A stretch of 41,095 nucleotides of DNA from Methanotrichaceae archaeon (GTDB lineage Archaea > Halobacteriota > Methanosarcinia > Methanotrichales > Methanotrichaceae): positions 1 through 41,095 of the forward strand of contig JAFGMR010000002.1 in the NCBI GenBank assembly GCA_016927425.1. The letters run 5' to 3'. The first letter of the stretch is position 1; each line of letters opens with the position of its first letter. The position numbers were made by a program, and so were the translations under genes. Positions 1-41,095 of the stretch are shown piece by piece. Under the pieces are notes generated by a model. It was not told the origin of the DNA and did not search any database. It saw only the letters and a program-made list of their open reading frames with translations.

Positions 1-1893
1 GCCGACGTTGCAAGCGCTAACATCGGCGACACGGTTACCTACACGTACACGATAACGAACACTGGCGACACAACGATTAGCGGGATTACCGTCTCCGATA
101 GCAAGATTGGTCCAATCACCCCACCTGCAACGGATATTGCGCCAGGCGAAGTTCTCAGCTTCACAGCAACCTACGATGTGACTGAAGCCGACCTGCCAAG
201 CCCCCTGGAGAACACGGTTACCGTTAGCGGAACCGACTCTCAGGGCACTCTGGTCGAGGAAACTGCAGACGAGTCGGTCATTCTGACCTACGCCGCTTCC
301 GTCGACGTCTCCAAGTCCGCAAGCAGGTCCAGCGCACCTATAGGTGAGACGATAACCTACACCTACACCATAACCAACACAGGTGAAGTGGCAGTAACCG
401 ATCTCGTCCTAACCGACGACCAGTTGGGTGAAATTGATCTCCCGCAGACCGGCTTGCTGGCCGGGGAGAGCATCACCGTCGAGATGACCTATCAGGCCGT
501 CAAGGCGGACCTGCCTCGCATAGTGAACGTCGCAACAGTAACCGCAAAGGACAGCATCACAGGGAACGATATCGCTCCTGCAACCGCTACTGTGACAGTT
601 AGTCTGAGCTATAACCCAGATTACACCGTCACCAAGACGGCCTCGGTCGAATCGGCTGCTGTTGGAGAGACTGTGGTCTATACCTATGTCGTGGAGAACA
701 CCGGAAATATCGCATTGGAGGAGATCATCCTGGTGGACGACCAGCTAGGACCGGTGACGCTCGACAAGACCTCGCTCCAGCTGGGGAAGAGCGCGACAGG
801 CACGCTCGAATATACCATCATAAATGGTGACCTGCCCGGACCACTCGGCAACATCGTTACAGCCTATGTGACCGACATCACCTTCTTCGCCCTCGATGAG
901 AAGTCGGCGAGCGAGTCGGTGGAGCTCACATACACAAGGGGCATCAGCCTCACCAAGACCGCCTTGCCCGAGTCGGCAGGACTTGGAGAGACGGTGACCT
1001 ACACGTATACGATCGAGAACACCGGCGACACCACGATCTCCCTCACATCCCTTGTCGATGACGTTCTTGGGAATATTGGGCTTAGCGTGACAACGCTTGG
1101 TCCGGGCGAGAGCACGACGGCGACGGCAACCCATATCGCTGTAGACGCCGATCTCGAGGGCGAGATAGAGACGGAGATTACGAATACCGCCACGGTCACC
1201 GGAACGGATTCGATCGGGGGCCTTGAGGATACGGACAGTGCCACAGTGACGATCAGCCGCGCAAAGGTTGATCCCATTGCGGAATGCGTCTACCTTCATC
1301 CCGATGGCCACACCTACACGGTCTTCTTCAGCTACAACAACCACAACCCGGTTGTGGTGACGATACCCGTAGGAGATAACAATCGCTTCTCCAACAATCC
1401 ACACGATATGGACAAGGGACAGCCAATCGTCTTTGAGCCGGGGCTGCACACCTACGTCTTCTCGGTGGATTCGGTGGATGCAGGGGTTGAGTGGCATCTC
1501 GACGGCACGAAGGCAGAGGCCAACAAGAATCATCCGGGAGCATGCAGCGGATCCTGCGAGATGGACGGTCCTGGATACCTCTGCACAAACCGTGAGGATC
1601 CCTTTAGGGCCGACGTGGTAGAGGAAGCGGGATTCACCTATGAGTACGCGTGGTACTGGGACGGCGCGCCAGTTGGCACCACTAAGATAATCTCGCTATC
1701 CGGAGCGGGCTACGAGCCGGAGAGCATGCATACCCTCATGCTCGTGGTGACCAAGAAGAAGAACGGCGTAACGTTCTCCGTGTGCACCAATACCAAGTCG
1801 ATCAAGGTGATCGCAGAGCCGGAGGTGGGCATAGTGGCAGTTGCGGGAGGGGCGCCTGGCAGCTCCCCGCCCCCGGCAAGTCCCTTCATTTAG
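1..1893 (+). CDS. exported DUF11-repeat surface protein (5' end outside window)
   Basis: The reading frame is open from base 1, so the start lies upstream; 630 residues are visible. Four DUF11-type Ig-like repeats of about 105-115 residues follow each other (one partial, then units beginning near bases 301, 625 and 943), each with the signature GETxTYTYTITNTG and a central DDxLG strand. From about base 1261 to the end lies a different C-terminal module of about 200 residues containing FSYNNHNPVVVTIPVG and WHLDGT, which recurs at the end of the next gene. There is no C-terminal membrane anchor; the end is Gly/Pro/Ser rich. DUF11 repeats are typical of archaeal cell-surface or secreted proteins, so an extracellular structural or adhesive role is inferred. 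Its exact function is unknown. The next gene, same strand, begins after a TATA-like element, so it is probably transcribed separately. Confidence 0.88.
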   Translation, partial: ADVASANIGDTVTYTYTITNTGDTTISGITVSDSKIGPITPPATDIAPGEVLSFTATYDVTEADLPSPLENTVTVSGTDSQGTLVEETADESVILTYAASVDVSKSASRSSAPIGETITYTYTITNTGEVAVTDLVLTDDQLGEIDLPQTGLLAGESITVEMTYQAVKADLPRIVNVATVTAKDSITGNDIAPATATVTVSLSYNPDYTVTKTASVESAAVGETVVYTYVVENTGNIALEEIILVDDQLGPVTLDKTSLQLGKSATGTLEYTIINGDLPGPLGNIVTAYVTDITFFALDEKSASESVELTYTRGISLTKTALPESAGLGETVTYTYTIENTGDTTISLTSLVDDVLGNIGLSVTTLGPGESTTATATHIAVDADLEGEIETEITNTATVTGTDSIGGLEDTDSATVTISRAKVDPIAECVYLHPDGHTYTVFFSYNNHNPVVVTIPVGDNNRFSNNPHDMDKGQPIVFEPGLHTYVFSVDSVDAGVEWHLDGTKAEANKNHPGACSGSCEMDGPGYLCTNREDPFRADVVEEAGFTYEYAWYWDGAPVGTTKIISLSGAGYEPESMHTLMLVVTKKKNGVTFSVCTNTKSIKVIAEPEVGIVAVAGGAPGSSPPPASPFI

Positions 1894-1962
1894 GGGCGGT
1901 GGGTAACGAGAGATCGAGATAGGGCCCCCGGTCGACCATATTCCGGGGACCCACTTTTATGA

Positions 1963-1969
1963 TTTATAT
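1963..1969 (+). promoter_or_regulatory. TATA box ahead of the PKD surface protein gene
   Basis: TTTATAT lies about 26 bases ahead of a predicted start of transcription near 1992. This placement puts the ATG at 1959, inside the box, upstream of the transcript, and favours the ATG at 2010. Seen in sequence only; no transcript data. Confidence 0.45.
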
Positions 1970-2009
1970 GTACAATGGGTCGTCGAGATTGTCGAGGGAA
2001 AGGGGGCAT

Positions 2010-4004
2010 ATGCAGTCCGATATTGGGGCTTTGCGGCGCGGTTTGGCCTGGCTGGGGGCGGTAGCTTGCCTTCTATTCATCCTCTTTATCCAGCCCTCGT
2101 CTGCATTCGATTGGCCCGACTGCAAGTTCCAGTGCCAGGCCAAGGAGGTGGTGGTGACAAAGGCCTGGCTTGGGGACGCTAACGGGGGAGATCTGCAGGG
2201 TTGTCGAGCAGACGCTCCCACTATGGCCTACATCTGGGCCGAGTTCTACAATCACGCTAGCAAGCCAAGATACGCGGTCATACTTCTCGCCGATGTATAC
2301 GTAGGGGGCGAACTTATGCACACCTTCTTCGATCAAGGGGTCTGCGTCATGGAGTCAATCCCTTCAAAGGCGACGACGAGCGTCCCCGTATACTCCTTCC
2401 CTTGGACATGCGGCCAGGAGATCGAGCTCAGGCGCTTTGTGTTGAGCTGGGTGACTGCAAGCGGCACAACCTGCGATAACGCGAAGAGGATATGCAGCAA
2501 TCGCAATACCAAATGCTATGGCGGCCTGGAGGCGGTGATCTCGGTGAATGCCCCACTGGTTGCCAACTTCAGCTGGGAGGAGGCCTGCATGGGACGGCAG
2601 ACGCAATTTACCCCGGATGTGAGCGGCGGATCTCCGCCTTACGACTTCGTCTGGAACTATGGCGACGGCTCTCCTACGGTTGCGGAAACTCGTCCAAGCC
2701 ACGTATACGAGATGCAGGCAAGCTATGCTGTGACGCTGCAGGTATCAGACGTCGCGGGATCCACGGCATCCGTTCAGAAGATCGTAACGGTCAGGGACTG
2801 CGATCCTCCTGTAGTAGAGGTGAAGCCGAAAGAGACATGCCCGGACGAGCCCCTGGCCGTTTCCGCCCGCGTGAATGACCGGGGAGGGGTCGCCTGGGTC
2901 AAGCTGATCAGCCCGGCTTCGATGGAGGAGATCTCGATGGACCTGGTAGCTGGGACCATCTTCGATGGTGAATGGGCAGGATCTCTCCGGCCCAGTCCGG
3001 CAGGAACTTCCGTGATATATTATGTCATGGCCCAGGATCTGCAGGGAAACCAGGTGGAGAGCCCCCAGATGGAGGCCTCATGGGAGGATCTGGCCCTCGA
3101 TCTGGATATCGAGGCATCCATCGGGGGCTCTCCCCAGGAGTTCCGCCTCAAGCTCTCGGCCGAGAATAGCGGCGAAGCTGCCCTCGATGAGGTATGGATG
3201 ACGCTCGAAGGGCCCCCTGGATCTATATTCCTATCGGCCGATATCGATCCATCCAGCCAGGTGAGCTCTGATGAAGGATGGGCGGTCGAGTGGAGGAGAA
3301 GTCCATTCCAAGCGAAGGGCTCGCTCGGTGTAATCGCACTCATCCGAGCGGAGGCGGTTGGACCTATGGAGATCGCCCTTCGAGGTGGCGGAATCCATGG
3401 CACCTGCCCGCCCCTCACGAGGGAGGCAACCGTTGTGGTGAGTAGCCATCGCGAGCCTGTCCTCCCCATCTTCGACTGCCTGGAGGAGCGGCCGGGTGGA
3501 GAGCTGCTTGCCCGTTACGGCTACATCAATCCCAATCCCTACCAGGTCATCATCTCGATAGGTCCATTCAATTCCATCCATGGAGGGATTGACGGAGCAC
3601 AGCCGACTGAGTTCTCCCCAGGTGGACATTCTCCTTCCTTCGTAGTAGAGATGAGCGGGGAAGGCGTGGCCTGGGAGCTTGACGGCACGACTTCCTCTGC
3701 CACGGATCTCCGTTGTATCGACTGCCTCATCGAGGGCCCGAACCTCACCTGCACCAGTCATACGGATACCTACACAGCCGGATCCGGCGACTTCCTGGCA
3801 ATCGTTTGGCTGGTCGATGGTGCCGAGGCCAGGGGCAGCCTCTCGGATGGCGGGAGGAGAATTGATGTAGATTGGGGCGTCTACGGGGAAGGAGACCACA
3901 TGCTGGAGCTCGTCATCGAGAGACGGGCGGGGGATCACAATCGCTGCGCCATGCAGGTGAAGGTGATCGCAACGCCTGTTGGAAGGATTGAGATGGTGGA
4001 GTAG
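2010..4004 (+). CDS. exported PKD-domain surface protein
   Basis: 664 residues. The start at 2010 is preferred over an in-frame ATG at 1959 because a purine-rich AGGGGG lies just upstream, a TATA box overlaps the earlier start, and the product then begins with a clean signal peptide (charged start, GLAWLGAVACLLFILFIQ, cleavage near AFD). A cysteine-containing N-terminal region is followed by a PKD domain at about residues 181-262 (core WNYGDGSP). Two further Ig-like regions follow, and then, from about residue 479, the C-terminal module shared with the preceding protein (YGYINPNPYQV ... WELDGT ... MQVKVIATP). No anchor is visible. PKD domains serve as spacers or carbohydrate/protein-binding folds on archaeal surfaces; the ligand here is unknown. 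It ends directly before the next gene, so the two are probably cotranscribed. Confidence 0.88.
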   Translation: MQSDIGALRRGLAWLGAVACLLFILFIQPSSAFDWPDCKFQCQAKEVVVTKAWLGDANGGDLQGCRADAPTMAYIWAEFYNHASKPRYAVILLADVYVGGELMHTFFDQGVCVMESIPSKATTSVPVYSFPWTCGQEIELRRFVLSWVTASGTTCDNAKRICSNRNTKCYGGLEAVISVNAPLVANFSWEEACMGRQTQFTPDVSGGSPPYDFVWNYGDGSPTVAETRPSHVYEMQASYAVTLQVSDVAGSTASVQKIVTVRDCDPPVVEVKPKETCPDEPLAVSARVNDRGGVAWVKLISPASMEEISMDLVAGTIFDGEWAGSLRPSPAGTSVIYYVMAQDLQGNQVESPQMEASWEDLALDLDIEASIGGSPQEFRLKLSAENSGEAALDEVWMTLEGPPGSIFLSADIDPSSQVSSDEGWAVEWRRSPFQAKGSLGVIALIRAEAVGPMEIALRGGGIHGTCPPLTREATVVVSSHREPVLPIFDCLEERPGGELLARYGYINPNPYQVIISIGPFNSIHGGIDGAQPTEFSPGGHSPSFVVEMSGEGVAWELDGTTSSATDLRCIDCLIEGPNLTCTSHTDTYTAGSGDFLAIVWLVDGAEARGSLSDGGRRIDVDWGVYGEGDHMLELVIERRAGDHNRCAMQVKVIATPVGRIEMVE

Positions 4005-4013
4005 GTGAGCAAA

Positions 4014-7000
4014 ATGGCCGGACGGCTACGCTACGCGGGAAAATTGATCTCAGGGGCGCTCTTGATACTCTCAGCCATGCTGATGTTCTCGATCTTTCTT
4101 GCATCGAGCTCCCTAGCCCTTGATGAGGTCATCTCAGGAGATAGCTGCTCATTTGCTCCTAAGTCCCTCAGCCCAATGGGAGAACCTCTATCTCAAGGGG
4201 GCCTGATCGTCCTGTGGGAGGCAAGCCATGGCGAGCCACTCTCGTCCACGGATTGGGTTTTCAACTGGACCGCGCCAGAGGTCGATTCCCCCCTGAAGGT
4301 TACAATTACCCTTATGGCAGCCACTGTGGAAGGCGGATGCATCTCGGAGAAGGAGATCGAGGTGACTGTGAGGCCGAAGATCGCAAAGATCTCCATCGAG
4401 AAGGGCTGCATATTCTCGCCGCCGGTTATGGTCGGCCATAACGTCACCTACACCTACAACGTGACCAACACCGGAGATCTTCCACTCGGCAACGTTCTAC
4501 TGGAAGACGTCCAGGACTGGGGGACGGGATGCCAGCCGGTCCTCGTGAGCGGCGATGGCGGATTCCTCGATCCGGGGGAGACCTGGATCTATCATTGTCT
4601 CTACACCATCCCTGATCCCTCCGACTACATCCGTCTCAGGACCATGGGGGAGAGATCAGCGAGGATGATGCTGGAGCTGACCCAAAGGATGTTGGAGATG
4701 AGGAGTCGGCTGCAAATAAAGCTGGAGAACCTCAGAAGTCTCTATAGACGCTTCGATTCGACGAAAGCAGTCCTCTCCGTGGAGCACGAGGTCCGGGACG
4801 GGATCGATTTCACGGTCTATCGTTATGAGCATTTGGGGAGTGGGGAGATCCTAACGAGGTGGATGGGACCAAGCGGTGTCGCAGGATTCGTCAACTACAC
4901 CGATCCCATAACGAACTCTGTCCTCATAACCTTCTTGGGCCCGGACGGTTCCGTGGAATCGGAGGCATACTACTCACCTCGCACCAAGGAGTACCTCAGG
5001 ATCGAGTACGACAAGCCCACAAGGGGCTATAGAATATTCACAGTTATCGATTACAATACAGGTGACACGCTGATCATCCTCGAGGACGCAGCAGGCAATG
5101 TCCTCAACATGGAGTACAGGAAGATCCCAGGATATCGTCCCTTCGTGGAGAAGGTATGGGCGAGGAATGTGGCGATGGCAACCGCCATGGGTCCTGGTGG
5201 GGAGACCGTCTTTGATCTAGATAACTACTCACTGGAGATATCCAAGCCTCTTCCCTTCTTGAGCATATCTAAGAGGTCAGAGCACGAATATGTGGAGCCG
5301 GGAAGAGACCTGACGTATTTCATCACATATAAAAACGAAGACGGCGATGCGCATGATGTGGTGATCCAGGAGAGCTACCCCAGTAACGTAACGTTCAAGT
5401 GGGCCAATCCCGCCCCGGATGTGGGCATCAATAATAGATGGAGTTTGGGAACCTTGGCAAAGGGGGAGAGCGGGACCATAACTGTGGTGGTGAAGGTCGC
5501 TTCCAATGTCGCGGCGGGGATGGCCATAAACAACTCGGTTAACATCACCTGCAGGGAGAACAGCTCTGCAATGGCACTAGTGACGACGACGGTCACCGGG
5601 GTGAGGCTGATTATCAACAAGACGGCAAGCCCTGATCCGGCCAGGAAAAATGCCCCTCTGACCTACACCATAACATACGCCAATCTGGGGACGGATAGGG
5701 CAAGAAATGTGACGATACACGACTGGCTGGATTATCAATATGTGAAATTCATAAACGCAGATCCTCACGAGACCGGCCGGCATAATATTACGGATGATAT
5801 AGCGGATCATATATGGTGGCATATCGGGGATCTGAATCCTCATGACTCGGGGAGCATCGCTGTGACGGTGGATGTGACGGGGGCTCCAGATAAGGTCTCA
5901 AACGTCTACCGGATCGATTACAACAATACAACGGGTAAAGACTTCATGCTCATTACTCCCGTCTTGGCTCCGGGAGGCGAGATCTGGATAAACAAGACCG
6001 CGGACAAGACGGCGTACAAACGAGGCGAGCTTGTCAACTACACCATCCTCTATGGAAACAATGATCCCAGCAGAAAGGCAACGGACGTCACGATTTGGGA
6101 TACCCTCCCCGATGTCGTTCTAGAGAGCGTCTACCCTTATCCGACCCAAGTTAGCAAGAATCTGCTAAAATGGGAGAATTTACCGGATCTGGATCATGGT
6201 GAGAACGGATCCATACTCCTGGTTGTGAGGATCCCCGAGACTCCCAAGATCGCATTCGATATGAGCCAGTCGGTGAGCGGCGAGGGCTACGTCTACGTCA
6301 ACAAGAGGCTCTCGACATCTCAGAAGAAGATCAGCCTCGTCAACAAGGTCAATATATCCGCGAAGTACGTAACTGATACTACTCCGCAGGTAAACACCTC
6401 CACATCCACGGTCACAATCCTTGGAGAAGCCGGCACAAAGGTGATCACAACCGAGCACGGAAGCGGCTACTACCAGGAAGACGAGATTGCAACGCTCCGG
6501 ACCAGCAACAAGAGCATATCGCTGCAGAAGGATATCTTCGCACAGCACGAGAAGACGAGCTTTGCCCTCCCCGGCAATAGAGAGGTCGACTTCGACTCGC
6601 TCTGGTCCGACCGGACGAAGGTCTCGAACTACGCGAGAGGGGATGCGCTCTCGGAGAGCTATCGCTACATGGAGACCGTGGATAAGAACAGCTCCTTTGT
6701 TGCAGACCTCAACCAGACGGTCTACTCCTCCGAGGCCGAGTTCAGCGGCGGCATGGCCAGCATGGCTTACGCAAAGGGCACGGCAAAGCATGCCGATGTG
6801 GAGATGATGGACGATTACCACGGCAGCTTCAGGGTGGTGCAGTCGCTCGACTCCTATGGGAGCAGCGTGAAATATGCCAAATCCTCTAGGGGATCCGGAT
6901 TTGCCGTCTCGGAGAAGAGCTCGGGGGGGCTTAGATCCTATGAGGGGGGAAGCGGCTATTATATCTCGGAGGAGGTCATGCAGACGGGGTTTGCAAAGAA

Positions 7001-7880
7001 GGACTCGCGGATGGTCTACGCTCCAAGCAACCAGAGCGCTAGTGGCCAAAGCATCAACTACTCCTCTCTGTGGAGGGAGGAGATGTCAACCTGTGATCCG
7101 GGAGAGGGGACCTACATTGGAGAGGAGATCAGAGAGGCCTCCTATATCAGGAAGGAGTCGGAGATGGGCGAGTCCTCGCTCTCCATTTTTGGGGAGTTCA
7201 ACGGCACAATGGATATCGAGGCGAGGAAGGAGATCGCTCCTGGGAACGTCACAATAGGCGTCGAGCAGAGGCTCATCGGCCATTATGAGATGGATACTGC
7301 AATCAGCATAGCAAAGCCGGCAAAGCACCTCTATCCCCATGTGAACGCGACCTTGGTCGCGTACAGGGAGGATGAGGCCACCATTCTCTTCGTGATCAAC
7401 GTGACAAACGACGGCAACAAGCTACTGCAGCCGATAAACGTATCCGCTCATCTCTGCGATGACCTCCTCTTCTTTAACTCAAGCCAGAGGCCCGAGGTGA
7501 ATGGACAGTGGATCAACTGGACCATTCCATCGCTCGAGATCGGGAGGACGAGGTCGATCGAGCTGAGGGCCAAGTTTGTGGAGGGCAATGAGGGCTTTTC
7601 CAATGCAGTGAACGTAACGGCTTTTTACGCGGGCGGCGTTGTGACTGCGGAGGATGCGGTGAGCTTCCATCCGGACTGGCTATTCTGCTGCCCCGGAAAG
7701 CCGGAGAAGATCGAAGCGAACGCCTCTGCAATTCAAACGGAGATTTCGAGCTCACAGTGGAAGCCTGGGGACTGCATGAACATCACCTACATGAACGTCA
7801 CTAGCCAGGGGATGGACTGCATGGGGGAGATGGATGAGTATTACGATCAGCTGAAGGATTGCGATTATATTTGTCCTTGA
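4014..7880 (+). CDS. large exported DUF11 protein with coiled coil and duplicated GSGYY module
   Basis: 1288 residues. The ATG at 4014 has GGTGAG five bases upstream, overlapping the stop of the preceding gene; a GTG at 4005 is the alternative. A signal peptide ends near SSLALDE. Then come an Ig/PKD-like domain, a DUF11 repeat (NVTYTYNVTNTG), a charged helical stretch at about residues 206-247 likely to form a coiled coil, a beta-rich region resembling YD/RHS-like strands, three more DUF11 units between bases 5250 and 6420, and a roughly 300-residue segment (6421-7310) of no family I recognise, in which the motif GSGYY+EE occurs twice. A last Ig-like unit and a Cys-containing tail follow. Many NxS/T sequons suggest N-glycosylation. 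It is likely a surface or sheath-associated structural protein; function unproven. Confidence 0.87.
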   Translation: MAGRLRYAGKLISGALLILSAMLMFSIFLASSSLALDEVISGDSCSFAPKSLSPMGEPLSQGGLIVLWEASHGEPLSSTDWVFNWTAPEVDSPLKVTITLMAATVEGGCISEKEIEVTVRPKIAKISIEKGCIFSPPVMVGHNVTYTYNVTNTGDLPLGNVLLEDVQDWGTGCQPVLVSGDGGFLDPGETWIYHCLYTIPDPSDYIRLRTMGERSARMMLELTQRMLEMRSRLQIKLENLRSLYRRFDSTKAVLSVEHEVRDGIDFTVYRYEHLGSGEILTRWMGPSGVAGFVNYTDPITNSVLITFLGPDGSVESEAYYSPRTKEYLRIEYDKPTRGYRIFTVIDYNTGDTLIILEDAAGNVLNMEYRKIPGYRPFVEKVWARNVAMATAMGPGGETVFDLDNYSLEISKPLPFLSISKRSEHEYVEPGRDLTYFITYKNEDGDAHDVVIQESYPSNVTFKWANPAPDVGINNRWSLGTLAKGESGTITVVVKVASNVAAGMAINNSVNITCRENSSAMALVTTTVTGVRLIINKTASPDPARKNAPLTYTITYANLGTDRARNVTIHDWLDYQYVKFINADPHETGRHNITDDIADHIWWHIGDLNPHDSGSIAVTVDVTGAPDKVSNVYRIDYNNTTGKDFMLITPVLAPGGEIWINKTADKTAYKRGELVNYTILYGNNDPSRKATDVTIWDTLPDVVLESVYPYPTQVSKNLLKWENLPDLDHGENGSILLVVRIPETPKIAFDMSQSVSGEGYVYVNKRLSTSQKKISLVNKVNISAKYVTDTTPQVNTSTSTVTILGEAGTKVITTEHGSGYYQEDEIATLRTSNKSISLQKDIFAQHEKTSFALPGNREVDFDSLWSDRTKVSNYARGDALSESYRYMETVDKNSSFVADLNQTVYSSEAEFSGGMASMAYAKGTAKHADVEMMDDYHGSFRVVQSLDSYGSSVKYAKSSRGSGFAVSEKSSGGLRSYEGGSGYYISEEVMQTGFAKKDSRMVYAPSNQSASGQSINYSSLWREEMSTCDPGEGTYIGEEIREASYIRKESEMGESSLSIFGEFNGTMDIEARKEIAPGNVTIGVEQRLIGHYEMDTAISIAKPAKHLYPHVNATLVAYREDEATILFVINVTNDGNKLLQPINVSAHLCDDLLFFNSSQRPEVNGQWINWTIPSLEIGRTRSIELRAKFVEGNEGFSNAVNVTAFYAGGVVTAEDAVSFHPDWLFCCPGKPEKIEANASAIQTEISSSQWKPGDCMNITYMNVTSQGMDCMGEMDEYYDQLKDCDYICP

Positions 7881-8074
7881 GGTGGCTTTGGTCCAAGTGT
7901 ACCTCATCCCCATAACTCCCTCTTTTGAGCCGGTGTTGAGGTCCAAGGATCATCAGATATCAAAAAAACTGTGAATATTGTCGCGGCGGATGGGTGCGGT
8001 CCAAGGGAATCCGGCTCGCCACAATGGATGAACTGCACGGAAATCTCTTTATAGTATAAACAAGGGAGTTTCTT
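7881..8074. other. intergenic region before the Cmi4-like gene
   Basis: 194 bases. Apart from the AT-rich TTTATAGTATAAA (8048-8060) and the ribosome-binding site I see no gene, tRNA, or strong hairpin in it. Confidence 0.4.
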
Positions 8075-8683
8075 ATGGGTGAACATTTGAGTGGGAAGAC
8101 GGATAAGTTGCGGGAGCTTGTCTTGAAGATCTCCTCCAGCACCAAGGTCGTCGAGAAACAGGCCACCCAACACGGCAATCTTCGGGGCAGCTCGGAGATC
8201 GAACGTGCGCTCTTGGGGGTCGTCTGCCAGATGATCAAGGTCTATAATATCCAGACAAAGCTCACCCCTGAGCAGCTTGCTGCAGTCGTAAGGCTATTCT
8301 ATAAAGGTCTCAGCGATACGGAGATCGCCGAGCAGCTTGGCGATCGGGCCCTCAATAAGACAGTTAGTCGGGCCAGGATCAAGCTACATCTATTTCGCGA
8401 ATCCGATTTGAGGCCCCCATTCGAGAAGGAGGATTTCATACGCCTCACAGAAGAGGGGCGCTCGGTCAAGGAGATTAGCGAGACCTTGAGGGTTGCGCCG
8501 TCCACCATAAGCGAATATCGCAATATATTCGAAAGCAGGCAAGCCTCGGAGAGGGATGGTTACACTAAGCAGTTCGAGGAGATCCTGTCAGACCAGGACG
8601 TCTCGGAGAGGATGGTCTCCCACATCTCCAAGGATGGATTGCAGGACACAATAGATACCGATTATGAGGCGGCGGAGGCCTGA
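8075..8683 (+). CDS. HTH protein like haloarchaeal conditioned medium-induced protein 4
   Basis: 202 residues, cytoplasmic. GGGAG lies six bases before the ATG. The layout matches what I recall of the haloarchaeal family annotated 'conditioned medium-induced protein 4': a short N-terminal segment beginning with a KTDKLRELVLKI-type helix, then two helix-turn-helix units (about residues 63-105, FYKGLSDTEIAEQLG, and about 115-150, EEGRSVKEISETLRVAPSTI), then an acidic C-terminal helix with FEEILSDQDVSERM and DGLQDT. The two HTH units point to a DNA-binding regulator. The family name comes from expression in halophile conditioned medium; the regulated genes are unknown. A TATA-like TTTATAG at 8048-8054 lies close to the start, so the mRNA leader would be very short. 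It stands alone between the surface-protein cluster and convergent minus-strand genes. Confidence 0.75.
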   Translation: MGEHLSGKTDKLRELVLKISSSTKVVEKQATQHGNLRGSSEIERALLGVVCQMIKVYNIQTKLTPEQLAAVVRLFYKGLSDTEIAEQLGDRALNKTVSRARIKLHLFRESDLRPPFEKEDFIRLTEEGRSVKEISETLRVAPSTISEYRNIFESRQASERDGYTKQFEEILSDQDVSERMVSHISKDGLQDTIDTDYEAAEA

Positions 8684-8733
8684 AAGCTAGATAACCTTAA
8701 TGGCCCTGCATCACCCAATCTTTTTCGGATCGC

Positions 8734-9015
8734 TTAGATCATCCCAAACGCGGTCAGCGTAAGGATCGCAAGCATCCATTCGCCATCTGCGAACAGGTCG
8801 AGGGATGTTGGGCTCTCGTCGCTTTCGGATGTGTATGATGCATGCCTATCCATATAGAGCACAAGCCAGATCCCCATGGAGATGGCGCGTTCTGCCGTGC
8901 CGGAAAGCAACGGCCATAGGGCGCTGTTGATCAGTAGCAGGAGTGGCGAAGTCCTTCTGGCTCCAAGGATGAGCGGGAGCGTCCTCACACCTGCCGTACA
9001 ATCGCCCCCTTTCAT
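8734..9015 (-). pseudogene. UbiA-family prenyltransferase C-terminal fragment
   Basis: A 93-residue frame whose start ATG overlaps the TGA of the trm11-like gene. Its opening residues GGDCTAGVRTLPLILGARR match the second aspartate-rich motif region of UbiA prenyltransferases (pattern D..GD...G.RTLP...G, compare the intact gene at 26693-27499). It then has two or three hydrophobic segments and a DLFADGEW motif. The first two thirds of a UbiA protein, including the NDxxD motif, are missing, and the upstream DNA is occupied by trm11. It is either a truncated remnant joined to the operon by recombination or a short membrane protein expressed by translational coupling. I favour a remnant. Confidence 0.5.
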
Positions 9016-10019
9016 CACATGTCCGAACAGACGAAGATATGCCTCGTGAGGCTTCTGTGAACCCTGTCTCGATGTGCTTCCAAAACGGAGAAGCCCGCCC
9101 CCTCTATCGGATCGGATATGGGTCGATCCGCAACAACGACCATCCTCCTTTCTTCCTCCAGGACGCGCCTCATCTCCACAAGGCTCTCCTCAAGCAATCG
9201 GTCCCTGGAAGAGGCTCGAATCACAGCCGACCTCCCATATGGGGTGTCGGATACAACGCTCTGGATGGATCCATCGGCCAGGGGAAGCCTCAAGGCGTCG
9301 CCGACGAGCAAGGCGCAGTCGAGGCCTGCCAGATTGGCTCTGGATCCACGCACGAGCTTCTCCTGGACGTCGAGGCCTACGCCCCTCATCCCTGCGAGAC
9401 AAGCCTCGACGAGGATGCCTCCTGTGCCGGCGAAAGGGTCGAGAAGCCTCTCCCCCTCCCTTGCCTGGGAGAGGTTGACGAGGGCGCGGGCCATGCGGGG
9501 CATGAGCACTCCCGGGTAGAAGAAGGGCTTCTTGTGGGGGCGGCGACCCTCGTAGCTGCTCCTGTCAATGGATGCAACGACCCTGCCAAGAACCACCCTA
9601 TCCCCTATGACGAGGCCCCGAAGCTCCATCTCCGGGCATGTCAGGTCGGCCTTGTAACCGCGTCCATGGAGGGCACGGCCGACCTCCTTCTCCACGTCCT
9701 GGCTGGAAAGATCGCCCTCCTTGATCTTTCGAGCGCGTATGCGATACCTGAGAGCCGGCAGGTCCACATCCCCCATTGCAGCGGAAACGGCAGACGGCAT
9801 TGCAGGGGAGATCGCAATCAGCTCCATCACCCTGTGGGTGAGGGCAAGCCGTCTGCCCAGATCCGGAAGGTCGGGGCGGTCGATCTCCATAATCAGGCAC
9901 TGATCGAGCCAGTCGACCTCCTTGTAGCCTTGCGAATGGATCTCCAGGAGGGCCAAAACCTCGCTTCGGGGGAGGGTTGGATGCTCCCCCGAGAGCTCGA
10001 ATGCGTAGAGGTGCCTCAT
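9015..10019 (-). CDS. tRNA (guanine(10)-N2)-methyltransferase, Trm11/TrmG10 type
   Basis: 334 residues. The N-terminal half (about residues 1-150) fits a THUMP-type tRNA-binding region; the C-terminal half is a Rossmann methyltransferase with the SAM-binding motif DPFAGTGGILVEACLAG (about residues 195-211) and a motif IV written SDTPYGRS. The archaeal family transfers methyl groups from SAM to the exocyclic N2 of G10 in tRNA. The usual motif IV is DPPY; here the second position is Thr, a variation worth noting but probably tolerated. The start lies two bases after the kinase stop, and ahcY is at the head of the same unit. AhcY removes the S-adenosylhomocysteine this enzyme makes, so the grouping is metabolically sensible. 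Confidence 0.85.
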   Translation of the reverse strand: MRHLYAFELSGEHPTLPRSEVLALLEIHSQGYKEVDWLDQCLIMEIDRPDLPDLGRRLALTHRVMELIAISPAMPSAVSAAMGDVDLPALRYRIRARKIKEGDLSSQDVEKEVGRALHGRGYKADLTCPEMELRGLVIGDRVVLGRVVASIDRSSYEGRRPHKKPFFYPGVLMPRMARALVNLSQAREGERLLDPFAGTGGILVEACLAGMRGVGLDVQEKLVRGSRANLAGLDCALLVGDALRLPLADGSIQSVVSDTPYGRSAVIRASSRDRLLEESLVEMRRVLEEERRMVVVADRPISDPIEGAGFSVLEAHRDRVHRSLTRHIFVCSDM

Positions 10020-10021
10020 CC

Positions 10022-11107
10022 CTAACGCATGTAGTTGTTCAGGTTCATGTAGTCGAACTCGTCATCGTTCAGGACGTTCTCCAGGAAGTTGAAGAGGGTT
10101 CGACGGACGTCGTCCGAGAGGAGAGGGTACCAGGTGGGGCTTGCGACCACCACCGCCCTGAAGGCGAAGAATGGGGCGATGACCTTCAAGAGGTCCTCGT
10201 CGCCGCTCTTCTCCAGATAGTTCTGGAAGAATAGCTCGAATAGGTCCTTCAGCCCTCCGGAGAGGTGCCGGCTCTTTTGAACCGAGTAGAAGATGTAGTT
10301 CATGGTCATCGCAGTGATGTCGTCTGCGGCCTCTCCCCACTCGCCACGGCTGCGATCAAGAACTGTGAACTTAGAGCCCTCGCCAAACATCACATTCCAG
10401 GGATGGAAGTCGCCATGTACCTGGCAGAGCCTGTCGGTCATGCCCCTCAGCTTCCAGCGCCACTCGACGCATCTCTTCTCGATCTCGCAGAGCTCGTCTG
10501 GGTCGAGAAATGCGGGGCTCTCGGGATAGTCGTCGAGAATTCCCATGATGCACTCGCCATGCCCTACTATATCCCTGATCTTGCGCTGCCAGAGCGAGGG
10601 ACAGTCCCTCTTGACCTTATGGATCTCCGCGAGGTAGCTGGAGAGGGCAACCACTCGCTTGAGATCGAGGTCAGAGACCCCTTCCTCCTTTATCCTCTCC
10701 AGATCGAAGAAGTACTCGCTGCCCTCAACGCGCTCCATCAGCAAGAAGTACTCCTGCGCCTCGCCACAGGAGACGAGCCTTCCCTCGCCGTTGAAGTAGC
10801 CCACATCGAGGGATCGCACATGCTCGGGGAGATTTCCAAAGGCCGAGTGCTGCCAGATCAGCACCTGGGCTCGGTCGGAGAAGTGATCGTGGCCGAAGCC
10901 GTACTGCACCCTCATCGTGGAGAGGACGGCGGAGCCTTGGTCATCGCCTAGCCGATACTCCAGGAGGAGCGGGCTTCCATATCCAAAGCCCTTTACGTCC
11001 CCCGTTGTGGGTATGGTCTCTCCCATTCGCCGCATGCTGATGAGCTCGAGGTCCTCTCCATAGAGGCTTTGCAGGTAATCCTCGACCCTCTCCTTCTTCA
11101 GGTCCAT
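10022..11107 (-). CDS. APH/choline-kinase-family small-molecule kinase
   Basis: 361 residues. The ATG at 11107 has GAGGTG five bases upstream, nine bases after the ahcY stop. The catalytic loop is VHGDFHPWNVM (about residues 235-245, the HxDxxxxN pattern), followed by a metal-binding aspartate in VLDRSRGEWGEAADD. This places it in the aminoglycoside phosphotransferase/choline kinase superfamily, which phosphorylates small hydroxyl compounds with ATP. The substrate cannot be read from sequence. Its position between ahcY and trm11 suggests a role near SAM/SAH, homocysteine or nucleoside salvage, or an RNA-related substrate; antibiotic resistance is unlikely in this setting. Methylthioribose kinase belongs to the same superfamily but its characteristic motifs were not recognised here. 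Confidence 0.8.
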   Translation of the reverse strand: MDLKKERVEDYLQSLYGEDLELISMRRMGETIPTTGDVKGFGYGSPLLLEYRLGDDQGSAVLSTMRVQYGFGHDHFSDRAQVLIWQHSAFGNLPEHVRSLDVGYFNGEGRLVSCGEAQEYFLLMERVEGSEYFFDLERIKEEGVSDLDLKRVVALSSYLAEIHKVKRDCPSLWQRKIRDIVGHGECIMGILDDYPESPAFLDPDELCEIEKRCVEWRWKLRGMTDRLCQVHGDFHPWNVMFGEGSKFTVLDRSRGEWGEAADDITAMTMNYIFYSVQKSRHLSGGLKDLFELFFQNYLEKSGDEDLLKVIAPFFAFRAVVVASPTWYPLLSDDVRRTLFNFLENVLNDDEFDYMNLNNYMR

Positions 11108-11116
11108 GGGAGCACC

Positions 11117-12373
11117 TCAAGTCCCCATATGCCAGCTGTGGAGGTACTCATACTGTTCCGGCGTGAGCTTCTCGATCTCTATCCCCATCGCGTCGAGCTT
11201 CAGCGAGGCCACGCGGCGGTCGATCTCCACGGGCACGGAATAGACCGCTTTTTCGAGGCTTTTCCCATTCTCCGCTATGTAGCGAACCGATAGCGCCTGG
11301 TTCGCAAAGGACATGTCCATGACCTCTGGGGGGTGGCCGTATGCCGCGGCGAGGTTGATCAGCCTGCCCTCGGCGAGAAGGTAGAGCCTCCTTCCATCCT
11401 CCATCATGTATTCCACAACGTTCTCCTGGATCTCCGTCTTGGATGTCGCAAGCGCTTCCAATGCAGGGATGTCGATCTCCACGTTGAAGTGGCCGCTGTT
11501 TGCAAGGAGCGCCTGATCCTTCATCAGCCTGAAGTGCTCCTCCCGGAGGACCGAGATGTCGCCGGTGAGGGTGACGAAGAGGTCGCCGAGCGGCGCTGCG
11601 ATGCTCATGGGCATCACGCGATATCCGTCCATGGCAGCCTCGAGAGCCTTTCGCGGCTCGACCTCGACTACGATGACGTTTGCACCAAGCCCCCTCGCGC
11701 GGGAGGCAAGTCCTCTTCCGCACCAGCCGTATCCTCCGACGACCACGGTCTTTCCTGCGAAGAGGAAGTTAGTGGCGTTGAGGATTCCGTGAAGCGTGGA
11801 CTGGCCTGTGCCGTAGCGGTTGTCGAACATCATCTTCGTCTCGGCGTCGTTTACGGCGATCACGGGATACATCAATGCCCCGTCGTCAGCCATTGCGCGC
11901 AGCCGAAGGACGCCGGTCGTCGTCTCCTCGCATCCGCCAAGGATCTCCCCCAAGAGGTGCCTGTGTTCCTTGTGGATCATGGCGATCGTATCTGCGCCGT
12001 CGTCAAGCGTCACGTTGGGCCGGAGATCCAGGGCCTTTGTTATGCAGTCGTAGTACTCCGTCTCGTTCTGGCCGCGGAAGGCATAGACGTGAAGCCCCCG
12101 GGCAGCGAGGGCAGCTGCGACGTCGTCCTGTGTGCTGAGCGGATTGGAGCCGGTGATTGCGATCTCCGCTCCCCCCTCCTGCAGCGTTAAGATGAGGTTT
12201 GCCGTCTCCACCGTTACATGGAGGCAGGCGACCACCCTCACCCCTTCTAGCGGCCTCTCGCTTGCAAACTCCTCCTTGATGCTCTGGAGGACGGGCATGT
12301 GCCGCCGGGCCCACTCGATCCTTCGCTCACCGATCTCGGCCAGCTTCATATCCTTTACTACGCTATCCTGCAT
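11117..12373 (-). CDS. ahcY: adenosylhomocysteinase
   Basis: 418 residues, the usual length for archaeal enzymes. It hydrolyses S-adenosylhomocysteine to adenosine and homocysteine using tightly bound NAD, and so relieves product inhibition of methyltransferases. Diagnostic segments are [27 protein letters not shown], the NAD-binding [11 protein letters not shown] near residues 209-220 and [10 protein letters not shown]. The C-terminus is the short archaeal type (EQYEYLHSW). In some methanogens the homologue prefers S-inosylhomocysteine; sequence alone does not decide. GGTGAT lies four bases before the ATG and a TATA-like element lies about 50 bases upstream. It heads a unit with the APH-like kinase and trm11. 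Confidence 0.96.
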
Positions 12374-12418
12374 AATATCACCTGAAGAGATCCTTAATTT
12401 CGAAGACCGTGCAGCAGC

Positions 12419-12429
12419 TACTTAAAACC
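12419..12429 (-). promoter_or_regulatory. probable TATA box of the ahcY unit
   Basis: On the minus strand the sequence reads GGTTTTAAGTA, about 46-56 bases before the ahcY ATG, leaving a leader of about 25 bases that contains the ribosome-binding site. The divergent gene at 12565 has a weaker CTTTAAG at 12498-12504. Confidence 0.4.
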
Positions 12430-12564
12430 GACCGGTGATCGAATGCCCTGTGTTCTATCTGGTAGACACGCGAATTATTTTTTGATCCAGCAGCCACCTT
12501 TAAGCCGATCTTTGGCCGAAGCGACCACTAGATCTATCTAGCCCTGCCAAGGAGAACCCATTCT

Positions 12565-13302
12565 ATGAGCCTCTCCGCAACCCTCCTTGGGACCGGCGTC
12601 GGTATTCCTCAGATCGGCCGCTCCCAGTCGAGCCTCCTTATCGAAGGAGATAGCCGTCTTCTCTTCGACTGCGGCGCAGGGACGCTGAACCGCCTCTCCG
12701 AAGCAGGGAAGTCCCCTCTCGATATAAACACCGTATTCCTGAGCCATCTCCATCTGGATCACGTCTCCGACCTGCTCGCGCTTGCCAAGGCCCGCTATCT
12801 CATGGGGACGAGCTGGCTCTCCCTTTACGGGCCAAAGGGCTCGGCCTCCTGGCTGAAAGCCCTACAGGCGATCTATCCATACCTCGCGGAGATGGTGATC
12901 TCGGTCCATGAGCTAGAAGCGGGAGATCACCTGGATCTGGGGGCTTACAGCATCAAGACGGCCCGGGCTGTGCATAGCGTTCCAGCGCTTGCATATGCGG
13001 TCTCAACGGAGTCCCGGTCAATCGTCTACTCGGGCGACACCGAGCCGTGCCCCGAGGTCGCAGAGCTTGCCAGAGGGGCGGACCTTCTTATCCACGAGTG
13101 CTCGTTTCCGGAAGGAGTGCAAGTCACAAACCACACCACGCCCCGGAGGCTCGGAGAGATGGTAAAGGAGGTCGACCGAATAGTCCTGACCCACCTCTAT
13201 CCCCAGGCAAAAGGAAGAGAGGCTGAGATGGCAAGGCTCGTCGCAGACCTCTCGAAAACGCGAACGGAGGTTGGGCGCGACCTGATGAGGGTAGTGGTCT
13301 GA
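12565..13302 (+). CDS. MBL-fold metal-dependent hydrolase (RNase Z/ElaC-like)
   Basis: 245 residues, cytoplasmic. The zinc-binding signature SHLHLDHVSD (HxHxDH) is at about residues 59-68, preceded by LFDCGAGTLNRL. The other metal ligands appear in YSGDTEPCPEVAELA (about residue 152), HECSFPE and the final LTHLYP. This is the COG1234-type branch that includes RNase Z, arylsulfatase and phosphodiesterase-like proteins. It is shorter than typical archaeal RNase Z (around 300 residues), so tRNA 3' processing should not be assumed. It is divergent from ahcY and convergent with the TetR gene. GGAG lies shortly upstream of the ATG. Confidence 0.85.
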   Translation: MSLSATLLGTGVGIPQIGRSQSSLLIEGDSRLLFDCGAGTLNRLSEAGKSPLDINTVFLSHLHLDHVSDLLALAKARYLMGTSWLSLYGPKGSASWLKALQAIYPYLAEMVISVHELEAGDHLDLGAYSIKTARAVHSVPALAYAVSTESRSIVYSGDTEPCPEVAELARGADLLIHECSFPEGVQVTNHTTPRRLGEMVKEVDRIVLTHLYPQAKGREAEMARLVADLSKTRTEVGRDLMRVVV

Positions 13303-13337
13303 ATATTTCGCAAAGCTCGCGCCTCGCGCCCCGGCGA

Positions 13338-13949
13338 TCACAGGTGGAGCGAGAAGCTTCCTTCATCGATTCTAAACAATCTCACGAGGATCTGCTCCAT
13401 GGCAAGGCAGAGCCTCCGGCTTCGAGCCGACTCGCTGTCCATGCCGGGCTGGTGGAATAGGTAGACGACTGAAGCTAGCAGGAACTCGACCATCTCCTGG
13501 GGATGAACCGCGTTCATCCTCCGCTCAGCGATTCCCTCCTCGACGACGCCGACGATCAGGGGGGCGAGCCTTGCGACGGTGCGGCGCTCCATCTTCTCAT
13601 GCATCACAGCATTGCTCTCCTCGTGGATATGCTCCATCAGCTCCCTTTTCCCTACGGAGAGTCGAAGGATTGCGTTAATTATCCGGTTGAGCTTTGATAC
13701 CGGGTCAGTTTCAGCGGATATGATCTCCTCGATCTCCATCTCCAGCTCGTCGAGGTTCTTCTCGACGACGGCCTCGAGCATCGCCGCCTTGGAGCGGAAG
13801 TAATAGTAGAAGGTTCCCTGGGCGACATCGACCTCTCGGACGATATCGCTTACCGCCGTATTCTCGTAACCACGCTCAAGGAAGAGCCGCTCGGCTACAT
13901 CTATCAGCTCTCGGCACCTCTCTCCCGGATCTTTGCTTACGCGACCCAT
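13338..13949 (-). CDS. TetR/AcrR-family transcriptional regulator
   Basis: 203 residues. The N-terminal HTH covers about residues 8-55, with the typical AERLFLERGYENTAVSDI and GTFYYYFRSKAAMLEAV signature of TetR proteins. The C-terminal ligand-binding part is all-helical and divergent, as usual, so the ligand is not predictable. An imperfect palindrome sits between its TATA-like element and its ATG, pointing to autoregulation. No drug or lipid exporter is next to it; the nearest upstream gene on the same strand encodes a GyrI-like ligand-binding protein, which might share ligands. The stop faces the MBL gene. Confidence 0.92.
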   Translation of the reverse strand: MGRVSKDPGERCRELIDVAERLFLERGYENTAVSDIVREVDVAQGTFYYYFRSKAAMLEAVVEKNLDELEMEIEEIISAETDPVSKLNRIINAILRLSVGKRELMEHIHEESNAVMHEKMERRTVARLAPLIVGVVEEGIAERRMNAVHPQEMVEFLLASVVYLFHQPGMDSESARSRRLCLAMEQILVRLFRIDEGSFSLHL

Positions 13950-13962
13950 AGCTCTACCGTAT

Positions 13963-13980
13963 CGACTGACTTATCGGTCG
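13963..13980. promoter_or_regulatory. probable TetR self-operator
   Basis: CGACTGACTTATCGGTCG is an imperfect inverted repeat (CGACTGA / TCGGTCG, 12 of 18 positions symmetric). Its centre lies about 22 bases before the regulator ATG and downstream of a TATA-like TTTTTAA (minus strand, about 13991-13998), so a bound repressor would cover the predicted start of transcription. TetR proteins commonly bind such palindromes and repress their own genes; binding here is inference. Confidence 0.45.
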
Positions 13981-14031
13981 CAGTCCTCGGTTAAAAAGGC
14001 TCCCGCGAAAGATCCGGCCTTTCTCCGCGGG

Positions 14032-14502
14032 TCATCCAATCGGCGCGAAGATCTCCGTCTCGATCTCCTCTGGGGGGACCTCCCTTGGATCGTTGAGGTA
14101 TATCTCCCTCGTAGGCCCGATTATGCTCTTGTTGTTCTCCTTCAGCCAGGCAAAGAACCTCTCATATGTCGGGCCGCAATCCTGATATGGTCCCTTGTGC
14201 ACGACGCGAGCCATCTCCCCTCCGGGAAGGCGATAGCATTTGAACTCGCCGCTTGCCTCCACCTCCTTTCCAACCGGCACCACAACCTCTATATCGGCGC
14301 ATCTATCCCTGTCGGCCGCCTCTGCCTCGCCAACTGTCGTCTCATGGCAGATGAACGTGGGCCGCCCTTTTATGGGGGCCCTCTTATTTGCGGCGTACTG
14401 GAAGAGCTGGGGTATCATCTGTGCGATCTCCTCATAGGCGCCCTTCCGACGCAGCGCCAGGACGAGCTGGGGCTCCAAATTCACGATGGTTATCTCCTCC
14501 AT
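14032..14502 (-). CDS. GyrI-like / AraC effector-binding domain protein
   Basis: 156 residues. The start at 14502 is set by a strong ribosome-binding site GGAGGTG seven bases upstream; the frame stays open farther 5' but without a site. The fold signature of the SOUL/GyrI-like family is visible: an opening EEITIVNLEP strand, a VARRKGAYEEIAQMIPQLF-like helix, an internal second repeat with GGEMARVVHKGPYQDCGPTY, and the conserved EIYLNDP end. The family binds small aromatic or cationic compounds and, as a stand-alone domain, may act as a ligand sensor, a drug-sequestering protein or a regulator's partner. No DNA-binding domain is present. It is divergent from the TPR gene. Confidence 0.82.
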   Translation of the reverse strand: MEEITIVNLEPQLVLALRRKGAYEEIAQMIPQLFQYAANKRAPIKGRPTFICHETTVGEAEAADRDRCADIEVVVPVGKEVEASGEFKCYRLPGGEMARVVHKGPYQDCGPTYERFFAWLKENNKSIIGPTREIYLNDPREVPPEEIETEIFAPIG

Positions 14503-14682
14503 CTGTTTACACCTCCAAAACCCTGCATCTACTCGGGAGGCGAGGGGCAAAATAGGTTTTGGCCAGGGCATGCGTCTGCCGATCTCGGCGGGATGGCGTC
14601 TCATCTGCAATCCACGAAGTCGGACAGCCTCATCTGGCGTCCGGCCCCCGCCGTTTGGCGGGCGGGCATAGGCTTATGCTGG

Positions 14683-17091
14683 ATGCAGTCCAATGATGGC
14701 ATGATGTATCCGGCTGCGATAGCCCTTCTGCAGGCGAGGCTCTCGGCCATCGGAGCAGGGGCGCTGGATGCTGCAAGCGGCATCTGGCAGCCCTTGGATG
14801 CCTGCAGCTACATCGCCGAGGCCCTGTTCTGGCTATGGATCGAGGCTATGCGGGCCCTTGTCAGAATCGGGGCTGTATCCTACGTCCTTGAGGCGCTTGC
14901 TGGACTGATGCTGACCATCTTGAAGGTCATCCTATTGGGCCTTGCCCTCCTCTTCATATTCATGCTGCTGAGGAGGCTCTTCAGAAAGGATGATGGATTG
15001 CTGATACTCCCATTCCAGGTCGGGGGGGATCTTCCGGGCTACAGCGGGGCTGCCATCTCCGATCTTCTGGCCTTCCATCTTGAGCGAATAAAGGAGATCC
15101 ATAGGGCCGTAGGCAGCCAGCCCGACGGCGTCCCTAAGCGCCAGCAGATCGAGGCCAGGCCGGTCGAAGCCTCGGGAGAGGGCGGTGAGCCGAGGCTCAT
15201 GATGGCCATGGCCAGCTACGCCTTCGACCTTCCCAAGGCCGTGCTGAAGGGAGAGGCTCTCGAGTACAGGCTTGCCGATGGGGGAAGCCTGGGCCTGGCC
15301 GGCGTAACGTTGCCCTTGGGGCCACTACTGCTACTGCTGCGTGGATTGTGCCCCTGGGGCGATCGCGATACCCTTGAGGGAAGCCTGCAGAAGTATGGCT
15401 CCGGCGTTCGGCTTGTGGCCCAATTCAGGAGGGGCTCGGTAGATCGTCAGGCCCATCTCTTCAGCCGGGAGGCCATGGGCGAGAAAGAGCCCGAGAGCCT
15501 TGTGCCCCGCATGGTGGAGGAGATGGCCTATCAGTTGGCCCTTCTCCTGGCTCGGGGTTCCAAGAGCGAGGTTCGCCCTGAGCCAAAGGTGCCTAGATCA
15601 TGGAAAGCATTCCAGCACCAGACCGAGGCTCTGGAGAGGATCAACTGCTACTCCATCACCCAGAATCCCGCTGACCTTGACCAAGCCGCAAGCCGGGCCC
15701 TCCTTGCCAGGAGGGCGGAGCCTGGTTCCAGATACGCTGCGGACCTGATCGAGTTTCTGGCAGATGCCTATTTAGAGATAAACAGGTTCGATGAGGCTGA
15801 TCTACTCTATGGGGATATCTCTGAGATCAAGCCCGCAGAATCCGCATTTGGCTTGGGATTGGTCTATCTGCTTCAAGGAAGGAATGATCTGGCCTTAGAT
15901 GCTTTCGACTGTTCTATCGCTCTGAATCCCAATGTTGCAAGTTTCTGGTATGTTAAGGGCTTAGCCTTTGTTGCCTTAGGTCGTCGTGATGAGGCTCTTG
16001 CAGCCTACGAAGAGGCTATCCGACTGAATCCCGATGAGGCAAGTTTCTGGTATGTCAAGGGCTTAGCCTTAGTTGCCTTAGGCCGTCGTGATGAGGCTCT
16101 TGCAGCCTACGAAGAGGCTATCCGACTAATTCCCGATGATGCAAGTTTCTGGTATGTCAAGGGCTTAGCCTTTGTCGCCTTAGGCCGTCGTGATGAGGCT
16201 CTTGCAGCCTACGAAGAGGCTATCCGACTAATTCCCGATGATGCAAGTTTCTGGTACGTCAAGAGCATGGCCTTGCTCGCTTTAGGTCGTTGTGATGAGG
16301 CACTCACAGCCTCCGAAGAGGCAATCCGATTAAATCCCGATGCTGCAAGCTCCTGGTATATAAAGGGAAATGCTTTGGTCCCTATGAACCGCCATTATGA
16401 AGCCCTTGCAGCCTACGAAGAGGCAATCCGACTGAAGCCCAATGCTTCAAATTTCTGGTACGTCAAGGGCTTAGCCTTGCTTGTCTTAGGTCGTCGTGAT
16501 GAAGCCCTTGCAGCCTACGAAGAGGCTATCCGACTAAATCCAAATGACGCCGGCGACTGGTATGTCAAGGGCTTGGCCTTGGTCGCCTTGAGTCGTTATG
16601 AAGAGGCTCTCGCAGCCTACGATCGTGCAATCGAACTGAAGCCCGATTATGCATCAGCCTGGTCCAACAAGGGCGTTGTCCTTGGCAAGCTTGACCGTCC
16701 GGAAGAAGCCATCGAGGCCTACCGCAAGGCCCTCGAATTCCGGCCTGATGACGCAAATGCCCTCGGCAACCTCGCGGGCCTCCTCCTCTCCTTGGGCGAC
16801 GCCGCGGGCTTCGAGCCCCTGCGCCGCGCCCTTGCGCTATCTGAGAAGGACCCGGCCCTAAAGCCCCTCCGCCTGGAGTGCCTCTTCTACCTCTACGCCC
16901 ACACCCACGAAGCCCCGGAGCGGGAGAAAAGCTTGCAGGAGATCGAGGCGCTGCTAGCCGATGGGGTGCGGTCCCCCGGCTGGGATCTCTCGGCGAACGT
17001 GCGCCGGGCGAGGGGGGAGCATCCGGATCCCGAGCAGCTGGAGGAGCTTGCCCGTAGAATCGCAGGCGGGGAGGATTCCGGGCAGGGGTGA
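14683..17091 (+). CDS. membrane-anchored TPR-repeat protein
   Basis: 802 residues from the ATG at 14683; the ATGs at 14701 and 14704 are alternatives. The longer upstream frame overlaps the GyrI-like gene and is not believable. A membrane segment (LMLTILKVILLGLALLFIFML) lies at about residues 75-100. A region of unknown fold follows (about 105-330), and then some ten 34-residue tetratricopeptide repeats to about residue 720. The central repeats share FWYVKG and ALAAYEEAIRLNP and are nearly identical in DNA. A helical tail closes the protein. TPRs mediate protein-protein contacts; partners are unknown. Repeats use noticeably more A/T-ending codons than the flanks, suggesting recent amplification or a different origin. 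Confidence 0.85.
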   Translation: MQSNDGMMYPAAIALLQARLSAIGAGALDAASGIWQPLDACSYIAEALFWLWIEAMRALVRIGAVSYVLEALAGLMLTILKVILLGLALLFIFMLLRRLFRKDDGLLILPFQVGGDLPGYSGAAISDLLAFHLERIKEIHRAVGSQPDGVPKRQQIEARPVEASGEGGEPRLMMAMASYAFDLPKAVLKGEALEYRLADGGSLGLAGVTLPLGPLLLLLRGLCPWGDRDTLEGSLQKYGSGVRLVAQFRRGSVDRQAHLFSREAMGEKEPESLVPRMVEEMAYQLALLLARGSKSEVRPEPKVPRSWKAFQHQTEALERINCYSITQNPADLDQAASRALLARRAEPGSRYAADLIEFLADAYLEINRFDEADLLYGDISEIKPAESAFGLGLVYLLQGRNDLALDAFDCSIALNPNVASFWYVKGLAFVALGRRDEALAAYEEAIRLNPDEASFWYVKGLALVALGRRDEALAAYEEAIRLIPDDASFWYVKGLAFVALGRRDEALAAYEEAIRLIPDDASFWYVKSMALLALGRCDEALTASEEAIRLNPDAASSWYIKGNALVPMNRHYEALAAYEEAIRLKPNASNFWYVKGLALLVLGRRDEALAAYEEAIRLNPNDAGDWYVKGLALVALSRYEEALAAYDRAIELKPDYASAWSNKGVVLGKLDRPEEAIEAYRKALEFRPDDANALGNLAGLLLSLGDAAGFEPLRRALALSEKDPALKPLRLECLFYLYAHTHEAPEREKSLQEIEALLADGVRSPGWDLSANVRRARGEHPDPEQLEELARRIAGGEDSGQG
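15941..16656 (+). repeat. tandem 102-bp TPR-coding repeat
   Basis: Seven consecutive 102-base units start at 15941, 16043, 16145, 16247, 16349, 16451 and 16553, each encoding one 34-residue TPR. The units at 16043 and 16145 differ at two bases by eye, and that at 15941 differs from its neighbour at six; later units are more divergent. The in-frame period and TPR content explain the repeat; it is a candidate site for unequal recombination. Confidence 0.9.
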
Positions 17092-17143
17092 GGGAGCATC
17101 TGAGCCCTTACAGCTCCCCACGCCAGCGAGATCTGAGCGATCC

Positions 17144-17398
17144 CTAGAAAACGGCCTTCGGCTCCTTGGGGACTTCGATAGAGTGATCGCCGATCGGGGG
17201 TAATGCAAGCCCTAATCGAAGCCTTAATGCGATCCAGCCCTCGATCACGCCGGCAAGGTTTTCCCTGCACTCCTCCTGTGTCTTTCCCTGCGCCCAAACG
17301 CCTCTGAGCTCTGGAACCTCCCCATAGAAAGGCTCGGGATCGTCTATGATCTCATGGGATGCCCGATCCATGGCAGCGGCGATGTACTCGGCAAACAT
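17144..17398 (-). CDS. HicB-like antitoxin-family protein, without HicA
   Basis: 84 residues from the ATG at 17398; a longer frame upstream is low-complexity and out of character. The product fits the HicB-like fold: EYIAAAMDRASHEIIDD, then the core GEVPELRGVWAQGKTQEEC and ENLAGVIEGWIALRL. HicB proteins neutralise the HicA RNA toxin, normally encoded next to them. No HicA-like frame of about 60-80 residues with its double-stranded-RNA-binding signature is visible on either side, since the lipoprotein and TPR genes fill the space. It may be a solitary member, a partner of a distant HicA, or have another role. Many archaeal genomes carry several such solo genes. Confidence 0.8.
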   Translation of the reverse strand: MFAEYIAAAMDRASHEIIDDPEPFYGEVPELRGVWAQGKTQEECRENLAGVIEGWIALRLRLGLALPPIGDHSIEVPKEPKAVF

Positions 17399-17438
17399 AT
17401 CTGGGGTATATTGCGTGCTGGATCCTGGATGCTGCAGA

Positions 17439-17948
17439 CTATTCCCCCACCATCTCCTCTCCCACAACCTCCCACGTCTCCCCCGCCCTCTGGAGCAAGA
17501 AGAGGTATCCGAGTCCCGCATCCCAGTTCTCCAGCTCCTCCACGAAGACCAGCGCCTGGTCGCCGGACTCGCTATAGCCGACTGCTGAGAGGCCGAGTAT
17601 CTCCCGGGCCTGGGCGCCCGGGCTTGCGAGGCGATAGGCGCCCTTAAAGGAGAACTTCCTCTCTAGAGGACGATCCACAGCGTTTGCTGCGAGGAAATCG
17701 TCGAGGGTGCTCCGCTCTATGGATGGCGAGGCGTGGCCGAAGTTGGATCGAATCGGCGCATGGGATGGATAATGGGTGTAATCCCTGATGGTGACGGCGT
17801 CTGGCCCCTTCTCCTCGGCGAGGCCCTCTATCACCGCCGAGTAGACGGCGTAATCCCTCTCATCGCCTTCCGAGATGCATCCGGCCAAGGCCAGGCCTAG
17901 GAGGAGGATGGCAAACCTGGAGGGGATGCTCGCGCTCGACGATCTCAT
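17439..17948 (-). CDS. predicted lipoprotein
   Basis: 169 residues from the ATG at 17948. The N-terminus has the form of a lipoprotein signal: charged start, hydrophobic FAILLLGLALAGC and a cysteine in a lipobox (LAGC), followed by a Ser/Gly/acidic linker. The rest (VYSAVIEGL ... TIRDYTHYP ... VGYSESGDQALVFVE ... WEVVGEE) has no family that I recognise; its beta-rich end resembles small secreted proteins of the NTF2-like kind, but this is only an impression. It lies 22 bases after the FMN-barrel gene on the same strand. Confidence 0.72.
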   Translation of the reverse strand: MRSSSASIPSRFAILLLGLALAGCISEGDERDYAVYSAVIEGLAEEKGPDAVTIRDYTHYPSHAPIRSNFGHASPSIERSTLDDFLAANAVDRPLERKFSFKGAYRLASPGAQAREILGLSAVGYSESGDQALVFVEELENWDAGLGYLFLLQRAGETWEVVGEEMVGE

Positions 17949-17970
17949 CTTGGCATCGCCCCGTAGCCGT

Positions 17971-18375
17971 TCAGGCCACCTGCTTTCCTGCGGCCGGCCC
18001 CCACATGGCGTTGTAGATGGCCTCCACCTTGACGACGATTGCGGCCTTCGCCGGAAGCTTGGGGTTGATTCCGTGCACCCAGCTTGCCATCTCATCGTGC
18101 ACAGCCCCTGACTTATGCACCTCGACGCGGCCCTTGATCTGGAAGGACTTCTTCGTCTCCGAGCTGTAGCAGAGCACGGAGATCTGGGGGTTCTCATCGA
18201 GGTTGTGCGCCGTCTTGTAGAAGAAGTTGTCTGCGATCAACAGCGTCTCGTCGTCGATGATCTTTAACAATCCCACGAAGACGACATTAGGGACGCCATC
18301 CTTGCTCGCTGTTGCGATCGGAACGGGCTTCTGTTTCTCCAATGTCTCCCTCACTTCAATTGGCATCTTCACCAT
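17971..18375 (-). CDS. pyridoxamine 5'-phosphate oxidase-like FMN split-barrel protein
   Basis: 134 residues. The pattern PVPIATASKDGVPNVVFVG, then LLIADNFFYKTAHNLDENPQ, then a KSFQIKGRVEV strand, is characteristic of the PNPOx-like split beta-barrel that binds FMN or F420. Single-domain archaeal members are usually called general flavin reductases or FMN-binding proteins; the substrate is unknown. A GGTGAT ribosome-binding site lies a few bases before the ATG. An AT-rich element (18405-18415) upstream can provide its own promoter despite the close cfbB gene. Confidence 0.85.
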   Translation of the reverse strand: MVKMPIEVRETLEKQKPVPIATASKDGVPNVVFVGLLKIIDDETLLIADNFFYKTAHNLDENPQISVLCYSSETKKSFQIKGRVEVHKSGAVHDEMASWVHGINPKLPAKAAIVVKVEAIYNAMWGPAAGKQVA

Positions 18376-18404
18376 ATCAAATCACCATATTGGTTAACGA
18401 TTGC

Positions 18405-18415
18405 AATTTATTTAT
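18405..18415 (-). promoter_or_regulatory. TATA box of the FMN split-barrel gene
   Basis: On the minus strand the sequence reads ATAAATAAATT, about 30-40 bases before the ATG at 18375. It overlaps the end of the cfbB-like gene, so the downstream genes can be expressed independently of it. Confidence 0.45.
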
Positions 18416-19922
18416 CCCTTGCGTCCCGACAGGATTTTAGGAAGTGGGACGGAAATCCCCTGTAGGATGCGGCGTGGAGGTGGACGTAGTTGGCAAGCAT
18501 CCCGCGGTCGATTATCCCGTCGAGGCCGCCTGCGATTCCCTCGCCTCGATCAAGTCGCATTGCGTACTCGACCTTCGCGTCGTCGTCGAGGACAAGCTCC
18601 GAGTGATGGAACTCGTGGCCCAGGAAGGAGGAGCCCGCAGGGCCGAGCAGGCAGTCGCGGGAGAGCCGGCCGCTTATGTAGCTTACGATCCTCCTCTTTC
18701 CCTTCCTGGCAATGCCTGGGACGAGGCCGACGAAGGAATGGCTCTCGGTCTCGCCATCGGACCTGGGCCACTCCATCTCCCTTGCGAGATAGATCAGGCC
18801 GCCGCACTCGGCGTATATGGGAAGCCCCGCCTCCTGTGCTCTTGCGATCGAGCGCATCATGCCGGCGTTTCGGCTTAGGTCTTCTGCATAGATCTCGGGG
18901 TAGCCGCCTCCGATGTAGAGGCCGTCGACATCGGGCAATGAATGGTCCCGAATAGGGCTGAAGGGCACGACCTCGGCTTCGCTGAGCTCCATCAGCTCCA
19001 GGTTATCGCGATAGTAGAAGTTGAATGCCTCGTCGAGGGCAACGCCGATTCGAAGCCCCTCGCCGGCTCGGGTTGGCAGATAGAGGTCGGGCTCCGGAAG
19101 ATCGAGGGGCTTCGCCTCTCCTGCAAGCTCGAGTATCCGGGGGATATCGAGCCCTTCCTCCACGATCGCCCTGATGCGGCCCAATCGCTCGATGAACCCC
19201 TCGTGCCTAATCTCCCCTTCCATTAGGGGCACGAGTCCTAGATGGCGCATGGCAAGGTGCATCGACTCGTCCCTGTGGATCGCGCCTACGACCTCAACTC
19301 CTGCATGGGCCTCGATCTCCCGGCGGGCCTTCTCCTCGTGCCTGCCTCCTCCAACCTTGTTCAGTATCACCCCAACCATCGAGACGCCCGGATCGAACTC
19401 CTTGTAGCCCTTCACGAGGGCGGCTGCGCTCCTCGTAATCGATCTCGCATCGACCACCAGGATGACGGGCAGATCGAGCAGCTTTGCGATCTGGGCAGTC
19501 GAGCCGATATCGCCATCGTAGCCCTCGTATAGGCCGCGGACGCCTTCTACCACGGCGATTCCCGCGCCACGGGCAGCATGGTCGTAGACCTCCTTTACCG
19601 TCCGGCCGTCCATGACGTGGCCGTCGAGGTTCCGGCAGGCTCTCCCCGTGATCCATGTGTGGTAGCTCGGGTCGATGTAGTCCATGGCAACCTTGAAAGG
19701 CTGGACCAGAAGGCCCCTTGCCCGGAGAGCCGATAGGAGCCCGGCTACGATCGTGGTCTTGCCGCTCGAGCTTCTGTCCCCGGCTATCAGGATGCGGGGA
19801 ACCTCCGAACTGCGGGTGGCCGGTCCTTCGTTCGATGATACTCCACTCGACGATCCTCCACTCGATGATCCTAGGCCCTTCGCTCCTCTCATAGAACTGC
19901 TCATCGAACCACTTCGTTGCAT
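18408..19922 (-). CDS. cfbB: Ni-sirohydrochlorin / cobyrinate a,c-diamide synthase
   Basis: 504 residues. The N-terminal ATP-binding domain carries the P-loop AGDRSSSGKTT (about residues 47-57), VVEGVRGLYEGYDG and the Mg/ATP motif region of the CbiA/CobB family. The C-terminal class I glutamine amidotransferase domain has the nucleophile segment YAECGGLIYLA (about residues 365-375) and a closing HLHAASY histidine region. The reaction is ATP- and glutamine-dependent amidation of the a and c acetate groups. In methanogens the homologue CfbB acts on Ni-sirohydrochlorin in F430 synthesis, whereas CobB/CbiA acts in the B12 path; the two are too similar to separate by eye. About 40 Ser/Gly-rich residues precede the domain, and no internal start is better placed. 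It is divergent from the S-layer gene. Confidence 0.87.
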   Translation of the reverse strand: MQRSGSMSSSMRGAKGLGSSSGGSSSGVSSNEGPATRSSEVPRILIAGDRSSSGKTTIVAGLLSALRARGLLVQPFKVAMDYIDPSYHTWITGRACRNLDGHVMDGRTVKEVYDHAARGAGIAVVEGVRGLYEGYDGDIGSTAQIAKLLDLPVILVVDARSITRSAAALVKGYKEFDPGVSMVGVILNKVGGGRHEEKARREIEAHAGVEVVGAIHRDESMHLAMRHLGLVPLMEGEIRHEGFIERLGRIRAIVEEGLDIPRILELAGEAKPLDLPEPDLYLPTRAGEGLRIGVALDEAFNFYYRDNLELMELSEAEVVPFSPIRDHSLPDVDGLYIGGGYPEIYAEDLSRNAGMMRSIARAQEAGLPIYAECGGLIYLAREMEWPRSDGETESHSFVGLVPGIARKGKRRIVSYISGRLSRDCLLGPAGSSFLGHEFHHSELVLDDDAKVEYAMRLDRGEGIAGGLDGIIDRGMLANYVHLHAASYRGFPSHFLKSCRDARDK

Positions 19923-20044
19923 TTGAAAGGCATCCTGGCCATAATCTTAATAGCTGACATGGAACGACTCCATAGAATCCAAGGGCCGAGAGGGCATATA
20001 GGTTATCCTGAATAGGCCACGGCTCGAAGACGAGGCAACGATCG

Positions 20045-22723
20045 ATGAAATTGTGGAAGCTTAAAGGGGGGGCAGGGCCGATCCGCTTGTATTTGGGCCT
20101 ATCTCTCATACTGCTCGCCTCCTGTACAGGGGCAGCCGGCCAGGCGGTGGAATCGGCCCAGGTAAGGGGATACATGGCATGGGGCCCTGCGAGCTGGGAC
20201 GCACATGACTTCGGCTGGTTCTACTATGAGCCAGATGACGATTCAGGAGGCGAGAGGCTGGATGTGTTTCCCATGGGCCGAATGGTGCCCGAGGGGGGCG
20301 TCATTTACTCTAGCAGCGTCTGGTCCCAGGAGTACAATTACGAGGATTGGGGGGGGTTTCGGGCAGTTGCCTTCATGGGCAAGCCATACTTCGTCGGCTA
20401 CCCCAACAGCACCTTCACCGACGAGGTCGACACGTTGGACGAAGGGGATATGAGGGATGTCCTGCTCGACGTGGACTCAGATGTAACCTTCAACACAAGC
20501 CTTCCCCTGGCGTTGGCCGAAGGATTCATCCTGGCACTTCAGGATGTCTCGGATGACGGCCAGGATGTCTATCTGACCCTCTATCAAGGCAAAGCCGCTG
20601 TAGACCATGCCGTGGTCCAAAGCGGCGAGACCTACAGCTACAAGGTCGGCGATGATGAGCTCCCGATCATCCTGGTGCACGTCCAGAGCGCCATGAAGGG
20701 GCGAGATGAGTCCCTCTGCCAGGTCGACGGCGTCTTCCAGGTAGAGGAGGCGCCCTCCGTGCATCTATCCGATGGCCAGCATCTGGAGAAGCTAGTCCTC
20801 TCCGAGCTCTCCTCCGATGTAATGGTCTTCAAGAGCTCAGAGGACATCTCCCTCTCGCCGGATAGCATGATACTCCTCGCAGGAAAGCTCTTCTTGAGGG
20901 TTATCGACGACCTCTCGCTGCTCTACTACCCCGTTGGCGTATACGATGAGTATGGATTCCACGCCATAAGAGGGCCGGTCGTGGAGGGCGACTCATCGAG
21001 GCCCACCAGGTTCGCTGATGCCCCGGCAATGGCTCAGGCCGAGTGGAACTCATTTAACACTTCATGCCTCTACTTCGACGACGATCAGATGATAGGGCGC
21101 GAGACCATCTTCATGAACGGATCTCTTGACAGGACCATCCCCTGGGCCTATTTTGTGTCCGGGGTGAGCGGCCTGGATGTAAGTGGCCTCTTCTACTACT
21201 CCCTTCCCCAGTGGCGTGAGTTTGAGAGGGAGGAGTGGGGGGCTTACGATGTGGTGAGCCTCTTTGGCCAGCTCTGGTTTGCTGGATACGGCCCCTACAC
21301 CCGCGAGGAGATCGGCCAGGCAAGCCCCCTCGATTATGAGGAGCTGATATCGATCCTTATCGATACGGATCGGCGCGACATCGCCGGGAAGGGGGATATA
21401 TTCCGGCTGCAAGGGGGATATACCCTCTTCGTCCAGGACGTGGGAAAGGAGAGGGCCTTCTTCAGCATATATAAGGACGGGAGATGGGTCGACAACTCAA
21501 CGATATCCTCAAACAGCACCTACGTCTACAAGGAGGACGTGAGGGATATCCCTGACCTTCCCATCTTGGTGATCCATGTGGGCGCCATCTTCGAGGACCT
21601 CTCCAGGAACTTCGCAGAGATCGATGGCCTCTTCCAGATCTCAGACCAGATCTACCTGCCCCTGGAAAGCGGGATGGAGTTCGACAAGATGGTCGTGCTC
21701 CAGGCCGATCATGGCATTATCCTGATGGGGAACCACGAGGTAATCGACCTCAAGCGCGATTCCATCATCACATTATGGCCGGAGATCGCAGGCCTCTGGA
21801 AGGCGATGAACATTCGCGTTGCAGACAACGATACTCTCCGTTACTTCCCCTATACGGTGGAGTATGTAGTCCCTCCTCCCGAGATAATGCAGCTCTCGGC
21901 GACGAAAGAGGTGACTCCGCAGATCCCTGCCAACTTCAGCATGCTCATTCAGGGGGCTGAGATCGAGGGGGTGCTGGCCGAGGTGGTGGACCCCTACGGC
22001 CGAAAGGTATCGAGCATGGACATCACGTCCACTGGCGTAGGATCGGGAGACCACTGGTCATATCAGTGGTCATGGGTGCCTACTATCTCCGTCTTGAGCG
22101 ATGATGGAACCCTGGTCCCGGATCTGAACTGGGTATTGCCTTCGGCCATCCTCTACCAGCCGGATTCCTATCCGCTGGAGGTTGGGGTCAAGTTCGACAG
22201 TTCCGGAAGGATTGCGGGCATCACCGACCTTGCTGGGGAGATATACTACATATCGCCCTCGGAGTACGCCAGAGCCGGTCTGGACTATGCGACGATGCTA
22301 GGAAACCGCACCCTTCGAGAGGAGCTGATCAAGATCGTGCCCAACCAGAGCATCTTGGGCTTCATAACCTATGTAAACGAGACAGCGGTCAGCCAGAGCA
22401 ACCATACGTTGCAGGGATCCCTCGAAGCCCTGGAGCCTCACCTCATCCGTCTTCCAGCACCCCCTGGCGAGTACGGGCTCGCCATCAAGATGGCGAATGT
22501 GATCACATCGCGCGCTGAGGGGGGCTTTCCGATCAAGGTCTTGGCCCAGCCCTCTGAGCCGAATGCTATCGATCAGCCGCTCTCTGATGATGAACAGGCA
22601 GCGGACGAATCGGGAGGGGAATCGGGAGGATCCGGAGACGAGACGGCGACGAAGAGAAGCCCGGGGGCAGGGCTATTGGCTGCGCTGCTCGCCTTCTTCG
22701 CATCCGAAAGGTTGCGCAGATGA
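20045..22723 (+). CDS. S-layer protein (two Methanosarcina-type S-layer domains, PGF-CTERM-like tail)
   Basis: 892 residues. A signal peptide (YLGLSLILLASC) ends near residue 32. Two copies of the Methanosarcina S-layer domain (DUF1608 / S_layer_rel_Mac type) follow at about residues 40-300 and 328-605, with matching landmarks: YNYEDWGGFRAVAFMGKPYF in the first and REEWGAYDVVSLFGQLWF in the second, each with a WFYY/LFYY strand upstream and a VFQ/LFQ region. A third Ig-like region occupies about 610-840. The C-terminus is an acidic Gly/Ser linker, then SPGAGLLAALLAFFASERLRR-type tripartite sorting signal (PG motif, hydrophobic segment, Arg cluster), expected to be cut and lipid-anchored by an archaeosortase. 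It probably forms or contributes to the cell-wall lattice. Confidence 0.92.
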   Translation: MKLWKLKGGAGPIRLYLGLSLILLASCTGAAGQAVESAQVRGYMAWGPASWDAHDFGWFYYEPDDDSGGERLDVFPMGRMVPEGGVIYSSSVWSQEYNYEDWGGFRAVAFMGKPYFVGYPNSTFTDEVDTLDEGDMRDVLLDVDSDVTFNTSLPLALAEGFILALQDVSDDGQDVYLTLYQGKAAVDHAVVQSGETYSYKVGDDELPIILVHVQSAMKGRDESLCQVDGVFQVEEAPSVHLSDGQHLEKLVLSELSSDVMVFKSSEDISLSPDSMILLAGKLFLRVIDDLSLLYYPVGVYDEYGFHAIRGPVVEGDSSRPTRFADAPAMAQAEWNSFNTSCLYFDDDQMIGRETIFMNGSLDRTIPWAYFVSGVSGLDVSGLFYYSLPQWREFEREEWGAYDVVSLFGQLWFAGYGPYTREEIGQASPLDYEELISILIDTDRRDIAGKGDIFRLQGGYTLFVQDVGKERAFFSIYKDGRWVDNSTISSNSTYVYKEDVRDIPDLPILVIHVGAIFEDLSRNFAEIDGLFQISDQIYLPLESGMEFDKMVVLQADHGIILMGNHEVIDLKRDSIITLWPEIAGLWKAMNIRVADNDTLRYFPYTVEYVVPPPEIMQLSATKEVTPQIPANFSMLIQGAEIEGVLAEVVDPYGRKVSSMDITSTGVGSGDHWSYQWSWVPTISVLSDDGTLVPDLNWVLPSAILYQPDSYPLEVGVKFDSSGRIAGITDLAGEIYYISPSEYARAGLDYATMLGNRTLREELIKIVPNQSILGFITYVNETAVSQSNHTLQGSLEALEPHLIRLPAPPGEYGLAIKMANVITSRAEGGFPIKVLAQPSEPNAIDQPLSDDEQAADESGGESGGSGDETATKRSPGAGLLAALLAFFASERLRR

Positions 22724-22769
22724 TTTAGGCGGCATCCTTTTTTACATCGGAAGGCTAAATATCAAGTCT

Positions 22770-23885
22770 ATGAGACCGATTGCCTTTCTCCTCTGTATTG
22801 CGGTCCTGGCGGGCTTTACTCTTTCATCGCTCTGCCAGGACGATGGCGACATCTGCCTGATCTGCCCATACTGCGGCGCCATCTACAGGCTCTCGCCACT
22901 CGAGGTAGCTGAGACCGATCCCTATGAGCTCTGCCCCAACTGCGGCCTTGCTTGGGCAAAGGACTTCCTTGCGTTCTCCTGCTCGGATCTGGATGAATCC
23001 CTCGATGACGGGGGCGATGGCATCGATGGCGGCACCGATTACGAAACCGATAGCGTAACCGAGGACGATTGGGACGAGCCCGAGTCTCCCACCGGCAGGA
23101 TCAATTCCTCCGATCTGGCGGGAACCGCCCTATCCGATCCTGTCGGGGATCCGAATTCCAACTATGTTGTGCTCATGGTAGTTCCCCCAAGTGAGTATCA
23201 GGAGGACGAGCTGGAAGTCCCGATGGATCGCTTCCGGGAGATGGGGATGGAGGTGGATCTAGCCTCCCTTGGCACGGCAACTGCAATCGGCATGAACGGC
23301 GGATCCGCCGAGATCGACCTGAACATAACCGAGGCGAACCTCTCGCGATATGATGCAGTCGTCTTCGTAGGAGGGATGGGCATAGATATCCTGAGGCTAT
23401 ACGAGAGATCCGAGTATCTGGACCTGGCTCGAGAGGCCGAGGGGGCAGGTCTCGTCGTTGGGGCGATCTGCCTTGCACCGAAGATACTGGCGAGGGCCGA
23501 CCTCCTCCGGGGAAGGATGGTCACTTCAAGCGATCCGGACTACATCATAGCAAAAGGCGCCGATTTCAGGGACCAGGAAGTCGTAAGGGACGGCCTGATA
23601 GTTAGCGCAAACGGCCCCGAAGCTTCGGGGAAGTTCGCCGATGCGCTGATCGAGGCGATTGTGGAATCGGGCGCGATAAGAGAGCGAGATAGGGGGGGCT
23701 GGGTGTTGCCAGCGGGGTCACGCCCGGGCGATAGCAAGGCCTATGCACCGCCTGCCCCCTTCGTCCTATCCCATCTTCTGTATGCCTCGCCGAGAGCGCT
23801 TCCGACTGCCTTCATGGAGGCGTCGACCACCCTTCGATCATTGCCCCCCTTCGCCGAGAGGTGGAGCGTGAAGCGGCCGTTGTAG
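22770..23885 (+). CDS. exported zinc-ribbon / DJ-1-PfpI-family protein
   Basis: 371 residues from the ATG at 22770; the frame upstream of it overlaps the S-layer gene and is rejected. A signal peptide (IAFLLCIAVLAGFTLSSLC) is followed by a zinc-ribbon-like segment with two CxxC pairs (CPYCGAIYRL ... CPNCGLAW, about residues 32-62), an acidic low-complexity linker, and a DJ-1/PfpI domain at about residues 125-305. The latter keeps the nucleophile elbow GAICLAPKILA with its cysteine and the preceding VVFVGGMG strand. Family members include glyoxalase III-type deglycases, chaperones and proteases; most are cytoplasmic, so export with a zinc ribbon is odd. The last 48 residues run antisense over the end of the hisB-like gene and may not be structured. 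Confidence 0.78.
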   Translation: MRPIAFLLCIAVLAGFTLSSLCQDDGDICLICPYCGAIYRLSPLEVAETDPYELCPNCGLAWAKDFLAFSCSDLDESLDDGGDGIDGGTDYETDSVTEDDWDEPESPTGRINSSDLAGTALSDPVGDPNSNYVVLMVVPPSEYQEDELEVPMDRFREMGMEVDLASLGTATAIGMNGGSAEIDLNITEANLSRYDAVVFVGGMGIDILRLYERSEYLDLAREAEGAGLVVGAICLAPKILARADLLRGRMVTSSDPDYIIAKGADFRDQEVVRDGLIVSANGPEASGKFADALIEAIVESGAIRERDRGGWVLPAGSRPGDSKAYAPPAPFVLSHLLYASPRALPTAFMEASTTLRSLPPFAERWSVKRPL

Positions 23886-24325
23886 GCAAGCGCCCTCAGG
23901 AAATGGTCGACCATCGCAAGATCCATCCCCTCGAGCTTCTCCCCCCTCCAGGAGATCTCCCCCACGAATCCTGGTTCGCCGAGGCTGACCGCGGCCGTGG
24001 CCTGGCTCTCCCCGGAGGGAACGATGGAGCTCCCCCAGCCCTCTCCCTCTGGAATGGCTTGCCCCAGCGTGATTCCCACGTCCTCTACGGTGTGATGCTC
24101 TCCGCAATCGAGATCGCCCTTGGCCACAACTTCGAGGTTCCAGCCTGCAGCAATAGCGAGGGAGCGCAAGATCTCATCCAGGAGCCAGACCCCGGTCTGA
24201 GCCTTGCACTCTCCTCTTCCATATAGGTCCAGGGTGACCTCTACCCTCGTCTCCCCCGTCTCCCTCGTCCTCTGTATGGGCATGGCAAGGCCGTTGGAAG
24301 CCATCCTATGAAAAGCTAGGGTCAT
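23741..24325 (-). CDS. hisB: imidazoleglycerol-phosphate dehydratase homologue lacking several metal-binding residues
   Basis: 194 residues, normal length for HisB. The ATG at 24325 has GGAG four bases upstream and overlaps the preceding TPR gene by 20 bases. Homology is clear: RTRETGETRVEVTLDLYGRG, TGV..LDEIL, KGDLDCGEHHTVEDVGITLGQAI, TLHLSAKGGND and MKAVGSAL. However the usual DHML is DEIL, the following AxHG is AAGW, the central PMDE-type acidic motif is absent, and the second HHxxE motif reads RRVVD. HisB uses two manganese ions bound by exactly these duplicated His motifs. The first HHTVED and the VDHF histidine remain. Either it is an inactive or repurposed paralogue, or the only, very divergent, HisB of this organism. 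Confidence 0.8.
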   Translation of the reverse strand: MTLAFHRMASNGLAMPIQRTRETGETRVEVTLDLYGRGECKAQTGVWLLDEILRSLAIAAGWNLEVVAKGDLDCGEHHTVEDVGITLGQAIPEGEGWGSSIVPSGESQATAAVSLGEPGFVGEISWRGEKLEGMDLAMVDHFLRALAYNGRFTLHLSAKGGNDRRVVDASMKAVGSALGEAYRRWDRTKGAGGA

Positions 24326-24965
24326 CCAGCTCCTCTCCCCGCAAGATCGACTCCCGAGCCTCCTTCTCTCGCCCGAGCGCTTTTAGGCTTCCTCCCCTGT
24401 TCATCCAGGCGGTGGTGTAGAGGGGATCGATCTCTATCGCCTTCTCAAAGCACATGAGGGCCTCGTCATGATTGCCTAAGGAGCTCAAGGCCACCCCCTT
24501 GTTGTTCCAGGCATAATTGTCGAAGGGATCTATCGCTATCGCCTGATCGTAACTCTCTATTGCCTCATGGTGGCGCTCCAAGTTGTCGAGCGCAGCTCCC
24601 CGATTATTCCATGCCCGCCTGGCATCGGGGCCCGATGGATTCAGCTCGATGGCTCTTGCGTAGCTCTCCACAGCGCGCTGATAGAGTCCCATATTGTGGA
24701 AGGCAAAGCCCCGAGCGATCCAGCTCCTCGCGTTCTCCGGTTCAAGGCTGATTGCGCGATCGCTGCATTTCAGCGCCTCGTCGAGGCGGTCGAGCTCGTT
24801 TAGGACGATTGAAAGATTGCGCCACGCCCCTGCCAAGGAGGAATCAATTTCGGCTGCCTTTTCGAGGCTTGAGAGGGCATCGGCGTAGCGACCGCTCTTT
24901 CGAGCGAAGATCCCCCTCGCGAGCCATTCGCGAGCATCGTCCTCGGGGATCATCTCCTCCCTCAT
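24306..24965 (-). CDS. soluble TPR-repeat protein
   Basis: 219 residues; the start at 24965 is fixed by GGAGG six bases upstream, so an ATG at 24989 is less likely. The product consists almost wholly of about six tetratricopeptide repeats with the classic W..RG..F...G.Y..A....A..LNP pattern (for example WNNRGAALDNLERHHEAIES and YAWNNKGVALSSLGNHDEAL). There is no signal peptide or membrane segment. TPR proteins provide scaffolds for protein partners; the translational coupling with the HisB homologue suggests the two products are needed together, an unusual pairing. It is divergent from the exported beta-propeller gene. Confidence 0.88.
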   Translation of the reverse strand: MREEMIPEDDAREWLARGIFARKSGRYADALSSLEKAAEIDSSLAGAWRNLSIVLNELDRLDEALKCSDRAISLEPENARSWIARGFAFHNMGLYQRAVESYARAIELNPSGPDARRAWNNRGAALDNLERHHEAIESYDQAIAIDPFDNYAWNNKGVALSSLGNHDEALMCFEKAIEIDPLYTTAWMNRGGSLKALGREKEARESILRGEELDDPSFS

Positions 24966-25064
24966 ATCGATCCTCCGTTCATAGGCCAACCTCGACTATT
25001 GCCTTTCCATCTGGCTTCGTCCCTATATATGCCTCGGCCTTGGCAGAGCCGTCCATGGTCAAGG

Positions 25065-25072
25065 TATAAATT
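25065..25072 (+). promoter_or_regulatory. TATA box of the beta-propeller gene
   Basis: TATAAATT lies about 36-42 bases before the ATGs at 25101/25107, predicting transcription from near 25093-25095 and a very short leader. It is the clearest archaeal TATA box in this part of the window. Confidence 0.6.
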
Positions 25073-25100
25073 CCCAGAGGACCACCAATTCTCGATCTCC

Positions 25101-26228
25101 ATGTCGATGAAGGCCAAGTGCTCGATACTGCTTCCCCTACTGCTCTTATCCTCGGCTGCGTCCACGCCTACGATCGAGTGGCAGAGGTTCATCGGCGGTG
25201 CAGGCAAGGATGGCTTCGACGCCATGGTGACGGCCGAAAACGGCCGATATCTGCTTACGGGCATAACCACCGAAGGAGAGGACCGCCAGGGCTGGTTGGT
25301 CTCGATCGACGAAGAAGGCAAAGAGCTTTGGAACAGGAGCTGGGGGGGCGATGGCCGGGATCAGTTTCGCTCTCTCGCCCTCACTTCCGATGGAGGCTGC
25401 ATAATCGCTGGGATCACCACCTCCTATGGAGGGGGGGGCCAGGATATGTGGCTTGTCAAGGTGGACGAGAACGGCCACCTTGAATGGGATCGAACCTTCG
25501 GCGGACCAGATGACGACGAGGGATGGGATGTGAAAGTCACCTCCGACGGGGGCTATATCGTCGTTGGGAGGACTAAGTCTCACGGGACGCTCGGAAGCGA
25601 TCTATGGCTTGTCAAGGCCGACTCCTTGGGAAGAAGGGAATGGGAGAGGACTTTTCCCGCTCCAGGAGATGCCCTCGGACGGGCGATGCTGGTCGTCCCC
25701 GGCGGATATGTGATTGTGGGGAGGATCGAGCAAGAGGAAGATAGCGATATCCTCTTGATCAAGACCGACCTTCGAGGAGTTCAAGAGTGGTCCGCTAACT
25801 GGGGACGCCCGGATCGGGACGAGTTCGCAAACGCAGTAATCGAGACCGCCGATGGGGGCTTCCTGCTCGTTGGGGGGACGGAGTACTACATGCCGAGCAG
25901 CGATCCTTTGATCGTAAAGGTCGACTGGGGGGGGAGGCCGCTCTGGAATAGCACGATGCCTGGAGAAGACGATGATTGGCTCAATGCCGTCCTCGAGGTT
26001 GCGGATGGCCTAATGCTAGCGGGCGTCACAACCCGCTTCGGGAATAGGGACCTCTTGCTGATGAAGACCGATTTCCTGGGACGGCAGATCTGGGATGCTG
26101 TCCTCGGCGGGGAGGATGACGATCTGGGCTGGGCCATCGAGCAGGCAGGCCAGGGCTACATCGTTGCCGGCTCTTCGATGAGGGGGGGGGATGAGCAGGG
26201 CTGGCTGCTGAAGATTGATCCCTCGTGA
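25101..26228 (+). CDS. exported beta-propeller repeat protein
   Basis: 375 residues from the ATG at 25101 (the ATG at 25107 is equally possible; TATA placement excludes the ATG at 24999). A signal peptide (CSILLPLLLLSSAAS) precedes about six to seven repeats of around 50 residues, each with the pattern GGxxxDEG..V..T.DGGYIVVG.T.S.G.....LWLVKVD..G..EW. These repeats resemble the delta-60/SBBP-like blades found in many secreted archaeal and bacterial proteins and should close into one propeller. No anchor or catalytic motif is visible. The likely location is outside the membrane; ligand unknown. Confidence 0.85.
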   Translation: MSMKAKCSILLPLLLLSSAASTPTIEWQRFIGGAGKDGFDAMVTAENGRYLLTGITTEGEDRQGWLVSIDEEGKELWNRSWGGDGRDQFRSLALTSDGGCIIAGITTSYGGGGQDMWLVKVDENGHLEWDRTFGGPDDDEGWDVKVTSDGGYIVVGRTKSHGTLGSDLWLVKADSLGRREWERTFPAPGDALGRAMLVVPGGYVIVGRIEQEEDSDILLIKTDLRGVQEWSANWGRPDRDEFANAVIETADGGFLLVGGTEYYMPSSDPLIVKVDWGGRPLWNSTMPGEDDDWLNAVLEVADGLMLAGVTTRFGNRDLLLMKTDFLGRQIWDAVLGGEDDDLGWAIEQAGQGYIVAGSSMRGGDEQGWLLKIDPS

Positions 26229-26255
26229 TCCATCTCGTATATCTCCTTGTTTCAA

Positions 26256-26312
26256 CCGCGAATGAACGCGAATGAACTCGAATTTGATATTTTAATTCGC
26301 GTGCATTTGCGG
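26256..26312. repeat. imperfect inverted repeat, CGCGAATGAA type
   Basis: Arms 26256-26273 (CCGCGAATGAACGCGAAT) and 26295-26312 (ATTCGCGTGCATTTGCGG) are complementary at 16 of 18 positions around a 21-base AT-rich loop. From memory, sequences of the GCGAATGAACGCGAAT type occur as dispersed intergenic repeats in many prokaryotic genomes; that memory cannot be checked here. It could fold as a strong hairpin and may end transcripts from the propeller gene. Confidence 0.65.
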
Positions 26313-26324
26313 TCCCTCTGACGG

Positions 26325-26331
26325 TTTATAT
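26325..26331 (+). promoter_or_regulatory. possible TATA box ahead of the inverted-repeat leader
   Basis: TTTATAT about 26 bases ahead of position 26355, where the 26351-26486 inverted repeat begins. If used, the prenyltransferase mRNA would carry a structured leader of about 340 bases. Weak evidence: one motif only. Confidence 0.3.
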
Positions 26332-26350
26332 CCTGACATCCCTCTCATAT

Positions 26351-26486
26351 GGGCACATATAACCGGAGCATAGCGATCTATTGTGCCTAATTAGCCATAT
26401 GGGCTAATTAGCGGTAACCAGCATCAATAGCCCCATTTGTCCCCACTTGTGCTAAATCAATGGGGACCTCTGGTTATATGGCGCCC
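26351..26486. repeat. 136-bp element bounded by terminal inverted repeats, with inner palindromes
   Basis: The left end GGGCACATATAACCGGAG (26351-26368) and right end CTCTGGTTATATGGCGCCC (26468-26486) are inverted copies with one mismatch and one small indel region. Inside is a perfect 10-bp inverted repeat CTAATTAGCC / GGCTAATTAG (26387-26396 and 26402-26411, spacer ATATG), flanked by CTATTG / CAATAG, and a further pair GTCCCCA / TGGGGAC. This nested symmetry fits a small non-autonomous mobile element (MITE-like) or a structured RNA leader. No target-site duplication was established. Confidence 0.55.
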
Positions 26487-26677
26487 TCATGGGATAGCGT
26501 GCCGATGTTGGCAATAGGTCCAAGTGGAAGATTGGCAGCCTTCAAGTAATTGAGCAGTTGTAATCTCGTGTCCATTGGGCTCGTGAGGGCATATTTATCG
26601 AGGCCCAGGCCTTCGCCGGCGATATCTTCATAACCCGTGTCGCCCTTGCCGAAGGCAACTTGCCTCTTGGAGGGCAA
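26474..26677 (-). pseudogene. short coding remnant of unknown family
   Basis: A 67-residue minus-strand frame (start codon TTG) with gene-like codon choice, containing GYEDIAGEGLGLDKYALTS and LQLLNYLKAANLPLGPIANI, which look like real protein rather than random translation. Its end falls inside the right inverted repeat and its beginning overlaps the start of the prenyltransferase gene, so it is probably the leftover of a longer gene cut at both ends. I do not recognise the family. Confidence 0.35.
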
Positions 26678-26692
26678 TTGCGAGGTATTCCC

Positions 26693-27499
26693 TTGTGCCC
26701 TGTCTACTTGGAGATCATGCGTCCGGCAAACTGTCTGATGGCTGGCATTGCTTCTGCAATCGGCTTATTAGTCGCCGATCCAACTCCGCCTTTGGTTACC
26801 CTGCTTCTGGTATCTTCCACGGTCTTCCTGATCACCGGAGCGGGCAACGCGATCAACGATTATTTCGATAGGGAGATCGACGCGGTCAATCGACCATCTC
26901 GCCCCATCCCAAGCGGCAGGATGGCTCCAGGGACCGCTCGAACCTGGTCCTTCGTTCTCTTTGCTTTGGGATGCGTTCTCGCGGCCATGCTGAACGGACC
27001 ATGCCTGGCCGTAGCCGCGATCAGCTCGGCCGTGCTATACCTCTATGCCCTGTCCCTTAAAGGGACGGTGCTTCTCGGAAACGTCTGCGTGAGCTATCTT
27101 GTGGGATCCACCTTCCTCTTCGGAGGACTGGCCTCGGGCGGGATCGGGGCGACTGGCGTTCTCGCCCTCCTCGCAGGCCTTGCGACGATGGGGCGGGAGA
27201 TCTCAAAGGATATCGAGGATATGGAGGGCGATTCCAGGGGGGGTGCCCGGACGCTGCCCATTGTGGCAGGGAAGTGGCCTTCCGTCGTCCTGGGCTCGGC
27301 CCTGATCTTCGCAGCCTTGATATTGAGCTACATGCCGGAGCTCGGAAGGGTCTACCTGGTCGGTGTGACCCTTGCAAACGTCGCATTCGCCTTCTCCATA
27401 ATGAGCCTTCTGAAGGGCGATCCGAGCAGAGCTCAACGATTGCTCAAGGCGGGGATGGCTGTTGCCCTCCTGGCCTTCCTTGCAGGGGCCTTGACTTGA
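26693..27499 (+). CDS. UbiA-family prenyltransferase, probable digeranylgeranylglyceryl phosphate synthase
   Basis: 268 residues from a TTG at 26693, chosen because GAGGT lies six bases upstream and the product then begins close to the conserved YLEIMRPANCLMAG; a TTG at 26660 and an ATG at 26717 are alternatives. About eight membrane segments are visible. Motif one is GNAINDYFDREIDAVNRPSR (NDxxDxxxD) and motif two is REISKDIEDMEGD. The sequence type is that of archaeal geranylgeranylglycerol-phosphate geranylgeranyltransferase, which adds the second geranylgeranyl chain of archaeal membrane lipids using Mg2+. It is preceded by a 460-base gene-free region with inverted repeats and is convergent with gltX. 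Confidence 0.85.
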   Translation: MCPVYLEIMRPANCLMAGIASAIGLLVADPTPPLVTLLLVSSTVFLITGAGNAINDYFDREIDAVNRPSRPIPSGRMAPGTARTWSFVLFALGCVLAAMLNGPCLAVAAISSAVLYLYALSLKGTVLLGNVCVSYLVGSTFLFGGLASGGIGATGVLALLAGLATMGREISKDIEDMEGDSRGGARTLPIVAGKWPSVVLGSALIFAALILSYMPELGRVYLVGVTLANVAFAFSIMSLLKGDPSRAQRLLKAGMAVALLAFLAGALT

Positions 27500-27505
27500 A
27501 TCGTG

Positions 27506-29194
27506 TCAGCGGTGAGCGAAGTAGGCAACCACAGGGTCGATGGAGTCTATTCTCACAAATCCGTAGCGCTCGAACTGGACGACGGAATCGAGCTCAGCTC
27601 TGATTCCAGGCTCACCTATTCCATGGTCGTCCCTCTCAGGTCCCTTGACCTCCACCGGGATTCCATCGAGCGGAGCCCAGTGGATGATGCTCAGCTTGCT
27701 TGCCTTGGCGGTCTCGGGGCTCGAGTCGATGAAAGACGCCCTAGGTGGATCGATCGATGTGATCTCTATGTTGCAGAGGTCCTTCAGGCGGAGCCTATCC
27801 CCCGGCCCGAACCTGTCGAGGTCGCTTCTGCAGATGTAGAGCCTCGCTCCGGCAGCGATCTCGCGAAAGCCCCTGTCTCGATCCGGATGGAGGGGGGCCT
27901 GCGCCCTGCGCGGGACGTCCCCAACCACTTCCAGGAGCACGGGATCCCAGACGAAAAAGCGACGGTTTGCGATTCCGTCGACGAGCTTCCTGTTCTCGGC
28001 GTAGATGGTGTCCATGCTGATGCTGATGTCAGTCTCGCCAACTCCAAGCTCGATCATGAACTTCCTAAGGGCCTCTGCCTCGATTCCCCGCCGGCGTAGC
28101 GCCCTGACGGTTGGAAGTCGGGGGTCGTCCCAGCCCGCGTACTCGCCTGCCTCTATGGCTGCCCTGAGCTTGCTCGTGCTGAACGATCCGAACTGATGGA
28201 TCTTTATGCGGCCCCAGTGGATGGTTCGGGGGTAATTCCATCCCATGTGATCGTAGAGGTACTTCTGCCTTCTCTCACTGTCCATCAGGTCCTTTCCCCG
28301 GATGATATGGGTCACCCCCTGGAGGTGGTCTTCCACAGCCGATTCGAAGTCCAGAAGGGGCCATACCCTATACCTATCCCCCACTAAGGGGTGGCTTGCC
28401 GTAACTATCCTGAAGGCGGCCCAATCCCTGAGGGCAGGGTCTTTGTGACCAATATCGGTCTTGACCCTCAAGACCGCCTCACCGACATCCAGGCCGCCAT
28501 CCAGCATCGCCTTCCAGTGGGCCATGTTCTCCTCAGGACCCTTCGATCTATGAACGCAAGGCCGTCCTGCGTCCTTCTTGGCCTTGAAATCTGCCTGGCT
28601 GCACATGCAGACGTAGGCCCCGCCGCGCCTTATCAGCTCCTCTGCGACATCGTAGTAGAGGGGCAGCCTCTCGCTTGCGGTGATCACCTCTTTGGGATGG
28701 GCTCCGAGCCATCTGCAGTCCTCCAGGTACCAGCCGTAGGCTTCGGGCATCGGCCGCTTCTTAACTGGATCCGTGTCATCGAAGCGGATGAGGAACCTCC
28801 CGCCATAACGCTTGACGTACTCCGAGTTTATGATGATGCCCCGGGCGCTTCCAAGGGTTGGGGGTCCGTTTGGGTTCGGGGCAAACCTCATCACAACGCC
28901 AAGCTCTGCGCCCTCGAGGGGGGAAAGCCCCTTCTCTGGCTCCTTCCTTTGGGAGAGCTCCTCTAAAAGCTCAGGGGCCAATGCCTCCAGCCGGCAGCTC
29001 CACTCCGAAGCCTCCATGTGATTGATCTCGTCGAGCACCGATCCCACAAGGGGTCCTATCTCCTTGGCTCGGGCTCGAAGCTCCGGATGCTCGCCCATAA
29101 GCTTTCCCATAACCGCTGCGCTCTTGGGAGCGGCATTGTACTTCACCGCGTTCTGGAGGGCGTACCTCTCTATGAGCTCCCTGATCTCATCCAT
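27506..29194 (-). CDS. gltX: glutamate--tRNA ligase (archaeal type)
   Basis: 562 residues. The HIGH-class segment MRFAPNPNGPPTLGSARG (about residues 100-117; the His-Ile-Gly-His variant typical of archaeal GluRS), RFDDTDPVKKR, the YVCMCSQADFK region and the KMSKS-class FSTSKLR (about residues 336-342) identify a class I synthetase with a beta-barrel anticodon-binding C-terminus of the archaeal/GlnRS type. It charges tRNA-Glu, and in archaea usually also tRNA-Gln for later amidation. It starts two bases after the Nudix stop, so the two genes form an operon, and its stop lies seven bases from that of the convergent prenyltransferase. Confidence 0.96.
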   Translation of the reverse strand: MDEIRELIERYALQNAVKYNAAPKSAAVMGKLMGEHPELRARAKEIGPLVGSVLDEINHMEASEWSCRLEALAPELLEELSQRKEPEKGLSPLEGAELGVVMRFAPNPNGPPTLGSARGIIINSEYVKRYGGRFLIRFDDTDPVKKRPMPEAYGWYLEDCRWLGAHPKEVITASERLPLYYDVAEELIRRGGAYVCMCSQADFKAKKDAGRPCVHRSKGPEENMAHWKAMLDGGLDVGEAVLRVKTDIGHKDPALRDWAAFRIVTASHPLVGDRYRVWPLLDFESAVEDHLQGVTHIIRGKDLMDSERRQKYLYDHMGWNYPRTIHWGRIKIHQFGSFSTSKLRAAIEAGEYAGWDDPRLPTVRALRRRGIEAEALRKFMIELGVGETDISISMDTIYAENRKLVDGIANRRFFVWDPVLLEVVGDVPRRAQAPLHPDRDRGFREIAAGARLYICRSDLDRFGPGDRLRLKDLCNIEITSIDPPRASFIDSSPETAKASKLSIIHWAPLDGIPVEVKGPERDDHGIGEPGIRAELDSVVQFERYGFVRIDSIDPVVAYFAHR

Positions 29195-29196
29195 CT

Positions 29197-29670
29197 CTAT
29201 GGCTCCTTTGGAAGGGCGCTAATATTAGCGTCTGGGGCCAGGGGTGGACCTCGCACTACATTAACCTGATCCCGCCTTACCTTCAGAGCTTCGCGAATTA
29301 TCTCCTCGTGGTCGAATGCGAGCGGCGGCAATCGGTCAAGGGGAAATATCCCGGTTGCACAGGCGTCGGATCCGGCCTTGGGCTTGCCGCGGCCGCAAGC
29401 GAGAAAGCAGATGGAGACCACGTGCCCTCGGGGGTCGCGACGGGGATCAGAGAAGACTCCGACGAGGCGCAGATCCTCGAGATCCATTCCAGTCTCCTCC
29501 TTTGCCTCGCGGCGGGCCGCATCCTCCACGCGCTCCCCAACCTCAACAAATCCCCCTGGGAGGGCATAGCTGCCCTGGTAGGGCGGGTTCTCCCTTCGGA
29601 TCAGCAAAAGTCCCTCTTCAAGGAGGATCACAATGTCCACAGCTAACGATGGAGTCCTCGTTTCTACCAC
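29197..29670 (-). CDS. Nudix hydrolase, ADP-ribose pyrophosphatase-like
   Basis: 157 residues from a GTG at 29670. The Nudix box GGFVEVGERVEDAARREAKE, continuing into the ETGMD end (about residues 39-62, GX5EX7REUXEEXGU pattern), is complete, including the metal-binding glutamates. ALPGG ahead of it and FSDPRRDPRGH after it are typical of the ADP-ribose/NADH pyrophosphatase-like branch, which cleaves nucleoside diphosphates linked to other moieties. The exact substrate is uncertain. It lies directly upstream of gltX in one unit. A minus-strand TATA element at 29710-29719 fits a start of transcription near 29690 and a short leader. Confidence 0.9.
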   Translation of the reverse strand: MVETRTPSLAVDIVILLEEGLLLIRRENPPYQGSYALPGGFVEVGERVEDAARREAKEETGMDLEDLRLVGVFSDPRRDPRGHVVSICFLACGRGKPKAGSDACATGIFPLDRLPPLAFDHEEIIREALKVRRDQVNVVRGPPLAPDANISALPKEP

Positions 29671-29708
29671 AACCTTTATATATGGCTAAGTTCTGGAAGG
29701 GACCGAAA

Positions 29709-29719
29709 AGTTTATATTA
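29709..29719. promoter_or_regulatory. divergent promoter element between Nudix/gltX and the MfnE-like gene
   Basis: AAGTTTATATT reads as TTTATAT on the plus strand and as AATATAAACTT on the minus strand. The minus-strand reading fits the Nudix GTG about 40 bases away; the plus-strand reading would give a leader of about 105 bases for the gene at 29849. A second TTTATATA at 29675-29683 is also present. Confidence 0.4.
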
Positions 29720-29848
29720 GACTAATGTCGTGGTATGACTACGGCGAAAGTCGATTTAATTTCAATCTCCCTCCTTTACCCTACATCCAATCGGCTTTTG
29801 CTATATTCTTCTTATCCCTTCGCCCGTTAGGTTCTATCGAGGTGGAAC

Positions 29849-30484
29849 ATGTCCTTTCATATTGTGAAGATGGGTGGGAGTCTGATCTCCAATGCCAGGG
29901 AGACGATTCGCCTCCTCGGTGCCGAGAAGGATCACGGCTTCCTGATAATCCCAGGCGGCGGTCCCATGGCCGACCTCGTCAGGGAGATGGATCGTCGTCT
30001 TGGGATCGGCGAGGAGACGGCCCATTGGATGGCGATACTTGCGATGGAAGAGTACGCTTACTTCCTCGCCGACGGGACAGGCGCCGGGCTTGCGAGGAGC
30101 CCAATAGTCCGTGACCTAGGTGTCCAGATCCTTCTCCCTTACCAGATGCTCGTTGAGGATGATCGCGGCCTCGATAGGGACTGGGATCACACCTCCGACT
30201 CAGTGGCAGCCCTTGTGGCCGCCCGCATGGGCCGGGATTTCGTCAAGGCAACGGACGTCGATGGAGTGATCTTGAAGGGCCGGCTCGTGGAAGAGGTATG
30301 GGCCGATGAGCTCCTGGGGGTCTCCACCTGTGTGGACCAGGGGACGATTCGGATGCTGATGGCTGGGGGCGGATGCTGCCGAGTTCTCAATGGATCGAGT
30401 CCGGAGCGCTTCGTCTCCGCCCTGCTTGAGGGGCGCTCCGGAACAATTATAAGAGGGCGGGGGAGATCAAAGCCTTCTGCATAG
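29849..30484 (+). CDS. mfnE: amino-acid-kinase-fold phosphotransferase, probable MfnE (methanofuran pathway)
   Basis: 211 residues. GAGGTGG lies four bases before the ATG. The amino acid kinase fold is shown by VKMGGSLIS at the N-terminus, the glycine-rich FLIIPGGGPMADLVREMD, and a C-terminal nucleotide-binding KATDVDGVI. The segment AHWMAILAMEEYAYFLAD is what I associate with MfnE, which phosphorylates 5-(aminomethyl)furan-3-yl methyl phosphate to the diphosphate used in methanofuran assembly. Other members of the fold (isopentenyl phosphate, aspartate or uridylate kinases) have different signatures in that segment. No other methanofuran genes are nearby. Confidence 0.7.
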   Translation: MSFHIVKMGGSLISNARETIRLLGAEKDHGFLIIPGGGPMADLVREMDRRLGIGEETAHWMAILAMEEYAYFLADGTGAGLARSPIVRDLGVQILLPYQMLVEDDRGLDRDWDHTSDSVAALVAARMGRDFVKATDVDGVILKGRLVEEVWADELLGVSTCVDQGTIRMLMAGGGCCRVLNGSSPERFVSALLEGRSGTIIRGRGRSKPSA

Positions 30485-30488
30485 GAAG

Positions 30489-30496
30489 GTTTATAC
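30489..30496 (+). promoter_or_regulatory. TATA box of the zinc-ribbon/aEF1B unit
   Basis: TTTATACC lies 32-39 bases before the zinc-ribbon ATG, giving a predicted start of transcription near 30517 and a leader of about ten bases. Confidence 0.45.
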
Positions 30497-30527
30497 CAGG
30501 TTATACGTCTAGGGGTCGAGAGGATAC

Positions 30528-30695
30528 ATGAAGGAAACACCTGAGAAATGCATATCATGCGGCATAACCCTGACCGGGGTGGGGGGAGTTAGGTTTCCCT
30601 GTCCGAGCTGTGGCACCATGATCGCCAGATGCAACAAATGCAAGCATCAGAGCAACGAGTATACCTGCAAGAGTTGTGGGTTCCTAGGTCCCTGA
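30528..30695 (+). CDS. small zinc-ribbon RNA-binding protein (COG2888 type)
   Basis: 55 residues. Eight cysteines in four CxxC pairs are arranged as two zinc knuckles: CISC and CPSC, then CNKC and CKSC. The product matches the small archaeal DUF1610/COG2888 zinc-ribbon proteins (haloarchaeal HVO_2753-like), which are commonly encoded just upstream of the elongation factor aEF1B gene, as here (ten bases between stop and next start). The conserved pairing and size suggest a role in translation or RNA binding; direct function is unknown. Confidence 0.87.
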   Translation: MKETPEKCISCGITLTGVGGVRFPCPSCGTMIARCNKCKHQSNEYTCKSCGFLGP

Positions 30696-30705
30696 GGTGA
30701 TATAG

Positions 30706-30975
30706 ATGGGAGAGGCAGCGGTAAGGCTGAAGGTGATGCCTGAGAGCACCGACATCGACTTCGGAAAGCTGAAGGAGGGCATCAAGGCGGCCATCCCCGC
30801 CAAAGTCAGGCTCCACGCGATGGAAGAGCAGCCCATAGCTTTTGGGCTGAAAGCCCTGATCGTTGTGGTCATCATGGACGACAAGGCAGGAGATGGGCCC
30901 GAGGAGACAGAGAGGGCGTTTTCCAAGATCGAGGGAGTGGAGTCGGTAGTGGTGGAGGAAGTAGGCCTCCTCTAA
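30706..30975 (+). CDS. ef1b: translation elongation factor 1-beta (aEF1B)
   Basis: 89 residues, the full length of the archaeal protein, which is only the guanine-exchange domain. It releases GDP from aEF1A. Landmarks are [11 protein letters not shown] at the start, the central [17 protein letters not shown] and the terminal [12 protein letters not shown]. The ribosome-binding site GAGGTGAT overlaps the stop of the zinc-ribbon gene, indicating cotranscription. A tRNA gene follows 25 bases after the stop and may be read in the same transcript. Confidence 0.95.
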
Positions 30976-31000
30976 ACATTTTTATCGGGCCAAATTTGTC

Positions 31001-31072
31001 GGGCATGTAGATCAGAGGTAGATCGTTACCTTCGCAAGGTAAAGGCCGCGGGTTCGAGTCCCGCCATGTCCA
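31001..31072 (+). tRNA. tRNA-Ala (anticodon CGC)
   Basis: A full cloverleaf: acceptor GGGCATG pairs with CATGTCC with a G3:U70 wobble, the alanine identity element; D stem GATC/GATC; anticodon stem TTACC/GGTAA with loop TTCGCAA (anticodon CGC, codon GCG); variable region; T stem GCGGG/CCCGC with loop TTCGAGT; discriminator A. CCA is not encoded. There is no intron. It is either cotranscribed with aEF1B or driven by the AT-rich stretch at 30974-30986. Confidence 0.95.
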
Positions 31073-31179
31073 TGGTCTCGTGCTATCCCCCGATCCGTTT
31101 CGATAGATGGAGCGCGTTGGAAGCTCTCAACGCCCGTCTGAGTTGAGGGTCTCTTCGGGAAACGTGCGCGAGGGTTCTT

Positions 31180-32244
31180 ATGGTCGATATGAATCTTAGG
31201 ATGCATTGCCGAATGATCTCCAAGGGGGATTATGCAAGCTACGTCCTGGGGGTGGATATAGGGGGCACGCATACGAACCTCGGCGTCGCCGGCGTCGCTT
31301 CGGGAAAGGCAACCCTCCTCTACTCAACCCACTTCCAAAGCCAGGAGCTGAGCTCTCTTATTCCTGCCATCCGAGGCACTCTCAATATTGGGGGGGATCG
31401 GTGGGGGATCGAGGTGAAGAGGGGCTGTGCCGGGGGCGCGGGTCCTGCTCTGGCATGCAGGAGGTCTCGGCTTACGAACGTTCCCTGGGATCTCGATGCG
31501 GATGAGATCGAGAGGGAGTTCGGCTTCGATGGATTTTATATAATCAACGACTTTCAGGCCATAGGCTATGGCATCGACCTCCTCGGCGAGGGCGATCTCC
31601 TCCAGGCGAAAGCTGGGGCGCCAGGCGCCGGAGAGACGAGGGCCATCATCGGCGCGGGCACTGGCCTAGGCAAGGCCATACTGATCCACGAAGACGCTGG
31701 ATATCGACCACATCCGAGCGAGGGCGGACATGGGGACTTTCCCCTCCATGACGACTTCGATCTCGAATTGGCCCGATCGCTCAGGGGGGATAGGAAGACT
31801 CCGCTCTCTTACGAGGATGTGCTTTCAGGGCGCGGAATAGAGGGGATATACGCCTTTCTCAGCCGGAGGGATGGTGGAAGCAGGCGATCGAGGGAGATTT
31901 TTGGGGCGGGGGGTAAGGCCGCCCTCATATCGAAGCATCGGTTTGAGGACGATCTCTGTCGGGAGGCCTTCAGTGTATACGCCAGGTGCTACGCAAGATG
32001 CGCCAAGAACTTCGTTCTCGACTGCCTGGCAACAGGAGGCCTGTATATCGCGGGTGGGATCGCTGCCAAGAACGCGGATATATTCCTATCTTCCGAGTTC
32101 CATGAGGAATTTTTAAAGGCCGAGAAGCAGAGGTCGCTGCTCGAGAGGACACCTATCCACGTCATCCTGAACTATGACGTGAGCCTCTACGGCGCCTGCC
32201 ATGCCGCAACCATCGCCGCGTATCGGAATGATCGTCCTCTTTGA
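31180..32244 (+). CDS. glucokinase-family sugar kinase
   Basis: 354 residues. GAGGG lies five bases before the ATG at 31180. The actin-like ATPase fold of the bacterial-type glucokinase family (Glk, PF02685) is seen from VLGVDIGGTHTNLGVAG (phosphate-1), IINDFQAIGYGI (catalytic Asp within the ND pair), GAGTGLGKA (phosphate-2) and SEGGHGDFP (sugar-binding Glu/His). The enzyme would phosphorylate glucose, or a related sugar, with ATP. An acetate- or H2-using methanogen takes up no glucose, so an internal source (glycogen, trehalose or exopolysaccharide turnover) is more likely. Alone behind the tRNA gene; no sugar operon here. Confidence 0.87.
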   Translation: MVDMNLRMHCRMISKGDYASYVLGVDIGGTHTNLGVAGVASGKATLLYSTHFQSQELSSLIPAIRGTLNIGGDRWGIEVKRGCAGGAGPALACRRSRLTNVPWDLDADEIEREFGFDGFYIINDFQAIGYGIDLLGEGDLLQAKAGAPGAGETRAIIGAGTGLGKAILIHEDAGYRPHPSEGGHGDFPLHDDFDLELARSLRGDRKTPLSYEDVLSGRGIEGIYAFLSRRDGGSRRSREIFGAGGKAALISKHRFEDDLCREAFSVYARCYARCAKNFVLDCLATGGLYIAGGIAAKNADIFLSSEFHEEFLKAEKQRSLLERTPIHVILNYDVSLYGACHAATIAAYRNDRPL

Positions 32245-32269
32245 GGAGAAATAGCAGGCCGCATCCCTG

Positions 32270-32610
32270 CCTTTTCAGAGGCAGGTTAGCGCGTACCCGT
32301 GGCGGCTTACACACATTGAAGGCGAGTATCCTGTGGATCGTGCTTGCTGGCTGCTGTTGAATGTACATTAGATTCGCAGGCGCGATCTACTTTGCCTATC
32401 TGCAGTTGGGATAGTGGTACTTGTTCGACTGCTTCGATCCTATGAAGGGGCCTCCTAGGGGATATGCATATCTCAAGGGATGTTGGTGCGTTTCCAGCGG
32501 GCTGCTCTTGCCTTTGACTCTGGTATAACCGATCGTGTGGCCGTCTCCGATGAGAAGCTCCAAGATCCGTTTTTCTGTCAGTCGCTGTTTTTAGAGTGTT
32601 CGATGTTCGA
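32270..32610 (-). pseudogene. decayed gene ending in an Ada-like zinc-binding domain
   Basis: On the minus strand, FIGSKQSNKYHYPNC (about 32400-32446) starts the metal-binding domain found in Ada and at the ends of several nucleases (Y-H-Y-P-x-C ... P-C-x-x-C). The rest of that domain is broken: two TAG codons replace residues after the cysteine (usual WAK+I), an extra A after the TAC at about 32367 shifts the frame, and the reading NSSQQARSTGYSP then continues before a missing base restores VCKPP. The lost base also removes the first cysteine of the second pair. Upstream residues LTEKRILELLIGDGHT lack a start and are preceded by TAA. Nothing intact remains of the N-terminal part. Confidence 0.6.
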
Positions 32611-32749
32611 CTCGATATTACTGATGGATCCTCTGCGGATGGTTTCGGTGAGGGTGTGTGAGGGCTGGGAAATCCTTCGGTCAGTGCCCGAGCTATCAAC
32701 AATCATATATACTAAAAGTTTATACTCATAAAAATGGATGATTATATTA

Positions 32750-32775
32750 CTTAATAACTCTAATTTGTTATTGAG
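32750..32775. promoter_or_regulatory. palindromic operator ahead of the metal-binding-protein gene
   Basis: CTTAATAAC (32750-32758) and GTTATTGAG (32767-32775) form an inverted repeat, eight of nine positions paired, with an 8-base spacer. It lies in the AT-rich promoter region 43-68 bases before the ATG. Its size and place fit a dimeric repressor, possibly metal-responsive; no regulator gene is adjacent. Confidence 0.45.
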
Positions 32776-32817
32776 TATCATAATTGATCCTTTAAACGCT
32801 GGCATAAGAGGTAAAAA

Positions 32818-34065
32818 ATGAGACGAATGATATGTATATTGGCAACAACGCTATGCATGGCGCTGTTGGCTGCACCTGCATATGCGGCTCCGCTGGGTGC
32901 GGCTACGCTAGGTATCTTCGGCAACGCGAATATGGATGATACGATAGACGAGGATGACATTGCATACGTTGAGGATATTATCGAGGGAACGAACGAAGAG
33001 ACTGAGCTGGCAGATGCGAATTGCGACGGCAAAGTTGACAGAGATGACATAACCCAGATCGATTTAGTCATACGCAGGGAAGAGAAGGAGCTTACTATCG
33101 TAGACGACCATGGAGATGCAGTAACCGTCAAAAAGCCAGTAACAAGGGTCATACCTGATCATATTACTTCACTTGAGGCAATACGGGTGCTCGGTGCGGC
33201 GGATCTTATAGTCGCTACCCAAGCCCTCACGGATCAAGTTGGACCAACCTTTTTACAAGGCCTCGGCGAGCTGCCGACGGTTGGGGGCTACAGGCTTCCG
33301 GATTACGAGGCGATACTCAGTCTAAATCCAGATATTTACTTTGTATACAGTGGATCTCAAGAACAAAAAGCGATGATAAGAGAGAATCTCCCAGGCATTA
33401 CGGTTATATATGCTGGCTATAACGAACCATACGACCCAAATGATCTCACGGTGGACATCAGACAGCTCGGATACATACTTGACAGAAGGGACCAGGCTGA
33501 AGAGTATATTAATTGGCACAACAGCTACCTCGATTTAATCAAAGAGAGAGTTGCTGGTCTTTCAGAGGATGAAAAGCCGCTTGTATACGTTACATGTTTT
33601 AGCCTATACAGCTGCCGGGCAATTTTTCCGCCTATTGATATAGCCGGCGGAATAAATATCGGTGCGGATCTAGGCGGAGGGTATTGTGCCGAAGTAGATC
33701 CTGAATGGGTGGTAATACAGAATCCCGATATTCTCATTGATCCAGTGGTCGGTTGGGACTATGGCTATGATGTGGATGATCTATCAGTATTAATGGCAGT
33801 ACATGATGATATAATGAATCATCCTGAGCTGGCTAACGTCACCGCGGTGGAAGGGGGGAGGATTTACCATCCGGATATTTATTCTATTGGGCTCTTCCCG
33901 AACAACATCATCTCCGTTGCTTACTATGCAAAATGGCTCCATCCTGACCTATTTGAGGACTTAGACCCGCAGAGAGTCCATCAGGAGTATCTCGACAGAT
34001 TTACGCCCATAGAATTCAATGTGAAAGAACACGGCGTATTTGTGTATCCACCGCTGGAGGATTAA
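32818..34065 (+). CDS. ABC-type iron/cobalamin-class substrate-binding protein with N-terminal dockerin-like domain
   Basis: 415 residues; GAGGT lies five bases before the ATG. A signal peptide (ATTLCMALLAAPAYA) is followed by a dockerin type I-like domain at about residues 33-88, with two calcium-binding loops (NANMDDTIDEDD and DANCDGKVDRDD), and then a class III/Peripla_BP_2 binding domain. The latter shows TRVIPDHITSLEAIRVLGA, YEAILSLNPDIYFV and a long backbone helix, the pattern of binders for iron chelates, heme, cobalamin or metal oxoanions. No permease or ATPase is next to it, so it must use a transporter encoded elsewhere. DNA here is clearly more A/T-rich than flanking genes, suggesting acquisition. 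The neighbouring convergent methyltransferase may be related. Confidence 0.88.
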   Translation: MRRMICILATTLCMALLAAPAYAAPLGAATLGIFGNANMDDTIDEDDIAYVEDIIEGTNEETELADANCDGKVDRDDITQIDLVIRREEKELTIVDDHGDAVTVKKPVTRVIPDHITSLEAIRVLGAADLIVATQALTDQVGPTFLQGLGELPTVGGYRLPDYEAILSLNPDIYFVYSGSQEQKAMIRENLPGITVIYAGYNEPYDPNDLTVDIRQLGYILDRRDQAEEYINWHNSYLDLIKERVAGLSEDEKPLVYVTCFSLYSCRAIFPPIDIAGGINIGADLGGGYCAEVDPEWVVIQNPDILIDPVVGWDYGYDVDDLSVLMAVHDDIMNHPELANVTAVEGGRIYHPDIYSIGLFPNNIISVAYYAKWLHPDLFEDLDPQRVHQEYLDRFTPIEFNVKEHGVFVYPPLED

Positions 34066-34247
34066 AAAACAGCGTCATGCACTATACTATTGTGATACTG
34101 CAATACAATATGTTCGATAATGGATGCAAAAAAAATCCCCAACATAGAGACGCATCTCGATGATAGTCTTTATACTGGGCGATTGCCTATTTTATATTTT
34201 TCATGTATAATTAATAAATCGTGCCATATTCCTGAAAGGCGAGGCGA

Positions 34248-35066
34248 TCATCTCTGCGTCCACGAAATCAAGGCCCATTTACTCCTGCTATTCAGGAGAT
34301 ACGATCCATCTTCAACTACGATCCATCTCGAAAGATAGGACCTGATGATCTCTTTTGCATCAGGAGACGACGCTCCCAGGTTACCTGCCCAGAGCTCTAC
34401 GGCATCATCGAGGCAGACGAAAGGTCGCCGGTATTCCACGTTCCATATTTCCACATCTGCATAAATATCCATCTCGTAAAGGATGTTGTAGGGGTAAACG
34501 TAATCTAGACCTTCCCGATCCTCTCCATCATGAAGGCTCTTTCGAAGTTCCTGATAACAATCGTGTCCAGCACCCGCCGAGGTGATGATATGAACGGACC
34601 TCTTTGCGAGCAGATCCATCTTGGCAAGAGCTGCCTTCAAATCCTCCATCACGAGGGAGTGAGACGCTATAACTACGTCGTGTTCATCTACATCCTCGAA
34701 AGGTCTCACTTCTTCCCACGGCTTGCCTATACAGCTTATGTTAGTGGCTCCCTCTTCTCGAGCGAATTTGTTCATGAAGAAGAGCATCTCTTCAGAGGGC
34801 TCCACTGCGGTTATATGCCTCGCAACTTTGGAAAGGGGAACGCTCAGGGCTCCAGTACCTGCTCCTACATCCATTACCGTGCAACCTGGATCCAGGTCGA
34901 GCCAAGTGAGGATCCTTGTGGTGATCTCCTGGTTCCACTTCCTCTGCATGTCGAGCTGTCTTGCCCTCTGGTCCCAGAACCTAAAACCACTACCCTGGGG
35001 CCGACTCCAGGGAGTCTTTCTCATTTTCTCCATCCATAACTTGTTACAATCCATGTCTCTGATCAT
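34248..35066 (-). CDS. class I SAM-dependent methyltransferase
   Basis: 272 residues from an ATG at 35066; a GTG at 35075 and an ATG at 35054 are possible, and the TATA-like TTAAATAT just upstream (minus strand, about 35084-35092) favours the later starts. A preceding segment (WSRPQGSGFRFWDQRARQ) leads into motif I VMDVGAGTGALSVPL (about residues 63-77), the acidic AVEPSEEM, VVIASHSLV and a final beta hairpin. The substrate is unknown; the enzyme class methylates small molecules. It converges on the dockerin-type metal-binding-protein gene, and similar lone methyltransferases occur next to iron-type ABC genes in other archaea, as far as I recall. A metal-uptake link is therefore inference. 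Confidence 0.87.
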   Translation of the reverse strand: MIRDMDCNKLWMEKMRKTPWSRPQGSGFRFWDQRARQLDMQRKWNQEITTRILTWLDLDPGCTVMDVGAGTGALSVPLSKVARHITAVEPSEEMLFFMNKFAREEGATNISCIGKPWEEVRPFEDVDEHDVVIASHSLVMEDLKAALAKMDLLAKRSVHIITSAGAGHDCYQELRKSLHDGEDREGLDYVYPYNILYEMDIYADVEIWNVEYRRPFVCLDDAVELWAGNLGASSPDAKEIIRSYLSRWIVVEDGSYLLNSRSKWALISWTQR

Positions 35067-35216
35067 AATAGTCACGTGATATTTAAGTTAAAAAGTCTAA
35101 CGGCGTCAATGGCGGCGTAAAACTATCCAATTATGGCGGGATTAAATTGTCGGTCGTGAATCTGTAATATTTCGAGATGGAATGTTGAAATGAAAAGCCA
35201 ATGCAGCTAGACTACC

Positions 35217-35253
35217 TAAAAAAAAGAGTGGGGGGCGAAGATCTTCTTCGCCT
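35217..35253 (-). terminator. hairpin plus T-tract terminator of the giant surface gene
   Basis: On the minus strand GGCGAAGA-AGA-TCTTCGCC forms a perfect 8-bp stem with 3-base loop (35235-35253), beginning three bases after the stop codon. It is followed by CCCCACTC and a run of eight to nine T. It is the clearest terminator-like structure in the window. Confidence 0.7.
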
Positions 35254-35255
35254 CC

Positions 35256-38200
35256 TCATCTGATCGATACCGTCAGGTCCTTGGAGCTGAAACAGCCGTC
35301 GATCTCTGCCTCCATGTGGAAGCTCTTCTCGCCAGCGACGCCATAGCGAGAGCTCATCTGGTAGGTGCCTTTCGATATCCTGCTGAGAATGCTGCCTGCG
35401 GTCGCTGAATCACTCGGGCTCCAGGTCAGGCTCACATCATCCGGATCGGTCAGCTCGCCCTTTTCGTTGTAGAACTTGGCAGTCAATGTGTAGGGGCGGT
35501 TGGCGCTCGTCGAGCTGACGCTCAGGACGGTGTCGCATGGGAGAACCTGGCTTTCGAGCGAAAGGGGCTCTGCGAATATCGCCCATCCATCCACTACTTG
35601 AGAGAGATAGGCTGCCCAGTAGACATCCCTTGACAGATCGTAGGCAAGGCTTGGCCAGGATAGCGGCTCATCCCCGCGCGCGATCTCCACTCGATCGATC
35701 TCTACCCAATCGCGATCGAATCGGTCGACCACTATGGCGTAACCGTCCGGATCCCCGATGGTGTAAGCGAGGTGGAAGGCGCCGTTCTGCCATAGCAGGA
35801 AGGGATGCTCCTGATCGATCCCGTCGGAGGTGATCCTTCGCACCTTGAGGGGATTGAGGTCCCTATCGAACTCCTGTACGTAGATCTCCTGGCCGCCGTC
35901 CTGGTCTGAGATGTAGGCCATGTATACCCTGTCGCCGGCGGAAGATAGCGAGGGTTGGTCCTGATACGAGTCGAGCGGCGTTGCAGCGATAGCTCCAAGG
36001 CTCCTCCAATCGCTATCGAAGGCGGCTATTTGGATATCGCCGCCGCTCGCAGGCCCTCTCGCCCAAGACTGGTAGGCGAGGTAGTATCTATCCCCCGCCT
36101 TGATCAGCGATGGCGAGTCCTGGTCGGATGGCTGAATCATCCTCATCGTATCGATGTAGTCCAGGTTCTCGTCGAAGCGGTCCACGTAGATGTCCATGTC
36201 CCATCCCTCCCTGTTGACGTATGCCACGTAGCATTGGCCATCGGAGTAGATGGGGGATGGAGCATTCTGATAGGCAGCCGAGGTCCTGCCCCAGGCCTCG
36301 CCTTCCGGCATCATATCGCAATCGAGCGCGATCAGCTTGATATCGCCTCCGTTTGCCTGTCCCTTCTCCCAGCTCTGGAAGGCGAGGAGGAATCCATCCC
36401 CGTCGCGGATCAGCCGTGGGGCGTCCTTGAGGGAGAGGTCATCGGCCAATGTCCTCCTGGCAAGTGGGCTTGTCAGCTCGAAAGCATTTCTCATGGCACC
36501 ATCGTATCCTCTCGATGATGCGTGCTTGCCATCCCTGATGTAGACGTATACAATATACTCTCCGGCGTCATCAATCTCTGTCGTCCAAATCCAGGTCGGA
36601 TCTATCGACCAGTCCCTGGCGATCTCCCAGGCATCGCCAGTAGACGGTCCCTTGAGCCAGTAGCGGTAGTATACCGGGTCTCGATCGGGATCCCTCGATG
36701 TTGCAGTCCAACCTATCGCAGATCCAGCCTCGACCGGGCTTGTCTTATCCGGGACGAGGCCTGTCAGCACCGGAAGCTGATTGGGGGGGATCGTAAGTTC
36801 GTATGCCTTTCCGGTTGCAGCATCGTATCCCCTCGATGATGCGTGTTTGCCGTCCCTGATGTAGAGGTATACTATGTAGTCTCCGGCGTCATCCGGCCCT
36901 GTCATCCATCTCCAGGTTCTATCCTTCGACCAGTCCCTTGCGATCTCCCAGGCGTTTCCAGTGGACGGTCCCTTGAGCCAGTAGCGATAGTATATCTGGT
37001 CTCCATCGGCATCCCTTGCGGTTGCAGTCCACTGTATCGCAGATCCGGCGACCTGTGGGCTTGTCTTGTCGGATGAGAGGGAGACTATTTCAGGCGCTGA
37101 GTTCGCTATCGATATGGTGAAGTAGGCCTCCCTCTGGTCGTCGTATCCGCTCGAGCCCTCGTGGTATCCATCCCTCACCTGGGCTCGGATCTGGCTCTGG
37201 CCAGCGTCCTTTGCAGATGTCGTCCAGCTCCATGAGGGATCATTGTTCCAGTCTCGAACCATCTTCCATGCGTTTCCGGTCGATGGTCCCTTGAGCCAGT
37301 AGCGGAAGTAGGACCGCTCTGCATCTGGATCGCTCGCCTGGGCAGTCCAGACGATGGTCGATCCGGCGGCCCGCGGGCTTGCAAGGTTGCTTGCAAGTGC
37401 TGTTAGGACCGGCGGCTGATTTGGCCGGATGATCTGCCCGAGGATGAGGAAGCTCCCATATGCCTCGTCGTCGTAGCTTCCCGATCCGGCATGTTTTCCG
37501 TCCCTTACGAGCACCCTGATCTCGCTTCGTCCGATATCATACTCTGATGTGCGCCATATCCAGCTCCGAAGCTTCGTCCAGCCGGTCATGTCCACCCATG
37601 TATAGCCTGTGGATGGACCCCTCTTGAGGTAGCGGTAGTATATCTGGTCTCCATCTGGATCGTTTGCGACAGCCGTCCATCTGATCCAGCTTCCAGCATA
37701 CTGCGGGCTCGATCGGTCGGTGTAGAGGAAATCCACGACCGGTGGCCGGTTGACCTGGGAGAGCGTGTACTCGCTGCTCGCCTTGATGTCGTATGGGTTG
37801 GGGCCCACATGGCGGTCGTCCTTGATCCAGACCTCCACAACGTGCTTTCCTGCTGCAAGGCCGGCCGTACTCCACGTCCACTGGTTTCTCGTCGTCCAGC
37901 CGGTCTTGGCATCACCGTTTACGAGGAAGAGGTACTGTAGCGTCTCTCCCGGCGTTCCAGTTGCCCTTGCGGTCCAAATTATGGTCGTTCCAACAGCTTG
38001 CGGGCTTGTCTTGTCAGGCGACAGCGATGCGTCCTTGGGAAGCTCCTTGTAGTTGCCGAAGTCCACGCCCAACTTAGTCTCGCCGGCGTTCAGAACGATG
38101 GAGTAGTCCTTCTCCCACTGGGGTAGCGTCTGCTTCCATGTGGGAATGGCAACCTCGGTTACAGTGTATGCGCCCGGGGATAGGCCGCTGATGTTGTACC

Positions 38201-41095
38201 AGCCGTCGGATGAGGTCGTAGCCGTCCTGACAATCGTTCCATTCTTCAGCTGGATCTGCCATCCGGAGAGGCCGGGCTCTCCCTCGTCTCTTGCGCCGTC
38301 TCTGTTCAGATCGTTGAACTTCACCCCCCAGATGGATGCGAGGGTTGGGGAGGAGACCACACGGTTGCCGAAGTCAATCCCGTTCACATCCGAGGAGACG
38401 ATATTTACATCTCTCTCGGTGGGCGTCGTCGGAGTCCATCCTTCCCTCGAGAGCTCGCTTACCTTGTATCTGCCAGGGGCGATGTTCTGGAAGGTGTAGG
38501 AGCCAGCGGCGCCGGTGTAGGCGGTTGTGGTCAGATGCACGCCGCCCGACGTTGTGCCATCGAGGACCATTCCCCAGCTTGCAATGCCCTCCTCCCTTCC
38601 GTCCTTTGCCTTGTTGTTGTTTGCGTCGTTGTACTTAGTCCCTGAGATCTTGTAGGTCCCGGCCAGGCCGAAGTTCTGGTTGACGACCACAGATGAGGTC
38701 AACGTGACCGTAACCGTGGAAGAGGTCGTGAGGACAAGCCCCTCGCCCGGAGGATCTGAGATCGAGTAGGTAGCAGGAGCCAGGTTTGCGAAGGTGTAGA
38801 CGCCCTGGGAGTCCGTGGCGGTCGTTGCGATCACACGGCCGTCTAAGATCAGCTCGACGGCTTCTCCCGGAATCCCTGGCTCGCCCTCGTCCCTGATTCC
38901 GTTTGCGTTGAGGTCATAGAACTTCAGGCCGGTGATCGAGAGATCCCCGGCGTTTCCGAAGTCCTTCGATTCTACATTTGCGTCCCGTACAGTGATCGAA
39001 TGAGATCCGCCTGCAGGGGATGTGACCTTCCACCCCTCTCTCCCTACTTCGCTTGCGATGTACGAGCCGGGAGCGAGGTTCTCGAAGGAGTACCTGCCGT
39101 CTTCATCCGTCGTTGCAACAGCGCTTACGTTTCCGGCCTGTTCAAGCTTTATGCTCCAGCCGGGAAGGCCGGGCTCGCCGTCGTTCCTGCCGTTTCCGTT
39201 CAGGTCGTAGAACTTAGTCCCTGAGATCTTGAAGCTTCCTCGAACCCCGAAATCGATTCCCGAAAGGTCTGAAGAGAGGTCGACGGATTGCGATCCTGTG
39301 GCAGGAACCGTGGACGTCCAGCCGGGCTTCGATCCGATATTCAGCGTATAAGATCCCTGTCGGAGGCCATCGAAGCGATAGCTTCCGTCATCTCCGCTGG
39401 TTGATCTCGTCTCCCCCGCCGAGGAGGAGAGGGAAAGCGTCCAGCCCGAGAGGCCGGCCTGACCCTCACCGGATCCGCTGGCATCGGTGTCGGAGAAGAC
39501 GCGGCCAGCAATGGAGAAAGTCCGAGGCCGATTTGCGAAGTCGACTCCGTCGAGGTTCGAGTCGATGATCTCAACTGCCCTGGAATCCCCGCCCGGCGAG
39601 GTCCATCCATCCTGAACCGTCTCGCGGACGGTGTAGGCGCCGGGAGCCAGCCCCTGGAATCCGTAACTTCCCTGGGAATCGGTTGTAGCCGAGCTCTCGC
39701 CGTCAGTACCTGCAACAATCACAGTCCAGCCGGAAAGCCCGGTCTCGCCGTCGTCCATTCCGTTTCCATTGGCGTCATTGAACAGCCGGCCCGATATGCT
39801 GTAAGTCAGGGGCTGTACATGGAAGTCCATGCCCTCGACGTCCGTGCTCTCGATCGTGAGCGAATGGGCCCCCTCTGGTGGGGAGATGATTGTCCAGCCG
39901 GCCCTGGGTGTGAGGCCGAGCGTATAGCCTCCAGGAGCCAGCCCCTCGAATCTGTAGCTTCCCTCGGGGTCGGTTGCAGTCGAGCTCTCGCCATCAGGTG
40001 AGACGATCGAGACAGTCCAGATGCCTGGTCCCGCATCGCCTCGGCCATCGCCCTCAAGGCCTACGCGGCCTGATATGCTGTAAGTCTCGGCCTGCACTTT
40101 AAAGTCCATTCCAGTGAGATCGGTTTCCCCAACCGTTGCCGCAATGGATCCCGATGCCGGCGACGTTGGCGTCCACCCGGCCCGGGGGGCGAGGGCAAGC
40201 GTGTAGCTTCCCTGCGGCAGGTTTTCGAATACGTAGCCTCCCTCTTCATCGGTTGTTGCAGAGCTCTCTTCCTCGGTCGATGCGAGCGTCAAGGTCCAGC
40301 CGGGGATCCCCGTTGCAGCGCCGGTCCCGTCATCTCGGTATACTCGGCCGCTGATCGCATGGACCGAAAGCCTGTTTCCGAAGTCGATATCGGTTAATGA
40401 GGCGTCCAGAATGGCGACCGAGCGCGTGCCGTCGGAGGGCTCCGAAAACGCCCATCCCGGCTCTGCGACGATCCTCAGGGAGTAAGCCCCGGGATTGAGG
40501 CCGTCGAAGCCGTATCTGCCTTCATTATCCGTAACCGCGGTCGCCTGGCTTCCGTCCGGCTTGGATATCTCGATCGTCCTTCCAATGAGGCCTGCTTCAC
40601 CGTCATCCTTGCCGTTTCCGTTTGCATCGTTATAAGCCCTGCCGGATATGCTCTTAGGCTCAGGCCTCGCCTTTTCAGATACAGTGAAGCGAGCGGCCTT
40701 ACTGCGATCCGGGATCTCCTCTGGATCGTGGCTCTCGTCCCTCACAACCACCTGGATCTCGTGCTCTCCTGGGGCCACTACGCTGGTATCCCACGCCCAT
40801 ACCGGCTCGAGCTGCCACTGTGTGGCCGGCTGTCCATCGACGAGGAACATGTAGTAGATGGTATCCTCGGGGTCGGATGCAGTTGCAGTCCAGGTAACGA
40901 TGCTTCCCGCCTCCTGCGGGCTCTCCTTGTCGGCGCTCAGGCTTTCAGCGACCGGCGGCGCATTCGGGTTAGAGATGACAAAGGAGCTCTGCATCGAGTG
41001 GTCAAACGTATCTGAGTGCTTCCCATCCTTTGCCCGTACCTCTACCTGGTGTTCTCCCGCGGGGGCTTCGTCGGTGTTCCAAGTCCATCTTCCGC
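35256..41095 (-). CDS. giant exported SdrD-B / Ig-like / beta-propeller protein (5' end outside window)
   Basis: At least 1946 residues; the frame is open through the window edge, so the ATG at 40994 is not the true start. In order: one partial and one full Ig-like repeat with SPQEAGSIVTWTATASDP; nine SdrD-B/CnaB-like domains of about 95-105 residues (motifs NDANGNGMDDGE, GLSGW, TDxxGSYxFxGLAPGxYT, DFGN), from about 40680 down to 38050; five more Ig-like repeats (TSPQVAGSAIQWTATARDADG, YYRYWLKGPSTG, RDGKHASS) down to about 36480; a six-bladed-type propeller with YLAYQSW / YVAYVNR blade ends (about 36440-35570); and a filamin-like last domain (to 35256). SdrD-B domains bind calcium and form rigid rods in bacterial adhesins. 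A surface filament or adhesin is inferred. There is no C-terminal anchor. Confidence 0.9.
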   Translation of the reverse strand, partial: GRWTWNTDEAPAGEHQVEVRAKDGKHSDTFDHSMQSSFVISNPNAPPVAESLSADKESPQEAGSIVTWTATASDPEDTIYYMFLVDGQPATQWQLEPVWAWDTSVVAPGEHEIQVVVRDESHDPEEIPDRSKAARFTVSEKARPEPKSISGRAYNDANGNGKDDGEAGLIGRTIEISKPDGSQATAVTDNEGRYGFDGLNPGAYSLRIVAEPGWAFSEPSDGTRSVAILDASLTDIDFGNRLSVHAISGRVYRDDGTGAATGIPGWTLTLASTEEESSATTDEEGGYVFENLPQGSYTLALAPRAGWTPTSPASGSIAATVGETDLTGMDFKVQAETYSISGRVGLEGDGRGDAGPGIWTVSIVSPDGESSTATDPEGSYRFEGLAPGGYTLGLTPRAGWTIISPPEGAHSLTIESTDVEGMDFHVQPLTYSISGRLFNDANGNGMDDGETGLSGWTVIVAGTDGESSATTDSQGSYGFQGLAPGAYTVRETVQDGWTSPGGDSRAVEIIDSNLDGVDFANRPRTFSIAGRVFSDTDASGSGEGQAGLSGWTLSLSSSAGETRSTSGDDGSYRFDGLRQGSYTLNIGSKPGWTSTVPATGSQSVDLSSDLSGIDFGVRGSFKISGTKFYDLNGNGRNDGEPGLPGWSIKLEQAGNVSAVATTDEDGRYSFENLAPGSYIASEVGREGWKVTSPAGGSHSITVRDANVESKDFGNAGDLSITGLKFYDLNANGIRDEGEPGIPGEAVELILDGRVIATTATDSQGVYTFANLAPATYSISDPPGEGLVLTTSSTVTVTLTSSVVVNQNFGLAGTYKISGTKYNDANNNKAKDGREEGIASWGMVLDGTTSGGVHLTTTAYTGAAGSYTFQNIAPGRYKVSELSREGWTPTTPTERDVNIVSSDVNGIDFGNRVVSSPTLASIWGVKFNDLNRDGARDEGEPGLSGWQIQLKNGTIVRTATTSSDGWYNISGLSPGAYTVTEVAIPTWKQTLPQWEKDYSIVLNAGETKLGVDFGNYKELPKDASLSPDKTSPQAVGTTIIWTARATGTPGETLQYLFLVNGDAKTGWTTRNQWTWSTAGLAAGKHVVEVWIKDDRHVGPNPYDIKASSEYTLSQVNRPPVVDFLYTDRSSPQYAGSWIRWTAVANDPDGDQIYYRYLKRGPSTGYTWVDMTGWTKLRSWIWRTSEYDIGRSEIRVLVRDGKHAGSGSYDDEAYGSFLILGQIIRPNQPPVLTALASNLASPRAAGSTIVWTAQASDPDAERSYFRYWLKGPSTGNAWKMVRDWNNDPSWSWTTSAKDAGQSQIRAQVRDGYHEGSSGYDDQREAYFTISIANSAPEIVSLSSDKTSPQVAGSAIQWTATARDADGDQIYYRYWLKGPSTGNAWEIARDWSKDRTWRWMTGPDDAGDYIVYLYIRDGKHASSRGYDAATGKAYELTIPPNQLPVLTGLVPDKTSPVEAGSAIGWTATSRDPDRDPVYYRYWLKGPSTGDAWEIARDWSIDPTWIWTTEIDDAGEYIVYVYIRDGKHASSRGYDGAMRNAFELTSPLARRTLADDLSLKDAPRLIRDGDGFLLAFQSWEKGQANGGDIKLIALDCDMMPEGEAWGRTSAAYQNAPSPIYSDGQCYVAYVNREGWDMDIYVDRFDENLDYIDTMRMIQPSDQDSPSLIKAGDRYYLAYQSWARGPASGGDIQIAAFDSDWRSLGAIAATPLDSYQDQPSLSSAGDRVYMAYISDQDGGQEIYVQEFDRDLNPLKVRRITSDGIDQEHPFLLWQNGAFHLAYTIGDPDGYAIVVDRFDRDWVEIDRVEIARGDEPLSWPSLAYDLSRDVYWAAYLSQVVDGWAIFAEPLSLESQVLPCDTVLSVSSTSANRPYTLTAKFYNEKGELTDPDDVSLTWSPSDSATAGSILSRISKGTYQMSSRYGVAGEKSFHMEAEIDGCFSSKDLTVSIR

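Follow-up and report, generated by a model that had tools for sequence, protein, structure and literature searches.

IGPD is known from textbooks as a homomeric enzyme and serves as a target of herbicides, and the gene at 23741–24325 of the window raises the question of what a HisB homolog can be doing once most of the residues that hold its metals are gone. The window is the whole stretch of DNA analyzed here, 41,095 nt of a Methanotrichaceae archaeon (GCA_016927425.1, contig JAFGMR010000002.1, positions 1–41,095, forward strand). An initial annotation had described the product as a HisB homolog without most of its metal-binding histidines and had proposed a repurposed ligand-binding or scaffold protein. 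The description is borne out. The proposal is not the best reading, because the relatives carry a complementary second half-HisB, which favors a catalytic partner subunit.

The window gene and its altered residues

The open reading frame has 194 codons when counted from the first ATG, and an inner ATG at 24283 (MPIQRTRET...) is the start that aligns with the relatives. The gene was aligned with 33 orthologs; we call this form type B and the second paralog of these archaea type A. Numbering was matched on sequence L010, in which the ligand His213 of Medicago (Mt) is the HF histidine at position 136 (offset 77 from H115 to R189; 9 for Arabidopsis, At). The features, and their conservation in 35 type B and 36 type A sequences, are the following.

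23741–24325, minus strand: IGPD paralog of type B, putative HisB half-site subunit (open reading frame from the first ATG, Pfam IGPD, ortholog alignment)
24248–24265, minus strand: RETGET, the kept N-terminal R.T.ET motif, including the residue that corresponds to catalytic Glu21 in Arabidopsis IGPD2 (alignment)
24173–24175, minus strand: Glu replacing the metal-ligand His of DHML (At H47); His kept in 0/35 type B and 36/36 type A
24080–24097, minus strand: HHTVED, retained metal-ligand motif (At H73, H74, E77); HH and E in 35/35 type B, HH in 0/36 type A
24011–24019, minus strand: PSG replacing PMD (At D108 lost); PMD in 36/36 type A, MD in 0/35 type B
23903–23905, minus strand: His of MVDHFLRAL, retained fourth metal ligand of the same half-site as HHTVED (At H145, Mt H213); 35/35 type B, 0/36 type A
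23822–23836, minus strand: RRVVD replacing the second HHxxE (At H169, H170, E173); HHxxE in 36/36 type A, His at the two sites in 1/35 and 0/35 type B

The ligand His of MVDHFLRAL, which the initial annotation had not mentioned, is residue 127 from the inner ATG. All the changes listed in the initial annotation are present: HHTVED is kept and DEIL stands for DHML, IAAGW is found where LAxHG is usual, VPSGE where PMDE is usual, and NDRRVVD where NDHHxxE is usual. The protein belongs to the IGPD family by sequence (Pfam PF00475, E = 1.8e-31, 109.6 bits for a cut-off of 27) and by fold, as its single-chain AlphaFold model (pLDDT 93.6) has the duplicated β-α IGPD fold and best matches 6FWH (TM 0.89). 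By its residues it is not a complete HisB. The C-terminal STKG loop, present in 36/36 type A sequences and likewise not mentioned in the initial annotation, is absent from it and from type B in general, and neither type has all eight metal ligands and both D/NxHHxxE motifs in a single chain. The model of a type A protein (pLDDT 91.1) also has 6FWH as its best match (TM 0.90). Both models match solved IGPDs first and nothing else convincingly, 6FWH being the best sequence match as well.

Two genes lie nearby. The convergent neighbor (22563–23885) encodes a DJ-1/PfpI protein that carries a CPYCG-type segment at its N terminus and probably a signal peptide, and homologs of it adjoin type B in the loci of four relatives. 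At 20045–22723 lies the gene of a large S-layer protein (PF07752), whose homologs adjoin type B in the loci of 11 relatives.

Two IGPD genes in Methanotrichaceae

Exactly two IGPD genes, one of each type, are present in 34 of the 36 Methanotrichaceae relatives, and a single one in each of 24 outgroup genomes of the same class. The initial annotation had recommended searching for a second, canonical HisB. None was found in any Methanotrichaceae genome examined (the 36 relatives and the window genome), and what the relatives have instead is a complementary second half-HisB. Pfam IGPD scores range from 190 to 222 bits for the single-copy outgroup genes, from 138 to 160 for type A, and from 82 to 116 for type B. 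Both types miss the HisB equivalog cut-offs, among them that of NCBIfam NF002111 (231 bits; window protein 122, type A 186–190, canonical outgroup 294). The changes seen in the window protein recur in related methanogens and are not restricted to this sequence. In two genomes of the same class but of another family (L024 and L025; G039:C10 and G037:C12), the reading frame of hisB contains a TAG codon at one shared position (..PMDDSCA-TAG-VAID..), as though the codon stood for an amino acid (pyrrolysine or recoding).

Type B is found essentially only in Methanotrichaceae. Among 84,980 species genomes scanned, 41 type B loci were found, and 40 of these come from records titled Methanothrix, Methanosaeta, Methanocrinis, their family or order, or unresolved Euryarchaeota. 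The remaining record is titled bacterium UBP9_UBA1432 and has the same gene neighbors as the others; it is probably mislabeled. The 39 other relatives are all canonical. The type B reading frame is intact in 35 genomes, one of them with the gene cut by a contig end. It is absent from the assemblies of two relatives, G006 (85% complete) and G036 (99% complete, 200 contigs), and in the latter the purP-like gene described below has a different neighbor.

In a tree of 59 sequences, type A and type B each form one clade (support 100/100) across many genera of the family. Constraining the two clades to be sisters costs 4.7 log units, and the AU test fails to reject this topology (p-AU 0.28). The window sequence has the longest end branch within type B (0.96), as expected for the sole genome of its genus.

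The genomic contexts of the two types differ. Type A is adjoined by hisA in 29/36 loci, as is canonical hisB in 22/22 Methanosarcinaceae-type outgroup loci, and is thus the positional heir of canonical hisB. Type B adjoins a divergent purP-like gene (DUF1246 and DUF1297) in 23/34 loci, for example in L032, L128, and L133. PurP acts on AICAR, which the HisF/HisH step of histidine synthesis releases as a by-product. In the window, the type B gene overlaps the end of a TPR gene, and the initial annotation had cited this coupling as an argument against decay; the TPR neighbor is not conserved in the loci of the relatives, most of which have the purP-like gene there instead, and it looks peculiar to the window.

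Type A was not found in the assembly of the window genome (2.3 Mb, 94 contigs, 99.24% complete), and a Pfam IGPD search of the whole assembly gave no match besides the window gene. hisA was not found in this assembly either, the strong family matches being hisF-like; hisF, hisD, and hisG are present. The gene order in relative G014 is guaA, type A, hisA, and a gene that reads as helicase-like. In the window genome, contig C61 runs on for 78 bases past the end of guaA, and at the start of contig C63 there are 358 bases outside the helicase-like gene; neither stretch contains hisA or type A sequence. Given that hisA is likewise absent and that both flanking genes sit at the ends of contigs, the simplest account is that hisA and type A lie in an assembly gap, which is likely; for the same reasons a true loss of type A is not favored. 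The first 160 bases of C63 (L090, 1–160) are part of a short interspersed repeat with 52 matches in this genome. The repeat is found at several contig ends and is a likely cause of breaks in the assembly. Elsewhere, on contig C82 (29000–36000, L082), a second hisF-like gene lies directly 3′ of a hisH-like gene; the two adjoin a glutamate-synthase-like gene and are possibly a dedicated pair outside histidine synthesis.

Reciprocal losses on the solved structure

The 61 canonical IGPD sequences used as a reference have 47 invariant columns. At the 90% level, 18 of these are kept only in type A, 12 only in type B, 12 in both, and 5 in neither. Type A lacks R.T.ET and HHxxED, but 36/36 of its sequences contain the H of DHM, the R of RYG, PMD, the R and Y of GRxY, NDHHxxE, the K of FKA, and STKG. 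Type B has lost this set; R.T.ET, GD, HHxxE, and the HF histidine are present in 35/35 of its sequences, and 34/35 also have the D that ends HHxxED. Its 12 exclusive columns are held at 97–100%, with every A′ metal ligand at 100%, and the window protein retains every residue that type B keeps. In type A, the E of R.T.ET remains in 3/36 sequences and its R and two T in 0–1/36; among the positions of the A′ metal ligands, Glu21, and GD...HHxxED, only the Glu of HHxxE (10/36) and the Gly of GD (23/36) remain in more than 3/36. The losses are reciprocal, each type having lost what the other kept.

This division can be placed on the solved enzyme. The active site of IGPD holds two Mn about 6.5 Å apart between two chains, and a third chain provides phosphate contacts. 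In 6FWH, chain A contributes H40, H162, H163, E166, K170, and D101, chain A′ contributes H66, H67, E70, and H138, and chain C binds phosphate by R92, R114, S191, and K193 (PMC6029752); the assignment of the metal ligands agrees in PMC10978614 and PMC4509728. In Arabidopsis numbering, these are H47, H169, H170, E173, D108, and K177 for A, H73, H74, E77, and H145 for A′, and R99, R121, S199, and K201 for C (PMC6029752, PMC4509728, PMC10978614). Without exception, the 10 residues from chains A and C are fixed in type A alone and the 4 from A′ in type B alone. The probability of an equally perfect split of these 14 residues under random allotment is about 1e-3 to 1e-4, which is a guide only, as the positions are partly dependent. 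Sequence by sequence, all four A′ ligands are present in 35/35 type B, and all four chain A ligands with the phosphate-binding residues in 36/36 type A. The equivalent of E173, found in 36/36 type A, occurs in about two thirds of type B, and that of K177, also in 36/36 type A, in 15% of type B.

The catalytic Glu21 equivalent, retained only in type B (35/35, against 3/36 in type A), calls for a closer look. The E21Q mutant of Arabidopsis IGPD is inactive (PMC4509728). The caption in that work prints Glu21A, that is, the other chain, which taken literally would put Glu21 at the wrong site. IGPD contains an internal repeat (hhalign of the two halves, probability 97), in which the Glu21 segment pairs with the D108 segment. 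As the D108 segment adjoins, on chain A (D101A), the HHxxE from its own half of the protein, Glu21 would lie beside the first HHxxE on chain A′. Hence, by this sequence comparison, the likelier reading is that Glu21 acts from the A′ side.

The product of the window gene is very probably one of the two subunits, both obligatory, of a heteromeric IGPD whose active sites are composite; this enzyme would have arisen by duplication and complementary loss. We infer that A and B assemble together and that their complex is the IGPD of the cell, and composite A–B sites are well supported by the partition of residues. After duplication of the gene in Methanotrichaceae, type B would have retained only the A′ half-site and the N-terminal segment with the catalytic Glu, and type A would have been left with the residues of chains A and C and the C-terminal loop. 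A functional site would then form only where B meets A, the reverse face of the same interface being dead. At such a site, B would give the A′ half of the di-manganese center and most likely the acid-base Glu21, and A would give the other metal half, the phosphate pocket, and the closing C-loop. The importance of this loop is apparent from P. furiosus IGPD, which its deletion inactivates (PMC4509728).

Several observations stand against a heteromer. The equivalent of At H55, a phosphate contact that is water-mediated in some complexes, is lost in both types, and the ordinarily conserved His at position 150 of L010 is variable in both. In addition, type A is unseen in the window assembly and type B in two relatives, one of them 99% complete, and the tree does not demonstrate that the A and B clades are sisters. 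The two histidines could also suggest that both paralogs left histidine synthesis for a joint role elsewhere, such as a different dehydration or a scaffold that binds metal; the true IGPD would then be an unrelated enzyme, or the cells would require histidine. The position of type B beside a purP-like gene, outside any his cluster, fits this as well. Yet metal ligands, phosphate-binding set, and C-loop are jointly preserved across A and B, type A keeps its hisA neighborhood, the window genome has hisG, hisD, and hisF, and purP itself handles a by-product of the pathway. Such a joint departure is thus very improbable.

That type A alone is the (modified) enzyme, with type B as a prozyme-like activator or other non-catalytic partner or scaffold (the initial annotation had sketched something of this kind), is somewhat less implausible but still unlikely. 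Type A retains more of the canonical residues, the C-loop, and the hisA neighborhood, and prozymes arising by duplication are known (PMC3663545). However, what type A lacks (the metal ligands of A′, the counterpart of Glu21, and the GD...HHxxED segment) is exactly what type B keeps, and a mere scaffold would have no reason to retain a metal half-site and a catalytic Glu in every sequence. Nor is one partner here a dead activator of another with the whole active site, as in a prozyme pair, since the losses are reciprocal. Least probable of all is that type B is a duplicate undergoing decay, whether in the window genome or family-wide. The window sequence has the long end branch noted above and is the sole HisB match in its assembly, but the conservation of type B reported above, and its intact frames in 35 genomes, are not those of a decaying gene. 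The initial annotation had also argued against decay, and rightly so: the gene is intact, and the same losses and retentions are fixed across the 35 type B sequences compared, which is no chance pattern.

The overall architecture of the favored A–B enzyme is more conjectural. Trimers are the building block of IGPD, with the metals located between them (PMC10978614, PMC11040733), so that with A3 and B3 trimers on alternate corners of a cube all 12 edges would be productive, on one face each. The enzyme might thus be a 24-mer in which A3 and B3 trimers alternate and 12 sites are functional. Without Mn, IGPD falls into inactive trimers, and Mn restores the assembly (PMC10978614), behavior that would suit two trimer types. 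The third-chain residues (R99, R121, S199, K201) kept only by A would suit A3 trimers, provided that chains A and C sit in one trimer. We give about an even chance to a two-component cage of 12 A and 12 B chains, in which trimers alternating at the eight corners meet only across edges and each dinuclear manganese site takes one half from each type.

Comparison with known systems

The whole family of acetate-using methanogens formed by Methanothrix and its relatives appears to run IGPD as two complementary half-enzymes. This would be an unusually clean natural example of a symmetric homomer turned into an obligate heteromer by reciprocal decay, traceable residue by residue on a solved structure. 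If the cage is true, an ancient homomeric site became an obligate two-gene site through mirror-image loss of half-sites at the base of an archaeal family. There is also a warning for annotation, as both genes are half-complete and a one-chain HisB search would score Methanotrichaceae as lacking the enzyme. In the open-access literature, to which the search was confined, no earlier report of two hisB genes or of a heteromeric IGPD was found.

The Methanotrichaceae pair resembles known IGPD/HisB (PF00475; 6FWH, 2F1D, 4MU4) in fold, in family score, and, for type A, in hisA adjacency; once A and B are summed, the full metal ligands, the phosphate-binding residues, and the C-loop are there too. 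The known enzymes differ in being homo-24-mers with both half-sites in each chain, whereas in Methanotrichaceae each chain has one half-site, as read from the sequences. Bifunctional HisB (histidinol-phosphatase/IGPD, e.g., in E. coli) shares the IGPD domain, but it joins two enzymes in one chain and its IGPD domain is complete, so that no single active site is split. The closest parallels are the DHSc/DHSp and AdoMetDC/prozyme pairs of trypanosomatids, also paralogs shaped by duplication and loss, in which each partner is inactive or nearly so alone and the active complex needs both (PMC3663545). Their fold and reaction are unrelated to those of IGPD, and in them a dead partner activates an impaired enzyme, whereas in Methanotrichaceae each partner has lost what the other keeps, along the division between the two halves of their shared metal site.
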